A DNA stretch of 51,696 nt from Candidatus Gastranaerophilales bacterium. GTDB lineage: Bacteria > Cyanobacteriota > Vampirovibrionia > Gastranaerophilales > Gastranaerophilaceae. A model generated the notes under the pieces. That model worked only from the letters and a program-made list of their open reading frames with translations, was not told where the DNA came from and did not search any database. The translations under genes were made by a program, and so were the position numbers. Positions 1 to 51,696 of the stretch are shown in pieces. Location of the stretch: positions 1-51,696 of the forward strand of contig CALUWJ010000013.1 of NCBI GenBank assembly GCA_944324455.1. The letters are read 5' to 3'. The number at the start of each line of letters is the position of its first letter. Within the stretch, counting starts at the first letter, position 1.

Positions 1-558
1 CTTGGCTTGGCGAAAACAAGGAAGGCATAGGTGTGCGAAGTGCGCATGCGGCAAGCGTGGAGCTTGGCGCAAAGCACGTAGTCCGTACCGTAAATACAAT
101 AAAAGACCCATTATGGGTCTTTATATGGCGCGCTTGGAAACCTTTTGAAGCTCGAATTTAGTGCGACTGCACTTAATGAGAGCAAAAAAGGCACAAGGTG
201 TGTGCCGAGAACGCCGAAGCGTTGAGCTTTGGCGTTTGAGAAACCGTACCCGCCAAGCGCTCTAAAAATCAAAAAGACCCGCTATGGGTCTTTATATGGC
301 GCGCTTGGAGACCTTTTGACGCTCGAATTTAGTGCGACTGCACTTAATGAGAGCAAAAAAGGCACAAGGTGTGTGCCGAGAACGCCGAAGCGTTGAGCTT
401 TGGCGTTTGAGAAACCGTACCCGCCAAGCGCTCTAAAAATCAAAAAGACCCGCTATGGGTCTTTATATGGCGCGCTTGGAGACTCTGCCGAGAAAAAAGA
501 CTAAATGTCTTTTTTCGAGAGGGCAAAAGCGAAGCGGTTGCATCCCGAACAAGCGTCC

Positions 559-676
559 TTAAACAAGTGAACTTTAGTTCACAGGGTGAACTTAGTGAAC
601 GAAGTTTAAGGCATAGGTGTGCGAAGTGCGCATGCGACAAGCGTGGAGCTTGGCGCAAAGCACGGAGTCCGTACCG
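559..676 (+). repeat. 118-bp dispersed-repeat insertion (copy 1)
   Basis: Between the type B unit at 468-556 and the next terminator lies a block from CTTAAACAAGTG to GTACCGTAA. It is absent from the otherwise matching unit at 1128-1216, where CCTTAATACAAT is continuous. The block contains AGTTCACAGGGTGAAC, GGCATAGGTGTG and CCGTACC, which recur at about 12.9 kb and within rnpB. This is a filled site of a dispersed repeat. The exact ends and any target duplication are ambiguous by one to three bases. Confidence 0.75.
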
Positions 677-973
677 TAAATACAATAAAAGACCCATCAT
701 GGGTCTTTATATGGCGCGCTTGGAAACCTTTTGAAGCTCGAATTTAGTGCGACTGCACTTTATGAGAGCAAAAAAGGCACAAGGTGTGTGCCGAGAACGC
801 CGAAGCGTTGAGCTTTGGCGTTTGAGAAACCGTACCCGCCAAGCGCTCTAAAAATCAAAAAGACCCGCTATGGGTCTTTATATGGCGCGCTTGGAGACTC
901 TGCCGAGAAAAAAGACTAAATGTCTTTTTTCGAGAGGGCAAAAGCGAAGCGGTTGCATCCCGAACAAGCGTCC

Positions 974-1092
974 TTAAACAAGTGAACTTTAGTTCACAGG
1001 GTGAACTTAGTGAACGAAGTTTAAGGCATAGGTGTGCGAAGTGCGCATGCGGCAAGCGTGGAGCTTGGCGCAAAGCACGGAGTCCGTACCAT
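974..1092 (+). repeat. 118-bp dispersed-repeat insertion (copy 2)
   Basis: Near-identical to the block at 559-676 and in the same place relative to its type B unit (883-971). The few differences (for example GCGGCAAGCG here against GCGACAAGCG) indicate either recent duplication of the whole unit or gene conversion. A third, partial copy of the right half occupies about positions 22-92. Confidence 0.75.
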
Positions 1093-1229
1093 AAATACAA
1101 TAAAAGACTCTATATAAGAGTCCTTTATGGCGCGCTTGGAGACTCTGCCGAGAAAAAAGACTAAATGTCTTTTTTCGAGAGGGCAAAAGCGAAGCGGTTG
1201 CATCCCGAACAAGCGCCCTTAATACAATA

Positions 1230-1253
1230 AAAGACTCTATAAAAGAGTCCTTT
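1230..1253 (-). terminator. Intrinsic terminator of tRNA-Arg(ACG)
   Basis: On the minus strand GGACTCTTTTATAGAGTCTTTTATT forms a 6-bp hairpin followed by a T-rich run, immediately after the tRNA CCA. The same terminator design follows every unit of the array. Confidence 0.75.
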
Positions 1254-1254
1254 A

Positions 1255-1331
1255 TGGCGCGCTTGGAGGGATTCGAACCCCCGACCTTTTGGTTCGTAGC
1301 CAAACACTCTATCCAACTGAGCTACAAGCGC
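1255..1331 (-). tRNA. tRNA-Arg(ACG)
   Basis: The minus strand reads GCGCTTG, D-arm GCTC...GAGT, anticodon arm TTTGG-CTACGAA-CCAAA (anticodon ACG), T-arm with GGTTCGAATC, then CAAGCGC, discriminator G and an encoded CCA. All stems pair. ACG is expected to be edited to ICG to read CGN codons. It is the source of the acceptor sequences repeated in the array that follows it. Confidence 0.97.
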
Positions 1332-1423
1332 ATATTCAATTTTTACAGCTATAAATAACTGTATGACAATTCTACAACGTACAAAAATAAATTTCAAGCC
1401 AAGTTCAATATTTCTTGCAAATT

Positions 1424-1451
1424 TTGCATTAATTAAAAACAATCTTATAAT
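1424..1451 (+). promoter_or_regulatory. Promoter with -10 box 6 nt from the start codon
   Basis: TTGCAT (1424-1429), a 16-nt spacer, then TATAAT (1446-1451). Transcription would begin at or within a base or two of the ATG at 1458, and no Shine-Dalgarno sequence is present, so a leaderless mRNA is likely. Confidence 0.55.
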
Positions 1452-1457
1452 ATAACT

Positions 1458-1967
1458 ATGATTGCCCAAGACAACAATTTAATAGCTTATGAATATTATA
1501 AAGACCAATTTGTACCGAAAGAAGTCTATACAAGCGGCGAAAAAGATGAAACAAAATTAATCGATAAATATTCATTCAATAATAAAGAATTACCTGTCTT
1601 AATTCTAAAAGATGACATTATCTCAAAAGACGGCAGAGGACTAAGAAAAGGTTTTTACAATGTATTACCCGATAAATACATGGATTTTTTATTAATTTAT
1701 CAAAAAGGTGAATTAAAAGCTAAAATCCCTGTTATTAAAATGGAATTTTATGAATCATTAAACACAGAACAACAAAAGCCCAAAAAAATGAGTTATAAAA
1801 AATATCAAAGATATATGGAAAAAGAACAGCGCAAATATTTTAGGGGGCTAAATCCTGATGAAATCGATTATAAAAACGTGCAAATACATTATATTGAGGA
1901 AGAAAATGCAGCCGTTATAATCTATAATACTAACAACATAGAATTAACAGGAATGATAAAATTATAA
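1458..1967 (+). CDS. Conserved-looking hypothetical protein (169 aa)
   Basis: I do not recognise a family. The protein is soluble, has no signal peptide or membrane segment, and is mixed-charge. The first half (about residues 1-95) looks like a compact alpha/beta domain with short hydrophobic strands such as LPVLILKDD and MDFLLIYQ. A lysine/glutamine-rich stretch follows (105-130, KPKKMSYKKYQRYMEKEQRK), then a beta-rich tail with VQIHYIEEENAAVIIY. It stands alone between the tRNA array and a small downstream gene pair. The ATG follows a perfect TATAAT by 6 nt with no ribosome binding site, so leaderless expression is inferred. Function unknown; probably lineage-specific. Confidence 0.75.
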   Translation: MIAQDNNLIAYEYYKDQFVPKEVYTSGEKDETKLIDKYSFNNKELPVLILKDDIISKDGRGLRKGFYNVLPDKYMDFLLIYQKGELKAKIPVIKMEFYESLNTEQQKPKKMSYKKYQRYMEKEQRKYFRGLNPDEIDYKNVQIHYIEEENAAVIIYNTNNIELTGMIKL

Positions 1968-2064
1968 TTTTCAATCAAAAGATTGATTTTTTAATTTTAA
2001 TTCTATGATAGTTTTTTATAAGAATAAATGTATTATCAGGAATTACAGAGAAAGGTGCAAAAAG

Positions 2065-2538
2065 ATGCAAAAGATTTCCCCTCTAAGGTCAAGTATCGAA
2101 GCTTTTAACAAATTTAAAGCACTTAGAGCAAACAAGGCTTCTAAAGCAGAAAAATCAAATCAAGCAACAAATCCGTTTGGAATTACATTCAAAGGTACAG
2201 TAATTCAAATGGATGTATTTGAAAAAACAGATAAAACAGAAAACACAAAACAAAATTCAACATCTTTAAAAGAAAAAATGCAAAATACAGGCAAATTATT
2301 AGCAAGTGCCTGGGTTGGAACTATTAATAAATTTTCATCTTTAAAAACTAATGCAATTGCTTTTGGTAACAAAATAAAAGAAAACACAATTGCAGCAGCA
2401 AAGAAAATTCAAGAAATCGGAAATACAAAAGTTGAGTTTGATATCTTTAAATACAATGTTTCAAGATTACAAAACCAACCGGTTAGCGAATTAAAATCAA
2501 TGTTATCTAACGAATTACAAGGAGTTAAGAATGAATAA
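2065..2538 (+). CDS. Lineage-specific helical protein with NPFGITFKG motif (157 aa)
   Basis: Start placed at the ATG of MQKISPL because AAAGGTG precedes it. An in-frame ATG at 2005 would add 20 unconvincing residues. The protein is lysine-rich and mostly helical. Near residues 35-47 it has NPFGITFKGTVI, an F-x-G-type motif; similar short N-terminal words occur in the proteins at 27332-27862 and 27915-28250. Central residues (90-130) contain weakly hydrophobic helices. It overlaps the next gene by 8 nt (2531-2538), so the two are translationally coupled. No known domain recognised; function unknown. Confidence 0.7.
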   Translation: MQKISPLRSSIEAFNKFKALRANKASKAEKSNQATNPFGITFKGTVIQMDVFEKTDKTENTKQNSTSLKEKMQNTGKLLASAWVGTINKFSSLKTNAIAFGNKIKENTIAAAKKIQEIGNTKVEFDIFKYNVSRLQNQPVSELKSMLSNELQGVKNE

Positions 2539-2893
2539 CAGAAAGGTGAAAAATATTATTGAAGCTCTTGGCAAACACAAAGATGCTGAATCAATACAAG
2601 TTTTAAATGAACTTGGAACTAATTGTCCGATTGATGAAATCAGAGAATTAACAAGCAAAGCTTTAATCAGAAAAAATACTCACGAAGCTCTTGAAATAAT
2701 GATAGTTAATAAAGGTAAAGGCATAAATGACCTTTCAGCAAGAGTTGCAATGTGTGCCATTAATGAACTTTTAGCTCTTAAAGATAAACAAGAAGCTATT
2801 AAAATTTTGGATGATACAATCAACATGCATTCAGAAAAAGAAGTTCAAGACACGGCTCGTTCTGTAAAAGCTCTTATGTCTTTTAGTTCATAG
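2531..2893 (+). CDS. Small all-helical HEAT-like repeat protein (120 aa)
   Basis: The protein is a run of paired amphipathic helices of about 30-35 residues each, for example IIEALGKHKDAESIQVLNEL and RVAMCAINELLALKDKQEAI. This is the look of HEAT/ARM-type solenoids that act as protein-binding scaffolds. It has no signal peptide or catalytic motif. Its start overlaps the upstream gene by 8 nt and a strong terminator follows it at 2922-2950, so the two genes form a short operon. The repeat assignment is by eye and could be wrong. The partner may be the upstream helical protein. Confidence 0.7.
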   Translation: MNNRKVKNIIEALGKHKDAESIQVLNELGTNCPIDEIRELTSKALIRKNTHEALEIMIVNKGKGINDLSARVAMCAINELLALKDKQEAIKILDDTINMHSEKEVQDTARSVKALMSFSS

Positions 2894-2921
2894 GACTTTC
2901 AATGATAGTATGTTTATTCAA

Positions 2922-2950
2922 AAACTCTGAAATATTTTCAGAGTTTTTTT
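2922..2950 (+). terminator. Intrinsic terminator
   Basis: AAACTCTGAAA and TTTCAGAGTTT pair around a short loop and are followed by T6-7. It ends the operon 2065-2893. Confidence 0.85.
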
Positions 2951-3080
2951 GTTTAAATTTTATTAAGCAGTGTTCAAAAATAATTTTTATGTGCATTGTA
3001 TAGAGGAAAAATGATTTATAATCTTGCATGTACTGTCTTTTATATGTAAAATTATTTTATTAAGAATGGAGCATTTGTAA

Positions 3081-4289
3081 ATGAAAAAAGTTTTATTAAA
3101 TATCATCACCGTTGTTGCCCTATTTTTTATGGCAATTCCTGCTTTTGCAACATATGAATTAGAACAAGGTCCCGATAGTTATCCGGATTTACCTCCTAAT
3201 CATTGGGCTTATGAAGCAGTTACTTTTTTAACCGATAAAAAAATTGTTGTAGGCTATCCTGATGGTCTTTATAGACCTGATCAAAAAGTTACCAGAGCTG
3301 AATTTTCAACAATGGTAATTAAAGCGCTAGGTCTATACGAAAAAGATATTCCACAAATATTTGAATATAATGATATTAAAAATCACTGGGCAAACAGAAA
3401 CATTCAAGTTGCTTCATATTATGGCTTAGTAAAAGGTTATCCCGGCGGATATTTTTATCCCAATAATGATGTAACAAGAATGGAAGCACTAAGTGTTGTT
3501 TTAAATGCGCTATCACCTGAAAATATTAACTCTGAGCAAGCTCAACACTTTGTTTCAATATACAAAGACTATTCCGATATTCCAAATTGGGCTTTAATTC
3601 AAGCAGGGCAAGCTCAAATGCTTGGTTTAGTATATAACACCCCAGGTCATGAAACAACTCTTGAACCTATGCGTCCTGCAACTCGTGGTGAATTAGCAAG
3701 ATTTATTTTCAATATGATGGAAGCTGTTAAAGTTATTCCAAGTGAAAAATTAAAAGAAGAAGTTAAACCAACCCCACCGCCAGAACCAAGAAAAGCGGAT
3801 GGTTATATTTTAGATAATGTATATTATGATGAAGAATACGCTGTTATTCCAAAAGGAACGGTATTACCTTTAACAGTAGATAGATGCATTAATGCAAAAA
3901 AAGCAAAAGAAGGCGAACCATTTATTGCAAGAGCTCCATTTAACTTTGTAACAAGAGAAAAATATGTATTAATTCCTGTTGGAGTTCAAATTGACGGTAA
4001 AATACAAAAAGTTACAAGACCGTTCAGATTTATTAAAAACGGATATTTTGCCCTAACAACATCTAACGTTATTGATAATAAGGGAATGGACGATTTAAAA
4101 ATTATTCCTGCAGTGGGTGAACGTGATGCAGATATGAGAATAATTAGAAATGACCCCTATTTAACAAGAACAAGATACAATATAATACAAGGTCAAAACG
4201 AATATATACATCAGGGTCAAAGAGTTGAATTTGTTCTTTTAGAACCTTTGAGAGTAAAAATCTTCAATGTAGAAGATAATGATATCTAA
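3081..4289 (+). CDS. Exported SLH-domain protein with unknown C-terminal domain (402 aa)
   Basis: A signal peptide (about residues 1-23, cleaved after IPAFA) is followed by S-layer-homology repeats. SLH1 is at about 36-85 (NHWAYEAVTFLTDKKIVVGY, RAEF), SLH2 at about 103-150 (NHWANRNIQVASYYGLVKGY), and a weaker third at about 168-215 with TRGELARFIFNM. A proline-rich linker (PTPPPEPRK) leads to about 170 residues of beta-rich sequence (VIPKGTVLPLTV...VEFVLLEPLRVKIF) that I do not recognise. In cyanobacteria, SLH modules of outer-membrane proteins bind modified peptidoglycan. Here the C-terminus is shorter than the usual SLH porin barrel, so a periplasmic tether is more likely. Monocistronic, with a strong terminator behind it. 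Confidence 0.88.
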   Translation: MKKVLLNIITVVALFFMAIPAFATYELEQGPDSYPDLPPNHWAYEAVTFLTDKKIVVGYPDGLYRPDQKVTRAEFSTMVIKALGLYEKDIPQIFEYNDIKNHWANRNIQVASYYGLVKGYPGGYFYPNNDVTRMEALSVVLNALSPENINSEQAQHFVSIYKDYSDIPNWALIQAGQAQMLGLVYNTPGHETTLEPMRPATRGELARFIFNMMEAVKVIPSEKLKEEVKPTPPPEPRKADGYILDNVYYDEEYAVIPKGTVLPLTVDRCINAKKAKEGEPFIARAPFNFVTREKYVLIPVGVQIDGKIQKVTRPFRFIKNGYFALTTSNVIDNKGMDDLKIIPAVGERDADMRIIRNDPYLTRTRYNIIQGQNEYIHQGQRVEFVLLEPLRVKIFNVEDNDI

Positions 4290-4291
4290 TC

Positions 4292-4328
4292 AAATAAACC
4301 CTTTAAGAAATTCTTAAGGGGTTTATTT
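4292..4328. terminator. Bidirectional intrinsic terminator
   Basis: AAATAAACCCTTTAAGAA pairs with TTCTTAAGGGGTTTATTT. A/T runs on both sides serve the SLH gene and the convergent small gene at 4323-4631. Confidence 0.85.
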
Positions 4329-4631
4329 TTTAATTATTTTTAATAAAGATAATAAAGCACAACCAATTATAGATAAAGATATAATGCCGTCAAGCTTAAC
4401 ATCTGAATGTTTTTTATTTAAAGTTATTTTATATTTCATTTGCGGATTATCTTTACCCTTTATGCTGATAGTGTCAGATAAAGGAGTTGTGGAAATATAT
4501 GGCACATCAATAACTCCAACATAAGGACGATTAATTTTTCTGTTGGGCTGAGTATTAAGCCTTTTTGTCGATTTTTTTTCTTGCGTAATTTGAGGCTTTG
4601 GTTGAATTACATTATTTGATGTTGAATCCAT
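4323..4631 (-). CDS. Small tail-anchored hypothetical protein (102 aa)
   Basis: The N-terminal 35 residues are polar and Gln/Lys/Asn-rich. The middle is beta-like (YVGVIDVPYIS, TISIKGK) and the C-terminus has one hydrophobic helix (about 80-97, IISLSIIGCALLSLLKII) followed by KK. This topology suggests a protein held in the inner membrane by its C-terminus. It is convergent with the SLH gene and shares its terminator region. No family recognised. Codon use matches neighbours, but coding status is only moderately certain. Confidence 0.55.
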   Translation of the reverse strand: MDSTSNNVIQPKPQITQEKKSTKRLNTQPNRKINRPYVGVIDVPYISTTPLSDTISIKGKDNPQMKYKITLNKKHSDVKLDGIISLSIIGCALLSLLKIIKK

Positions 4632-4731
4632 ATTAAAATAAAAACAAAACGCAAAAACTTATTGCCTCTTGATTGAATTTAATTTAAATAATTGTTATAA
4701 TCTTTTCTATAATATTTTTAAAGGTGTTTAA

Positions 4732-6045
4732 ATGACTAGAGCATATAAGGCAAAATGGATTATCCCATCTGATGGCAACATATATGAAAATTGCGCTTTA
4801 ATTGTTGATGAAGGCAAAGTGCAAGAAATAATAAAATCAGAAAATCTTGTTGAATCCAACTATTCCCATATTAAAGATTTTAATAACGCCGTAATAACTC
4901 CGGGGTTTGTTAATTTACATAACCATCTACAATATAGTGATTTACAAAAGGGAAAGGCGAAAAACCTAAGAGCCAGACTAAAAAGACTCTATACCATTTT
5001 TAAAAAACACTATTTTTTAGCAGGAATTTCAAAAAAATCATTTGTATATCGTCTTGCTAATCTTTTATCCGATTATTTTTGCATGACTAGAGAAGAAAAA
5101 ATAGCTTCATTTAAAAAAGGGGTTGAAATCAGCCTCTTAAACGGTACAACTTGTGTTGCACAATTATCAAAAGAAAGCAAATATTTTGAAATTTTAAATG
5201 AAATGCCCCTAAAAACTTATCTGTTTTTTGAATTATTTTCAGATTCTGTTGATTCAAGCAAAGATGAATTTAGAAATATCAAAAAGAAAATAGATAAACT
5301 TTTAAAACAAAAATCGCAAAACACATTTGTTGGAATTGCACCCCACAGCATTTGCTGCGTTCACAAAAGATTATTTAAAATACTTGTTAAATATTGCAAA
5401 AAAAATAATATCTTAATGACAATCAGATTAGCTGAATCTCAAGAAGAAATTGATTGGTTAAAACACGGATTTTCAGATATTGACTTATTGAACGAATTTA
5501 GCGGAAACAAAAAAATGGAGCCTGCCTTTAAAAATTTAACTCCTGCTCAATATTTAGAAGAATTAGGAGTTTTATCTAAACAATTAATAATATCATACGG
5601 TAATTTTTTATCTGCTTTTGATTTAGATTTATTATATAAAAATAAAGTTTCGTTAGCATATTGCCCTCGGATTAGTGACAATTTACACAATAAAAAATTA
5701 AATCTTGAAACAGTATTAGAATATTTTCCTAACAGATTTGGTTTTGGAGTTAATTCATTAGCTTTTAATGAAGATTTATCTTTATTGAATGAATTGAGAT
5801 ACGTAAATAACGGCGTTCTTAATGTTGTTGAAGCACTAAAATATTTAACAATTATCCCTGCTAAAATTTTAAGGCTAAACAACACCATAGGCTCTCTTGA
5901 AGCTGATAAAGACGCAGATTTTAATGTTTTTGAACTAAATGAAAATGAAGATTATAATGCCCTCTTGAATAAACAAAAACCAAACCATGTCTACATTAAC
6001 GGTAGACGAATAGTTAAGAGGGGCGAGCTTAATATAAAAAACTAG
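4732..6045 (+). CDS. Amidohydrolase-superfamily protein with degenerate metal site (437 aa)
   Basis: The overall pattern is that of the SsnA/TRZ-ATZ/chlorohydrolase deaminase branch. There is an N-terminal composite domain, then TPGFVNLHNH (HxH, residues 63 and 65), GIAPHSICC, then the expected I-H-x-A-E metal-ligand segment, which here reads TIRLAES (Arg at about 231 in place of His). The later His position is replaced (IISYGNF, about 288) and the final Asp motif reads FGVNS (Asn in place of Asp, about 341). CPRISDNLHNKKLN matches the family's CPRSN loop. So three of the usual five metal ligands are missing and classical hydrolase activity is doubtful. AAAGGTG precedes the ATG. The 3' end overlaps upp by 4 bp, convergently. 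Confidence 0.85.
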   Translation: MTRAYKAKWIIPSDGNIYENCALIVDEGKVQEIIKSENLVESNYSHIKDFNNAVITPGFVNLHNHLQYSDLQKGKAKNLRARLKRLYTIFKKHYFLAGISKKSFVYRLANLLSDYFCMTREEKIASFKKGVEISLLNGTTCVAQLSKESKYFEILNEMPLKTYLFFELFSDSVDSSKDEFRNIKKKIDKLLKQKSQNTFVGIAPHSICCVHKRLFKILVKYCKKNNILMTIRLAESQEEIDWLKHGFSDIDLLNEFSGNKKMEPAFKNLTPAQYLEELGVLSKQLIISYGNFLSAFDLDLLYKNKVSLAYCPRISDNLHNKKLNLETVLEYFPNRFGFGVNSLAFNEDLSLLNELRYVNNGVLNVVEALKYLTIIPAKILRLNNTIGSLEADKDADFNVFELNENEDYNALLNKQKPNHVYINGRRIVKRGELNIKN

Positions 6046-6704
6046 TCAATTGTATTATAAATTCTATCTCCTGCATCTCCAAGCCCCGGTAGAATATAAC
6101 CTTTAGAATTTAATGCTCTATCAAGTGCAGAAGTTACAATTTTCACTTTTGGAAATCTTGAATTAACTTTTTCAACACCCTCCGGTGATGAAATTAAACT
6201 CATAAACACAATATTTTCTTCCATTACACCTTTTGAAATGAAATTTTTAATTGCATCGATTGCGCTATTGCCTGTTGCAAGCATAGGGTCTAAAATTATA
6301 ACTTTAACTTTTTGCTTGTTTTCTTTAATTTCTTTTCTTTTATCGTAATACCAAACGGGTTCAAGCGTTTCTTCATCTCTATACATGCCGATATGATGAA
6401 CATTTGCAAAAGGCAATAAGTCTTGTGCTACTTCACAAAATATCATCCCCGCTCTTAATATTGGAGCTATAATTAATTGAGCCTCGTTATCAAAAACATC
6501 ACACACTGTTTTTTCTAGTGGAGTCTCAATTTCTTTTTTCATCATCGGCAAATCTTTAGTTGCTTCATATATCAATGAATAAGTTATTCTTTTTAGTGCA
6601 TTTTTAAATCTTTCACAATCGGTATTTTTATCTCTGATAATTGATAAATTTTGACTTATAATCGGATGATTTAGAATAACTATATTTTTTGCCAATGCTT
6701 TCAT
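6042..6704 (-). CDS. upp: Uracil phosphoribosyltransferase
   Basis: Converts uracil and PRPP to UMP in pyrimidine salvage, in the cytoplasm. The 220 residues are slightly more than the usual 208-210. Visible are the PRPP-binding loop LDPMLATGNSAIDAI (about 135-150), the conserved APILRAG near residue 80 (binding of the sugar-phosphate), and the C-terminal uracil loop ending in GLGDAGDRIYNT. It is transcribed after the small gene at 6717-7076, only 12 nt upstream, so the two probably form an operon. Nothing is odd about the key residues. Confidence 0.96.
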   Translation of the reverse strand: MKALAKNIVILNHPIISQNLSIIRDKNTDCERFKNALKRITYSLIYEATKDLPMMKKEIETPLEKTVCDVFDNEAQLIIAPILRAGMIFCEVAQDLLPFANVHHIGMYRDEETLEPVWYYDKRKEIKENKQKVKVIILDPMLATGNSAIDAIKNFISKGVMEENIVFMSLISSPEGVEKVNSRFPKVKIVTSALDRALNSKGYILPGLGDAGDRIYNTID

Positions 6705-6716
6705 TTGTTTTCCTTT

Positions 6717-7076
6717 TTAGCTGTATATATTTTTATCTTTTAATACGGAGAAAAAGTTATCTGTTTGTTTTAGTGCATCTTCAAGTTTATAACCTTTCTC
6801 AACAAGACCATCGCAATATTCCACCCAACTTTGTGCGTGCAAAGGATCTTGTGCATATTGCTCAATAGAACGCACAACATTTTTATTAATACCGGAATCC
6901 ATGTTAACTTGAGCATGACCCAAAGCACCTAAAACTTCCATAGAATCTGCAATAGGTTTAACATTTTCAGATTCGGGCGCAAATTGTTGAGCTACGGTTT
7001 TATCCATAGAAATATTTTTTCCTGTATTTTGCGCACTTACATATTTAGGATAATCACTTCTGATATCATTATTCAT
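6717..7076 (-). CDS. Small soluble hypothetical protein (119 aa)
   Basis: The start is supported by GGAGAG 7 nt before the ATG. The protein is acidic, with a disordered N-terminal 45 residues and a helical C-terminal half (SIEQYAQDPLHAQSWVEYCDGLVEKGYKLEDALKQTDNFF, given here in part as DPLHAQSWVEYCDGL). No signal peptide, membrane helix or known motif. It precedes upp by 12 nt and is likely co-transcribed with it, but nothing links it to pyrimidine salvage. Function unknown. Confidence 0.7.
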   Translation of the reverse strand: MNNDIRSDYPKYVSAQNTGKNISMDKTVAQQFAPESENVKPIADSMEVLGALGHAQVNMDSGINKNVVRSIEQYAQDPLHAQSWVEYCDGLVEKGYKLEDALKQTDNFFSVLKDKNIYS

Positions 7077-7282
7077 TAATTACTCTCCGGTTTTTCTCGA
7101 GTCTTTGCATAATAGCATCTATTATATAAAACGCATAATAAAATTTTTTTGCTATTAATATAGAAATTTTTTTATAAAAAATTCGATACCATCATAAATT
7201 TTATATTTCTTAATATTTTACCTTTCAATATATAATTTTGCAAGAGTTTTATTAAATTTTCATATTACATTTTTTTAATAAA

Positions 7283-7312
7283 TTGCCTTGATGAAAAATA
7301 AAATTATATAAT
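7283..7312 (+). promoter_or_regulatory. Promoter of the fliMN-fliOPQR operon
   Basis: TTGCCT (7283-7288), an 18-nt spacer and TATAAT (7307-7312). A sigma-70-type start would fall near 7319, at the GTG codon itself. This implies a leaderless mRNA or a start codon further downstream. Confidence 0.5.
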
Positions 7313-7316
7313 ATTT

Positions 7317-8576
7317 GTGGGTTTTTATAGCCAAAAAACGGACATTAGCGTGGATTTTAAGAAAGAAAATATTTTTTATAATAAAAATATTAACGTGCTT
7401 GTTTCAACATTGGAACAAGCTTTGAAAAGCGCTATGGAAACTTTTTGGGAATTAGATTGCATAGTTCGTTTATTAGCTTTAAATGATTTTAAAAATTTAA
7501 GAGATGAATTCTTAATTAAAAATATAGATTTTTTCTCCGGACAAATAAAAGTTGAGGCCGATAAAGCTGTTGTTATAAGGCTTTGCAAAAATTTTATTAA
7601 AAATCATCTGGATTTAACTTTAGATAATTCAAAAAAAGATTTTAACTTAAAAAAACTAACTGCGCTTGAAATAAAAATTTTAAACAGTTTTTGCGAATTT
7701 ATTTATAAAAAATTAAAACCTGCGCTAAAATCAACAAAAGAAATAAAATCAAGCGAAAAAAGCGAAAAAAACGTTAATTTTATCTTTAATGTAATGTCTG
7801 ATAATTCAAACGTATCAGTTATTATGATTTCCATTCCTTTAGACAGATTGCAATTTGTTGATTTAAAAAAAATAAAAGCCTTTGATGACACTGATTTTAT
7901 AAATTCACAAACAACAGTTAAAGTTAGAGCAGGAAGCTCTAAAATAACACTTGAAGAACTTAAAAATTTAACTTGCGAAGATATTATTCTTTTAGAAAAC
8001 AGTAAATATGATAAGTTAACTTTAATTTCAGGCGATTTAAAAAAAGATTTCAAGGTAAAAGTTAATCCCGATATGATAATTAATCTTAATCAGGAAGAAA
8101 ACGAAGAAATAAATTATGAAATAAATAATGAGGTAGAAATGGAAAAAAATCTCTGGGACGATATACAAGTTGAAATAAATGCAGAATTTGACAAAGTCAA
8201 AATGACTATTGGTGAATTAAAACAAATTACACAAGGTCAAATTGTCGATTTAGGCTCTGTTTTTGAAAATGAGATTTCTTTATATGTTGAAGAAAAAAAG
8301 GTTGCAAAGGGGGATTTAATTATCATTAACGATAGATACGCTGTAAGATTAAATGAAATATTAAGTACACCCAAACCAAATCCTATACCAAAACCACAAC
8401 CGCAAAGACCTCAACAACCGGCTCAACAAAGAGCACCACAACAAAGACCTCAGCCTCAAGCGCAAGCTCAAAGACCTCAGCCTCAAGCGCAAAACCAACC
8501 ACAACCGCAAGCGCAAAAGGCGCAAACTTCAAAAGTAGTGGATGAAGAATTTGACTATTCAGATTTTGAAAAGTAA
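7317..8576 (+). CDS. Flagellar motor switch protein, FliM/FliN-like with two SpoA domains
   Basis: The C-ring component would bind the rotor and export gate. Residues about 1-190 are a FliM-like middle region without recognisable CheC motifs. Two SpoA (FliN/FliM C-terminal) folds follow: about 198-255 (VKVRAGSSKITLEELKNL, KVKVNPDMIINL) and about 278-345 (VEINAEFDKVKMTIGELKQI, DLGS, YAVRLNEIL). A proline/glutamine-rich tail of about 55 residues (357-410) ends in an acidic FDYSDFEK. Tandem SpoA domains in one chain resemble FliY or a FliM-FliN fusion. First gene of fliO-P-Q-R, 13 nt before fliO. The GTG start has no ribosome binding site and is uncertain. Confidence 0.82.
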   Translation: MGFYSQKTDISVDFKKENIFYNKNINVLVSTLEQALKSAMETFWELDCIVRLLALNDFKNLRDEFLIKNIDFFSGQIKVEADKAVVIRLCKNFIKNHLDLTLDNSKKDFNLKKLTALEIKILNSFCEFIYKKLKPALKSTKEIKSSEKSEKNVNFIFNVMSDNSNVSVIMISIPLDRLQFVDLKKIKAFDDTDFINSQTTVKVRAGSSKITLEELKNLTCEDIILLENSKYDKLTLISGDLKKDFKVKVNPDMIINLNQEENEEINYEINNEVEMEKNLWDDIQVEINAEFDKVKMTIGELKQITQGQIVDLGSVFENEISLYVEEKKVAKGDLIIINDRYAVRLNEILSTPKPNPIPKPQPQRPQQPAQQRAPQQRPQPQAQAQRPQPQAQNQPQPQAQKAQTSKVVDEEFDYSDFEK

Positions 8577-8589
8577 TAAGGAATAAAAA

Positions 8590-9165
8590 ATGATAACATA
8601 TATAACAGCTTTTATATTTTATACTCTGGCAATGATAGGAATTTTAATTGTCGGTTATATTGTTTATAAAAAAACTATTTTAACATCCAAAAAAGACAAT
8701 AAAGGCATGATAAAAGTTATTGATTCTCTGCCTATCGGCCCTAAAAAAACATTGTTAGTAGTAAAAATTCGAAATGAAAAATTTTTGATTGCCTCAGGCG
8801 CCGAGCACACAACATTTTTATCAAAATTAGCTGATGATGAAAATAAAGTTAATTCAAAAAACTCCAAACAAACTACACAAAATATTAATAAAAATCTTGA
8901 TTTAATTCCATCAAAACAAGATTATGAAGATTTTAAAAATTTGGAAATCAACGAATTTAAAGAAAAATCTCAACCACGCTTTGATGATATTGAAAGATTA
9001 AAACTAGAAAAATTACAAAAACAATTTAATCAATTATATACAAAAGCAACGCAAAATCCAGCTATTAAAGATATAAACGGATTTCACAGAGGTTCTCAAA
9101 GAAAAGAGATTTTAAGAGAATTATTAAATGATTTAAACAAACAAGAGGCAAATTTTAATGGATAA
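8590..9165 (+). CDS. fliO: Flagellar biosynthetic protein FliO
   Basis: Assists assembly of the FliP-FliR export gate in the inner membrane. There is one membrane helix (about 5-27), a short basic cytoplasmic loop, then the FliO-type domain with IDSLPIGPKKTLLVVKI and a short helix after FLIASGAEHTTFLSKL. The remaining 110 residues are a charged, helical, linker-like tail (191 aa overall, within the variable size range of FliO). It sits between the switch protein and fliP, as in many flagellar operons, and overlaps fliP by 8 nt. AAGGAATAAAA precedes the ATG. Confidence 0.85.
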   Translation: MITYITAFIFYTLAMIGILIVGYIVYKKTILTSKKDNKGMIKVIDSLPIGPKKTLLVVKIRNEKFLIASGAEHTTFLSKLADDENKVNSKNSKQTTQNINKNLDLIPSKQDYEDFKNLEINEFKEKSQPRFDDIERLKLEKLQKQFNQLYTKATQNPAIKDINGFHRGSQRKEILRELLNDLNKQEANFNG

Positions 9166-9799
9166 TTTATTAAAAGATATTAATCCTGTTATTCAACTGT
9201 TAATTGTAATGGCGTCATTTTCGCTATTACCTTTTATATTTGTTTCAATGACTCCTTTTTTAAGGTTTACGGTTGTTTTTTCAATGCTTAAAACTGCCAT
9301 GGGTACAAATTCAGTACCACCTGCAATAACTTTAATTGGTTTATCTTTAATTTTAACAATTTATACTATGGCACCTGTGTTTGACAATATGTATAAGGCA
9401 TATCAAGTACCTTATCAAAAAAATCAAAATGTTATCGAAGCACTAAATGCAAGCTCTAAACCATTAAAAGAATTTATGTTAAAGCAAACAAGGCAGTCCG
9501 ATTTAGCATTTTTTGTTGAAAAAACAAGACGCTATGCGCCTAAAACCCCTGATGAATTAACTTTATGGGAAGTAGCACCTGCCTATATTATTTCTGAACT
9601 TAAAACGGCTTTTGAGATAGGATTTATAATATATATTCCTTTCATAGTTCTCGACTTAGTTGTGGCAAATATTCTATTGGCGCTGGGTATGTTTATGTTA
9701 TCGCCTCAAATTGTATCAACTCCTTTTAAATTATTGATATTTATTGCGGTAGATGGATGGAGCTTAATTGTTAAAGGACTTGTGGAGAGTTTTAACTAA
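9158..9799 (+). CDS. fliP: Flagellar biosynthetic protein FliP
   Basis: Core subunit of the FliP5FliQ4FliR1 export gate. The 213 residues carry the family signature MTPFLRFTVVFSMLKTAMG near residue 32-50, followed by PPAITLIGLSLILT, and a second pair of membrane segments at about 150-210. It lacks the cleaved signal sequence that extends enterobacterial FliP. Its last base is the first base of the fliQ start codon (TAATG), indicating coupled translation. Confidence 0.96.
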   Translation: MDNLLKDINPVIQLLIVMASFSLLPFIFVSMTPFLRFTVVFSMLKTAMGTNSVPPAITLIGLSLILTIYTMAPVFDNMYKAYQVPYQKNQNVIEALNASSKPLKEFMLKQTRQSDLAFFVEKTRRYAPKTPDELTLWEVAPAYIISELKTAFEIGFIIYIPFIVLDLVVANILLALGMFMLSPQIVSTPFKLLIFIAVDGWSLIVKGLVESFN

Positions 9800-10293
9800 T
9801 GGAATTATTAATAGAATTTTTAGCAAAAGGTTTTATGGTTATGCTTGCAATAAGCATGCCTTGCGTATTAGTTGCAGCTGCTGTCGGGCTTGTTGTCGGC
9901 ATCTTGCAAGCTGTTACACAAGTTCAAGAACAAACTATTGCAGCAGCACCTAAAATCGTGCTTGTATTTTTATCTATTGTTATTTTGGGCGGATATTTTA
10001 TAAAAATTTTAACAAATTACTTTTTTGAAGGCACACATCTAGCCTTTGAAATTGTCCCTAAAAATGAAACTTATGTGCTTCCGTCCGATTATTATAAATA
10101 TACTCGCCCTTTTAGCATTGAAATGCAAGATAAAATAGATACAAATAAAGGTTTAAATAAAGCTTTAATTAATCAAGGTAATATTCCTTGGGATAAAAAA
10201 GCAACAAAACATTCTATTTATGTTAAATCAAAACAAACACCTACAAGCGAACCAAATTTTATAGAAAAAATGAAAATACAGAGCAGAAATTAA
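9799..10293 (+). CDS. fliQ: Flagellar biosynthetic protein FliQ with long C-terminal extension
   Basis: Residues 1-88 are a complete FliQ: two membrane helices with LVAAAVGLVVGILQAVTQVQ and QTIAAAPKIVLVFLSI between them. FliQ is normally about 89 residues. This one continues for a further 75 hydrophilic residues (from about 90: FEIVPKNETYVLPSDYYKYT and onwards) that I cannot assign. The open frame is continuous and followed by a proper ribosome binding site for fliR, so it is not an obvious sequencing frameshift. The extension would be placed on one face of the inner membrane beside the export gate. Confidence 0.92.
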   Translation: MELLIEFLAKGFMVMLAISMPCVLVAAAVGLVVGILQAVTQVQEQTIAAAPKIVLVFLSIVILGGYFIKILTNYFFEGTHLAFEIVPKNETYVLPSDYYKYTRPFSIEMQDKIDTNKGLNKALINQGNIPWDKKATKHSIYVKSKQTPTSEPNFIEKMKIQSRN

Positions 10294-10305
10294 AAGGGGT
10301 AAAAA

Positions 10306-11085
10306 TTGGAAGAAATTTTAAAACAATTTGCAACTCTTTTTCCTGAAATTAACGGCGTTTTTGGTGCAGGAATAATGATTTTTTTGCGCCTTGCAGGATT
10401 AATGCGCCTTGCTCCTGTTTTATCAAAAAGCGAAATCCCTTCAATGGTTCGTCTATCATTTGCTATTATTTGTACAATCATTTTAACGGGCGTTTTAAAA
10501 CCGACTGCACCGCCTGATGGAACACCTATATTTCTTTGTATGTTTTTAAATTTTGTTTTTGGAGCAATAATCGGTTTTGTAGCAAATTGTATTTTAGCTG
10601 CAATTTTAACAGGCGGAGATATGATAAATACACAAATGGGTTTATCTTCTGCTATGATTATGGATCCAAGCACAAAAAGCCAAGTCAGCGTTATGGCAAA
10701 CTTTTTTTCCGTTTTATCTATTATAATTTTTATGTATTCAGGCGGAATGTATTGGCTTTTTAATGCTTTTATAAAAAGCTTTGAACTATATCCTATGTAT
10801 AGCGTTAATTTTCATTTTGAAAATATTATAAATATACAATATTTAGGTGAAATCACAGGTAATATTTTATTTATGGGGCTTCATATTGCAGGACCTATTT
10901 TACTTGCCACATTAGGACAAGATTTAATTTTAGGTATTATATCTAAAACAGCACCGCAAGTTAATGTATTTTCATTGAGCTTCTTATTCAAACCCGTAAT
11001 GGGAGCTTTTATACTTATAGTAATTCTGCCTATGTTAATCAATGTCATCACTGATTATCTGGTTTCTTTTGCGGGAATTTTTTAG
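10306..11085 (+). CDS. fliR: Flagellar biosynthetic protein FliR
   Basis: Single-copy subunit closing the export gate. The 259 residues have six or so membrane segments. Family features include RLAGLMRLAPVLSKSEIPSM near residues 27-46, MINTQMGLSSAMIMDP near 105-120 and a final hydrophobic helix. TTG start, with AAAAGGGG about 8 nt upstream. flhB and flhA, which often follow, are absent here. The 3' end overlaps the convergent bioY by 51 bp. Confidence 0.95.
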   Translation: MEEILKQFATLFPEINGVFGAGIMIFLRLAGLMRLAPVLSKSEIPSMVRLSFAIICTIILTGVLKPTAPPDGTPIFLCMFLNFVFGAIIGFVANCILAAILTGGDMINTQMGLSSAMIMDPSTKSQVSVMANFFSVLSIIIFMYSGGMYWLFNAFIKSFELYPMYSVNFHFENIINIQYLGEITGNILFMGLHIAGPILLATLGQDLILGIISKTAPQVNVFSLSFLFKPVMGAFILIVILPMLINVITDYLVSFAGIF

Positions 11086-11763
11086 TTTTTTTCTTGAACT
11101 GGTTTTAGGCTTCATACAAATCCATAAAACATCTTTAATATAAGGTGAAATTGCCATAATTATTAGCGAAAAAATAATGTCATAAATTATTTTATTTACG
11201 GTTACAACATTTGCAATAGGAAAAATTAAATTAAAATCTATAACTTTAAATAGAGCAAGAATAATGCAATATATAAAACCGCATAAATGTATAGATATTA
11301 CCCCCAAAAGGCCGGCCAAAAGCCTTGATTTAAAAGAATTGCTAAGGTGTAAAACAGTACCCGAAATAAAAATTGCAAACACAAAACCTATAAAATATCC
11401 AAAAAGATAATTTTGAATATATTCAAGCCCTCCGCCGAAAACAAAAATCGGCCAAATAAAAAAACCGACCATAAGATAAAGCGTAAACATTATCAATGAA
11501 TAATATTTACCCAAAATATAGATTATGAACATCATAATCGGTATTTGAGGTGTGTATAAAATAAGTTTTGTATATGTAGTTAAGCCTTCATCCGAACTAA
11601 ATTTAAACCATGGATGAGTTATTGTAATTTGAGTAAATGTAGCAATAATTAACAATAGAAAACACAATGCACAAACAACCAAAGTGCCTATGGTTAATGG
11701 CGTCGGTTCTCCTTTGTATATATATTGATTAAATATATCTTTATATCGTTTATTTATCATCAT
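11035..11763 (-). CDS. BioY-family membrane protein (biotin ECF transporter S component)
   Basis: Six hydrophobic segments and the central BioY-like stretch YLMVGFFIWPIFVFGGGLEY followed by LFGYFIGFVFAIFISG, then LAGLLGVISIHLCGFIYCI. This is how BioY reads in cyanobacteria-like genomes. It would bind biotin in the membrane, alone or with an ECF energising module not present in this window. There is a long basic, Ser/Lys-rich cytoplasmic tail (about 215-242). The start lies inside the end of rimI (14-nt overlap), so it is co-transcribed with rimI. Confidence 0.82.
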   Translation of the reverse strand: MMINKRYKDIFNQYIYKGEPTPLTIGTLVVCALCFLLLIIATFTQITITHPWFKFSSDEGLTTYTKLILYTPQIPIMMFIIYILGKYYSLIMFTLYLMVGFFIWPIFVFGGGLEYIQNYLFGYFIGFVFAIFISGTVLHLSNSFKSRLLAGLLGVISIHLCGFIYCIILALFKVIDFNLIFPIANVVTVNKIIYDIIFSLIIMAISPYIKDVLWICMKPKTSSRKKLKNSRKRNQIISDDID

Positions 11764-12271
11764 TATTTTTCGTTAATTCTTTTCCAATTCTATCATATAA
11801 ATCTTTATATTTTTTATTAAAAATATTTTCACTCCACATAATTAAAGCATCTTCATTATTATCTTGATAATATTTTTTTCTAACCCCTAAGGATTTAAAA
11901 CCAAATTTTTTATATAGATGTATTGCTTTAGAATTTGAAACACGAACTTCAAGCGTAATATATTTTATTTTATTTTTATAACATTCGTCAATAGAAGATA
12001 ACAATAAAACATGTGCAAGTTTTTTATTTTGATAATGAGGATGTACGGATAAATTTGTAATATGAGCTTCATCCATAATTTTCCATATCCCCATATAGCC
12101 TACGCATTTGCCTGTTTCAGTCAGAATACATCTATATGAAGAAATTTTATTACTTAATTCTGTTAAAAATGACTCACGAGACCAATGATGTTCTCCATAG
12201 CACATTTCTTCAATTTGAAGAACATCATCAACATTTTCGTGAGTCATTTTTTTAATTTTAAACTTTGTCAT
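11750..12271 (-). CDS. rimI: GNAT acetyltransferase, RimI-like
   Basis: Probably acetylates the N-terminal alanine of ribosomal protein S18. It has the GNAT fold, with the acetyl-CoA-binding region at about 75-100 (ITNLSVHPHYQNKKLAHVLL) and the RimI hallmark ITLEVRVSNSKAIHLYKKFG at about 115-135. The pyrophosphate loop reads QNKKLA in place of the usual QGxGxG, a common relaxation. At 173 residues it is slightly longer than RimI (about 150), with a charged C-terminal tail. It overlaps the downstream bioY. Confidence 0.86.
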   Translation of the reverse strand: MTKFKIKKMTHENVDDVLQIEEMCYGEHHWSRESFLTELSNKISSYRCILTETGKCVGYMGIWKIMDEAHITNLSVHPHYQNKKLAHVLLLSSIDECYKNKIKYITLEVRVSNSKAIHLYKKFGFKSLGVRKKYYQDNNEDALIMWSENIFNKKYKDLYDRIGKELTKNNDDK

Positions 12272-12302
12272 GCCATTATGTTAGCATAAAAAATATATTT
12301 AA

Positions 12303-12746
12303 TTAAAATGTTTCGGATAATTTAAATGCTTGATGTTCAACATGAGCATCAAAATCCATTAAACCGCGATTTAATTGAGAATATTTTGCATCTTTTGAAT
12401 TAAATTTTTCTTTTAAAAATTCATAAGAAACTTTTGGATCGCATTGTTCACCGCATGTAAATAAATCTACTGCAGCATAACCGTATTCAGGCCACGTATG
12501 GATGGCTAAATGACTTTCTGAGATAATAACAACGCCCGACACACCATGCGGAGCAAATAAATGAAAGCATTTATTAACAATTGTAGCGCCGCATTCAAGG
12601 GCAGCTTCCATCATATATTTTTCAACCAATTTTGGATTGTTTAAAACATTTGGGTCACATTCAAAAAATTCAGCCAGTATATGTCTTCCAAGATATTGTT
12701 GTTTTTCTTGCGCTGTTACATTTGCGATAGGTGTCATTATTGCCAA
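12303..12746 (-). CDS. speD: S-adenosylmethionine decarboxylase proenzyme
   Basis: Makes decarboxylated SAM, the aminopropyl donor for spermidine, using a pyruvoyl group formed by self-cleavage. It is the short prokaryotic class: LGRHILAEF at the beginning, the cleavage region SGVVIISESHLAIHTWPEYG (processing between Glu and Ser), then AAVDLFTCG with the catalytic cysteine. The start is a TTG at 12746 because AAGGGGG sits 8 nt upstream of it. A longer frame from a TTG at 12791 has no ribosome binding site. About 147 aa. No spermidine synthase is nearby. Confidence 0.95.
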   Translation of the reverse strand: MAIMTPIANVTAQEKQQYLGRHILAEFFECDPNVLNNPKLVEKYMMEAALECGATIVNKCFHLFAPHGVSGVVIISESHLAIHTWPEYGYAAVDLFTCGEQCDPKVSYEFLKEKFNSKDAKYSQLNRGLMDFDAHVEHQAFKLSETF

Positions 12747-12839
12747 TTCATATTCCCCCTTATAGTTATCTGTAAATTTCGTCCAAGACAAATATACAAT
12801 ATATCAAAAAAAACAACAATAGTAAAAATTGACTAATTT

Positions 12840-13196
12840 TTTAATAATTTTTAACATTTGGTAATATCCCCAAACGAGCGAACTTTAGTTTGCAGGGCAA
12901 ACTTAGTGAGAGAAGTTTGGGGCATAGGTGTGTGCAGCTCGTGACGGCAGTCCGTTGAGGACTGGCGGACAGAGCGGATACCGTACCTTTTGAAGTTTTT
13001 TTCTTACTCCGACGGAGTTAGAAAAAAACGAGAAAGGCACAAGGTGTGTGAAGCACGCAGGCAGGAGCGTTGAGCTCGTGCCAAGTGCGGATACCGTACC
13101 AAAGCGACGTAGAAATTTGCACGTAGTGCAAATTTTACAGGAGCATACATGTAAAGCAAGCGTGGAGCTTTGGCGCAAAGCACAAAATCTATACTA
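12840..13196 (+). repeat. Dispersed-repeat island (two or more partial copies)
   Basis: A gene-free stretch with much higher G+C than its surroundings. The first copy (about 12877-12988) runs from GCGAACTTTAGTTTGCAGGG through GGCATAGGTGTGTG to GGATACCGTACC. The second (about 13010-13100) has a T/A-rich hairpin (TTTTTTTCTTACTCC and complement), then AAGGCACAAGGTGTGTG and again GGATACCGTACC. A third fragment (13150-13186) matches GCAAGCGTGGAGC...GCGCAAAGCAC of the tRNA array. The same family lies in the array at 1-1100 and inside rnpB. Short open frames here are not convincing genes. Confidence 0.8.
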
Positions 13197-13240
13197 AATA
13201 CCTTTTTGGCTCTAATTCTTTTTATATAACTCTACGCACC

Positions 13241-14467
13241 CTATTCATATCTCAAAGCGTCAATCGGGTTTAATAGTGATGCCTTATAAGCAGGATAATA
13301 ACCAAAACCTATACCGACAAGCCCTGAAAAACCAAAAGACAATAATATCGGAGAAATTGAAATAACAATTGCAGTTTCAAATAAAACACCAATTAAAAGT
13401 GCAATTATAATTCCTGCAATAACCCCAATTAAACCGCCAATTAAAGATAAAACCAAAGCTTCAATCAAAAACTGCATTCTAATATCCTGCGCTCTTGCTC
13501 CGATTGCCATTCTGATACCTATTTCTTTTGTCCGTTCTGTTACAGATACAAGCATGATATTCATAATACCAATGCCACCGACAACCAAAGAAACAGAGGC
13601 AATAGAGGCCAATAAAATAGCAAAAGTCTGAACAGTGGATTTCATTTTTTCTTGAAATTCTGCACTATTTCTTATTTCAAAATCATTTTCTTTTAATTTA
13701 CCAAGATTATGACGTCTTCTTAAAATTTCTTCTATATCCTGTTCGGCAATTTCCGCGTCTTCTATAGATGCTGCTTTTACAATAATTTGATTAACAGACC
13801 CCGGAAAATCTGTACCAAAAATCTTTCTTTGTGCCGTTGTTAGAGGAATAAAAATAATATCATCTTGATCCATAGGCCCCATTTGACCTTTAGATTTTAG
13901 AGTTCCTATAATTTTAAATGGAACATTCCCTATTCTTATGGTTTTATTAAGTGAATTTACATCTCCAAACAATTCTTTTTCAACAGTTGAACCAATCAAA
14001 GCAACCTTAGCAGCACTTCTATCATCTTCTTTGGTAAAGGGTCTACCCATGTTGATTTCATAATTTTTTACATATAAATATGGCGTTGTAACGCCATAAA
14101 TCTGAGTTTGCCAATTTTGATTACCATACATAACTTGTTTTGATGAACTCATCAAAGGAGCAACCGCTTCAATCCCTCTTGCTTGTTTTTGAATAGCTTC
14201 AGAATCTTTCACGCTCAAGGTTGGTTTTGTACCCATACCCATAGAAACACCGCCTGTTTTTGCAGTGGCTGAGCGTATTGTTAAAAGGTTTGAACCCATA
14301 GACTCCATGTTTTCCTGAACTTGTTTATTTGCGCCTGACCCTATCGCAAGCATAATAATTACGGCACCAACGCCGATAATAATCCCTAAAGACGTTAAAG
14401 CCGAGCGCATTTTATTAACTTTTAGAGAATTTAGTGCTATGGATAATGTAGATTTAAAATCAATCAT
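13241..14467 (-). CDS. MacB-type ABC transporter permease
   Basis: Membrane subunit of a tripartite efflux pump. The N-terminal helix contains MRSALTSLGIIIGVGAVIIM (about 21-40). A large periplasmic domain (about 45-280) follows, then three C-terminal helices with the FtsX/MacB motif GIMNIMLVSVTERTKEIGIR (about 302-321). At 408 residues it is the normal length for the separate-permease form, where the ATPase is a different chain. Last gene of the tolC-macA-ATPase-permease operon; 2 nt separate it from the ATPase gene. Confidence 0.94.
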   Translation of the reverse strand: MIDFKSTLSIALNSLKVNKMRSALTSLGIIIGVGAVIIMLAIGSGANKQVQENMESMGSNLLTIRSATAKTGGVSMGMGTKPTLSVKDSEAIQKQARGIEAVAPLMSSSKQVMYGNQNWQTQIYGVTTPYLYVKNYEINMGRPFTKEDDRSAAKVALIGSTVEKELFGDVNSLNKTIRIGNVPFKIIGTLKSKGQMGPMDQDDIIFIPLTTAQRKIFGTDFPGSVNQIIVKAASIEDAEIAEQDIEEILRRRHNLGKLKENDFEIRNSAEFQEKMKSTVQTFAILLASIASVSLVVGGIGIMNIMLVSVTERTKEIGIRMAIGARAQDIRMQFLIEALVLSLIGGLIGVIAGIIIALLIGVLFETAIVISISPILLSFGFSGLVGIGFGYYPAYKASLLNPIDALRYE

Positions 14468-14469
14468 TT

Positions 14470-15186
14470 TTAAGTTTCTCTGTTTCTATGTTTCATCCAT
14501 TCATCTTTTAACATGTCTGAGACTATTTTGCCATCTTTAAATTTTATAATTCTTTTTGTATATTCAGCAATATCAGGTTCATGGGTAACTAATACAACAG
14601 TTTTTCCAAGATTTTTGTTGAGATTAACAAAAAATTCCATAACATCAATACTTGTTTTAGTATCAAGGTTTCCTGTCGGCTCATCAGCCAAAATTAAAGG
14701 GGCATCATTTACTATTGCTCTTGCTATTGCAACCCTTTGTTGTTGACCGCCTGACATTTGAGAAGGCATATTATTTTCTTTTTTATCTAATCCTACGATT
14801 TTTAGGGCTTCTCTTGCTCTTTTATATCTTTCTTCTTCGGGAATTCCTTTATATATCATAGGTAAACATACATTATCTATGGCTGATGTTCTTGAAATAA
14901 GATTAAAACCTTGAAAAACAAAGCCAATTTTATTATTTCTGATATCAGATAATTCATCGCTATTTAGGGAAAATACATCCAATCCATCAAGATGATATTG
15001 CCCTGATGTGGGTCTATCAAGAGTTCCAAGCATGTTCATACAAGTTGATTTTCCTGAACCTGATGTACCCATGATTGCAACAAATTCACCTTCTTCAATG
15101 GAAAATGAAACATCATGTAAAGCATAAAATGTTTCATCGCCCATTTGATAAGTTCTTATTGCGTTTTTTACTTCAATTAATGCCAT
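14470..15186 (-). CDS. MacB/LolD-type ABC transporter ATP-binding protein
   Basis: Powers the adjacent permease. The Walker A motif is GTSGSGKST (about 40-48), the Q-loop falls in GFVFQGFNL, the signature is MSGGQQQR (about 143-150), Walker B is LILADEPTGNLD (about 160-171) and the H-loop is LVTHEP. Its length of 238 residues and the EEGEFVAIMG entry are typical of the MacB/LolD/FtsE group. It lies between macA and the permease with 2-nt gaps on both sides. Confidence 0.95.
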   Translation of the reverse strand: MALIEVKNAIRTYQMGDETFYALHDVSFSIEEGEFVAIMGTSGSGKSTCMNMLGTLDRPTSGQYHLDGLDVFSLNSDELSDIRNNKIGFVFQGFNLISRTSAIDNVCLPMIYKGIPEEERYKRAREALKIVGLDKKENNMPSQMSGGQQQRVAIARAIVNDAPLILADEPTGNLDTKTSIDVMEFFVNLNKNLGKTVVLVTHEPDIAEYTKRIIKFKDGKIVSDMLKDEWMKHRNRET

Positions 15187-15188
15187 AA

Positions 15189-16337
15189 TTACATCATTCT
15201 TCTCATTGATTGAGTTTGTTTTTTAACTTTATCTCCAATTGAGCTTATAATTACCTTATCTCCTTCTTTTACTTCATTAGAGATAATTTGAGTTTTATTT
15301 TCATCTGATAAGCCAAGCTCTATGTTGTATCTTTTTGGTCCTTGTTTTTCTAATATCCAAATTCCTTGTTTATCGTATTTTTGTTGATTATCACTAGGTG
15401 TAAATTTTAAGGCTTTATTATCCACGCATAAAACATCTTGCGCCTTTCCAACAATGATTGATACATTTGCACTCATGCCGGGGATTGCAAAACCGTCTGC
15501 ATTATCAACAGACACAATAACAGTATAAGTTACAACATTATTAGTTGTAGTTGAAGCAAGTCTTACTTGTGTAACTTCACCTTCAAAAATCTTATCTTGG
15601 TATCCGTCAAGCGTGTATTGCGCGTGTTGACCTACTTTGATTTTACCTATATCAGCTTCAGATACACTTGTTTCAATTTGCATTTTTGTAAGGTCTTTAG
15701 CTACTTCAAATAATGTCGGAGTGTTGAAGCTTGCTGCCACTGTTTGACCTACGTCAACCGCTCTTGAGATAACTGTTCCATCAACAGGAGAAGTTATTTT
15801 TGAATATCTCAAATTAGTTAAATTATTTTCTAAAGAAGCACTTGCAGCGCTGACTTCCGCTTGATTAGCGGTAACATCAGCTTGCGCTTGAAGATAATTT
15901 GACAGTGCTAATTCAACATCATCTTTTGATACATAATTTTTTTCATAAAGATGTTTATATCTTTGATAATTATTCTTCTTATAAGCAAGTGTTGCTTTTG
16001 CTTTTGCAAGGCTTGCTTTTGCATTGTTTAATTTTGCGCTTGATTGGTCAACATTAGCCTGAAATAAGCTTGGGTCTAATTCAGCTAATAATTGACCTTG
16101 TTTAACTGTTGAATTATAGTCAACATAAATCTTTGCAACTGTTCCTGAAACTTGTGTACCAACTTCAATGGTGTTAATTGGTTTAATTGTTCCTGACGCT
16201 TCAACATATTGAGTTATCGTGTCTTTTGATAATGGTTTTGTTATATATTTTACAGAGCCTTTTTTAATTAACAAAATTGCTCCGATTATTATAATAACTG
16301 CCGTTATAGAGATTATTATTATGTTTCTTTTATTCAT
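15189..16337 (-). CDS. MacA-like periplasmic adaptor (membrane fusion protein)
   Basis: Bridges the inner-membrane ABC permease and the outer-membrane channel. There is a single N-terminal membrane anchor (about 5-24), a biotinyl-lipoyl-like half motif (VSGTVAKIYVDYNSTVKQGQ), a long alpha-hairpin (about 85-175, Ala/Lys/Gln-rich), the second lipoyl half (ITSPVDGTVISRAVDVGQTV), then beta-barrel and membrane-proximal domains. It is 382 aa, normal for MacA. Its start overlaps the end of the tolC-like gene by 4 nt. Confidence 0.93.
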   Translation of the reverse strand: MNKRNIIIISITAVIIIIGAILLIKKGSVKYITKPLSKDTITQYVEASGTIKPINTIEVGTQVSGTVAKIYVDYNSTVKQGQLLAELDPSLFQANVDQSSAKLNNAKASLAKAKATLAYKKNNYQRYKHLYEKNYVSKDDVELALSNYLQAQADVTANQAEVSAASASLENNLTNLRYSKITSPVDGTVISRAVDVGQTVAASFNTPTLFEVAKDLTKMQIETSVSEADIGKIKVGQHAQYTLDGYQDKIFEGEVTQVRLASTTTNNVVTYTVIVSVDNADGFAIPGMSANVSIIVGKAQDVLCVDNKALKFTPSDNQQKYDKQGIWILEKQGPKRYNIELGLSDENKTQIISNEVKEGDKVIISSIGDKVKKQTQSMRRMM

Positions 16338-17977
16338 TTAACCCCCATTGATTTTAATAAGGTTTCTCTTGCTACATTATAATTAAACACAGCCTCAACA
16401 AAATTCAACTGTGAGTTGTTGTAGTTAGCCAGTGCATCTTGAAGTTCAACATAATTGTTTAAGCCAACGCTGTATCTACCATCTGCAAGTTCAAAGTTTT
16501 CTAAGGTTGCTTTAACTTTTAAATTCATCAAAGGAATTTTTCTTTCTAATTGACGCATATTAACATAATTTGTTTGAACTTCCCAATATATATCTGATTT
16601 TGCAATATTTATATTTTGCAAGGCAATATCTAAGAAACTTTCACCCTCTTTTACCTGATAATGAATTGAATATGGGTTAATTGAGCCAAGACCTATACTT
16701 GCACCCAATTGTAGAGGACTTGAATAGGTTGATTCGCTTTTTGTATAACCCCAAGTTAAATCACCGGTTATTTCAGGTGCATATTGTCTTTTAATTGCTT
16801 TTAGCGATTCTTGTTGCACAAGCGCAAGCATTTCATTTGATTTTAAATCAGGGCGCAATTCAAGAGCCTGATTAACTGCTTCTTGTCTTGATAGAGTTAA
16901 AGGATGAAATTCAAAGTTTTGAATAATATCCTTATGTTCAATTCCTGATGTTAACATAATCAACCCATCGGGAGTCTTTTTAATTCCTTCGCCTGAGGGT
17001 TTAATTGTAGTTAAACTTTCAATTTTTTTCTTATAATCAGCTTTTAAAAAACTGAAATTTTCCGTATTTTGTACAATAAAGGGTTTATCTTCTTGATAAT
17101 ACATTGAATTTTTCAGCGCAATTATTGAAGTTTGAAGATTATTTTGCCCTTCAACCATTTGAATTTTAGCGTCTGTTAAATTAACTTGCGCGTTAACAAC
17201 ATCAATTTTAGATTTTAAACCCTCATCAAACATTGCTTTTGTTCTTTCATAGTTAAGGGTTTGTATTCTAACATTTTGTTCATAAATATCTAAATTAGCC
17301 AAAGCACAAAGCACTTTATAATAATTTATTTTAACATCATACACAACAGCTAAAACATCAAAGTCATAATCAAATTGAGCTGATTGAGTATCATATTTTG
17401 CCATGTTGATTTTAGCGGTTGTTTTTCCAAAATCCCAAATCATCTCGGAAATTCCAACATTAAAACCCAAAGAATTTTCTTGAGAATTTAATATTCTTGT
17501 GCCGTTGTTGTTGTTATGATTATAGCTGACTCTACCGGTTAAGCGCGGAGCATAATTACTTCTTGCTTGCCCAATTCCTGCTTGGGCTGCTTTTATTCTT
17601 TCACTTGAAACATATAAATTAGGATTATGATTTAGGGCATAATCAACACAATCATCTATTGTCATAATAGAAAGTTGATTAAAAGGAATTTTTGGTTTTC
17701 CTTCTAAAACAGGCGGAAGTGTTATATCTTCTACTCTAACTTTTTTATTTTTTGTTTTTTTGATTTTAGTTTTTGTATCTTTTGAAGAATCTTTTTGAGT
17801 ATCTTTATTTTCTTCTTTGGTTGAATTATTTTTATCTTTTTTAAATTTAAACCAGCTAAACTTTGGTTTTGCTGTATCTTTTGGAGCATTTTCTTCAATA
17901 GCCATAACTTGCGCAAAATCAAGCGCAATTAATAATGATAGTATTAAAACTACTAATTTTTTATTTGTTTTTTTCAA
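16334..17977 (-). CDS. TolC-family outer-membrane efflux protein
   Basis: Outer-membrane channel for the pump. A signal peptide (MKKTNKKLVVLILSLLIALD and onwards) is followed by an unusual charged, Lys/Asp-rich linker of about 70 residues. Two TolC repeats then follow (about 110-285 and 370-545), each with long coiled-coil helices (YDTQSAQFDYDFDVLAVVYD; RPDLKSNEMLALVQQESLKA). The start is a TTG at 17977 because GGAGAG lies 7 nt upstream; a TTG at 17992 is in frame but lies upstream of that ribosome site. First gene of the operon. The linker may span periplasm or peptidoglycan. Confidence 0.92.
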   Translation of the reverse strand: MKKTNKKLVVLILSLLIALDFAQVMAIEENAPKDTAKPKFSWFKFKKDKNNSTKEENKDTQKDSSKDTKTKIKKTKNKKVRVEDITLPPVLEGKPKIPFNQLSIMTIDDCVDYALNHNPNLYVSSERIKAAQAGIGQARSNYAPRLTGRVSYNHNNNNGTRILNSQENSLGFNVGISEMIWDFGKTTAKINMAKYDTQSAQFDYDFDVLAVVYDVKINYYKVLCALANLDIYEQNVRIQTLNYERTKAMFDEGLKSKIDVVNAQVNLTDAKIQMVEGQNNLQTSIIALKNSMYYQEDKPFIVQNTENFSFLKADYKKKIESLTTIKPSGEGIKKTPDGLIMLTSGIEHKDIIQNFEFHPLTLSRQEAVNQALELRPDLKSNEMLALVQQESLKAIKRQYAPEITGDLTWGYTKSESTYSSPLQLGASIGLGSINPYSIHYQVKEGESFLDIALQNINIAKSDIYWEVQTNYVNMRQLERKIPLMNLKVKATLENFELADGRYSVGLNNYVELQDALANYNNSQLNFVEAVFNYNVARETLLKSMGVK

Positions 17978-18108
17978 AAAGCCACTCTCCAACTGTTGTA
18001 TAGATTTTAGCGCAACCCAAAAACATTTTACATCATTAAATTAATGTATATCAATTGTAACGACAAACAAAAAGATTTGTTCAAAAAATTTTGTAATAAA
18101 ATATTCTT

Positions 18109-19032
18109 ATGGAAAAAAGATACTATCCTTTTAGCGAATACCTTAAAAATACATTTTCAAAAAAAGTCTATAAAATAACGCTGGACGCTGGTTTTTATTG
18201 TCCTAATCGAGATGGAACCATATCAAAAGGCGGCTGCATTTTTTGTGATGAAGTCGGAAGCTTTTCAAGATGTAATGATAAAAAATTATCTATTCAAACT
18301 CAAATTGAAAAAAGCATGGAAAAATTAACGAAACAATTTAAAGCAGAAGCTTTTATGGCATATTTTCAATCATATTCTAATACTTATGCGCCAGTTGAAA
18401 AATTAAAAGAAATTTATGATAGTGTTTTTATAAATGACAAAATTGTTTCTATTTCAATTGGAACTCGTCCTGATTGCGTTGATAATCAAAAACTTGATTT
18501 AATTTCAACATATAAACATCCTTGGATTGAATACGGATTACAAAGTGCCCATGACGAAACCCTGAAATTAATTAATCGAGGTCATGATTTTAATTGTTTT
18601 AAAAATGCAGTTATTGAAACAAAAAAAAGAGGAATAAAAGTTTGCGCTCATGTGATTTTTGGTTTTCCAAATGAAAATCGAAAAATGATGTTAGAAACGA
18701 TTAAAAAATTAAGCGAACTCAATATAGACGGAATAAAAATCCACATGCTGACTATTTTAGCTGATTCACCTTTAGCTAAAATTTATGAAAAAGAAAAGTT
18801 TTATTTAATGACAATGGAACAATATTGCGACTTAGTTTGTGATACATTAGAAATATTGCCTAAAAATTGTACTATTCAAAGAATAGCAGGAACAGGTTTT
18901 AGTGAAACAACCATTGAACCAAAATGGGTTAATCGTCGTTTTGAAATATTAAATATGATAGATAAAATGATGATTCAAAAAAACAGCTTCCAAGGAGATA
19001 AATTTAATTCGGACCTTGCCCTGAAATTCTAA
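18109..19032 (+). CDS. Radical SAM protein, YhcC/TIGR01212 family
   Basis: The iron-sulfur cluster motif is in the form used by this family: YCPNRDGTISKGGCIFCD (about 28-45), with a Cys-x10-Cys-x2-Cys spacing. SIGTRPDCV, HVIFGFPNE and GIKIHMLTIL fit the radical SAM barrel and the Elp3-like core. The family has about 310 residues, as here, and its physiological role is not firmly established. It is monocistronic, divergent from the efflux operon, with no clear ribosome binding site. The 3' end overlaps the convergent gene 19004-19495 by 29 bp. Confidence 0.9.
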   Translation: MEKRYYPFSEYLKNTFSKKVYKITLDAGFYCPNRDGTISKGGCIFCDEVGSFSRCNDKKLSIQTQIEKSMEKLTKQFKAEAFMAYFQSYSNTYAPVEKLKEIYDSVFINDKIVSISIGTRPDCVDNQKLDLISTYKHPWIEYGLQSAHDETLKLINRGHDFNCFKNAVIETKKRGIKVCAHVIFGFPNENRKMMLETIKKLSELNIDGIKIHMLTILADSPLAKIYEKEKFYLMTMEQYCDLVCDTLEILPKNCTIQRIAGTGFSETTIEPKWVNRRFEILNMIDKMMIQKNSFQGDKFNSDLALKF

Positions 19033-19495
19033 CTCCTGCAACAGAATATCTTGCTTCATCTTTTTTAATTAATTTATTTTGCTCGTTATAATGTTCAATT
19101 ATAAAATCATCCGTACCTGAAAAATTATTCCCCAATAGTGTAAACTCAACTGTTTCTTTATAAATTTTTTTGCCGTCAGCGGTTTTTACTTCTTTTTGTC
19201 TTGAAAATTTAAGAGTTCTATTGTCTGATGTTTTTTCTTTTATTTTTATTTCAGAATGTGCCCCACTTTCCATATTTTCTAAAACAAGAGTGTTATCATA
19301 TCCTGACAAATTCCAAATATCTCTGCTTTCTTGATTAAAAACCACAGGATTATTGGATGAATTCATTTTTGATATTACTCCCCAAGAGCCAAAAAAGCCC
19401 TTTGGAATATATTCTTCAGACACTCCTCCTTTTAAAACATCTGCATTTACCAAAGAAAATAACATTAATATTAAAACTAAAAATACTTTTTTCAT
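19004..19495 (-). CDS. Small exported protein of unknown function (163 aa)
   Basis: A signal peptide (1-18, cut after VNA) precedes a soluble beta-rich domain of about 140 residues with regularly alternating strands (DNTLVLENMESGAHSEIKIK, KETVEFTLLGNNFSG). It has no cysteines after the signal and no lipobox. This lipocalin/META-like beta pattern suggests a small periplasmic binding or coat protein, but I do not recognise the family. Convergent with the radical SAM gene. Confidence 0.75.
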   Translation of the reverse strand: MKKVFLVLILMLFSLVNADVLKGGVSEEYIPKGFFGSWGVISKMNSSNNPVVFNQESRDIWNLSGYDNTLVLENMESGAHSEIKIKEKTSDNRTLKFSRQKEVKTADGKKIYKETVEFTLLGNNFSGTDDFIIEHYNEQNKLIKKDEARYSVAGVRISGQGPN

Positions 19496-19589
19496 ATATA
19501 TGATTTTAATTATTTTTAAATAAATTTCAACCCGAAGATTGAGGAATTTTTAATAAATCATTGTAAGATAATATTGTGGGAGGATTAGT

Positions 19590-20069
19590 TTGAAACAAGC
19601 ATTATCAGTTTTAGTATTATTTTTATTAATTGTTGCCCTTATTTTAAATCAGGCACTGCCTGCTGATGCGGCTAAAAAAGCAGTTAAAAAGAAAGGTGTT
19701 AGCCAAGAATTTCTTGATGATATAACAACAAAAGTTGATAATTTAACTAAAAAAATCTATGAAAAAGAACTATATACTCCTAATGATGCTAATCAATTAA
19801 TTGGTTTAAAATTGCAGCTTGATGAACAAATGGATATTTTAAGTGAAGCAAGTTTTGCTCCATTGTATTTTAAAATTGGCAATATATATAGACTTAGAGG
19901 ACAAGAAAAAGAAGCAATAAGCTGTTATCAAACAATTCTTGAAAATTTCTCTGAAACCGCTTATGGACCAAAAGCAAGAGATATTTTAACAGAAATGGGT
20001 GTTGAAATAAGAGTGCCGGTTGAAACTCCTGAAGATGAAGAAGACTCTTTTTCTGATGAAGAATTTTAA
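19590..20069 (+). CDS. TPR-like membrane-anchored or exported protein (159 aa)
   Basis: TTG start with GGGAGGA 6 nt upstream. A hydrophobic N-terminus (about 4-24) may be a signal peptide or anchor. Residues 40-80 are helical. Residues 88-130 form one or two tetratricopeptide-type helical pairs (PLYFKIGNIYRLRGQEKEAI followed by SCYQTILENFSETAYG), as in YbgF/BamD-type proteins. The C-terminus is acidic. It ends 26 nt before the riboswitch-like RNA at 20095. Likely a protein-binding periplasmic factor; partner unknown. Confidence 0.8.
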   Translation: MKQALSVLVLFLLIVALILNQALPADAAKKAVKKKGVSQEFLDDITTKVDNLTKKIYEKELYTPNDANQLIGLKLQLDEQMDILSEASFAPLYFKIGNIYRLRGQEKEAISCYQTILENFSETAYGPKARDILTEMGVEIRVPVETPEDEEDSFSDEEF

Positions 20070-20107
20070 AATTTAGCTTATTTGTGTTAGACTTTCTCTA
20101 TTAATAA

Positions 20108-20236
20108 ATAACAGGAAATAGAGGTGAAATTCCTCAGCTGGGGCGCAGCCGTATAGTCGGAAAACTGAGAATATAGAAATTTTGCGAGACCCAAAATTTC
20201 TATGTAGTTCGCATACGTCTTTGCTCCAAAAGGGAG
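20108..20236 (+). ncRNA. Cobalamin-type riboswitch
   Basis: The core reads ACAGGAA, then GAGGTGAAATTCCTC (hairpin equivalent to the conserved GGUGxAAxUCC), then AGCTGGGGCGCAGCCGTA, which closely follows the GCTGacGCGCAGCgGTA core of the btuB leader. A long hairpin (20174-20202, loop GCGAGACCC) and a 3' segment AGTTCGCATACGTC follow. The 3' B12-box half is divergent. The next gene's ribosome site AGGGAG (20231-20236) can pair with CTCC at 20224-20227, so translational control is likely. Identification is by eye and not by covariance search. Confidence 0.65.
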
Positions 20237-20240
20237 TATT

Positions 20241-20933
20241 TTGACTTTAGGTTACACGCAAACTATACAAAATAATAATAAATGTCCGCATGGCTTCCCT
20301 GTGGGTTCATGTCCTATTTGTTCAGGCATGGGGGGAGGCTCAAAACAAGATAAAAATAAGCCGAGAGTAGCAGGCGAGATGAGCTATAATGAATGTTTAG
20401 CGCAATGGCATAGAATGCAAGCTAAAAAAGAAGCTAAAATTCAAGAAAGACTTGACAGAATAGAGCAAGCTCAAAATCAGCTCCTTTTAAACCGCATAAT
20501 GGCAGGGTTAGATAAAATATCAAAAAATATTAATGATTTTATTAATAAAATCGAACCCATGCCAAAAATTATAAAAGCTCCGATTAAAATTTTTATAAAC
20601 GTAATTATTAAGCCAATTTTAAATATAATTTCAAAAATTCCTGAAATTATAAAAAATATTCAAACTTCCATTTCAAACTTTATTTCATCAGTTAGCGAAA
20701 AAATGGCTTCTGTTTTAGGTGAAATTAGAAATTTCATTAATTTTCAATTTGAAAACAAATTAAAAAAGCCAATAAAGCTGTTTTTATCTTTATTTACTGA
20801 AGAAGAAGAAAACAAAGAAGAAAATGAAGAAATTGAAAAACTAAAATTAAGAGAATTAAAAAAAGTTCTAAAAGGAATATTTAGAAAAAAACAAAAAAAT
20901 AAGGAAGATAAAAATGAAAATCAACTCATTTGA
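20241..20933 (+). CDS. Unknown protein with N-terminal Cys cluster, under riboswitch (230 aa)
   Basis: The TTG start is set by AGGGAG 4 nt upstream. Residues 14-30 hold CPHGFPVGSCPICSG, a Cys/His cluster that looks able to bind zinc or iron. A Gly-rich turn and a helix-rich chain follow: charged coiled coil (about 55-85, RMQAKKEAKIQERLDRIEQA), then an amphipathic helical region (about 95-170, repeated II/PI-rich segments) that could lie on a membrane, and a Lys/Glu-rich tail. No family with known function recognised. It overlaps the next gene by 20 nt, and both are probably controlled by the upstream riboswitch. Confidence 0.75.
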   Translation: MTLGYTQTIQNNNKCPHGFPVGSCPICSGMGGGSKQDKNKPRVAGEMSYNECLAQWHRMQAKKEAKIQERLDRIEQAQNQLLLNRIMAGLDKISKNINDFINKIEPMPKIIKAPIKIFINVIIKPILNIISKIPEIIKNIQTSISNFISSVSEKMASVLGEIRNFINFQFENKLKKPIKLFLSLFTEEEENKEENEEIEKLKLRELKKVLKGIFRKKQKNKEDKNENQLI

Positions 20934-22389
20934 AGCATATAAAAAACACATAAATTCATCAGTTAAAAAAAATAATCAAATAAAATCAGATATCCTAAAA
21001 GGGGTGTTATTAAATAATTATATTAAAAAACAAGATGAAGATGATTTTTCTGATTTTGATGAAATTTCAAAAAGTCTTTTTATACCTGATGAAATAAAAA
21101 CCGATAATCAATCATTAAGCAATAACAAAAATAATGAAATGTTTAATATGAATAATGCTCTAAAACCTTTATTTATAACAGCGGGCGCAGGTTTTTTAGC
21201 GTTAATTGGTATAAGCTGTATTATGAAAAAATATTCATCTGCTATGGCAAATAAAAATGATATTGTGCGCCCCGGAGATTTAGCCAGAAACATTAATATT
21301 TTAGAAGAGCCGCATTTTGCAATGTATCGAGCTTTAAGAGAACCCAATGCTAAAAATATTTTAGGTTTAATTGGGGTTATTTTAATGAGTGCGATTACAT
21401 TAATTTCAAAAAATTTAGCAGATGGAATAAAAGAAGTTTGGATTAAAAAACAAAATTGCAATATAGAACATGACTTGCAGGAAAATTTAATAGAGGTGGA
21501 AAAAGACGCATTTAGCGGAAAATTAGATGTTGTTAATAATCTTTTATCTGATACTATAAACTATTTTAAAAATGAATTATCAGAAAATAAAAAAGATATA
21601 GAGTTCAAAGGGAAAAAAGAAATAGAAGAAAAAGAAAAAGAAAATAAAACTCCAAAAATGTTATTATTTGGAATACCTATGCTATTGGGGCTTACAGGAA
21701 TTAGTTTTGGAATATTTAAAAATTATCAAAAAACCATAAAAAACCTCGATACTTTTGTTCAAAAATATCAAGATAGCGAAATCAGAAGCAAAATTTCATC
21801 CATTCTTCAAATGGAAGATAAGCCATCAGCTATTAAAAAAATGATTGATATTTTAAAAGTGATTAATGCAAAAGATGAAACAATAAAAGATAATCTTTCT
21901 AAAATTAAAGGAATAACATCTGAAGAAATTGAAAAAGCAGCAAAAGATATAAAAACCTCTCAAATTTATGCGCAAGCCCCTGAAGCTTTAGGAGGAATAA
22001 GCGAAAAAATTCAATATTACTGTTATATTAATGAAGAAAGAGGGCATCTGTATAATTGGATTTTAAATCCCGAAAATAAATTCAACAAATATCTTTTCTT
22101 GTCTTTCAGCCTGATAAGTTCTATTGGCTATATTGCAAAATCAGCAGCCCAAGCGGTTAAAGATGTTGCTGTTAATAGAGAAAATTCTAAAAGCGAACTT
22201 AATTTAAGAAAAAGATTGGTTGATGTTGAGATTAATAATTTTAAAGCCAAAAAACTAAGCGCAATTAATCCTTTAATTGATAATTTTAATCACCAAAAAG
22301 AAAAAGGTAAATCAAAAGAAGAATTAAAAGAAATTGCACAGAATATTTTAGTCGAAATTAAAAACGGGCCTCCTTATGTTTACGCTTAA
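20914..22389 (+). CDS. Large multi-helix membrane protein of unknown function (491 aa)
   Basis: The start is supported by AAGGAAG 6 nt upstream. The N-terminal 75 residues are polar. Membrane segments lie at about 83-103 (FITAGAGFLALIGISCIM), 150-170 (ILGLIGVILMSAITLISKNL), 248-268 (LLFGIPMLLGLTGISFGIF) and a weaker one near 395-415 (LFLSFSLISSIGYIAKSAAQ). Helical, lysine-rich coiled-coil regions lie between them. Two segments repeat a pattern of membrane helix, then K-D-x2-V/A, then a long charged helix (about 160-215 and 400-455), suggesting an internal duplication. Translationally coupled to the upstream Cys-cluster protein. Function unknown. Confidence 0.75.
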   Translation: MKINSFEAYKKHINSSVKKNNQIKSDILKGVLLNNYIKKQDEDDFSDFDEISKSLFIPDEIKTDNQSLSNNKNNEMFNMNNALKPLFITAGAGFLALIGISCIMKKYSSAMANKNDIVRPGDLARNINILEEPHFAMYRALREPNAKNILGLIGVILMSAITLISKNLADGIKEVWIKKQNCNIEHDLQENLIEVEKDAFSGKLDVVNNLLSDTINYFKNELSENKKDIEFKGKKEIEEKEKENKTPKMLLFGIPMLLGLTGISFGIFKNYQKTIKNLDTFVQKYQDSEIRSKISSILQMEDKPSAIKKMIDILKVINAKDETIKDNLSKIKGITSEEIEKAAKDIKTSQIYAQAPEALGGISEKIQYYCYINEERGHLYNWILNPENKFNKYLFLSFSLISSIGYIAKSAAQAVKDVAVNRENSKSELNLRKRLVDVEINNFKAKKLSAINPLIDNFNHQKEKGKSKEELKEIAQNILVEIKNGPPYVYA

Positions 22390-22390
22390 T

Positions 22391-23275
22391 TTAACGAATT
22401 AAGTTCCAAAAAGTCCTTTTTAATTTATCCAAAAAACTAACTTCATTTTGATGACGAACTATGGTTGTAAAATCATATTCATTAGGTTGAATTGTTCTAG
22501 AATATTTTATATCGCTATAACCAAAAAGCATGACATAAATCGGCGCATATCCTTTTGGAATTTGCAAATATTCACAAAATTCAGGGAATAATTTTAAAAT
22601 TGCTTGAGCAAATCCACACCATAAAGTTCCGATATTAAGGCTTTGAGCATATAATTCAAAATAAGAAAGTGCTATGATTCCATCTTGAGTAGGACATGGC
22701 GCACTAATTGGCGCACTCACAACAATCATATGCGGAGCATTTCTAAAAATTACATCTTCACCATTTAAAATTGCGTCTTTATATTTAGAAAATTTATTTA
22801 ATTTATCCGATAAAAATTTAAAAGGTTTTTTATTCAACAAATTAATTAATTTTGTATTAACTTGAGTCCTAAAGTCATCCATAACTTCAATATCATCTAT
22901 GATTGAAAAATGGAGTTTGTGATTATTGCAGCCTGTTGGGGTATAATTCAACATTTGTTTTAATTTTTCAATTTCACTTTTTGAAACATTTATTTTTTTA
23001 TATTGTCTTATACTTCTTCTTGATTGAATTAAATTCAATAAATCATCAGGATTAATTTGTTTAATTTCAGAAGAATTTTTTGCTTCTTTTCCTAAAATTG
23101 AAATTGCGCCATTAGGGCAGATTGCAAAACAATGCTGACATTTAATACATTTTAGAGGGTTGAGTAATTTTGGATAACCCTCGTCATCTAATCCGATTGC
23201 ACCTGTTGTGCAATCATTAACACAAAGATGACATTTAATACATTTTTCTTTATCTAATTTAAATTTTTTATCCAT
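22391..23275 (-). CDS. Ferredoxin-nitroreductase fusion protein
   Basis: Residues 1-70 form a two-[4Fe-4S] ferredoxin domain with CIKCHLCVNDC and CIKCQHCFAIC. Residues about 85-290 are a nitroreductase/FMN domain, starting RRSIRQYKK, then YTPTGCNNH (FMN phosphate binding), ending in the IPKGYAPIYVMLFGYSD region. This fusion is common in anaerobes and would pass electrons from ferredoxin clusters to FMN; the substrate is not predictable. It is 294 aa and complete. Convergent with the gene pair ending at 22389 (1-nt gap); GGAG lies upstream of the ATG. Confidence 0.9.
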   Translation of the reverse strand: MDKKFKLDKEKCIKCHLCVNDCTTGAIGLDDEGYPKLLNPLKCIKCQHCFAICPNGAISILGKEAKNSSEIKQINPDDLLNLIQSRRSIRQYKKINVSKSEIEKLKQMLNYTPTGCNNHKLHFSIIDDIEVMDDFRTQVNTKLINLLNKKPFKFLSDKLNKFSKYKDAILNGEDVIFRNAPHMIVVSAPISAPCPTQDGIIALSYFELYAQSLNIGTLWCGFAQAILKLFPEFCEYLQIPKGYAPIYVMLFGYSDIKYSRTIQPNEYDFTTIVRHQNEVSFLDKLKRTFWNLIR

Positions 23276-23345
23276 TTTACTCTCCTTTTCTTGTAATAAT
23301 AGAATAAATTTTAAATATTGTTAATCCATTATATTATTAATCTTT

Positions 23346-25855
<2,510 letters not shown>

Positions 25856-25856
<1 letters not shown>

Positions 25857-26707
25857 TGATTTTAATAATCAATTTAGTATTAATTAGAATATTTTCAAAT
25901 TCATTTTCGGGAGTTTTTCAAAAGAAACTCTCGAAAAGTTTTTATGCAAGTTATATTAATACAATTTGTTATTTTATTTTAACTTTATTTTGTCTTTTAG
26001 GGGCTAAGTTTTTTGATTTTTCAAATTTTGAAGTCTTTAAATTTGCACTCTTTTCAGGATTAATTGGAGCAATTGGAAATATTTTTCAAATTAAAGCGCT
26101 AAATCTTGGTGAATTATCTATTTTAGCGCCGATTAATTCATATAAAATTATTTTTAGTTTAATATTTTCTTTCTTGATTTTAAAAGAAATTCCCTCAATG
26201 AGTGCATTTTTAGGTATATTTTTAATAATAGCCGGTAGTTATATTATTTTTGAAACAACGCGTGAGGGGTTTTCATATAAATTATTTTTAAAAAAAGATA
26301 TTCAATATCGAATTTTAGCTGTTTTATTTACTTCATTAGAAGCTGTTTTTATAAAAAATATGATTATTGTTTCAAATGAATTAACTGCTTTATTTTTCTG
26401 GGGGTTTAGCTCATTTTTATTTTCTTTAATAATAATGAAATTAAATCGTCATAATTTTGAAAAAATACCAAAAAATGCTTTATGTCTTATTATTGGATTA
26501 AGTTTAACTATGCTTATTATGCAATTTAGCACAAATATTCTTTTTAAAATTATGAATGTCAGCTATGCGCTTAGTTTGTTTCAATTATCTTCAATATTGA
26601 GCGTATTTTTAGGATATAAATTTTTTAGAGAAAAAAACATATTTAAAAAGCTTCTTGGAAGCTTAGTTATGATATTTGGGGCAATAATAATTATTTTAAA
26701 TAATTAA
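25856..26707 (+). CDS. EamA/DMT-family permease
   Basis: Drug/metabolite-transporter superfamily protein of ten predicted membrane helices in two EamA halves (about 1-135 and 145-283). The first half ends with the typical IPSMSAFLGIFLIIAGSYII, and the second ends similarly. At 283 residues it is normal. Substrate unknown. Its ATG overlaps the gyrB stop (TAATG), so it is probably read through from gyrB. The 6S-like RNA begins 3 nt after its stop. Confidence 0.85.
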
Positions 26708-26710
26708 AAA

Positions 26711-26893
26711 GCTAGCGTGAGCAATTTTGTTTCCTGCCTATATGAGCAGGTGGGTGAGCGCCAGGGTGCATCCATTTCCTTTAAAAAACAAATTTCTTTG
26801 CCAAGGTATACTTCAAACACCTAGCATAGCCGACTGAGCAATTCTCTCCCTGTTAGATTAAATGTAGGAACAAAATTGTAAACCCACGCTAGC
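26711..26893 (+). ncRNA. 6S RNA-like rod-shaped RNA
   Basis: About 183 nt closed by GCTAGCGTG/CACGCTAGC (9 bp) and, inside, CAATTTTGT(T)TCCT/AGGAACAAAATTG. A 5'-side small hairpin (CCTGC...GCAGG) and a large central unpaired region follow. Size, closing stem and open middle are those of 6S RNA, which sequesters sigma-70 RNA polymerase. Strand is uncertain because such rods read similarly both ways; plus is chosen from neighbouring genes. It may be a different structured RNA. Confidence 0.45.
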
Positions 26894-26947
26894 TAATATT
26901 ATTATATCATGGTTTGTGGTAAAATTCTATTAAAAGGAGAGAAGATA

Positions 26948-27319
26948 ATGAAAAAATTATTACTTGTTTTAGTTTTAATAGTAGGAGCTATTTTTACTTG
27001 CAGTCAAACGATAGGAGCAAAAATGAACAATAACACAATTACAGAAGTTAGAGCATCTCACATTTTAGTTTTAGATGAACAACAAGCAAAAGATTTAAAA
27101 ACAAAAATCGATAACAATGAAATTTCTTTTGAAGACGCTGCAAAAGAATATTCTCAATGTCCATCAAAAGCTCAAGGCGGAGATTTAGGCTATTTCGGCC
27201 GCGGTATGATGGTTAAAGAATTTGAAACAGCCGCTTTTGACGGCGAAGTTGGAAAAGTAACAGACCCTGTTAAAACCCAATTCGGCTGGCACTTAATTAA
27301 AGTCATTGATAAGAAATAA
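26948..27319 (+). CDS. Exported parvulin-type peptidyl-prolyl isomerase
   Basis: The start at MKKLLLV is set by AAAAGGAGAG about 6 nt upstream; an upstream in-frame ATG at 26909 has none. A signal peptide (about 1-23) leads into a single PpiC/rotamase domain (about 32-122): VRASHILVLDE, FEDAAKEYSQCPSKAQGGDL, GYFGRGMMVKEFE, VKTQFGWHLIKV. It would assist folding of secreted proteins in the periplasm. At 123 residues it has no extra chaperone domain, unlike SurA or PrsA. A terminator follows immediately. Confidence 0.9.
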   Translation: MKKLLLVLVLIVGAIFTCSQTIGAKMNNNTITEVRASHILVLDEQQAKDLKTKIDNNEISFEDAAKEYSQCPSKAQGGDLGYFGRGMMVKEFETAAFDGEVGKVTDPVKTQFGWHLIKVIDKK

Positions 27320-27322
27320 TTT

Positions 27323-27350
27323 AAAACCCGCTTAAATAAGCGGGTTTTTT
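27323..27350. terminator. Bidirectional intrinsic terminator
   Basis: AAAACCCGCTTA pairs with TAAGCGGGTTTT. It serves the parvulin gene and the convergent coiled-coil gene, whose stop lies within it. Confidence 0.88.
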
Positions 27351-27862
27351 AATAAACTTTTGTGTTCTTTTTCCAGTGAAATCAGTTCTTGTTCTAAAAG
27401 AAGCAGCTCAAATTTTAGTGCCGAAATTTGTTTTTTTGATTCTGTTTCTATTTGAAATATTTTATTGTCTAAAGTTGCAATGGCTCTATTTGCAGCTGAT
27501 CTAACTGCTTGCTGACAATCTCTTTTTGATTGAATTTGTGTATTTGTATTATTTTTTGTTTCATCAATTTTTTTTCTTATTTTTTGCATTTTTGAGAAAA
27601 TTTCGTCTCTTCTTTGAGAAAAACAAGCAAAAGGGTCTTTAGAACATAATCCATATTCATATTGAGTTTTTGAAATATCATTTTCAGCAACATTTTCTTT
27701 TAATTTTAAATCAGGTTCTATGAAAAGCATATTTTTTTTATTTTCCATATTAATAATAGGATATTTTTTAGAAATTTTATCATCCACATCTAAATATAAA
27801 TCATTTTTATTTAGACTTGATGAATTTTTAAAAGAAATTAAATTAATGGGTGCAATATTCAT
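27332..27862 (-). CDS. Coiled-coil protein with MNIxPxNLxxF N-terminus, long paralogue (176 aa)
   Basis: The N-terminus MNIAPINLISFKNSS closely matches that of the neighbour at 27915-28250 (MNILPVNLVAFNKSS). The following 60 residues are polar. Residues about 85-175 form a long coiled coil (QTESKKQISALKFELLLLEQ type heptads, ending LEKEHKSLLK). It has no signal peptide or membrane helix. Two tandem genes with the same N-terminal tag and coiled-coil tail suggest duplication. The tag may be a localisation or assembly signal; that is inference. Confidence 0.75.
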   Translation of the reverse strand: MNIAPINLISFKNSSSLNKNDLYLDVDDKISKKYPIINMENKKNMLFIEPDLKLKENVAENDISKTQYEYGLCSKDPFACFSQRRDEIFSKMQKIRKKIDETKNNTNTQIQSKRDCQQAVRSAANRAIATLDNKIFQIETESKKQISALKFELLLLEQELISLEKEHKSLLKNPLI

Positions 27863-27914
27863 AAATTATCCTTTTTGTATTGTGATTATATAAAACACCT
27901 AAAAAAAATATTTG

Positions 27915-28250
27915 CTAAATGTGATATTGATTTTGCAAACTTGTTATTTCATTTTGAAGTGTTGATTTATCCTTATTTGCTTGGTTTTTTAAATCATCTT
28001 TTTCTCTTTCTAAAGCTGATATTTGTTTTGTTTCATCATCTTTAATTTGTCTTTCTTGCGACTCAATTTGATTAATATCGTTATTTAATGATTTATCTAC
28101 CTCTTTGATTTGCTTTCTAATATCATCAATTTGCTTATTTATTTCATATTTTTCACCATTTGTCATTGTTTGAATTGCGCTTTTAAATTTAATTCTTTTA
28201 GAAATTGAGGATTTATTAAAAGCTACTAAATTAACAGGCAGAATATTCAT
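27915..28250 (-). CDS. Coiled-coil protein with MNIxPxNLxxF N-terminus, short paralogue (111 aa)
   Basis: The start is at MNILPVN because GGAGGAAATTTT precedes it; a longer frame to 28382 runs through the fabI terminator and is rejected. After the shared N-terminal tag comes KRIKFKSAI (an F-K type word like TFKG in the gene at 2065), then an almost uninterrupted coiled coil (about 35-110: NKQIDDIRKQIKEVDKSLNN). It is probably a rod-like homo- or hetero-oligomer with the neighbouring paralogue. No catalytic motif. Function unknown. Confidence 0.7.
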   Translation of the reverse strand: MNILPVNLVAFNKSSISKRIKFKSAIQTMTNGEKYEINKQIDDIRKQIKEVDKSLNNDINQIESQERQIKDDETKQISALEREKDDLKNQANKDKSTLQNEITSLQNQYHI

Positions 28251-28309
28251 AAAATTTCCTCCCGATTTTTTCTTACACCTATACAAAACACGAAAAAAAA
28301 TAATTTGAC

Positions 28310-28341
28310 AAAAGACCCGCATTAAATTTTGCGGGTCTTTT
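28310..28341 (-). terminator. Intrinsic terminator of fabI
   Basis: AAAAGACCCGC and GCGGGTCTTTT pair around an A/T-rich loop, 13 nt after the fabI stop on the minus strand. Confidence 0.85.
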
Positions 28342-28353
28342 AGCGAAAATTTT

Positions 28354-29160
28354 TTATTCAAATTTAATTTGTGCCATTTCATCTAATGAAGCAAAAACTT
28401 CGCTTGCTCCACAATCCACAAATTGAACTTGAGCAGTTACGCCTGATGATAAGTCAGATAGTAAATATAATCCTGCTTTTCCAACTTCTTGAACAGTTGG
28501 TGTGCGTTTCAAAGGAGCTTTTAGAGCATTTGCTTTAAGCATTCTATCAAATCCGCCGATACCTTTTGCTGCCATTGTTTTAATTGGTCCTGCTGATAAG
28601 CAGTTACATCTAATATTGTATTTTCCAAGGTCAGCAGCGATAAATCTCATAGAGCTTTCTAAAGCAGCTTTAGCTACACCCATAATATTGTAATTTGCAA
28701 CAACTTTAGTTGCACCAAGATAAGTTAAAGCAAGGATTGAACCACCGCCTGACGCTTCCATTTGAGGTTTAGCATATTTTACAATAGTAACAAGAGAATA
28801 AGCACTAACATGCATTGCTAAATCCCAACCTTCGCGAGAAACTGTATAAAAATCACCAACTAAATCATCTTTATTAGCAAATGCAACAGCATGAACAACA
28901 AAATCTAATTTATCATAGATTTTAGCATATTCATCAAAAACTTTTTTAACATCTTCTTCTTTTGTAACGTCACATTCAACGCACATTTTAGCATTCATTG
29001 ATTCTGCTATTGGGCGAACTCTTTTTTCCATTGCTTCATTAGCATAAGTAAAAGCAATTTCAGCTCCTTGAGCTGACAATTGTTCAGCTATAGCGTTAGC
29101 TATACCAAATTTATTAGAAACACCAAAAATAATACCTTTTTTGCCGTCCATTAAACCCAT
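28354..29160 (-). CDS. fabI: Enoyl-[acyl-carrier-protein] reductase (NADH)
   Basis: Last reduction step of fatty-acid elongation. It has a short-chain-dehydrogenase fold with the FabI-type nucleotide motif GIIFGVSNKFGIANAIAEQL (about 9-28), and the catalytic Tyr-Lys pair in the region LTYLGATKVVANYNIMGVAK (Tyr and Lys about 6-7 residues apart, typical of FabI). The substrate loop is LSAGPIKTMAAKGI. The start is at MGLMDGKK because GGGAG lies 7 nt upstream; the longer frame is rejected. It is 268 aa, normal length. A structured RNA lies about 80 nt upstream. Confidence 0.95.
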   Translation of the reverse strand: MGLMDGKKGIIFGVSNKFGIANAIAEQLSAQGAEIAFTYANEAMEKRVRPIAESMNAKMCVECDVTKEEDVKKVFDEYAKIYDKLDFVVHAVAFANKDDLVGDFYTVSREGWDLAMHVSAYSLVTIVKYAKPQMEASGGGSILALTYLGATKVVANYNIMGVAKAALESSMRFIAADLGKYNIRCNCLSAGPIKTMAAKGIGGFDRMLKANALKAPLKRTPTVQEVGKAGLYLLSDLSSGVTAQVQFVDCGASEVFASLDEMAQIKFE

Positions 29161-29242
29161 AATATTCTCCCTTTCATTTTTAATAAATAGATTATAATAC
29201 AAAGGGCTTAAATATGCAAAAACAAGGAAAGTTTAACAAATT

Positions 29243-29336
29243 AAAAAGCCGTCTTGTTCGACCGATAAGGGCTTATTCCGGCATACTCCGACCCAAAAAT
29301 CATTCTCGTTAAACGATATTCGAACAACACGACTTT
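29243..29336 (-). ncRNA. Candidate structured small RNA upstream of fabI
   Basis: On the minus strand a 94-nt segment is closed by AAAGTCGT-TTGTTCGA pairing with TCGAACAAGACGGCTTT (16 of 17 positions). It contains an inner hairpin (TCGTTTAACGA) and a GGG...CCC element around CGGAGTATGCCG. It ends with T5, as an intrinsic terminator would. It follows the hppA terminator, so it is either an independent RNA of SRP-RNA size or a fabI leader. I do not see the conserved SRP tetraloop region. Confidence 0.45.
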
Positions 29337-29370
29337 ATATATTCATGATAATAGATTTATTAATATTTTA

Positions 29371-29400
29371 AAAGAGTCGATTTAAATATCGACTCTTTTT
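29371..29400 (-). terminator. Intrinsic terminator of the pyrophosphatase gene
   Basis: AAAGAGTCGATTTA pairs with TATCGACTCTTT and is flanked by A and T runs, 19 nt after the gene's stop on the minus strand. Confidence 0.85.
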
Positions 29401-29418
29401 ATAATCAATTATTCCAAT

Positions 29419-31830
29419 CTAGCCTCTTTTAGGTATTCTCATTGAATAAAAGGACCTTATTACAAACACCAAAGCTACAATTAAAAATACAACTCCTGCA
29501 ATTCGAGCGTATGTTGCAAATTGGGCGCTTAGCGCTATTTCCATAGCTAAAAGTCCAAATAAAGTTGTAAATTTAATTATAGGGTTCATTGCAACTGATG
29601 AAGTATCTTTGAATGGGTCGCCAACGGTATCACCCACAACTGTTGCATCATGCAAAGGTGTACCTTTTTCATCTAAATCAACTTCAACAATTTTTTTAGC
29701 GTTATCCCAGCAACCGCCTGCGTTTGCCATAAATACTGCTTGGAATAAACCAAATACAGCAATTGCAATTAAATAGCTAATAAAGAACGATACAGCCTGT
29801 TTTGTTGAAACGGGTGCTGATAAAAATGCAAAAGCTAATGCAAAAGAAAATAAAGCAACAAAGATATTAAACATACCTTTTTGAGCGTATTGTGTGCAGA
29901 TTTTTACTACTTCTTTTGAATTTTCAAGGTTTGCTTTTTTATCATCTGCTTCACCTAATTTGATGTGCTTTTTGATATATTCAACAGCAGAATAAGCTCC
30001 TGTTGTAACAGCTTGCATAGAAGCTCCTGAGAACCAATATATTACTGCACCCCCTGAAATAAAACCTAATAATGTATATGGGTTCAAAAGGCTTAAAATA
30101 CTTTCAGGATTGATATTTAATACATTTTTAATAACTAATATTAAAGAAAATATCATTGTAGTAGCACCCACAACAGCAGTTCCTATTAAAACAGGCTTAG
30201 ATGTAGCTTTAAAGGTGTTACCTGCGCCGTCATTTTCTTCAAGATATTTTTTTGCGTTTTCAAAATCAGGATTAAAACCATAAGCTTTTTGAATTTGCAA
30301 TTGAATATCTGGTTGTTCTTCAATTAATGATAATTCATAAACTGATTGAGCGTTATCTGTAACAGGTCCATAGCTATCAACCGCAATAGTTACAGGACCC
30401 ATTCCCAAAAAGCCGAATGCAACCAAACCAAAAGCAAAAACAGTAGGATAAATCATAATATTTTGAATATATCCGCTGGCTAAACATGCTAAAGCCATTA
30501 ATAATACTATGATTGCACCAATCCAAAATCCTGAAAAATTACCTGATACAATACCGGATAAAATTGTTAAAGACGCTCCACCTTCTCTTGAAGCTCTAAC
30601 AACTTCTTTTGTATGTTTTGCTTTTGGGCTTGTGAAAACTTTTGTTGCTTCAGGTATTAAAGCTGCTCCCAGTGTTCCGCAAGAAATAATTATTGAAAAC
30701 ACCAGCCACATGTTATTTGGCATTGAAGCTAAAAGCCATTTACTTACTGAAAAAGTCATAATTATTGATAAAATTGAAGTTAACCAAACAAGGCTTGTTA
30801 AAGGTTGTTCAAAATCAAATCTTATATTTTTCTTTTCGCAAGCTTTTGCATAAAATCTTGTTTTTACATTATTAAATAAATAAGCAACAATTGATGTAAT
30901 TATCATCAAAAATCTCATAGTGAAAATCCAAGCTAAAAGTTGAATTTGATATTGAGGAAATACTGCAAGAATAATAAAACTAACTAATGCAACTCCTGTT
31001 ACGCCATAAGTTTCAAAACCGTCTGCAGAAGGTCCAATACTATCACCAGCGTTATCACCCGTACAATCTGCAATAACACCAGGATTTCTTGGGTCGTCTT
31101 CTTTAATTCCAAATTGAATTTTCATTAAATCAGAACCAATATCGGCAATTTTTGTAAAAATACCGCCTGCAACACGAAGTGCAGAAGCACCAAGGCTTTC
31201 ACCAATTGCAAAACCAATAAAGCAAGCACCCGCCAATTTAGATGGAACAAACAAAAGAATAATAAGCATTAATATCAATTCAACAGAAACTAATACAACA
31301 CCTATGCTCATGCCCGCTCTTAAAGGTACATTTAAGCAATATAGGGGTTTTGAATGTAATGCCAAAAATGAAGTTCTGGAATTTGCAAGAGTATTCATTC
31401 TTATTCCAAACCAAGCAACTAAATATGAGCCTAAAATACCGATTATAGACCATAAAAGGATTAATCCGACTGCTTTTAAGCCCATGTGTTGCAAAACACC
31501 GAAGTAATAAGAAATGCATAATACAATTAAAATTTCCAACAAAATTAAAAACTTGCCTTGTTGAATTAAATATGTTTTACAAGTTTCAAAAATTGTTGTT
31601 GCAACATTGTCCATCAAAGGATGAACTTTGATTTTTTTAATTTTAAAAAATTCTACTAATCCAAAAATCGTTCCTAAAACTGCAACCCCTATTCCAACAA
31701 GTAAAAGATTAAAACTAAAAGGGTCTTGTTTAAAATCAGGAACGATTAAATTTGCTTCAGAAGCAAATGCGCCTAAATTGCCCATAAAAAGCGACAATAT
31801 TAAAAGCACATTTTTAAATGTTTTTTTCAT
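29419..31830 (-). CDS. hppA: Membrane-bound ion-pumping pyrophosphatase
   Basis: Couples pyrophosphate hydrolysis to H+ or Na+ export. About 16 membrane helices. Substrate-site motifs are DIGSDL, EDDPRNPGVIADCTGDNAGD, DNAQS and VVGDTVGDPFKDTSS. The segment after DNAGD reads SIGPSADGFETYG, in place of the CAGMAADLFESY of common forms, marking a divergent subfamily. The K+-dependence site reads GNTFKAT, with Lys where K+-independent enzymes have Lys. The start is at MKKTFKN because AAGGA lies about 10 nt upstream; this begins with a signal-like helix. It is 803 aa. Pumped ion not decidable by eye. Confidence 0.94.
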   Translation of the reverse strand: MKKTFKNVLLILSLFMGNLGAFASEANLIVPDFKQDPFSFNLLLVGIGVAVLGTIFGLVEFFKIKKIKVHPLMDNVATTIFETCKTYLIQQGKFLILLEILIVLCISYYFGVLQHMGLKAVGLILLWSIIGILGSYLVAWFGIRMNTLANSRTSFLALHSKPLYCLNVPLRAGMSIGVVLVSVELILMLIILLFVPSKLAGACFIGFAIGESLGASALRVAGGIFTKIADIGSDLMKIQFGIKEDDPRNPGVIADCTGDNAGDSIGPSADGFETYGVTGVALVSFIILAVFPQYQIQLLAWIFTMRFLMIITSIVAYLFNNVKTRFYAKACEKKNIRFDFEQPLTSLVWLTSILSIIMTFSVSKWLLASMPNNMWLVFSIIISCGTLGAALIPEATKVFTSPKAKHTKEVVRASREGGASLTILSGIVSGNFSGFWIGAIIVLLMALACLASGYIQNIMIYPTVFAFGLVAFGFLGMGPVTIAVDSYGPVTDNAQSVYELSLIEEQPDIQLQIQKAYGFNPDFENAKKYLEENDGAGNTFKATSKPVLIGTAVVGATTMIFSLILVIKNVLNINPESILSLLNPYTLLGFISGGAVIYWFSGASMQAVTTGAYSAVEYIKKHIKLGEADDKKANLENSKEVVKICTQYAQKGMFNIFVALFSFALAFAFLSAPVSTKQAVSFFISYLIAIAVFGLFQAVFMANAGGCWDNAKKIVEVDLDEKGTPLHDATVVGDTVGDPFKDTSSVAMNPIIKFTTLFGLLAMEIALSAQFATYARIAGVVFLIVALVFVIRSFYSMRIPKRG

Positions 31831-31918
31831 TGGTACTAATTCCTTCATCATATAAATACAATTATGAATAGAATTATACCCCTTATTTGAATAATTGGTA
31901 TCAACCAAATAAGCCAAA

Positions 31919-32635
31919 TTAGCCTATAAATCTGGAAAATACTTTAATATAGATTAAAATTGAACCAATTATCAATAATATTCCTGATATTTTCATTAAA
32001 ACTTCAGAAACATTAGAGAAATTTTTAACTCCTTTTAAAAATGAAGTGAAAACTCCTGCTAAAATTACAACAACGCCTTGTCCGATTGAGAATAAAAACA
32101 ACATTAAAGCCGCTAAAACCATGCTTTTTGTTAATGTTGCAAAGCTCATTATCCCAGCCAATATCGGAGTAGAACAAGGGCTTGAAGCAAAAGCGAAAAG
32201 AACACCTATTATAAAAGGATATACAAATAAGCTTGCACCTTTATTTTGCGGGAATTTTTTAACTACAGGGGCTAAATTAAGCTCAATTAAACCTAAAAGA
32301 TTTAAACCAAAAACCAGTATTAAAGAAGCTAAAAATAATATCCAATAAGAACCCCCAAGAGAAACAAATACGCTTCCGCTAACGGCACAAATTACTCCTA
32401 TTATAGATAAAATAAAAGCTAAACCCAAAGTAAAGGAGGTTAGTTGGATAAATGTTTTTAATTTATTTTCATCACCATATCCGCCGACATAACCTACAAT
32501 TAAAGGAAGCATGCCGATTGAACAAGGTGAAATTGAAGACAATACACCACCCAAAAAAGAAGCCAATAAAAATATCGGCGAAAATTCCCCCTTTGATAAA
32601 TATTCAACTAAATTATTTGTTAATTGCGCTATCAT
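31919..32635 (-). CDS. CcdA/DsbD-type thiol:disulfide membrane transporter
   Basis: Moves reducing equivalents across the inner membrane. It has six membrane helices. Cysteines lie in the first and fourth helices in the expected contexts (ISPCSIGMLPLIVGYVGGYG, and SSPCSTPILAGIMSF). 238 aa. Its start overlaps by one base the stop of the thioredoxin-like gene 32635-33051. It forms a redox pair with that gene and likely draws electrons from thioredoxin, for which trxB is encoded next door on the other strand. Confidence 0.92.
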   Translation of the reverse strand: MIAQLTNNLVEYLSKGEFSPIFLLASFLGGVLSSISPCSIGMLPLIVGYVGGYGDENKLKTFIQLTSFTLGLAFILSIIGVICAVSGSVFVSLGGSYWILFLASLILVFGLNLLGLIELNLAPVVKKFPQNKGASLFVYPFIIGVLFAFASSPCSTPILAGIMSFATLTKSMVLAALMLFLFSIGQGVVVILAGVFTSFLKGVKNFSNVSEVLMKISGILLIIGSILIYIKVFSRFIG

Positions 32636-33051
32636 TATTTTATACCGTTTATAATTTCTATAATTTCATCTGATTTCATAGCACCTTCGTATCTTTTAGC
32701 AACGTTACCGTTTTTATCTAAAAATACTAAAGTAGGTACTAGTGTAACTTTATATTTTTTAATCATAGATTTATTATAGTCTTTATCTTTACCCACATTT
32801 TCTACAACATTAATTTCTTCAACCAAAACTTCATCTTTGTAGTTTTTCATTGCCTTAGTTATTTCTTCACTTGCTTCTTTACATTCTGAACACATTGGAG
32901 AAGAAAATTTAACTATTTTTGCTTTTGAAACAGGTGTTTCAGTTGCGCTTTTAGCTTTGCACATAATTGCATTTTGAGCTTTTGCGTCTAAATAAGCATA
33001 TAAACCTAAAGGTAAGACAAATATTAATAATACTATAATCCAATTTTTCAT
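32635..33051 (-). CDS. Membrane-anchored thioredoxin-like protein
   Basis: An N-terminal membrane helix (about 4-20) is followed by a thioredoxin fold (about 45-135). The redox motif is CSEC (KFSSPMCSECKEASEEI) in place of CGPC. The cis-Pro is in the segment VTLVPTLVFLDKNGNVAKR. Active outside the cytoplasm, probably reduced by the CcdA-like partner with which it overlaps. Candidate substrates are cytochrome or other disulfide proteins; none is nearby. Confidence 0.9.
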   Translation of the reverse strand: MKNWIIVLLIFVLPLGLYAYLDAKAQNAIMCKAKSATETPVSKAKIVKFSSPMCSECKEASEEITKAMKNYKDEVLVEEINVVENVGKDKDYNKSMIKKYKVTLVPTLVFLDKNGNVAKRYEGAMKSDEIIEIINGIK

Positions 33052-33230
33052 TATTTTTTCCTCTTTTATTTTACGTTTTTATTATAAACATAAAAAATTT
33101 TTTTATAAATTAGACTGGTTATTAATTAATTTTTTTATAAAAAGCATAAATAATCAAGGAACAAAAATAAAAATTCAATCGTCTTTAAAATTGGATTTAT
33201 GTTAATATTTATTATAAGAGAGTTGAGATT

Positions 33231-34175
33231 ATGACAGATAAAATTTTTGATTGTATTATCTTGGGCGGTGGTCCTGCGGGTTTATCAAGTGCTCTATATT
33301 GCGCTAGAGGTAATTTAGATTGCGCTATTGTGGATAACAATGCAATAGGCGGAACTCCTGTTAATTATAGCGAAGTTGAAAATTATTTAGGCTTTGATAA
33401 AATCAAAGGTTTTGAATTAAGCGAGAAATTTGAACAGCATGTAGATAGTTTTAATGTTGAAAAATTTCCTTATGAAGAAATTAAAAAAGTAGATTTAATT
33501 TCTCCAATTAAAACTATTGAAACACAAGATAAAATCTTGAAAACAAGAACAGTTATTATTGCAACAGGTGCAAGAAATAAAAAACTTAATGTAAAAGGTG
33601 AAGATGAATTTTATGCAAAAGGTGTCAGCTATTGCGCTGTTTGTGATGGTGCTTTTTATAAAGATAAAGTTGTTGCTGTTGTGGGGGGTGGAAATTCTGC
33701 TCTTGAAGAAGCGCTATATTTAACAAGATTTGCTAAAAAAGTTTATTTAATTCATCGTAGAGATGAATTTAGAGCAGATAAAATTGTTCAGAATCGAATT
33801 AAGCACAATAAAAAAATAGAATTTATTTTAAATTCAAATGTTGTTGAAATTTTAGGAAAAGAAAAAGTTGAGAAAATAAAAGTAGAAAACACTAAAACAA
33901 ATAAAATAAAGGAATTAAAAATAGATGGAATTTTTCCATATATCGGAATAGAACCAAACAGCGAACTTTTTAATTCACAGATTGAACAAGATAGTTTTGG
34001 GTTTATAATAACTGATGAAACCATGAAAACAAATAGAGATGGAGTTTATGCAATAGGTGATATCAGAAAAACTCCTCTAAGACAAATTATAACGGCTGTT
34101 TCTGATGGTGCAATAGCAGGAGTTGAAGCGGCAAGATATTTAATGAATACAAAGACAATGACAATAAGGAAGTAG
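33231..34175 (+). CDS. trxB: Thioredoxin-disulfide reductase
   Basis: NADPH-dependent flavoenzyme that reduces thioredoxin. Visible are the FAD motif IILGGGPAGLSSALYCARG (about 8-26), redox cysteines in YCAVCDGAF (about 137-145), the NADPH motif VVGGGNSALEEALYL and HRRDEFRAD, and the second FAD motif GVYAIGDI near residue 280. The 314 residues are normal. It is divergent from the thioredoxin-like/CcdA pair, completing a thiol-redox module, and 3 nt ahead of the zinc dehydrogenase gene. Confidence 0.95.
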   Translation: MTDKIFDCIILGGGPAGLSSALYCARGNLDCAIVDNNAIGGTPVNYSEVENYLGFDKIKGFELSEKFEQHVDSFNVEKFPYEEIKKVDLISPIKTIETQDKILKTRTVIIATGARNKKLNVKGEDEFYAKGVSYCAVCDGAFYKDKVVAVVGGGNSALEEALYLTRFAKKVYLIHRRDEFRADKIVQNRIKHNKKIEFILNSNVVEILGKEKVEKIKVENTKTNKIKELKIDGIFPYIGIEPNSELFNSQIEQDSFGFIITDETMKTNRDGVYAIGDIRKTPLRQIITAVSDGAIAGVEAARYLMNTKTMTIRK

Positions 34176-34178
34176 GAA

Positions 34179-35147
34179 ATGAAAGCATTAGTTTATGATG
34201 ACGGACTTAAATTAGATAAAAATTACCCCATGCCAAAATTGAAAGATGATGAAGTTTTAATTAAAACTTCAATGGTAGGTATTTGTAATACAGATTATGA
34301 AATCACTCAAGGCTATATGGGCTACAAAGGCGTTTTAGGTCATGAATTTGTCGGCGTGGTTGAAGCGGTTGGAAAAAATGCTCCTCAAAATTTAATTAAT
34401 AAAAGAGTAGTAGGTGAAATAAACTGTGCTTGCAATAATTGCTCTTATTGCAATCAAAATTTGCAAAGACACTGCCCAAACCGTTCAACACTTGGTATTT
34501 GGCAAAAAGACGGATGTTTTAGTGAATATTTTACCTTGCCTTATGAAAATGTTATTGAAATATCGCAAAATATCGATGATATAACTGCAACATTCACAGA
34601 ACCTTTAGCTGCTGCTTATGAAATTTTAGAACAAGTGCATATTAAGCCTGATTCTAAGGTTGCAATTTTAGGAGATGGCAAACTTGGTTTATGTGTTTCA
34701 TTGGTTTTTGCCGCTTTAAATATTGATTACGTTCATATTGGAAAACATGCTGAAAAACTTGAAATTTCAAAGAATTTGGGTGCTAAAACTTTATTGTTGG
34801 ATGAATTAAAAGAAAATCATAAAAAATCTTTTGATGTTGTTGTTGAAGCAACAGGCTCAACAGGCGGTTTTGAAACAAGCGCTTCTTTGGTTAAACCAAG
34901 AGGAGTTTTGGTTTTAAAAAGCACAATAGCAGCAAAAGAAGGGCTAAATTTAGCAAGCATCGTTGTTGATGAAATCACAATTGTAGGTTCAAGATGTGGA
35001 CAATTTAAACCCATATTAAGACTTTTAGAAAAAGGTAAAATTAATCCAAAACCATTGGTTTCAGGAATTTATAGTGTAAATGATTTTGAAAATGCTTTTG
35101 AAAAAAATGCTCAAAAAGGAACCTTGAAAGTTCTTGTAAAATTTTAA
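34179..35147 (+). CDS. Zinc-dependent alcohol dehydrogenase family protein
   Basis: Medium-chain dehydrogenase. The catalytic zinc ligand lies in VGICNTDYEI (Cys about 36) and the GHEFVGVVE segment (about 54-62). A structural zinc site lies in CACNNCSYCNQNLQRHC (about 88-104). A Rossmann fold (VAILGDGKLGL, about 166-176) follows. At 322 residues it is slightly shorter than typical ADHs (340-350). Substrate unknown; the sequence resembles the threonine/sorbitol dehydrogenase-like group. It is translated after trxB with a 3-nt gap. Confidence 0.9.
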   Translation: MKALVYDDGLKLDKNYPMPKLKDDEVLIKTSMVGICNTDYEITQGYMGYKGVLGHEFVGVVEAVGKNAPQNLINKRVVGEINCACNNCSYCNQNLQRHCPNRSTLGIWQKDGCFSEYFTLPYENVIEISQNIDDITATFTEPLAAAYEILEQVHIKPDSKVAILGDGKLGLCVSLVFAALNIDYVHIGKHAEKLEISKNLGAKTLLLDELKENHKKSFDVVVEATGSTGGFETSASLVKPRGVLVLKSTIAAKEGLNLASIVVDEITIVGSRCGQFKPILRLLEKGKINPKPLVSGIYSVNDFENAFEKNAQKGTLKVLVKF

Positions 35148-35157
35148 GATTAAAAAA

Positions 35158-35180
35158 CTGCCCTTGAAATCAAGGGCAGA
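35158..35180 (-). terminator. Intrinsic terminator of rnpB
   Basis: CTGCCCTTGA pairs with TCAAGGGCAG and on the minus strand is followed by T6, immediately after the rnpB 3' end. Confidence 0.85.
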
Positions 35181-35847
35181 AAGTCGGGTATAAGCCGAGT
35201 TCTGTATTAAGATAATTATCTATCTGACGCGTTTTTTCTTGCAATTTTCCAATTGGAAACGGAAATAGCACCTTCTTGCAAAGTCAAACTTGCAGCCAAT
35301 CGGGGTTTACCTTGCCTGATATCTCACGATATCAGCGGTGGGCTTTTACTCCGCCGTTGCACTTGTACTGAATTAATCAGTAACATATTTTCTGTGGCAC
35401 TTTCCTCACCCTCGCGGGCACTTGGATTTCCCAAGCAAATCTGCTATTTAGGCTGCCCGGACTTTCCTCATACCTGATGCGAACTACGGTGTGATAGGTG
35501 TAAGCTCCTGTGGAAATCAAAGATTTCCACGCACCCCAAGGGTGTTTCCAATCCGTAAGCTCATTACTTCGCTAACGGATTGTGGGCATCGCCTATCAAA
35601 AGTTTCAGCCTAAAAATGCCAACGCTCAACGCATTGTCATTTTTTAACGGCTTTCACTCTGGCTTGCGCTTCTAGTTCGCCCTGCGAACTACGGTTCGCT
35701 TTGCTCAGGTACGGTATCCGCTCTGTCCGCCAGACCTCAACAGTCTGCCGTCACGAGCTTCACACACCTTTGCCTTCGCTTTGCTTACCTAGTTCGCCCT
35801 GCGAACTACGGTTCGCTTTGCTCAGGTACGCAATTATCAGCCGACTT
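35181..35847 (-). ncRNA. rnpB: RNase P RNA (class A) with greatly expanded P3 arm
   Basis: Catalytic RNA for tRNA 5' maturation. On the minus strand P1 is AAGTCGG/CCGACTT (35841-35847 with 35181-35187). P2 is CGTACCTGA/TCAGGTATG (35822-35830 with 35469-35477). The universal GAGGAAAGTCCGGGC follows P2, and ACAGAACTCGGCTTATA lies near the 3' end. Total length is about 667 nt against roughly 350-400 for class A. Almost all of the surplus lies between the P2 strands (about 344 nt, normally a few tens). That arm contains copies of the dispersed repeat and three perfect hairpins. Confidence 0.93.
35672..35830 (-). repeat. 117-bp repeat with 42-bp direct repeats inside rnpB
   Basis: Positions 35672-35713 and 35789-35830 carry a 42-bp near-perfect direct repeat (CTAGTTCGCCCTGCGAACTA and onwards, ending CAGGTACG), offset by 117 bp. 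Between them lies the dispersed-repeat core (AAGGTGTGTG...GGATACCGTACC on the minus strand). The duplicated part includes the P2 5' strand CGTACCTGA, so the RNA has two candidate P2 5' strands. The period equals the 118-bp insertion seen in the tRNA array. Confidence 0.8.
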
Positions 35848-35991
35848 TTTTAAATATTATAACATCAATATTTAAAAATATAATGATATTTAAAAATAGT
35901 TTCATTCTTATTATCTTAAACTAATTAAAATTACTCTAAAGGCATTAACCTGTTTAAATCTACATCAAGGGCCTTTGCTTTCATGTTAACA

Positions 35992-37338
35992 CTATATCTT
36001 AACATCTCTCATCATGTCTTTTAAGGTTTGAATAGTAGTATCCATAGAAACAATATCGGTTGTTTTTTGCTGCAAAAATGCATTTATTCTTGGCATAAGC
36101 TCAATTGCAACGTCAAGTCTTGGATTAGACCCTGCTTGATACATACCAACATCAATCAAGTCTTTATTTTCTCGATATAGTGCCATTAAATTTCTCATTT
36201 TTCCTGCTGCTTCTTTGTGTTCATCATCACAAATTGCACTCATCAACCTTGAAATTGAACCAAGCGCATCAACAGCGGGGTAATGGTTTTGTTCTGCTAC
36301 TTTTCTTGATAAGAAAATGTGTCCATCCACAATACCGCGCACAATATCAACAATAGGGTCTGTTATATCATCCCCCTCCATTAAAACTGTATAAAGAGCA
36401 GTAACAGAGCCTTTTTCAGAATTTCCTGTGCGTTCAAGTGCTCTTTGAAGCCAAGAGAAAATGCTTGGAGGATATCCTTTCATGGTGGGTGGTTCACCCA
36501 ATGATAGCCCTACTTCACGCCCTGCCATAGCGCAACGGGTCACAGTGTCTGTCATTAAGAAAACTTTTTTACCTTGATCTCTGAAATATTCGCAAACTGT
36601 TGTGGCTGCAAGCAGGCATTTCATTCTGATTAGAGGCGGTTGGTCGCCTGTTGCACAAACTATGACAGATTTTTTCATGCCTTCTTCTTTCAATGAATCC
36701 ACAATAAACTCTTTAACTTCTCTGCCGCGTTCTCCAATCAATGCTACAACATTAACATCAGCATCAGAATTTCTTGCAATCATGCCCAAAAGTGTTGATT
36801 TACCAACGCCAGAACCTGCAAAAAGCCCCATGCGCTGTCCTGTTCCCATGGTCAACAATCCATCTATAACTCTTACTCCTGTTGACATTTGTTCGGTTAT
36901 TATTGGTCTATGAAAAGCATCAGGAATTGTGCCATTAATATTCATATATTTAGCATTTGAAATATCCATGGGTTTTGAATCCATGGGTTCACCTAGGGGA
37001 TTCACTAATCTGCCCAATAAAAAATCACCAACAGGGAATAAAATAGGTGCTCCTGTTGTTTCAACCAATGAGCCTTGTCCTATGCCTTCACCATCATATA
37101 AAAGTAATAATTGAGCAACATCTCCTTTAAAAGCTTGAACTTCAGCAGCTTTTTTTTCTCCTGTATAAGTTTGAATATAACATAAATCGCCAATTTTAAG
37201 CCCCGGAAGTTTAACTTCAACAGTTAAACCTAAAAGCTTTGAAACAACGCCTTTATATTTATATAAATCAGCATTTTCAACAGTTTGCAAGGCTTTTTGT
37301 TTTAAATTATGAAGTTTATATTCTAATTCTTCTTTCAT
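35992..37338 (-). CDS. fliI: Flagellum-specific ATPase FliI
   Basis: Hexameric ATPase that feeds the export gate. Walker A is GLFAGSGVGKSTLLGMIAR (about 162-180). The segment MKGYPPSIFSWLQRALERTG (about 285-304) is a FliI/F1-like signature. It is 448 aa with the usual beta-barrel N-terminal domain. The start is the ATG at 37338; TATAAT ends 7 nt upstream and no ribosome site is present. It is isolated: the other flagellar genes are 25 kb away on the other strand, and fliH/fliJ are not adjacent. Confidence 0.95.
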   Translation of the reverse strand: MKEELEYKLHNLKQKALQTVENADLYKYKGVVSKLLGLTVEVKLPGLKIGDLCYIQTYTGEKKAAEVQAFKGDVAQLLLLYDGEGIGQGSLVETTGAPILFPVGDFLLGRLVNPLGEPMDSKPMDISNAKYMNINGTIPDAFHRPIITEQMSTGVRVIDGLLTMGTGQRMGLFAGSGVGKSTLLGMIARNSDADVNVVALIGERGREVKEFIVDSLKEEGMKKSVIVCATGDQPPLIRMKCLLAATTVCEYFRDQGKKVFLMTDTVTRCAMAGREVGLSLGEPPTMKGYPPSIFSWLQRALERTGNSEKGSVTALYTVLMEGDDITDPIVDIVRGIVDGHIFLSRKVAEQNHYPAVDALGSISRLMSAICDDEHKEAAGKMRNLMALYRENKDLIDVGMYQAGSNPRLDVAIELMPRINAFLQQKTTDIVSMDTTIQTLKDMMRDVKI

Positions 37339-37371
37339 CAAAATAATTATATCATTTTTTATTATAAAAAC

Positions 37372-38184
37372 CTATTCATAAGGAATTTCTAATTCATCAC
37401 ATAAAGAATTAAAATAATTTATTGAATCATATAATGCTTTTTCATCAAAAATTTCAAAAGTAATTTTTGGATATAAATGCATATTTTTAAGAGTCAAAAG
37501 AACTTCTTTAATATTAATGCTGCCTTCTAACAAGGATGAATGAGAATCTTCATCTTTAAAATTATTATGAAAATGCATGTGTTTTAGCATTATTCCATAT
37601 TCTTTTATCCAATCAGAAATGTTTAATTCAGAATGTAAATTGCAATGACCGATATCAATTGTTGCACCAAAATTTTTTGAATTAACAGCGGCTATAATCG
37701 ACCTTATAAGTTCAGGGTTTGATTCATGGACATTTTCTAGCGTTGCTGTTATTCCTGCATCTTCAAAATTTTTAATAAAATCATTAAAAAATTCAATGTT
37801 TTTTAAAAAAAACATTTCTTTATATTTTTGTTGTTTTAAAAGATTATTAAAACAAGTATGAAAAACAACCAAAGAAACATCAAATTCATGGGCTAAATCA
37901 AAACTTTGATAATATCTTTTTAGGCTTGCTTGGGCAATTAAAGGGTCTTTTGCTGCAATATTAAGATTAGAAAAAAACCCATGCAAAGTAATTTCATTAT
38001 CAAAATCAGCTAAAATTGCTTTATATTCTTTTTTATTTTTTTCAAAATCTATTTCAATATCAGCCAATCTTCCAAAACGAGAAATCTCAATACCGCAATT
38101 TAATTCCTGCGCAATATTAACCGCTTTTGAAAAATCATGGTATGATACCGTTGAGGAGATAAATCTTTTTAGTTTGTTATTCAT
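37372..38184 (-). CDS. TIM-barrel protein, sugar-phosphate isomerase/AP endonuclease family 2 type
   Basis: The pattern of alternating beta strands with metal-ligand residues fits the xylose-isomerase-like TIM-barrel family. ATLENVHESNPELI (Glu about 155), TIDIGHCNLHSEL (Asp/His about 187-190), HMHFHNNF (His about 212-214) and ITFEIFDE (Glu about 253) would hold two or three metals. It is 270 aa. The substrate cannot be given. It lies just upstream of fliI on the same strand. The ATG is 6 nt behind TATAAT (38191-38196) with no ribosome binding site, as in other apparently leaderless genes here. Confidence 0.82.
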   Translation of the reverse strand: MNNKLKRFISSTVSYHDFSKAVNIAQELNCGIEISRFGRLADIEIDFEKNKKEYKAILADFDNEITLHGFFSNLNIAAKDPLIAQASLKRYYQSFDLAHEFDVSLVVFHTCFNNLLKQQKYKEMFFLKNIEFFNDFIKNFEDAGITATLENVHESNPELIRSIIAAVNSKNFGATIDIGHCNLHSELNISDWIKEYGIMLKHMHFHNNFKDEDSHSSLLEGSINIKEVLLTLKNMHLYPKITFEIFDEKALYDSINYFNSLCDELEIPYE

Positions 38185-38190
38185 AATTAA

Positions 38191-38196
38191 ATTATA
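38191..38196 (-). promoter_or_regulatory. -10 box 6 nt from the TIM-barrel start codon
   Basis: TATAAT on the minus strand, followed by TTAATT and ATG. The start of transcription would coincide with the start codon. No clear -35 element. Confidence 0.4.
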
Positions 38197-38219
38197 GTTT
38201 AAAAAATAAGAAAATTAAA

Positions 38220-38420
38220 ATGTATATAATTGAATTATTTTTAAAGATTAAAGACGATATAAAAAACGGTAAATTTAAAAAACAACCTAAAGAAACTGAA
38301 GAAATCGAAAAATGCAACCATTTATTTGTCCCAATTGATTCAACTGGAAGAATTTTGGCCTGTTCAAAATGCGGTATGATTTATAAATTAAAAAAAGGCG
38401 AAGTTAATCCTTTTAAATAA
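38220..38420 (+). CDS. Small protein with C-terminal zinc-ribbon-like motif (66 aa)
   Basis: A short hydrophobic/amphipathic N-terminus (MYIIELFLKIKDDIKNGKFK) is followed by a C-terminal Cys cluster: CNHLFVPIDS...CSKCGMIYKL. The pattern Cys-x-His...Cys-x2-Cys could bind one zinc. It is divergent from the TIM-barrel gene, with 35 nt between the starts, and followed by an inverted repeat (38420-38444). Codon use is ordinary. Probably a real small gene; function unknown. Confidence 0.65.
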   Translation: MYIIELFLKIKDDIKNGKFKKQPKETEEIEKCNHLFVPIDSTGRILACSKCGMIYKLKKGEVNPFK

Positions 38421-38444
38421 AATTTGGAAGACCTTCCAAATTTT
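38420..38444 (+). terminator. Inverted repeat, probable terminator
   Basis: AAATTTGGAAGA/CCTTCCAAATTT with a short T run, directly after the stop of the 66-aa gene. Confidence 0.6.
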
Positions 38445-38542
38445 AAGCAAAAATAGGGGGTTTTAATAAAAAATCTGTTATACTAAAAAATGTAGCAGTT
38501 ATCTTATTATAAAGAAAAGGAGTGGTGGTGCAGAAAAAAAGA

Positions 38543-39223
38543 TTAATTTAACAAATCAGGGCGCCTTGTTTTTGTTCTTTTAAGACTTTCTTTTTTTCTA
38601 TATTCATCAATTTCTTTGTGATTGCCGTTCAATAATACATCTGGAACTTTCATTCCCCTATATTCGCGGGGTTTTGTGTAGTGCGGATATTCTAAAAGCC
38701 CATTTAGCCCTTTTGAAAAACTATCGTCATGGGCGCATTTATCTTTCCCAAGATAATTTGGAATGTTTCTTGAAATGCTGTCTATTAAAATTAAAGCAGG
38801 AAGTTCACCGCCTGTTAAAACAAAATCGCCGATTGAAATTTCTCTTGGAGCTAAACCCAGTCTTATTCTTTCATCAAACCCCTCATAATGACCGCAAAGA
38901 AGAATTATTTGCTTTTTTTGAGATAATTCAAGCGCAATATTTTGATTATATTTTTCTCCTTGTGGAGTTAACATAATAAATTCAAAGTCATCTTCTTTTT
39001 TTATTGCTTCTAAGCAATCAAATACAGGTTGACACATTAAAACCATTCCATCACCTCCGCCATAGGGAGTGTCATCCACTCTTTTATGTTTATCAAGAGT
39101 GTAGTCTCTTGGGTTATGAGTTTCAACAGATATTAAACCCGCCTCAATTCCTCTTTTTGTGATGGATTGAGTGCAATAATCGTTAATAATATCAGGAAAA
39201 AGAGTTATAACATCATATTTCAT
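38543..39223 (-). CDS. trmD: tRNA (guanine37-N1)-methyltransferase
   Basis: Methylates G37 of tRNAs reading CNN and some GNN codons, preventing frameshifts. It has the SPOUT fold with the deep trefoil-knot segment LLCGHYEGFDERI (about 110-122), EISIGDFVLTGGELPAL (about 131-147) and the C-terminal YTKPREYRG. The N-terminus is DVITLFPDI. The 226 residues are slightly short of the typical 230-255. rpsP, rimM and rplS, frequent neighbours, are absent. A terminator-like hairpin lies between it and pnp. Confidence 0.96.
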   Translation of the reverse strand: MKYDVITLFPDIINDYCTQSITKRGIEAGLISVETHNPRDYTLDKHKRVDDTPYGGGDGMVLMCQPVFDCLEAIKKEDDFEFIMLTPQGEKYNQNIALELSQKKQIILLCGHYEGFDERIRLGLAPREISIGDFVLTGGELPALILIDSISRNIPNYLGKDKCAHDDSFSKGLNGLLEYPHYTKPREYRGMKVPDVLLNGNHKEIDEYRKKESLKRTKTRRPDLLN

Positions 39224-39266
39224 AACTTTAGACCTTAAATTTATAAGACCAAATTATTTTAACATA

Positions 39267-39299
39267 AAAAATGAGCCTAATTTAGATTAGGCTCATTTT
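39267..39299 (-). terminator. Intrinsic terminator of pnp
   Basis: AAATGAGCCTAATT and its complement GATTAGGCTCATTT, flanked by A/T runs, lie 15 nt after the pnp stop on the minus strand. Confidence 0.85.
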
Positions 39300-39314
39300 A
39301 ATATAAAAATCAAA

Positions 39315-41456
39315 TTAACTTAAAGAAGCTCTTTCTTCATCTGTTAAACCTTTAATTGTAAGATTTACTCTGCCTTTATCATCGATTTTTTGAACTTTAA
39401 CAATAACTTCTTGACCTATTGTTAAGTGTGGTTCAATAGTTTCAATTCTTTCATTGCAAATTTGTGAAATATGCACCATACCGTCTTTTCCGGGGGCTAA
39501 TTCAACAAAAGCGCCGATAGGAATAATTCTTACGACTTTTCCTTTGCAAACCATACCAACTTCAGGCTTGAAAGTTAAATCATGAATCATTTTCTTAGCT
39601 AATTCAGCACCTTCTTTATCATTCGAAGTGATTGTAACTTTGCCATCATCTTGGATATCAATTTCAGCACCTGTGGCATCAATAATGCTTCTAATCATTT
39701 TACCGCCAGGTCCGATTACTGTTCCTATGTCTTCTTGGTCAATAGTCATAGTTAATAATCTTGGTGCATTAGGTGAAATTTCAGGTCTTGGAGCGCTGAT
39801 TGCTTCTTTCATACATTCCATAATATGTAATCTGCCTTCTTTAGCTTGAGCTAAAGCGCGTCTTAGAGTCGGATTTGAAATGCCTTTAATTTTCATATCC
39901 ATTTGAAGAGCAGTGATACCCTCTGTATTACCTGTAACTTTAAAATCCATATCGCCCAAAAAGTCTTCAATTCCTTGAATATCAGTTAAAACGATATCTG
40001 TATCATCTTCATGGATTAAACCCATTGCAACACCGCTTATCATGCATTTAACAGGTACACCTGCATCCATTAATGCCATTGAACTTGCACAAGTTGAACC
40101 CATTGAAGTTGAACCGTTTGATTCTAATACATCAGATGTAACTCTGATTGAATATGGAAATTCTTCTTGTGACGGAAGTGCGGGAACGTTAGCTCTTTCA
40201 GCTAAATTACCATGACCTACTTCACGACGGCCTGGGCCTCTTAGGGGTTTAACTTCACCAACTGAGAAGCCTGGGAAGATATATTTGTGCATATAGTGTT
40301 TTGTTTTAATCGGGTCAACACCGTCAAGCTCTTGAGCCATACCGGGGCCAGCCAAAGTTGCAACTGATAAAATTTGTGTTTGACCGCGAGTGAAAACAGC
40401 TGAACCATGAACAACAGGAAGAACACCAACTTCACACCATATTGGGCGAACTTCTGTTACTGTTCTGCCGTCTGCTCTTATACCTTCATTTTTAATCATG
40501 GCACGCATAATTTTCTTTTCAAGAGCTTTAAATTCTTCTGCTACAAAATCAATTCCAGTTTCTTCAATCATTTTAGCAATAGGATGTTCATCCCCTAAAG
40601 CTTCGATTTTTTCTTTAACAGTTTCTTTGATTTTATCTAATTTTTCGCTTCTTTCGTCTCTATCTGTTGTATGATATGCATCAACAACAGCGTCATAAGC
40701 AGTATCTTTAATAATTTGAGCTAATTCAGATGTATCATAAGGGTTAACAAATTCTTGTCTTTCAACGCCGCATTCTTTTGCAAATTCAATTTGAGCATCG
40801 CATTGTTTTGCGATTTCAACTTGCGCAAATTCAACAGCTGCCATAATATCATCTTCTGTTACAAATTTACAACCTGCTTCAACCATTATTACAGACTCTT
40901 TTGTACCTGCAATAACAATATTCATGTCAGATTTTTCATCTTGTGAATGAGTCGGATTTGCAATGAATTCTCCATCTATTCTTCCTACTCTGACAGCTCC
41001 CACAGGGCCTTCAAAAGGTGCGCCTGATAACATTAAGGCTGTTGAAGCACCGATTATTGATAAAATATCGGGTTGTTCTTGTTCATCATAAGCAAATAGT
41101 TGTGAAACAATTTGAACATCGTTTCTATATCCTTTAGGCCATAGAGGTCTGATTGGTCTATCTATTAATCTTGAAATTAAAATTGCTTTTTCTGAGCTTC
41201 TTCCCTCGGTTCTTGTGTAGCCTCCGGGGATTTTACCTACTGCAGACATTCTTTCTTCGTAGTCTATTAAAAGAGGGAAGAAATCTATACCCACACGAGG
41301 TTCTTTACTAACTGTTGCATGGACAAATAGCATTGTATCGCCGCAACGTACAGTAACAGAAGAAGTTGCTTGTTTTGCATACTTTCCTGTTTCAACTTCA
41401 ACGGTTTTCCCACCAACCGTTAGAATCATTTTTTTGCTTTCCGGTTTGTTTGACAT
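39315..41456 (-). CDS. pnp: Polynucleotide phosphorylase
   Basis: 3'-5' phosphorolytic exoribonuclease of the RNA degradation machinery. Two RNase PH-like domains (about 10-230 and 315-545) surround a helical domain. The second has the catalytic FSVGEVKPLRGPGRREVGHG and SSMALMDAGVP segments. A KH domain (TIGPGGKMIRSIIDATGAEI, given here from about 565) and an S1 domain (about 625-695, KVVRIIPIGAFVELAPGKDG) follow. It is 713 aa, complete. Ribosome site AAGAAAGAAGAAA is weak. Confidence 0.97.
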   Translation of the reverse strand: MSNKPESKKMILTVGGKTVEVETGKYAKQATSSVTVRCGDTMLFVHATVSKEPRVGIDFFPLLIDYEERMSAVGKIPGGYTRTEGRSSEKAILISRLIDRPIRPLWPKGYRNDVQIVSQLFAYDEQEQPDILSIIGASTALMLSGAPFEGPVGAVRVGRIDGEFIANPTHSQDEKSDMNIVIAGTKESVIMVEAGCKFVTEDDIMAAVEFAQVEIAKQCDAQIEFAKECGVERQEFVNPYDTSELAQIIKDTAYDAVVDAYHTTDRDERSEKLDKIKETVKEKIEALGDEHPIAKMIEETGIDFVAEEFKALEKKIMRAMIKNEGIRADGRTVTEVRPIWCEVGVLPVVHGSAVFTRGQTQILSVATLAGPGMAQELDGVDPIKTKHYMHKYIFPGFSVGEVKPLRGPGRREVGHGNLAERANVPALPSQEEFPYSIRVTSDVLESNGSTSMGSTCASSMALMDAGVPVKCMISGVAMGLIHEDDTDIVLTDIQGIEDFLGDMDFKVTGNTEGITALQMDMKIKGISNPTLRRALAQAKEGRLHIMECMKEAISAPRPEISPNAPRLLTMTIDQEDIGTVIGPGGKMIRSIIDATGAEIDIQDDGKVTITSNDKEGAELAKKMIHDLTFKPEVGMVCKGKVVRIIPIGAFVELAPGKDGMVHISQICNERIETIEPHLTIGQEVIVKVQKIDDKGRVNLTIKGLTDEERASLS

Positions 41457-41705
41457 TTTTTTCTTCTTTCTTTTTTATAACCTTAATTTATATGAGAATT
41501 TTATAATAAATCAGCATTTCACGCAATAAGAAGTTATTTTGAAAAAAGTAAGAAAAAATATTATATTTACATATTGTATATAAATATAATTTATACTATT
41601 AATATAAATATAATGTGTATGTTTAAATATTGCTCAATATTTAAAATGACTATGTTTAGACATATATGTAATGTGTTTTTTTAAAAAATATATTAAAAGT
41701 TTTTT

Positions 41706-42146
41706 ATGAATTTGTTTAAAAAAATATCGATAATTTTTGTTTGTTTAAATGGGTTGCTGTTTTTTAATATTGCACATGCAAAAGCTCAATACAGCCATTG
41801 TGAAGCCAGTTATCAATATGCTTGGTGTACTCTAAATAATGGAATTATGGAATATAGAAACGATGATAAAACAAGAATTGATTGTTTAACTAAAACGCAT
41901 GCTGTTGAATTTGATTTTGCTAAAAAATGGGCTGAAAGCGTAGGGCAGGCGCTTTATTATAGCGCAGTTACAGGAAAAAGAGCAAAAGTTGTTTTGATTA
42001 TTAATCAACCAAGAGAAATGATGTATTTAAAAAGAGTTGAAAAATTAGCCAAGATATATGATTTTGATTTTGAATATGTTACAAATGCAATTTTAAAACT
42101 TGATAAAGACGGAAGATGTTCTTATTGCAAGTGTAAATGCAGATAG
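41706..42146 (+). CDS. Secreted Cys-rich protein with nuclease-like (PD-(D/E)XK-type) core
   Basis: A signal peptide (about 1-25, ending IAHAKA) precedes a small domain with RIDCLTKTHAVEFDFAKKW (about 59-77) and AESVGQALYYSAVTGKRAKV (about 78-97). The order Asp-x-Cys...Glu-x-Asp...Lys-Lys resembles the catalytic core of a restriction-endonuclease-like fold seen in small exported proteins of several gut bacteria. The C-terminus is CSYCKCKCR, which may be involved in disulfides or metal binding. It stands alone behind a very AT-rich upstream region with no clear ribosome site. Nuclease activity is inference. Confidence 0.7.
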   Translation: MNLFKKISIIFVCLNGLLFFNIAHAKAQYSHCEASYQYAWCTLNNGIMEYRNDDKTRIDCLTKTHAVEFDFAKKWAESVGQALYYSAVTGKRAKVVLIINQPREMMYLKRVEKLAKIYDFDFEYVTNAILKLDKDGRCSYCKCKCR

Positions 42147-42173
42147 TCAAATAGCTAAAGAATTGATATTTAT

Positions 42174-42542
42174 TTATGCTCCATCCAAGCTGTTTTCAAT
42201 GCAAAAATCATTTTCTCTTCTATTTAATCTATAATGCATTTCTTTAATATCAGAAGAAATATCAACAGTTGCCCAATCCGAAAAGCCATTATTTGTTACA
42301 ACACTTCCAAGTCTTGATATATCTTTATTTTCATATTCAACAGAAGCTTTAAGCCAATTTTGGCTATCTAAATATAAAATAACTCCTGCTTGATCAAATC
42401 TTTTTTTGGACGAATATTCAACTTTAATTGTAAAAGAAAAATATTTTTCACTAATTTTTGTTTGAACAAAAGAGGCATTGTCATGTTGGAAATTATAATA
42501 GGTATTTTGCCACAAGTCAGTGTTGGGTTTAGTTATAAATTT
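42174..42542 (-). pseudogene. Remnant of a DUF1349 protein
   Basis: The frame contains the DUF1349 core: KPNTDLWQNTYYNFQHDNA (matching the family's TDFWQxTxYGFxxDN), LDSQNWLKASVEYEN, and FCIENSLDG at the end. The family continues for about 60 residues after that last motif, but here the frame stops at once. On the 5' side a stop codon lies just before the conserved region and the only start is a TTG inside it. Both ends are thus missing. Codon use is normal, so decay is recent. Confidence 0.7.
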
Positions 42543-42576
42543 TTAAATTTACTCTGGATGCTGCCTCTTAAATTTT

Positions 42577-42670
42577 GACTAGCACATACCGAAGTGAGTG
42601 CGTTGTTCGAGCGATTTTACAGAGCGGCTGGATGAAGCCCAAAAGCGGAATACTAAAATTGCGAGGTGTC
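42577..42670 (+). ncRNA. Candidate structured RNA in front of ylxR
   Basis: A G+C-richer block with nested pairings: GCGATTTTA (42611-42619) with TAAAATTGC (42654-42662), GGCT/AGCC (42626-42639) and an upstream GCAC...GTGC hairpin. It ends with AAAAATTTTATTTT, 31 nt before the ylxR ATG. It may be a leader RNA or an independent small RNA. I could not match it to a known class. Strand chosen from the neighbour. Confidence 0.35.
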
Positions 42671-42700
42671 AAAAATTTTATTTTATTCTAAAATATTTTT

Positions 42701-42961
42701 ATGAAAGAAATTTTAAGAAAATGTCAAGCTTGTCTTGAAATAAAAGACAGAAATGAAATGATAAAAATTACAAAATTAAAAAATGGCACTCTAAAAGTTA
42801 ATCCATCATCAAAAGAGCTTGGCAGAAGCGTTTATGTATGCAAAAATCCGGAATGTGTTAAAATTTTTATTAAAAAGAAAAAATTAAAAACAGCGCTCAA
42901 ATATTCAAACACAGATGAAATTTTAAAAACAGAAGAAATAATAAAAGGCTTACTTAATTAA
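42701..42961 (+). CDS. ylxR: YlxR-family RNA-binding protein
   Basis: Small basic protein (86 aa). It opens with RKCQACLEIKDRNEMIKI and continues to GRSVYVCKNPECVKIFIKKK, matching the DUF448 pattern (RxCxxC...GRGxYxC). The family usually sits between nusA and infB and in Bacillus has been linked to RNase P RNA and gene regulation. Here neither nusA nor infB is present, and it follows a candidate structured RNA. Its stop lies in a bidirectional terminator shared with the HU gene. Confidence 0.88.
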   Translation: MKEILRKCQACLEIKDRNEMIKITKLKNGTLKVNPSSKELGRSVYVCKNPECVKIFIKKKKLKTALKYSNTDEILKTEEIIKGLLN

Positions 42962-42972
42962 GTAAGCCTTTT
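42943..42972. terminator. Bidirectional intrinsic terminator
   Basis: AAAAGGCTTACTT pairs with AAGTAAGCCTTTT, followed by T-rich sequence on both strands. It includes the ylxR stop and lies 20 nt after the HU stop. Confidence 0.88.
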
Positions 42973-42991
42973 ATTTAAACTCATTAAAGAA

Positions 42992-43264
42992 CTATTTTAC
43001 TAATTCTTTGAATTTTTTACCAGCTGAAAATGCAGGAACTGTTTTTGCTGCAATTTTGATTTCTTTACCTGTTTGAGGATTTCTACCAACTCTTGCAGCT
43101 CTTTTTCTTGGTTCAAAAGTACCAAAACCAACTAAAGTAACTTTTTTACCTTTAGCAACAGTTTTTTGAATAGTTTCAATAGTTGCGCTTAAAATTTCAG
43201 CTGTGTCTTTTTGAGACATTTTAGCACTTGTAGCAACTGCTTTTACTAATTCTTCTTTGTTCAT
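42992..43264 (-). CDS. hup: HU-type DNA-binding protein
   Basis: Nucleoid-associated protein of 90 residues, the standard size. It begins MNKEELVKAVATSAKMSQKD. It has the conserved hinge VTLVGFGTFEPRKRAARVGR and the DNA-contacting arm NPQTGKEIKIAAKTVPAFSA. AAAAAGGAG lies 7 nt before the ATG. Monocistronic. HU and not IHF is favoured by the homodimer-like sequence and the absence of a partner gene. Confidence 0.95.
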   Translation of the reverse strand: MNKEELVKAVATSAKMSQKDTAEILSATIETIQKTVAKGKKVTLVGFGTFEPRKRAARVGRNPQTGKEIKIAAKTVPAFSAGKKFKELVK

Positions 43265-43348
43265 ATCTAACTCCTTTTTAATAACACCCCTCTATTATAC
43301 ACATTTATTGAACTTTGGCAAGGGATTTATCAGTATAAATCAATAAAA

Positions 43349-44254
43349 TTAGTTATTTTTAGTTCTAATTTGTGAAAAATTTACATCTTTATAAAAATAA
43401 TTTAAAATTTGTCTTGCGCTAAAGCCTCTATTTGCAAGGTTATTAGCCCCATATTGGCTCATGCCTACGCCATGCCCGTTCTTTTTAATTCCTTTATCAA
43501 AACCATCAACAGATTGAATATAAGGTAAATCATGATTCCAAACTTCGCCTGCAGAATTTGTTTTACCTCCTGATGAAGCATGATAATAAGCAGGAATTAT
43601 TTTATTATCATAAGTTAAAACTTCTCCTCTTGTAGATAATACCGCATGGGTTGTTTGGGGAGTTTCACTGCTTGCTCCGCCATAGGCTTGGTCTTGAGGA
43701 GTATCTTTTAAATCATAACCGTGTGAGCCTCTTTTGTTAAGATTAGCTAATGCATAACTTCTTGCCGCAATAGCTTGTGCTCTATGAGCTTCATAATTCC
43801 ATTTTGAAGGCATTTCAGATGGTACAACACCCATTAAATATTCTTCTAGCGGAAGCGAATTTACAATGGTTAAAGCTCCATTGATATTATAAATAATTAT
43901 ATCTCCACGGTACCATTTCTTTTTAGTTGCCAAAAAACCTTTGCTTTCAGGATTTTGAATAAACAAGGCATTTGTAGAGCAATCATAATATCTGCCTTTA
44001 ACTTTAACAGCAATAGAATCACCGTAAGCTTTTATTGAATATGGGAAAAAAGAACGAGAAATAAAAAGCAGCTTGCCTGTGTGTGCATCTGAAAAGGTAG
44101 CATTTTGAGAACTGCCCACATAGGTTTTTTTAACGCCCTCATTTAATCCTATCCTTATTGCTAAAGCTTTTTGCGAATTAAACATCAATAAGCATAAAAC
44201 AAAAAATAAAGTTAATAATTTAGCTATATTTAAATTATATTTTTTCATATTCAT
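43349..44254 (-). CDS. SpoIID/LytB-domain exported protein
   Basis: The signal peptide begins MNMKKYNLNIAKLLTLFF and ends near QKALA. The SpoIID core follows: a beta-rich N-terminal part, then NSLPLEEYLMGVVPSEMPSK (about 155-174), AHRAQAIAARSYALANL, and the C-terminal KKNGHGVGMSQYGANNLANR. SpoIID is a lytic transglycosylase acting on stripped peptidoglycan; non-sporulating diderms including cyanobacteria carry related proteins. The start codon is uncertain: 44254 is chosen because it gives the best signal peptide, but an ATG at 44302 is in frame, and neither has a clear ribosome site. Confidence 0.88.
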   Translation of the reverse strand: MNMKKYNLNIAKLLTLFFVLCLLMFNSQKALAIRIGLNEGVKKTYVGSSQNATFSDAHTGKLLFISRSFFPYSIKAYGDSIAVKVKGRYYDCSTNALFIQNPESKGFLATKKKWYRGDIIIYNINGALTIVNSLPLEEYLMGVVPSEMPSKWNYEAHRAQAIAARSYALANLNKRGSHGYDLKDTPQDQAYGGASSETPQTTHAVLSTRGEVLTYDNKIIPAYYHASSGGKTNSAGEVWNHDLPYIQSVDGFDKGIKKNGHGVGMSQYGANNLANRGFSARQILNYFYKDVNFSQIRTKNN

Positions 44255-44405
44255 AACAACTGCTTTTACAAGTAGAATATTAAAAACCATCTTATTAATC
44301 AAGATTTTAGCACACTAATGTAAACATGTGTATATTGTCCTATTCGTGCATTATTCTAATGAAAAGTAATTGTTAAAGCATTAAAATAACCATGAATGGT
44401 GTATT

Positions 44406-44633
44406 ATGAAAAGAATTTATACAATAGATGACGCTGAAGAATTAAAAGTCAAGGAATATATAAATAACTATATAAAAGAGCTTCAAAGACATTTTGATGT
44501 GCCTGATAAACGTATGCGAGCAATAATATATAGCGTTTATAAAGATAGTGTTCCTGTTAGTTTTATGAAAAATTTAATTTATATGTTAAAATCCGAATAT
44601 GAAAAATTAAAACTCAAAAGGAAATACAGATGA
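44406..44633 (+). CDS. Small helical hypothetical protein (75 aa)
   Basis: A short, charged, mostly helical protein (DAEELKVKEYINNYIKELQR; FMKNLIYMLKSEYEKLKLKR) without a signal peptide or known motif. ATGGTG lies about 5 nt upstream of the ATG. Its stop overlaps the start of the MBL hydrolase gene by 4 nt (ATGA), showing translational coupling. It may regulate or bind that enzyme, but no direct evidence exists. Confidence 0.7.
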   Translation: MKRIYTIDDAEELKVKEYINNYIKELQRHFDVPDKRMRAIIYSVYKDSVPVSFMKNLIYMLKSEYEKLKLKRKYR

Positions 44634-45265
44634 AAATTTTAGCATATCCAAATGGAATATTCGGCGCAACAACATATCTTGTATATGAAGAAAAATCCCT
44701 TGAAGGAGCAATAATTGATTGCACTTCTTCAATTGATGAAATTGAAAAAGAAATCAAAAAAAGAAATATAAAACTAAAATATATTTTAATCACCCATGGG
44801 CATTTTGACCATGTCTATTGCATTGCAAAAATGAAAGAAAAATTCCCGTCTGCTCCCGTTATGATACATAAAGATGACATGGATTTATTAAATCAAATAC
44901 CAATACAATGCTCTATGGCAGGAATTAAAGAAATAAAAGTTCCCTGCATAGATGGATTATTGGATGAAAACAGCAAAAATTTAACTCTGGGCAATAAAGA
45001 AATTAAAATAATCCACACAAAAGGACATTCAAAAGGCGGTGTTTGTTATTTAATTGATAATATTTTATTTTCCGGTGATACCTTGTTTAAAGGCTCAATT
45101 GGAAGATGCGACCTTTTTGGCGGAGATTATAAAGAAATTGAAAATAGCATAAAAAATAAATTATTTACTTTAGATGAAAACATCACTGTTTACCCGGGTC
45201 ATGGCGATAAAACATCCATAAAATATGAAAAAAAATATAATCCTTATTTCGGCTCAAATTATTAG
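44630..45265 (+). CDS. Metallo-beta-lactamase-fold hydrolase (YcbL/glyoxalase II-like)
   Basis: Two-metal hydrolase with all the ligand motifs: ITHGHFDHVY (HxHxDH, about 54-63), HTKGHSKGGVCYL (His about 130), SGDTLFKGSIGRCDLFGG (Asp about 147) and VYPGHGDKT (His about 192). The 211 residues and the GSIGRCDLFGG segment point to the YcbL/GloB-like subgroup acting on thioesters such as glutathione or related conjugates. Coupled to the 75-aa gene upstream. The 3' end overlaps the convergent kinase gene by 4 bp. Confidence 0.93.
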   Translation: MKILAYPNGIFGATTYLVYEEKSLEGAIIDCTSSIDEIEKEIKKRNIKLKYILITHGHFDHVYCIAKMKEKFPSAPVMIHKDDMDLLNQIPIQCSMAGIKEIKVPCIDGLLDENSKNLTLGNKEIKIIHTKGHSKGGVCYLIDNILFSGDTLFKGSIGRCDLFGGDYKEIENSIKNKLFTLDENITVYPGHGDKTSIKYEKKYNPYFGSNY

Positions 45266-46014
45266 TTTTTTTTCATGGCAAAACCAAATACTGTTGAATT
45301 ATTTTTTTGTGATTTAGCTATTATCTCCCACTTATGGGCAGAGATGAGCTTTGAAGCTATATTTAAATTAAGACTCATGCCTAATTGATTAAAATCACAA
45401 AGGTTTTTCTTATCTTCAAATAAACTTTTGATTTTTTCTTGAGTCATATAAATTGATTTATTTTTCGTTAAAAATGCAATATTATTTTTATCTTCTTTAA
45501 TTCTGATTTCAATATCTGAATTTTCAAAACCGCAGAATATAGCGCCGGATATTATATTATAGATAATTTTTTGGGTTAGTTTTTTATCTGCTTGAATTTT
45601 TATATTTTTATTTGCTTTAATGTTAATTTTTTGTCCTTTGTCTTGAGCAAAATATTTTATTTTTTCGCAGCATTCATGAACTTCTTTTAATAAATTCACT
45701 TTTTCTATATTAAAAACAGGTTTCTCATTTTCATATCTTGCAATAAAAATAGCATTCGAAATAACCTCCAATAAAAAATCACTGGATTTAATGATTTCTT
45801 CAAGTATTTCTTTTTGAGAAACATTTAATTCACCAAAATGATTTTCGCATAAAAGCTTTAGCGTTTGATTTTGAGCTAAAAGCGGAGTTTTTATATCATG
45901 GGTTAAGATACAAGTGTATTTATTTCTTAGATTTTTTAATTTTGTTTCATATTTATTTTTTATTTTTTTGAATTTTTTTCTGACTTTTTTAAATATTTTC
46001 TCTCTATATAACAC
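45262..46014 (-). CDS. Cytoplasmic histidine kinase-like protein with degenerate ATP-binding domain
   Basis: A basic coiled-coil N-terminus (1-35) leads to an H-box CILTHDIKTPLL (His about 40), then the dimerisation helices. The CA domain is degenerate. The N-box reads NIISGAIF where NxxxNA is expected, the D-x-G-x-G loop is replaced by TKNKSIYM, and the G2 loop reads LGMSLNLNIA in place of GxGLGL. No sensor domain or membrane helix. ATP binding is doubtful, so a phosphatase or scaffold role towards the upstream regulator is possible. GTG start with AGGGGG upstream, 8 nt after the response-regulator stop. Confidence 0.83.
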   Translation of the reverse strand: MLYREKIFKKVRKKFKKIKNKYETKLKNLRNKYTCILTHDIKTPLLAQNQTLKLLCENHFGELNVSQKEILEEIIKSSDFLLEVISNAIFIARYENEKPVFNIEKVNLLKEVHECCEKIKYFAQDKGQKINIKANKNIKIQADKKLTQKIIYNIISGAIFCGFENSDIEIRIKEDKNNIAFLTKNKSIYMTQEKIKSLFEDKKNLCDFNQLGMSLNLNIASKLISAHKWEIIAKSQKNNSTVFGFAMKKN

Positions 46015-46022
46015 AACACCCC

Positions 46023-46682
46023 CTAAAATAATCCTGTTCTAACTGCTTTAACAACAGCTTGAACCCTATCTTGAACATTGAATTTTTCTAAAATATTACC
46101 TACATGAGCTTTTATTGTGTTAATTGAAACTGCCATTTTAGCTGCAATTTCCGTATTTGTATAACCCTCAATCAAATATTTTAAAACCTGTATTTCTCTT
46201 GAGGTTAAGTTTTTTATGAATTTTTTGTTTTCTAAAAGGTTTTCAAAATAAATTGTTTCAGGCATGGGTATATTTGAAAAAGCCTTTTGTAAAATGTTTA
46301 AATCGATATAGAACTTATTTTCTACTGCCATTTGAATTGTTTTTTTGATGTCCGTATCATAATTTTTTAAAATAAATCCATCTACACCATACGATAAAAG
46401 AGTTAAAAGCCTTTCGTCATTAAAGTTTGATGTGCCTATTATTATTTTTGTATAGGGATTTTCTTTTTTTAAAGTCCTGATTGAACCTGAATTATTATGA
46501 TTTAAAAGTTCAATATCTATTAAAATAACATCTGCTTTTCTTTTTCGCATTTGTTTAATACAATCTTGAGGATTAGAAAATTCATCCAAGATTTCAAACG
46601 AATTATCATTTGTAAAATAAAGTCTTTGTGAAATTCTGGTCAATAAATAATCGTCAACCAAGTATAGTGTAATAGGTTTCAT
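46023..46682 (-). CDS. NarL/LuxR-type response regulator
   Basis: Receiver domain (about 1-120) with acidic pocket (LYLVDDYLL), phospho-acceptor in ADVILIDIELL, the Ser/Thr position in IIIGTSNF and Lys in GFILKNYD. The C-terminal helix-turn-helix of the LuxR/NarL kind (about 155-215) has LTSREIQVLKYLIEGYTNTE and KAHVGNILEKFNVQDR. Probably a DNA-binding transcription factor. It is followed 8 nt later by the degenerate kinase and forms a two-component operon with it. Confidence 0.93.
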   Translation of the reverse strand: MKPITLYLVDDYLLTRISQRLYFTNDNSFEILDEFSNPQDCIKQMRKRKADVILIDIELLNHNNSGSIRTLKKENPYTKIIIGTSNFNDERLLTLLSYGVDGFILKNYDTDIKKTIQMAVENKFYIDLNILQKAFSNIPMPETIYFENLLENKKFIKNLTSREIQVLKYLIEGYTNTEIAAKMAVSINTIKAHVGNILEKFNVQDRVQAVVKAVRTGLF

Positions 46683-46761
46683 ATCAGCAGTAATTCCTAT
46701 TTCCTCAACAAGGCTATGATATTAAACAACTGTTTTTTTGTATATTACCCTTTTGGGCAAT

Positions 46762-48459
46762 TTATTTACTTTTTTTATCTATTTCTTCTATCGTTTTTTT
46801 AATTTCGTCTTTTTTTTGTGCCAAAAAATAAAATTCTAGCTTTTTAGAATATAACTCTCTTGAATTAGGATATCCTTTTAATCCGTTGTTTAATGTTTTG
46901 ATAGCGCTTTCTAGTCCCTCTTGTTCATATTTGACTTCCGATAAATCAATATAGTCAATTAAAGAACTCGGCTTAATTTTTTTAAGCTCTTTAGATATAG
47001 AATTTGCTTTTATTTCATTACCTTGTAATTTATATATTTTATATAAATTATATTTATATATTATCCTATTTTTGTCAAGTTTTAATTTGCCTTTTAAATA
47101 GTTGCTTGCTCTTTTTTCATCTTCGAGTTTAATATAATTTTTTAACATATATTCATCAACAACTTCTCTATTTTTTAATAAAGAACCCATCAAAAGGGCG
47201 TCTTTAAGATTTGCAATAGATTGAGGATATTCTCCTAATATATAATTCATTTTTGCAATTTCTATATAATATTGCGGATGTTCATCTTTTTGTATTGCTT
47301 CAATAAAATAGTTTATTGCATCTTCATATTGGGCATTCATTTCACAGATAAGCCCCAATAGATAATGTATTTCACTGTTTTTAGGATTTAGAGTTATTGC
47401 TTTTCTGATTAATGGCATTGCTTTTTCGGTTTCATTTAATTCAATCAAAGAATAAATATAGCCAAAATATGCCTCATACATTTCGTCATTAACAACTAAA
47501 AGTTGTTCAAAATATTTTTTAGAAGCATTAAAATCCTTTTTTTTCAAATAATAATTTCCAATTAAAAGTAAGGTATCTTTATTATTTGGATTTATTTTAT
47601 ATGCATTTAATAAAGCTTGTTCAATTTTATCTTTTTGATTTGTTAATTCACATAATTTAATATAAAGCAATCTTGCATTTATATTATTAGGATTTAAATC
47701 CAAGATTTCATCAACTAATTTTTGGGCTTTTTGGAGCTCATTTAGTTTCATATAAAGCTCTAAAAGCATAATTTTTGAATCTATATCAGAGGGATTTTTT
47801 TCTTTTGCTTTTTCAAGATATTTTATAGAAGTATTAATATCACCTCTAAAATATGACTCAAGAGCGTATGTATAATACATCTGCTGTGTCATGTCGGGTA
47901 TTTTTTTAATTTCCAGTGTTTTTGCAAGATTTGTTTCTAAATATTTATTATCTAAAATAACAGCTTTTGTCATGTATTCTTTTGCAGATTGCTTGTTATT
48001 TTTTACATAGGCAATTTTTGCTTTGATAAAATATGCGCTCGGAGATTTTGAATTTATATCAAGCATCATATCGGCATATTGCTCAGAAGCTTTTAAATCT
48101 CCTTTTTCAAAATACATAATTGCCATATCAAAATAATCTTCAAGATTTTGATTTTGAGCTAAATTAAATTTTATCTTTTCTATGTTGTTATCAATTAAAG
48201 TTAATTCATAAGCTTTTTTATAATTTTCGAGAATTAAAGAGGAATTTTTTTTTGGATTTATTTTTTCATAAGTCTTTGCAAGCCAAAAATACCCATCTTT
48301 ATCATTCGGATTATTGTTTATATAGCTAATAAAATAATCTTTTGCAAATTCAAAGTTGTTTAAGCGATATTCTTTTATTCCTGTTTCAATATCAAATAAA
48401 AGACTCGCTTTTGCAAAATTTAAAAATAAAATTGAAATTATAAATAATATTTTTTTCAT
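46762..48459 (-). CDS. Exported multi-TPR protein (565 aa)
   Basis: A signal peptide (about 1-18, ending AKA) is followed by about fifteen tetratricopeptide repeats covering the rest of the chain. The recurring pattern (for example NPNNKDTLLLIGNYYLKKKD and NPKNSEIHYLLGLICEMNAQ) is the 34-residue TPR with A/G at position 8. Exported or periplasmic, likely a scaffold for an envelope or secretion complex. It begins inside the end of tmk (4-nt overlap), so it is co-transcribed with it. Confidence 0.88.
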   Translation of the reverse strand: MKKILFIISILFLNFAKASLLFDIETGIKEYRLNNFEFAKDYFISYINNNPNDKDGYFWLAKTYEKINPKKNSSLILENYKKAYELTLIDNNIEKIKFNLAQNQNLEDYFDMAIMYFEKGDLKASEQYADMMLDINSKSPSAYFIKAKIAYVKNNKQSAKEYMTKAVILDNKYLETNLAKTLEIKKIPDMTQQMYYTYALESYFRGDINTSIKYLEKAKEKNPSDIDSKIMLLELYMKLNELQKAQKLVDEILDLNPNNINARLLYIKLCELTNQKDKIEQALLNAYKINPNNKDTLLLIGNYYLKKKDFNASKKYFEQLLVVNDEMYEAYFGYIYSLIELNETEKAMPLIRKAITLNPKNSEIHYLLGLICEMNAQYEDAINYFIEAIQKDEHPQYYIEIAKMNYILGEYPQSIANLKDALLMGSLLKNREVVDEYMLKNYIKLEDEKRASNYLKGKLKLDKNRIIYKYNLYKIYKLQGNEIKANSISKELKKIKPSSLIDYIDLSEVKYEQEGLESAIKTLNNGLKGYPNSRELYSKKLEFYFLAQKKDEIKKTIEEIDKKSK

Positions 48460-49076
48460 AATAATTCATCGATAATTTTTTTAACTTGCTCAAAAACTTC
48501 TTCAATAGATAAATTAGCGTTAATAACTTTAATTCTTTCGGGATATTTTTTGGCAAGCTCTAAATATCCTAAACGTACTTTTTTATGAAACTCAAGCCCT
48601 TCCTTTTCTAGTCTATCTTTTTCTTTTCCTACTCTTTTTTGAGCAATCTCACTATCCACATCAAAAACAAATGTTAAATCGGGTTTATAATTTTTTGTTG
48701 CAATGTTATTTAGTAAATCAATTTGTTCTATATTTTGACCTCTTGCATATCCTTGATAAGCAACAGTTGAATCAATGTGTCTATCACAAAGAACTATTTT
48801 ATTTTTTTTGACAGATTCTAAAACAACTGTTTCAATATGTTGGGCTCTATCTGCTAAATATAAAAACATTTCACAAACATCAGAAACATAACCGTCATAA
48901 TGCAATAAAATTTGCCTTAATTTTTTACCGATATCTGATCCACCGGGTTCTAATGTTACAATTGTTTCATATTTTTTTGAATTTAAATATTTATCTAACA
49001 ATTCTATTTGAGTTGTTTTACCACATCCATCAGCACCCTCAAAGGTTATAAACAAACCTTTTTTATTATTCTCCAT
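48456..49076 (-). CDS. tmk: Thymidylate kinase
   Basis: Phosphorylates dTMP to dTDP. The P-loop is FEGADGCGKTTQIELL (about 11-26). The DR motif reads LCDRHIDSTVAYQGYARGQ (about 93-111), and the lid segment is KRVGKEKDRLEKEGLEFHKK. 206 aa, normal. The P-loop and lid residues are of the usual bacterial type. AGGGAGG lies about 10 nt upstream of the ATG. The next gene (TPR protein) overlaps it by 4 nt. Confidence 0.95.
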   Translation of the reverse strand: MENNKKGLFITFEGADGCGKTTQIELLDKYLNSKKYETIVTLEPGGSDIGKKLRQILLHYDGYVSDVCEMFLYLADRAQHIETVVLESVKKNKIVLCDRHIDSTVAYQGYARGQNIEQIDLLNNIATKNYKPDLTFVFDVDSEIAQKRVGKEKDRLEKEGLEFHKKVRLGYLELAKKYPERIKVINANLSIEEVFEQVKKIIDELL

Positions 49077-49137
49077 TATTTAAAAATCCTCCCTTTTAAA
49101 AAATTATATTACATTTTATAAAATTTTTGAAATATAT

Positions 49138-49166
49138 TTTACCTTTTTAAAATTATATTTTATAAT
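49138..49166 (+). promoter_or_regulatory. Promoter of the 49.2 kb gene pair
   Basis: TTTACC (49138-49143), 17-nt spacer, TATAAT (49161-49166); ribosome site GGGGAGAG before the GTG at 49210. Confidence 0.5.
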
Positions 49167-49209
49167 GTTTAACATAGATTAATTTGGTTGATTAAAAGGG
49201 GAGAGATTC

Positions 49210-49839
49210 GTGCAAGAATCGTTATTTAATACAGTGCAAAAACTGCAAACAGAGCAAAAAGTTAATGTCGAAGAATTGGAAGTTTTATTAGATAGCGATA
49301 TAGAAGAAGTTGTTTCCCTATGTAAAAAAGCTTGCCTTAAACCAAAAACAGATGATATGGGTAATGCATATTTTACAAAAAAAGATGTAGATATTCTTAA
49401 AAAATTTAAAGAATTATATTCCCAAGCCCAAGATATTCAAAATAAAGAACAAGTTTCAAAATCTGTTATAGAAGAAGCAAATAATGATTCTAACCTTAAT
49501 TTAAATAAAAAAATTAATTTCTTGCAAAAAGCTAAAAGTAGAATTAAAAACGATACAACATTTGCACTATCTTCAAACCATCCTATGTTCCAGATTTCAG
49601 AAAAATTAAACACCATGGAACACAATTTAATCAATAAAATGAGCGAAATTTTAAGCGAAAAAATGGATGGCTTTGATGAAATTATTGTTGAATTAATTCG
49701 CGCTAAAACAGAAAATGAAAACTTAAGACAACAAGTTAATACTCTTAATAAACAAGTTTTCATCTTGAAGAAGGAATTAGCTTCATATAGTCCGCTTCCT
49801 TTTGGATTTTATGCTAAAAAAAACACAGATGACATTTAA
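49210..49839 (+). CDS. Coiled-coil protein with MerR-like N-terminal segment
   Basis: GTG start with GGGGAGAG 6 nt upstream. Residues about 18-70 (VEELEVLLDSDIEEVVSLCK, then AYFTKKDVDILKKFKELY) resemble a winged helix of the MerR kind: helix, short hairpin, helix. A Lys/Asn-rich middle follows, then a long C-terminal coiled coil (about 125-195) and a short conserved-looking end SPLPFGFYAKK. It lies 8 nt ahead of the histidine kinase at 49848 and is probably co-transcribed. DNA binding is inference. Confidence 0.75.
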   Translation: MQESLFNTVQKLQTEQKVNVEELEVLLDSDIEEVVSLCKKACLKPKTDDMGNAYFTKKDVDILKKFKELYSQAQDIQNKEQVSKSVIEEANNDSNLNLNKKINFLQKAKSRIKNDTTFALSSNHPMFQISEKLNTMEHNLINKMSEILSEKMDGFDEIIVELIRAKTENENLRQQVNTLNKQVFILKKELASYSPLPFGFYAKKNTDDI

Positions 49840-49847
49840 ATTTAGTT

Positions 49848-51554
49848 ATGAGTAATGCTTTAATCAGTTTTTATCATAATTTAGAAGAACCTATTGTTAT
49901 TTACGATAAAAAATCAGATATTTTATATCATAATATTTCTTTTCGTAAAATTTTTGCGCAATTTAATAATTCAAAAGGCTGGGATTGCTTATCAAAACTT
50001 AATTATAAATTTACTTATCAAATGTGTTTTTTAAAATCTGAGGATTTAAGGACTTATAACCCGATTATTTACGCTATTGATAATGATTGCAATTTAACAA
50101 CTTTTGCAACTTATCAAAAAGACGAAAATAAATTTTATCATTTCATGATAAAAGCTTTTAGTGTCAAAAAGCGTTACAGAATTGTGTATTTTTACGATAT
50201 TACAAATGAATTACGAAGTGAAAAATTAAAAGAAGAAAATGAAAGATTAAGAATACAAAATATTGAATTTGCTTCAACCAATTCAAAAGCACAAAACCAA
50301 GCTGTTAAAATGGCTCTTTTAAATAGAATTTCAATAAGTATTAAAAATGAACTTGATATTAAAACATTAATTGAAAAATCCCTGAAAGAACTTAGTATTG
50401 TTTTTGGTGCAAGCAAAAGTTATTTTGCGCAATACAATAAAGATTGTTTTGAAATTAAATATACTTATCCAGAGGTTTATGCCCCTCAAATCAATGAAAA
50501 AGTTATTTATTCAAAAAATATTATAGATGACTTGCATATAGGTAAAAACTCTATTCAAACCTGCATAAAAGAGCATGACGGCGCTTCTATTCCATTGTTA
50601 AATTCAACAACAAGAATAATAATGCCGATTTTAAAAAATTCTCAATTATATGGTATAGCAGTTATTTTTACCCCAAAAAAAGAAATAGGAGAAATCGAGA
50701 GAGAGCTTTTAGTCGGTATTTCAATGGTTGTTTCATCTTCATTAATTCAAGCGAGCTTGTTCCATCAAATTTCACAAAAAAAAGAAGAATTAGAAGCTGC
50801 TATTCAAGAATTGAAAGAAACACAATTGCAGTTGATAAATTCTGAAAAAATGGCAAGCTTGGGGCAATTGATTGCTTCTGTTGCTCATGAAATAAATACG
50901 CCATTAGGGGCAATTAATGCTAATAATGAAATGATGGAAAAAGTTTTTAATAGTTTTGATATTAGCACTCTTGATATTTTAAAAGAAATCAACAGCGTTG
51001 ATAGAGAAGCTATAAAAAGAATTACAAATATTGTTCAATCTCTAAAACGCTTTGTAAGGCTTGATGAAGTTGTACAACAAGAAGCAAATATTAATGAAGA
51101 ATTGGATTTAACGCTTGTTTTAATTCATCACAGAATTAAAAACGGTTTTGAAATTATCAAAGATTACGGAGATATTCCACTTGTCGGGTGTTATCCTAAT
51201 ATGTTAAATCAGGTATTTTTGAATATTTTAATGAATGCCATCCATTCAATTGAAGAAATTAAAAAACAAAATCCTGATTATATAGGAAAAATCAAACTTA
51301 TAACAAAAATAAAAGATGATTTTTTGTCTGTCAGCATTTTGGATAACGGCGAGGGCATAGATAAAAATTCAAAAGATAAAATTTTTCAAGCAGGCTTTAC
51401 CACAAAGAAAAAAGGACAAGGTACAGGATTGGGACTTGCAATTTGTAAGAAAATTATTGAAAAACATAAGGGTAATATTTCTTTTAATTGCTTTGAAAAG
51501 CCGTTAGAAGGGTGTTATAAGACCGAGTTTAATATTGAAATACCTTTATTTTAA
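49848..51554 (+). CDS. PAS/GAF sensor histidine kinase
   Basis: Soluble hybrid-type sensor without membrane helices. The order is: a PAS-like N-terminus (about 5-120), a short coiled coil, a GAF domain (about 155-300, IRIIMPILKNSQLYGIAVIF region), a second coiled coil, then HisKA with MASLGQLIASVAHEINTPLG (phospho-His about 345) and a complete HATPase: NQVFLNILMNAIHSIEEI (N-box), DNGEGIDKNSKDKIFQAGFT and GTGLGLAICKKIIEKH. It is 568 aa. It lacks an attached receiver. It follows the coiled-coil/MerR-like gene by 8 nt, which may be its partner or output. Confidence 0.93.
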   Translation: MSNALISFYHNLEEPIVIYDKKSDILYHNISFRKIFAQFNNSKGWDCLSKLNYKFTYQMCFLKSEDLRTYNPIIYAIDNDCNLTTFATYQKDENKFYHFMIKAFSVKKRYRIVYFYDITNELRSEKLKEENERLRIQNIEFASTNSKAQNQAVKMALLNRISISIKNELDIKTLIEKSLKELSIVFGASKSYFAQYNKDCFEIKYTYPEVYAPQINEKVIYSKNIIDDLHIGKNSIQTCIKEHDGASIPLLNSTTRIIMPILKNSQLYGIAVIFTPKKEIGEIERELLVGISMVVSSSLIQASLFHQISQKKEELEAAIQELKETQLQLINSEKMASLGQLIASVAHEINTPLGAINANNEMMEKVFNSFDISTLDILKEINSVDREAIKRITNIVQSLKRFVRLDEVVQQEANINEELDLTLVLIHHRIKNGFEIIKDYGDIPLVGCYPNMLNQVFLNILMNAIHSIEEIKKQNPDYIGKIKLITKIKDDFLSVSILDNGEGIDKNSKDKIFQAGFTTKKKGQGTGLGLAICKKIIEKHKGNISFNCFEKPLEGCYKTEFNIEIPLF

Positions 51555-51623
51555 AAAATACTTGCATGGATTATTTTATTTGATATTATAAGTATACTGG
51601 CTAGTCTATCATAATATAGTTAA

Positions 51624-51696
51624 GCCCTGGTAGCTCAGCTGGATAGAGCAACTGCCTTCTAAGCAGTAGGTCATGCGTTCGAATCGCATCCAGGGT
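51624..51696 (+). tRNA. tRNA-Arg(TCT), cut by window end
   Basis: GCCCTGG acceptor, D-arm GCTC...GAGC, anticodon arm ACTGC-CTTCTAA-GCAGT (anticodon TCT), T-arm GCGTTCGAATCGC, then CCAGGGT. The acceptor closes with one G-T pair. Only the discriminator base and CCA (if encoded) lie beyond the window. It reads AGA/AGG codons, abundant in this AT-rich genome. Confidence 0.95.

Follow-up and report, generated by a model that had tools for sequence, protein, structure and literature searches.

The DNA downstream of tRNA-Arg(ACG) in a 51,696-nt stretch of a Candidatus Gastranaerophilales genome (here termed the window; it is one entire contig, C13, of a 1.76-Mb assembly in 40 contigs) is best described, at a probability we put near two in three, as stacked insertions of a DNA element that is specific to one family, mostly lacks genes and targets tRNA and tmRNA gene ends. 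A unit comprises an inverted copy of the terminal arm of the neighbouring tRNA, a core hairpin, and 11 nt of the tRNA end with its outer flank, this flank being the terminator on the 3' side of a gene and the upstream region, in antisense, on the 5' side. The evidence lies in the distribution of the element, the rule that sets its junction, the inverted arm, a constant orientation and the duplications that surround it, and it points to an undescribed integron-like mode of DNA insertion rather than to RNA decoys.

The original prediction, that six tRNA-like units of two alternating kinds follow the tRNA gene, each with its own terminator, is borne out: there are three units of the short kind (A, ~89 nt) and three of the long kind (B, 135 nt), in the order claimed (outward from the tRNA: short, short, long, short, long, long), and a terminator-like hairpin stands after each 3' arm. 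From the tRNA outward, the features are:

1255..1331, minus strand: tRNA-Arg(ACG), the anchor of the array (ARAGORN; Rfam tRNA 70.2 bits); the copied end is the last 11 nt before its CCA, nt 63-73, CTCCAAGCGCG
1217..1254, minus strand: terminator spacer F1 after the tRNA, an F1-type hairpin AAAGGACTC..GAGTC
1128..1216, minus strand: unit A1, 5' and 3' arms 1216-1210 and 1138-1128; left arm GCGCTTG plus a remnant of the inverted T-arm, core 1183-1142 (CTCTCG-hairpin-TCGGCAGAGT), right arm CTCCAAGCGCGCCA
1023..1095, minus strand: block C, a dispersed hairpin repeat (repeat family D3), in the spacer of unit A2
883..971, minus strand: unit A2, arms 971-965 and 893-883; left arm ACGCTTG
847..882, minus strand: terminator spacer F2 (terminator scan)
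712..846, minus strand: unit B1 (135 nt), arms 846-840 and 722-712; multi-hairpin interior GGCGGGTACGG...
608..680, minus strand: block C (repeat family D3) in the spacer of unit A3
468..556, minus strand: unit A3, arms 556-550 and 478-468; left arm ACGCTTG
297..431, minus strand: unit B2 (135 nt), arms 431-425 and 307-297
126..260, minus strand: unit B3 (135 nt), arms 260-254 and 136-126
1..125, minus strand: terminator F2 and block C (87-24), cut by the contig end

Every unit ends in CAAGCGCGCCA followed by a terminator, and the seven copies of CAAGCGCGCCA in the whole 1.76-Mb genome are accounted for by one in the tRNA and six in the array; the reversed control pattern has 0 matches. Since the array runs up to position 1 of the window, where the contig starts, six units are a lower bound, and the array goes on past this edge. 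Two terminator types, F1 (AAGGACTC..GAGTC) and F2 (AAAGACCC..GGGTCTTT), are mixed within the one array, the tRNA strand carrying 11 terminator-like sites against 2.6 expected; the terminator scan also picked up a near-identical copy of the F1 spacer hairpin at 1128-1100. Block C (TACGGACT..CGTGC...CACACCTATGCC) is a third repeat block, with three spacer copies in the array, at 1088-1025, 673-610 and 87-24. Acceptor pairing is 6/7 in units A2 and A3, in which ACGCTTG gives an A.C mismatch.

Further hairpin repeats of the block C/B type lie elsewhere in the window (12872-12932 and 13156-13201), away from any tRNA, and in about 20 places genome-wide. The other edge of the window (51624-51696) stops exactly at the 3' end of tRNA-Arg(TCT). 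Among the 37 tRNAs of the genome, seven are within 100 nt of a contig end where 0.29 would be expected (P ~3e-8, counted by reading), so the assembly has probably been broken at other tRNAs by similar repeats.

When defined by a covariance model, the A core (CTCTC, a hairpin of variable stem, and TCGGCAGAGT) was recovered from 108 of 117 sampled genomes of the family, representing 38 of 41 genera, with at least 40 matches in the richest genome; those lacking a match include G058, G081, G095, G105 and G121. It was absent from all of the approximately 94 sampled genomes of other families in the class, and the 51 genomes that matched in a class-wide draw all belong to its own family. The A core recurs at many tRNAs besides Arg, its neighbours including Arg, Phe, Lys, Met, Leu, His, Glu, Pro, Thr and Ile genes as well as tmRNA genes. 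In congeners it lies downstream of Arg, Phe, Met, Lys and Leu genes, fused in each case to the end of that gene, and antisense copies lie upstream of tRNA 5' ends too, fused to the reverse-complemented 5' end (loci L061, L073, L075 and L141). In the genome of the window itself, tRNA-Gly(GCC) and tRNA-Val(TAC) are trailed by units that bear the tail of their own tRNA and other interiors. Upstream of its tRNA-Lys(TTT), the 5' part of the tRNA is duplicated around a different hairpin element (L102 1373-1572) with a right arm of 17 nt, from which it appears that tRNA 5' ends are used by other cores too.

Orientation is nearly invariant. In a sample of 89 hits, 45 had a tRNA within 700 nt and 42 of these 45 were directed away from it, tRNA 5' ends being represented 24 times and 3' ends 18 times; when 30 contig-internal hits were picked by model score alone, 26 had a tRNA within this distance and all 26 pointed away. 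By our estimate, based on ~40 tRNAs in 1.9 Mb, such proximity would arise by chance in a few percent of cases. About half of the sampled copies had no nearby tRNA by ARAGORN, some of them situated at tmRNA genes or contig ends and others within dispersed palindromes. Loci L198-L213 of genome G203, for instance, carry the same core within a dispersed palindrome (CCCCACCC...GGGGAGGG) that occurs in many places, mostly away from tRNAs. Two matches to the core pattern on viral contigs were set aside, as the context of the element was missing from them.

The junction obeys a simple rule. Outward from the core, after ...GGCAGAGT, come 11 nt of the neighbouring tRNA, namely nt 63-73 at 3' ends and nt 11-1 in antisense at 5' ends; across 40 distinct tRNA-adjacent right arms, the median exact match to the end of the neighbouring tRNA was 11 nt. 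Those 3' junctions that could be placed on the tRNA end lie at nt 63, and 14 of the 17 mapped 5' junctions at nt 11, in both cases over many isoacceptors; three on the 5' side depart from this, at Thr (18), Pro (19) and Ile (27), and some right arms failed to map. These positions were corrected by hand from raw script values of 62 or 63 (3') and 11 or 12 (5'), because ARAGORN sometimes adds one base, as were two Met junctions, whose raw value of 66 arose from CCA-like letters at the end of the acceptor.

The left arm is likewise derived from the adjacent gene, inverting the acceptor and T-arm at 3' ends and the acceptor and D-arm at 5' ends. Over 70 units, the left arm scored a mean of 19.3 with the tRNA beside it and 13.4 with other tRNAs (p=5e-12). 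In the A unit of the window it reads GCGCTTGTTCGGGATGC-AACC, the antisense tRNA being GCGCTTG-GAGGGATTCGAACC. A control with the same strand of the tRNA gave no clear difference (19.3 vs 19.4), because the left flank on the 5' side also holds direct copies of the tRNA end. A permutation test of left against right arms gave means that differed only modestly (5.23 vs 4.57), with 0 of 2000 permutations as high, and a unit's own arm was the single best in 0 of 72; the scores against the tRNA itself discriminate more sharply. In some units (Pro, Met, Glu, tmRNA) a direct copy of the tRNA arm plainly stands ahead of the core, which thus has the look of an insertion 11 nt from the end of a tRNA copy; as a general rule, such copies are weakly supported at 5' ends (p=0.016) and do not reach significance at 3' ends (p=0.17).

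Where the outermost copy could be compared, the tRNA end and 4-40 nt of flank are repeated on both sides of the element, the duplicated flank stopping near the start of the left arm (33 nt at L055, 27 at L076, 19 at L178 and 16 at L069). Copied end and flank together make a direct duplication of ~15-50 bp. Its inner boundary is fixed, at nt 62/63 or 11/12, and its outer one is variable, so that it resembles a long target-site duplication with one end fixed. At the syntenic locus in five species (the window and four congeners) the arrays differ, the DNA upstream being ~87-89% identical and the A units 95-100% identical; several arrays are near-perfect tandem repeats, and tandem duplication alone could yield near-identical copies. 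At L050 and L047 a copied end has a CCA that the tRNA itself does not, so that the copies are of different origins, either imported from elsewhere or remnants of an older tRNA end.

In the window the segments between units hold solely terminators and other hairpins, and most units have no gene. At tmRNA loci, similar boundaries enclose gene-bearing segments of 1.4-2.2 kb. One such locus (L244) has two elements 2.2 kb apart that enclose two open frames, together with a diverged, displaced copy of the tmRNA end (distal CCTCGTCTACA vs CCTCGTCTCCA in the tmRNA); a second (L245) has open frames, one encoding a DUF2971 protein, in segments of 1.4 and 1.9 kb that are bounded likewise. A third locus (L243), where we found no recognisable tRNA, has four elements with a common right arm, CTCCACGCGTA, the first adjoined by a DarT/DarG-like toxin-antitoxin pair (darT-darG, 5669-7416), with a 520-aa frame separating the third from the fourth. 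None of ten proteins scanned from these three loci was an integrase.

Candidate mobilizing enzymes were sought in the genome of the window and in relatives. The former encodes two Xer-like proteins and one short integrase, and all three tyrosine recombinases fall below the cut-off of TIGR02249 (integron integrase). The short integrase (P0001) was rejected as a mobilizer, being absent from several array-bearing congeners and having no element near the short-integrase loci examined. A 178-aa minimal tyrosine integrase is encoded at L109 1477-2010, ending at the edge of contig C19, and its family is shared by the majority of congeners, though not by every one. Neither reverse transcriptase genes nor those for a Y1 transposase (Y1_Tnp) correlate with the copy number of the element; the latter was detected neither in the genome of the window nor in six of nine other genomes tested; genomes G151 and G203 carry the element, yet have 0 Y1_Tnp matches. 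RAYT-type Y1 transposase genes are found at loci L234, L235 and L236: the palindrome GTTGGGCAGGTATGCCCAAC or a variant of it stands beside the gene at L234 and L236, and an A element adjoins it at L234 and L235.

The original prediction had allowed either for transcribed tRNA mimics, serving as substrates or decoys for RNase P, the CCA-adding enzyme or arginyl-tRNA synthetase and selected for an acceptor stem and CCA, or for a mobile element family bounded by tRNA ends; our results support the latter and make the former very unlikely. It is true that each unit of the window has a CCA terminus and could form a closing stem of 6-8 acceptor-like pairs, and that the units fold more stably than shuffled sequences (z -3.05 for A; -5.07, in unit B1, and -4.54 for B), but hairpin-rich DNA would give the same stability. 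The CCA, rather than being retained independently of the gene, tracks it: units at those Arg (genome G004), Phe, Met, Lys and Leu genes that encode no CCA as a rule lack it as well. Nor is acceptor pairing generally maintained in relatives. Their left arm often starts at nt 8-15, that is 7-14 nt inside the tRNA end, with little or no acceptor part; many 3' units have the T-arm only and no 5' acceptor strand, and the Arg units of several congeners set ACACTTG against CAAGCGC. Copies in antisense upstream of tRNA 5' ends are placed where a tRNA-like 3' end cannot form. G.U pairs are not commoner than A.C in the stems (13 vs 18 sense, 16 vs 13 antisense, both small numbers), Rfam scans gave nothing but tRNA and tmRNA above the gathering score, and a terminator precedes every unit, the sole promoter-like site found on the tRNA strand being upstream of the tRNA, with none inside the array. 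Nonspecific stability, the lack of a G.U signature or RNA family, and the terminators together leave a mimic improbable. The accompanying argument, that retention of both acceptor strands speaks against attachment-site scars, which would keep only the 3' end, does not hold: the left arm is the tRNA 3' end in reverse complement, so a resemblance to the 5' acceptor strand arises by construction.

Two further explanations are less likely. Template switching at tRNA and terminator hairpins could, with no dedicated mobile element, passively generate inverted copies that unequal crossing-over then multiplies; left arms that invert the adjacent tRNA arm, near-perfect tandem arrays and terminator spacers that are themselves prone to foldback would all fit this account, to which we accord a minor chance; against it stand the recurrence of the same core at many different tRNAs across one family, with none found in other families, a single 11-nt junction at both tRNA ends, and constant orientation. 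That the units are leftover attachment sites of decayed, ordinary tyrosine-integrase tDNA islands seems to us improbable, even though such islands usually target the 3' ends of tRNA and tmRNA genes, displaced and sometimes diverged copies of tRNA or tmRNA ends do occur at distal ends (L062, L244, L050), and L244 and L245 contain gene-bearing segments. One core serves many unrelated tRNA sequences, 5' ends are used as often as 3' ends, each site has an inverted copy of the tRNA arm, the segments examined contain no integrase, and most units are gene-less.

Among known systems, the arrangement comes closest in anatomy to integron cassette arrays, in which segments with toxin-antitoxin-like genes or no gene each end in a folded attC site, the arms of which are inverted and flank a hairpin interior that varies. 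Here too, an array of segments ends in putatively folded sites, and the segments carry toxin-antitoxin-like genes or are gene-less; however, the arms are copies of tRNA ends rather than attC RYYYAAC/GTTRRRY (no R'/R'' arm pair was detected in units A1 and B1), insertion is at tRNA or tmRNA genes, and no protein of the genome passes the integron-integrase cut-off. The tyrT repeats of E. coli and their RtT RNA also form tandem repeats after a tRNA gene, each with the tRNA 3' end, and resemble the array in both respects; they differ from it in that the present element has left arms, a common core and many tRNAs including 5' ends, and Rfam scans gave no match to RtT up to E=1. REP/REPIN sequences are likewise short palindromes dispersed in intergenic DNA, but RAYT neighbours carry a different palindrome, as noted above. 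tDNA islands restore their target and leave the displaced fragment at the far end (Islander, PMC4383910). A restored 3' end with a displaced far copy is seen here at L244 and at L050 and L047, whereas the element is short, mostly gene-less, not tied to one tRNA sequence, also present at tRNA 5' ends, and marked by a fixed 11-nt junction and a conserved hairpin core, with no tyrosine integrase found adjacent to its sites in the segments scanned (L243-L245). Mitochondrial hairpin elements, in the portion of the published account drawn on here (PMC2800124), are short, dispersed single or double hairpin repeats with complementary stem changes and an unknown mechanism. The alignment of the A core shares with the double hairpins two hairpins of variable stem in a conserved, dispersed frame, a likeness of form for which we claim no homology; the same portion of that account describes no tie to a tRNA coordinate or inverted target copy, unlike the element reported here. 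Our search of the literature on rtT, palindromic elements at tRNA genes and integrons of Gastranaerophilales found no description of it.

Our best reading is therefore of DNA-level, site-specific, integron-like cassette boundaries, from which we infer movement, recombination at folded sites and cassette exchange. The array would be built by repeated insertion or duplication at one end, so that every unit inherits the tRNA tail (with CCA where the gene encodes it) and the terminator; left arm, core and right arm may together fold as a single, hairpin-rich site of recombination, and whatever lies between one such site and the next could move as a cassette, as happens in integrons. More tentatively, and at somewhat less than even odds, this may be a cassette-exchange system unlike known integrons, in which any tRNA or tmRNA gene end is usable, the enzyme sets the junction exactly 11 nt inside whatever the sequence, probably guided by the folded form of the tRNA gene or by base pairing with the inverted arm, and an inverted copy of each new target is captured; gene cassettes such as darTG would travel likewise.

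Across this family of gut bacteria, the junction is set by a tRNA coordinate, not by sequence, at both ends of many tRNA and tmRNA genes, which sequence-specific tDNA integrases as usually described do not explain; structure- or guide-directed DNA insertion in bacteria would thereby become testable. The element may also explain assembly breaks at tRNA genes in these bacteria, and could mark a reservoir of cassettes, comprising toxin-antitoxin and unknown genes, in uncultured members of the gut microbiota.
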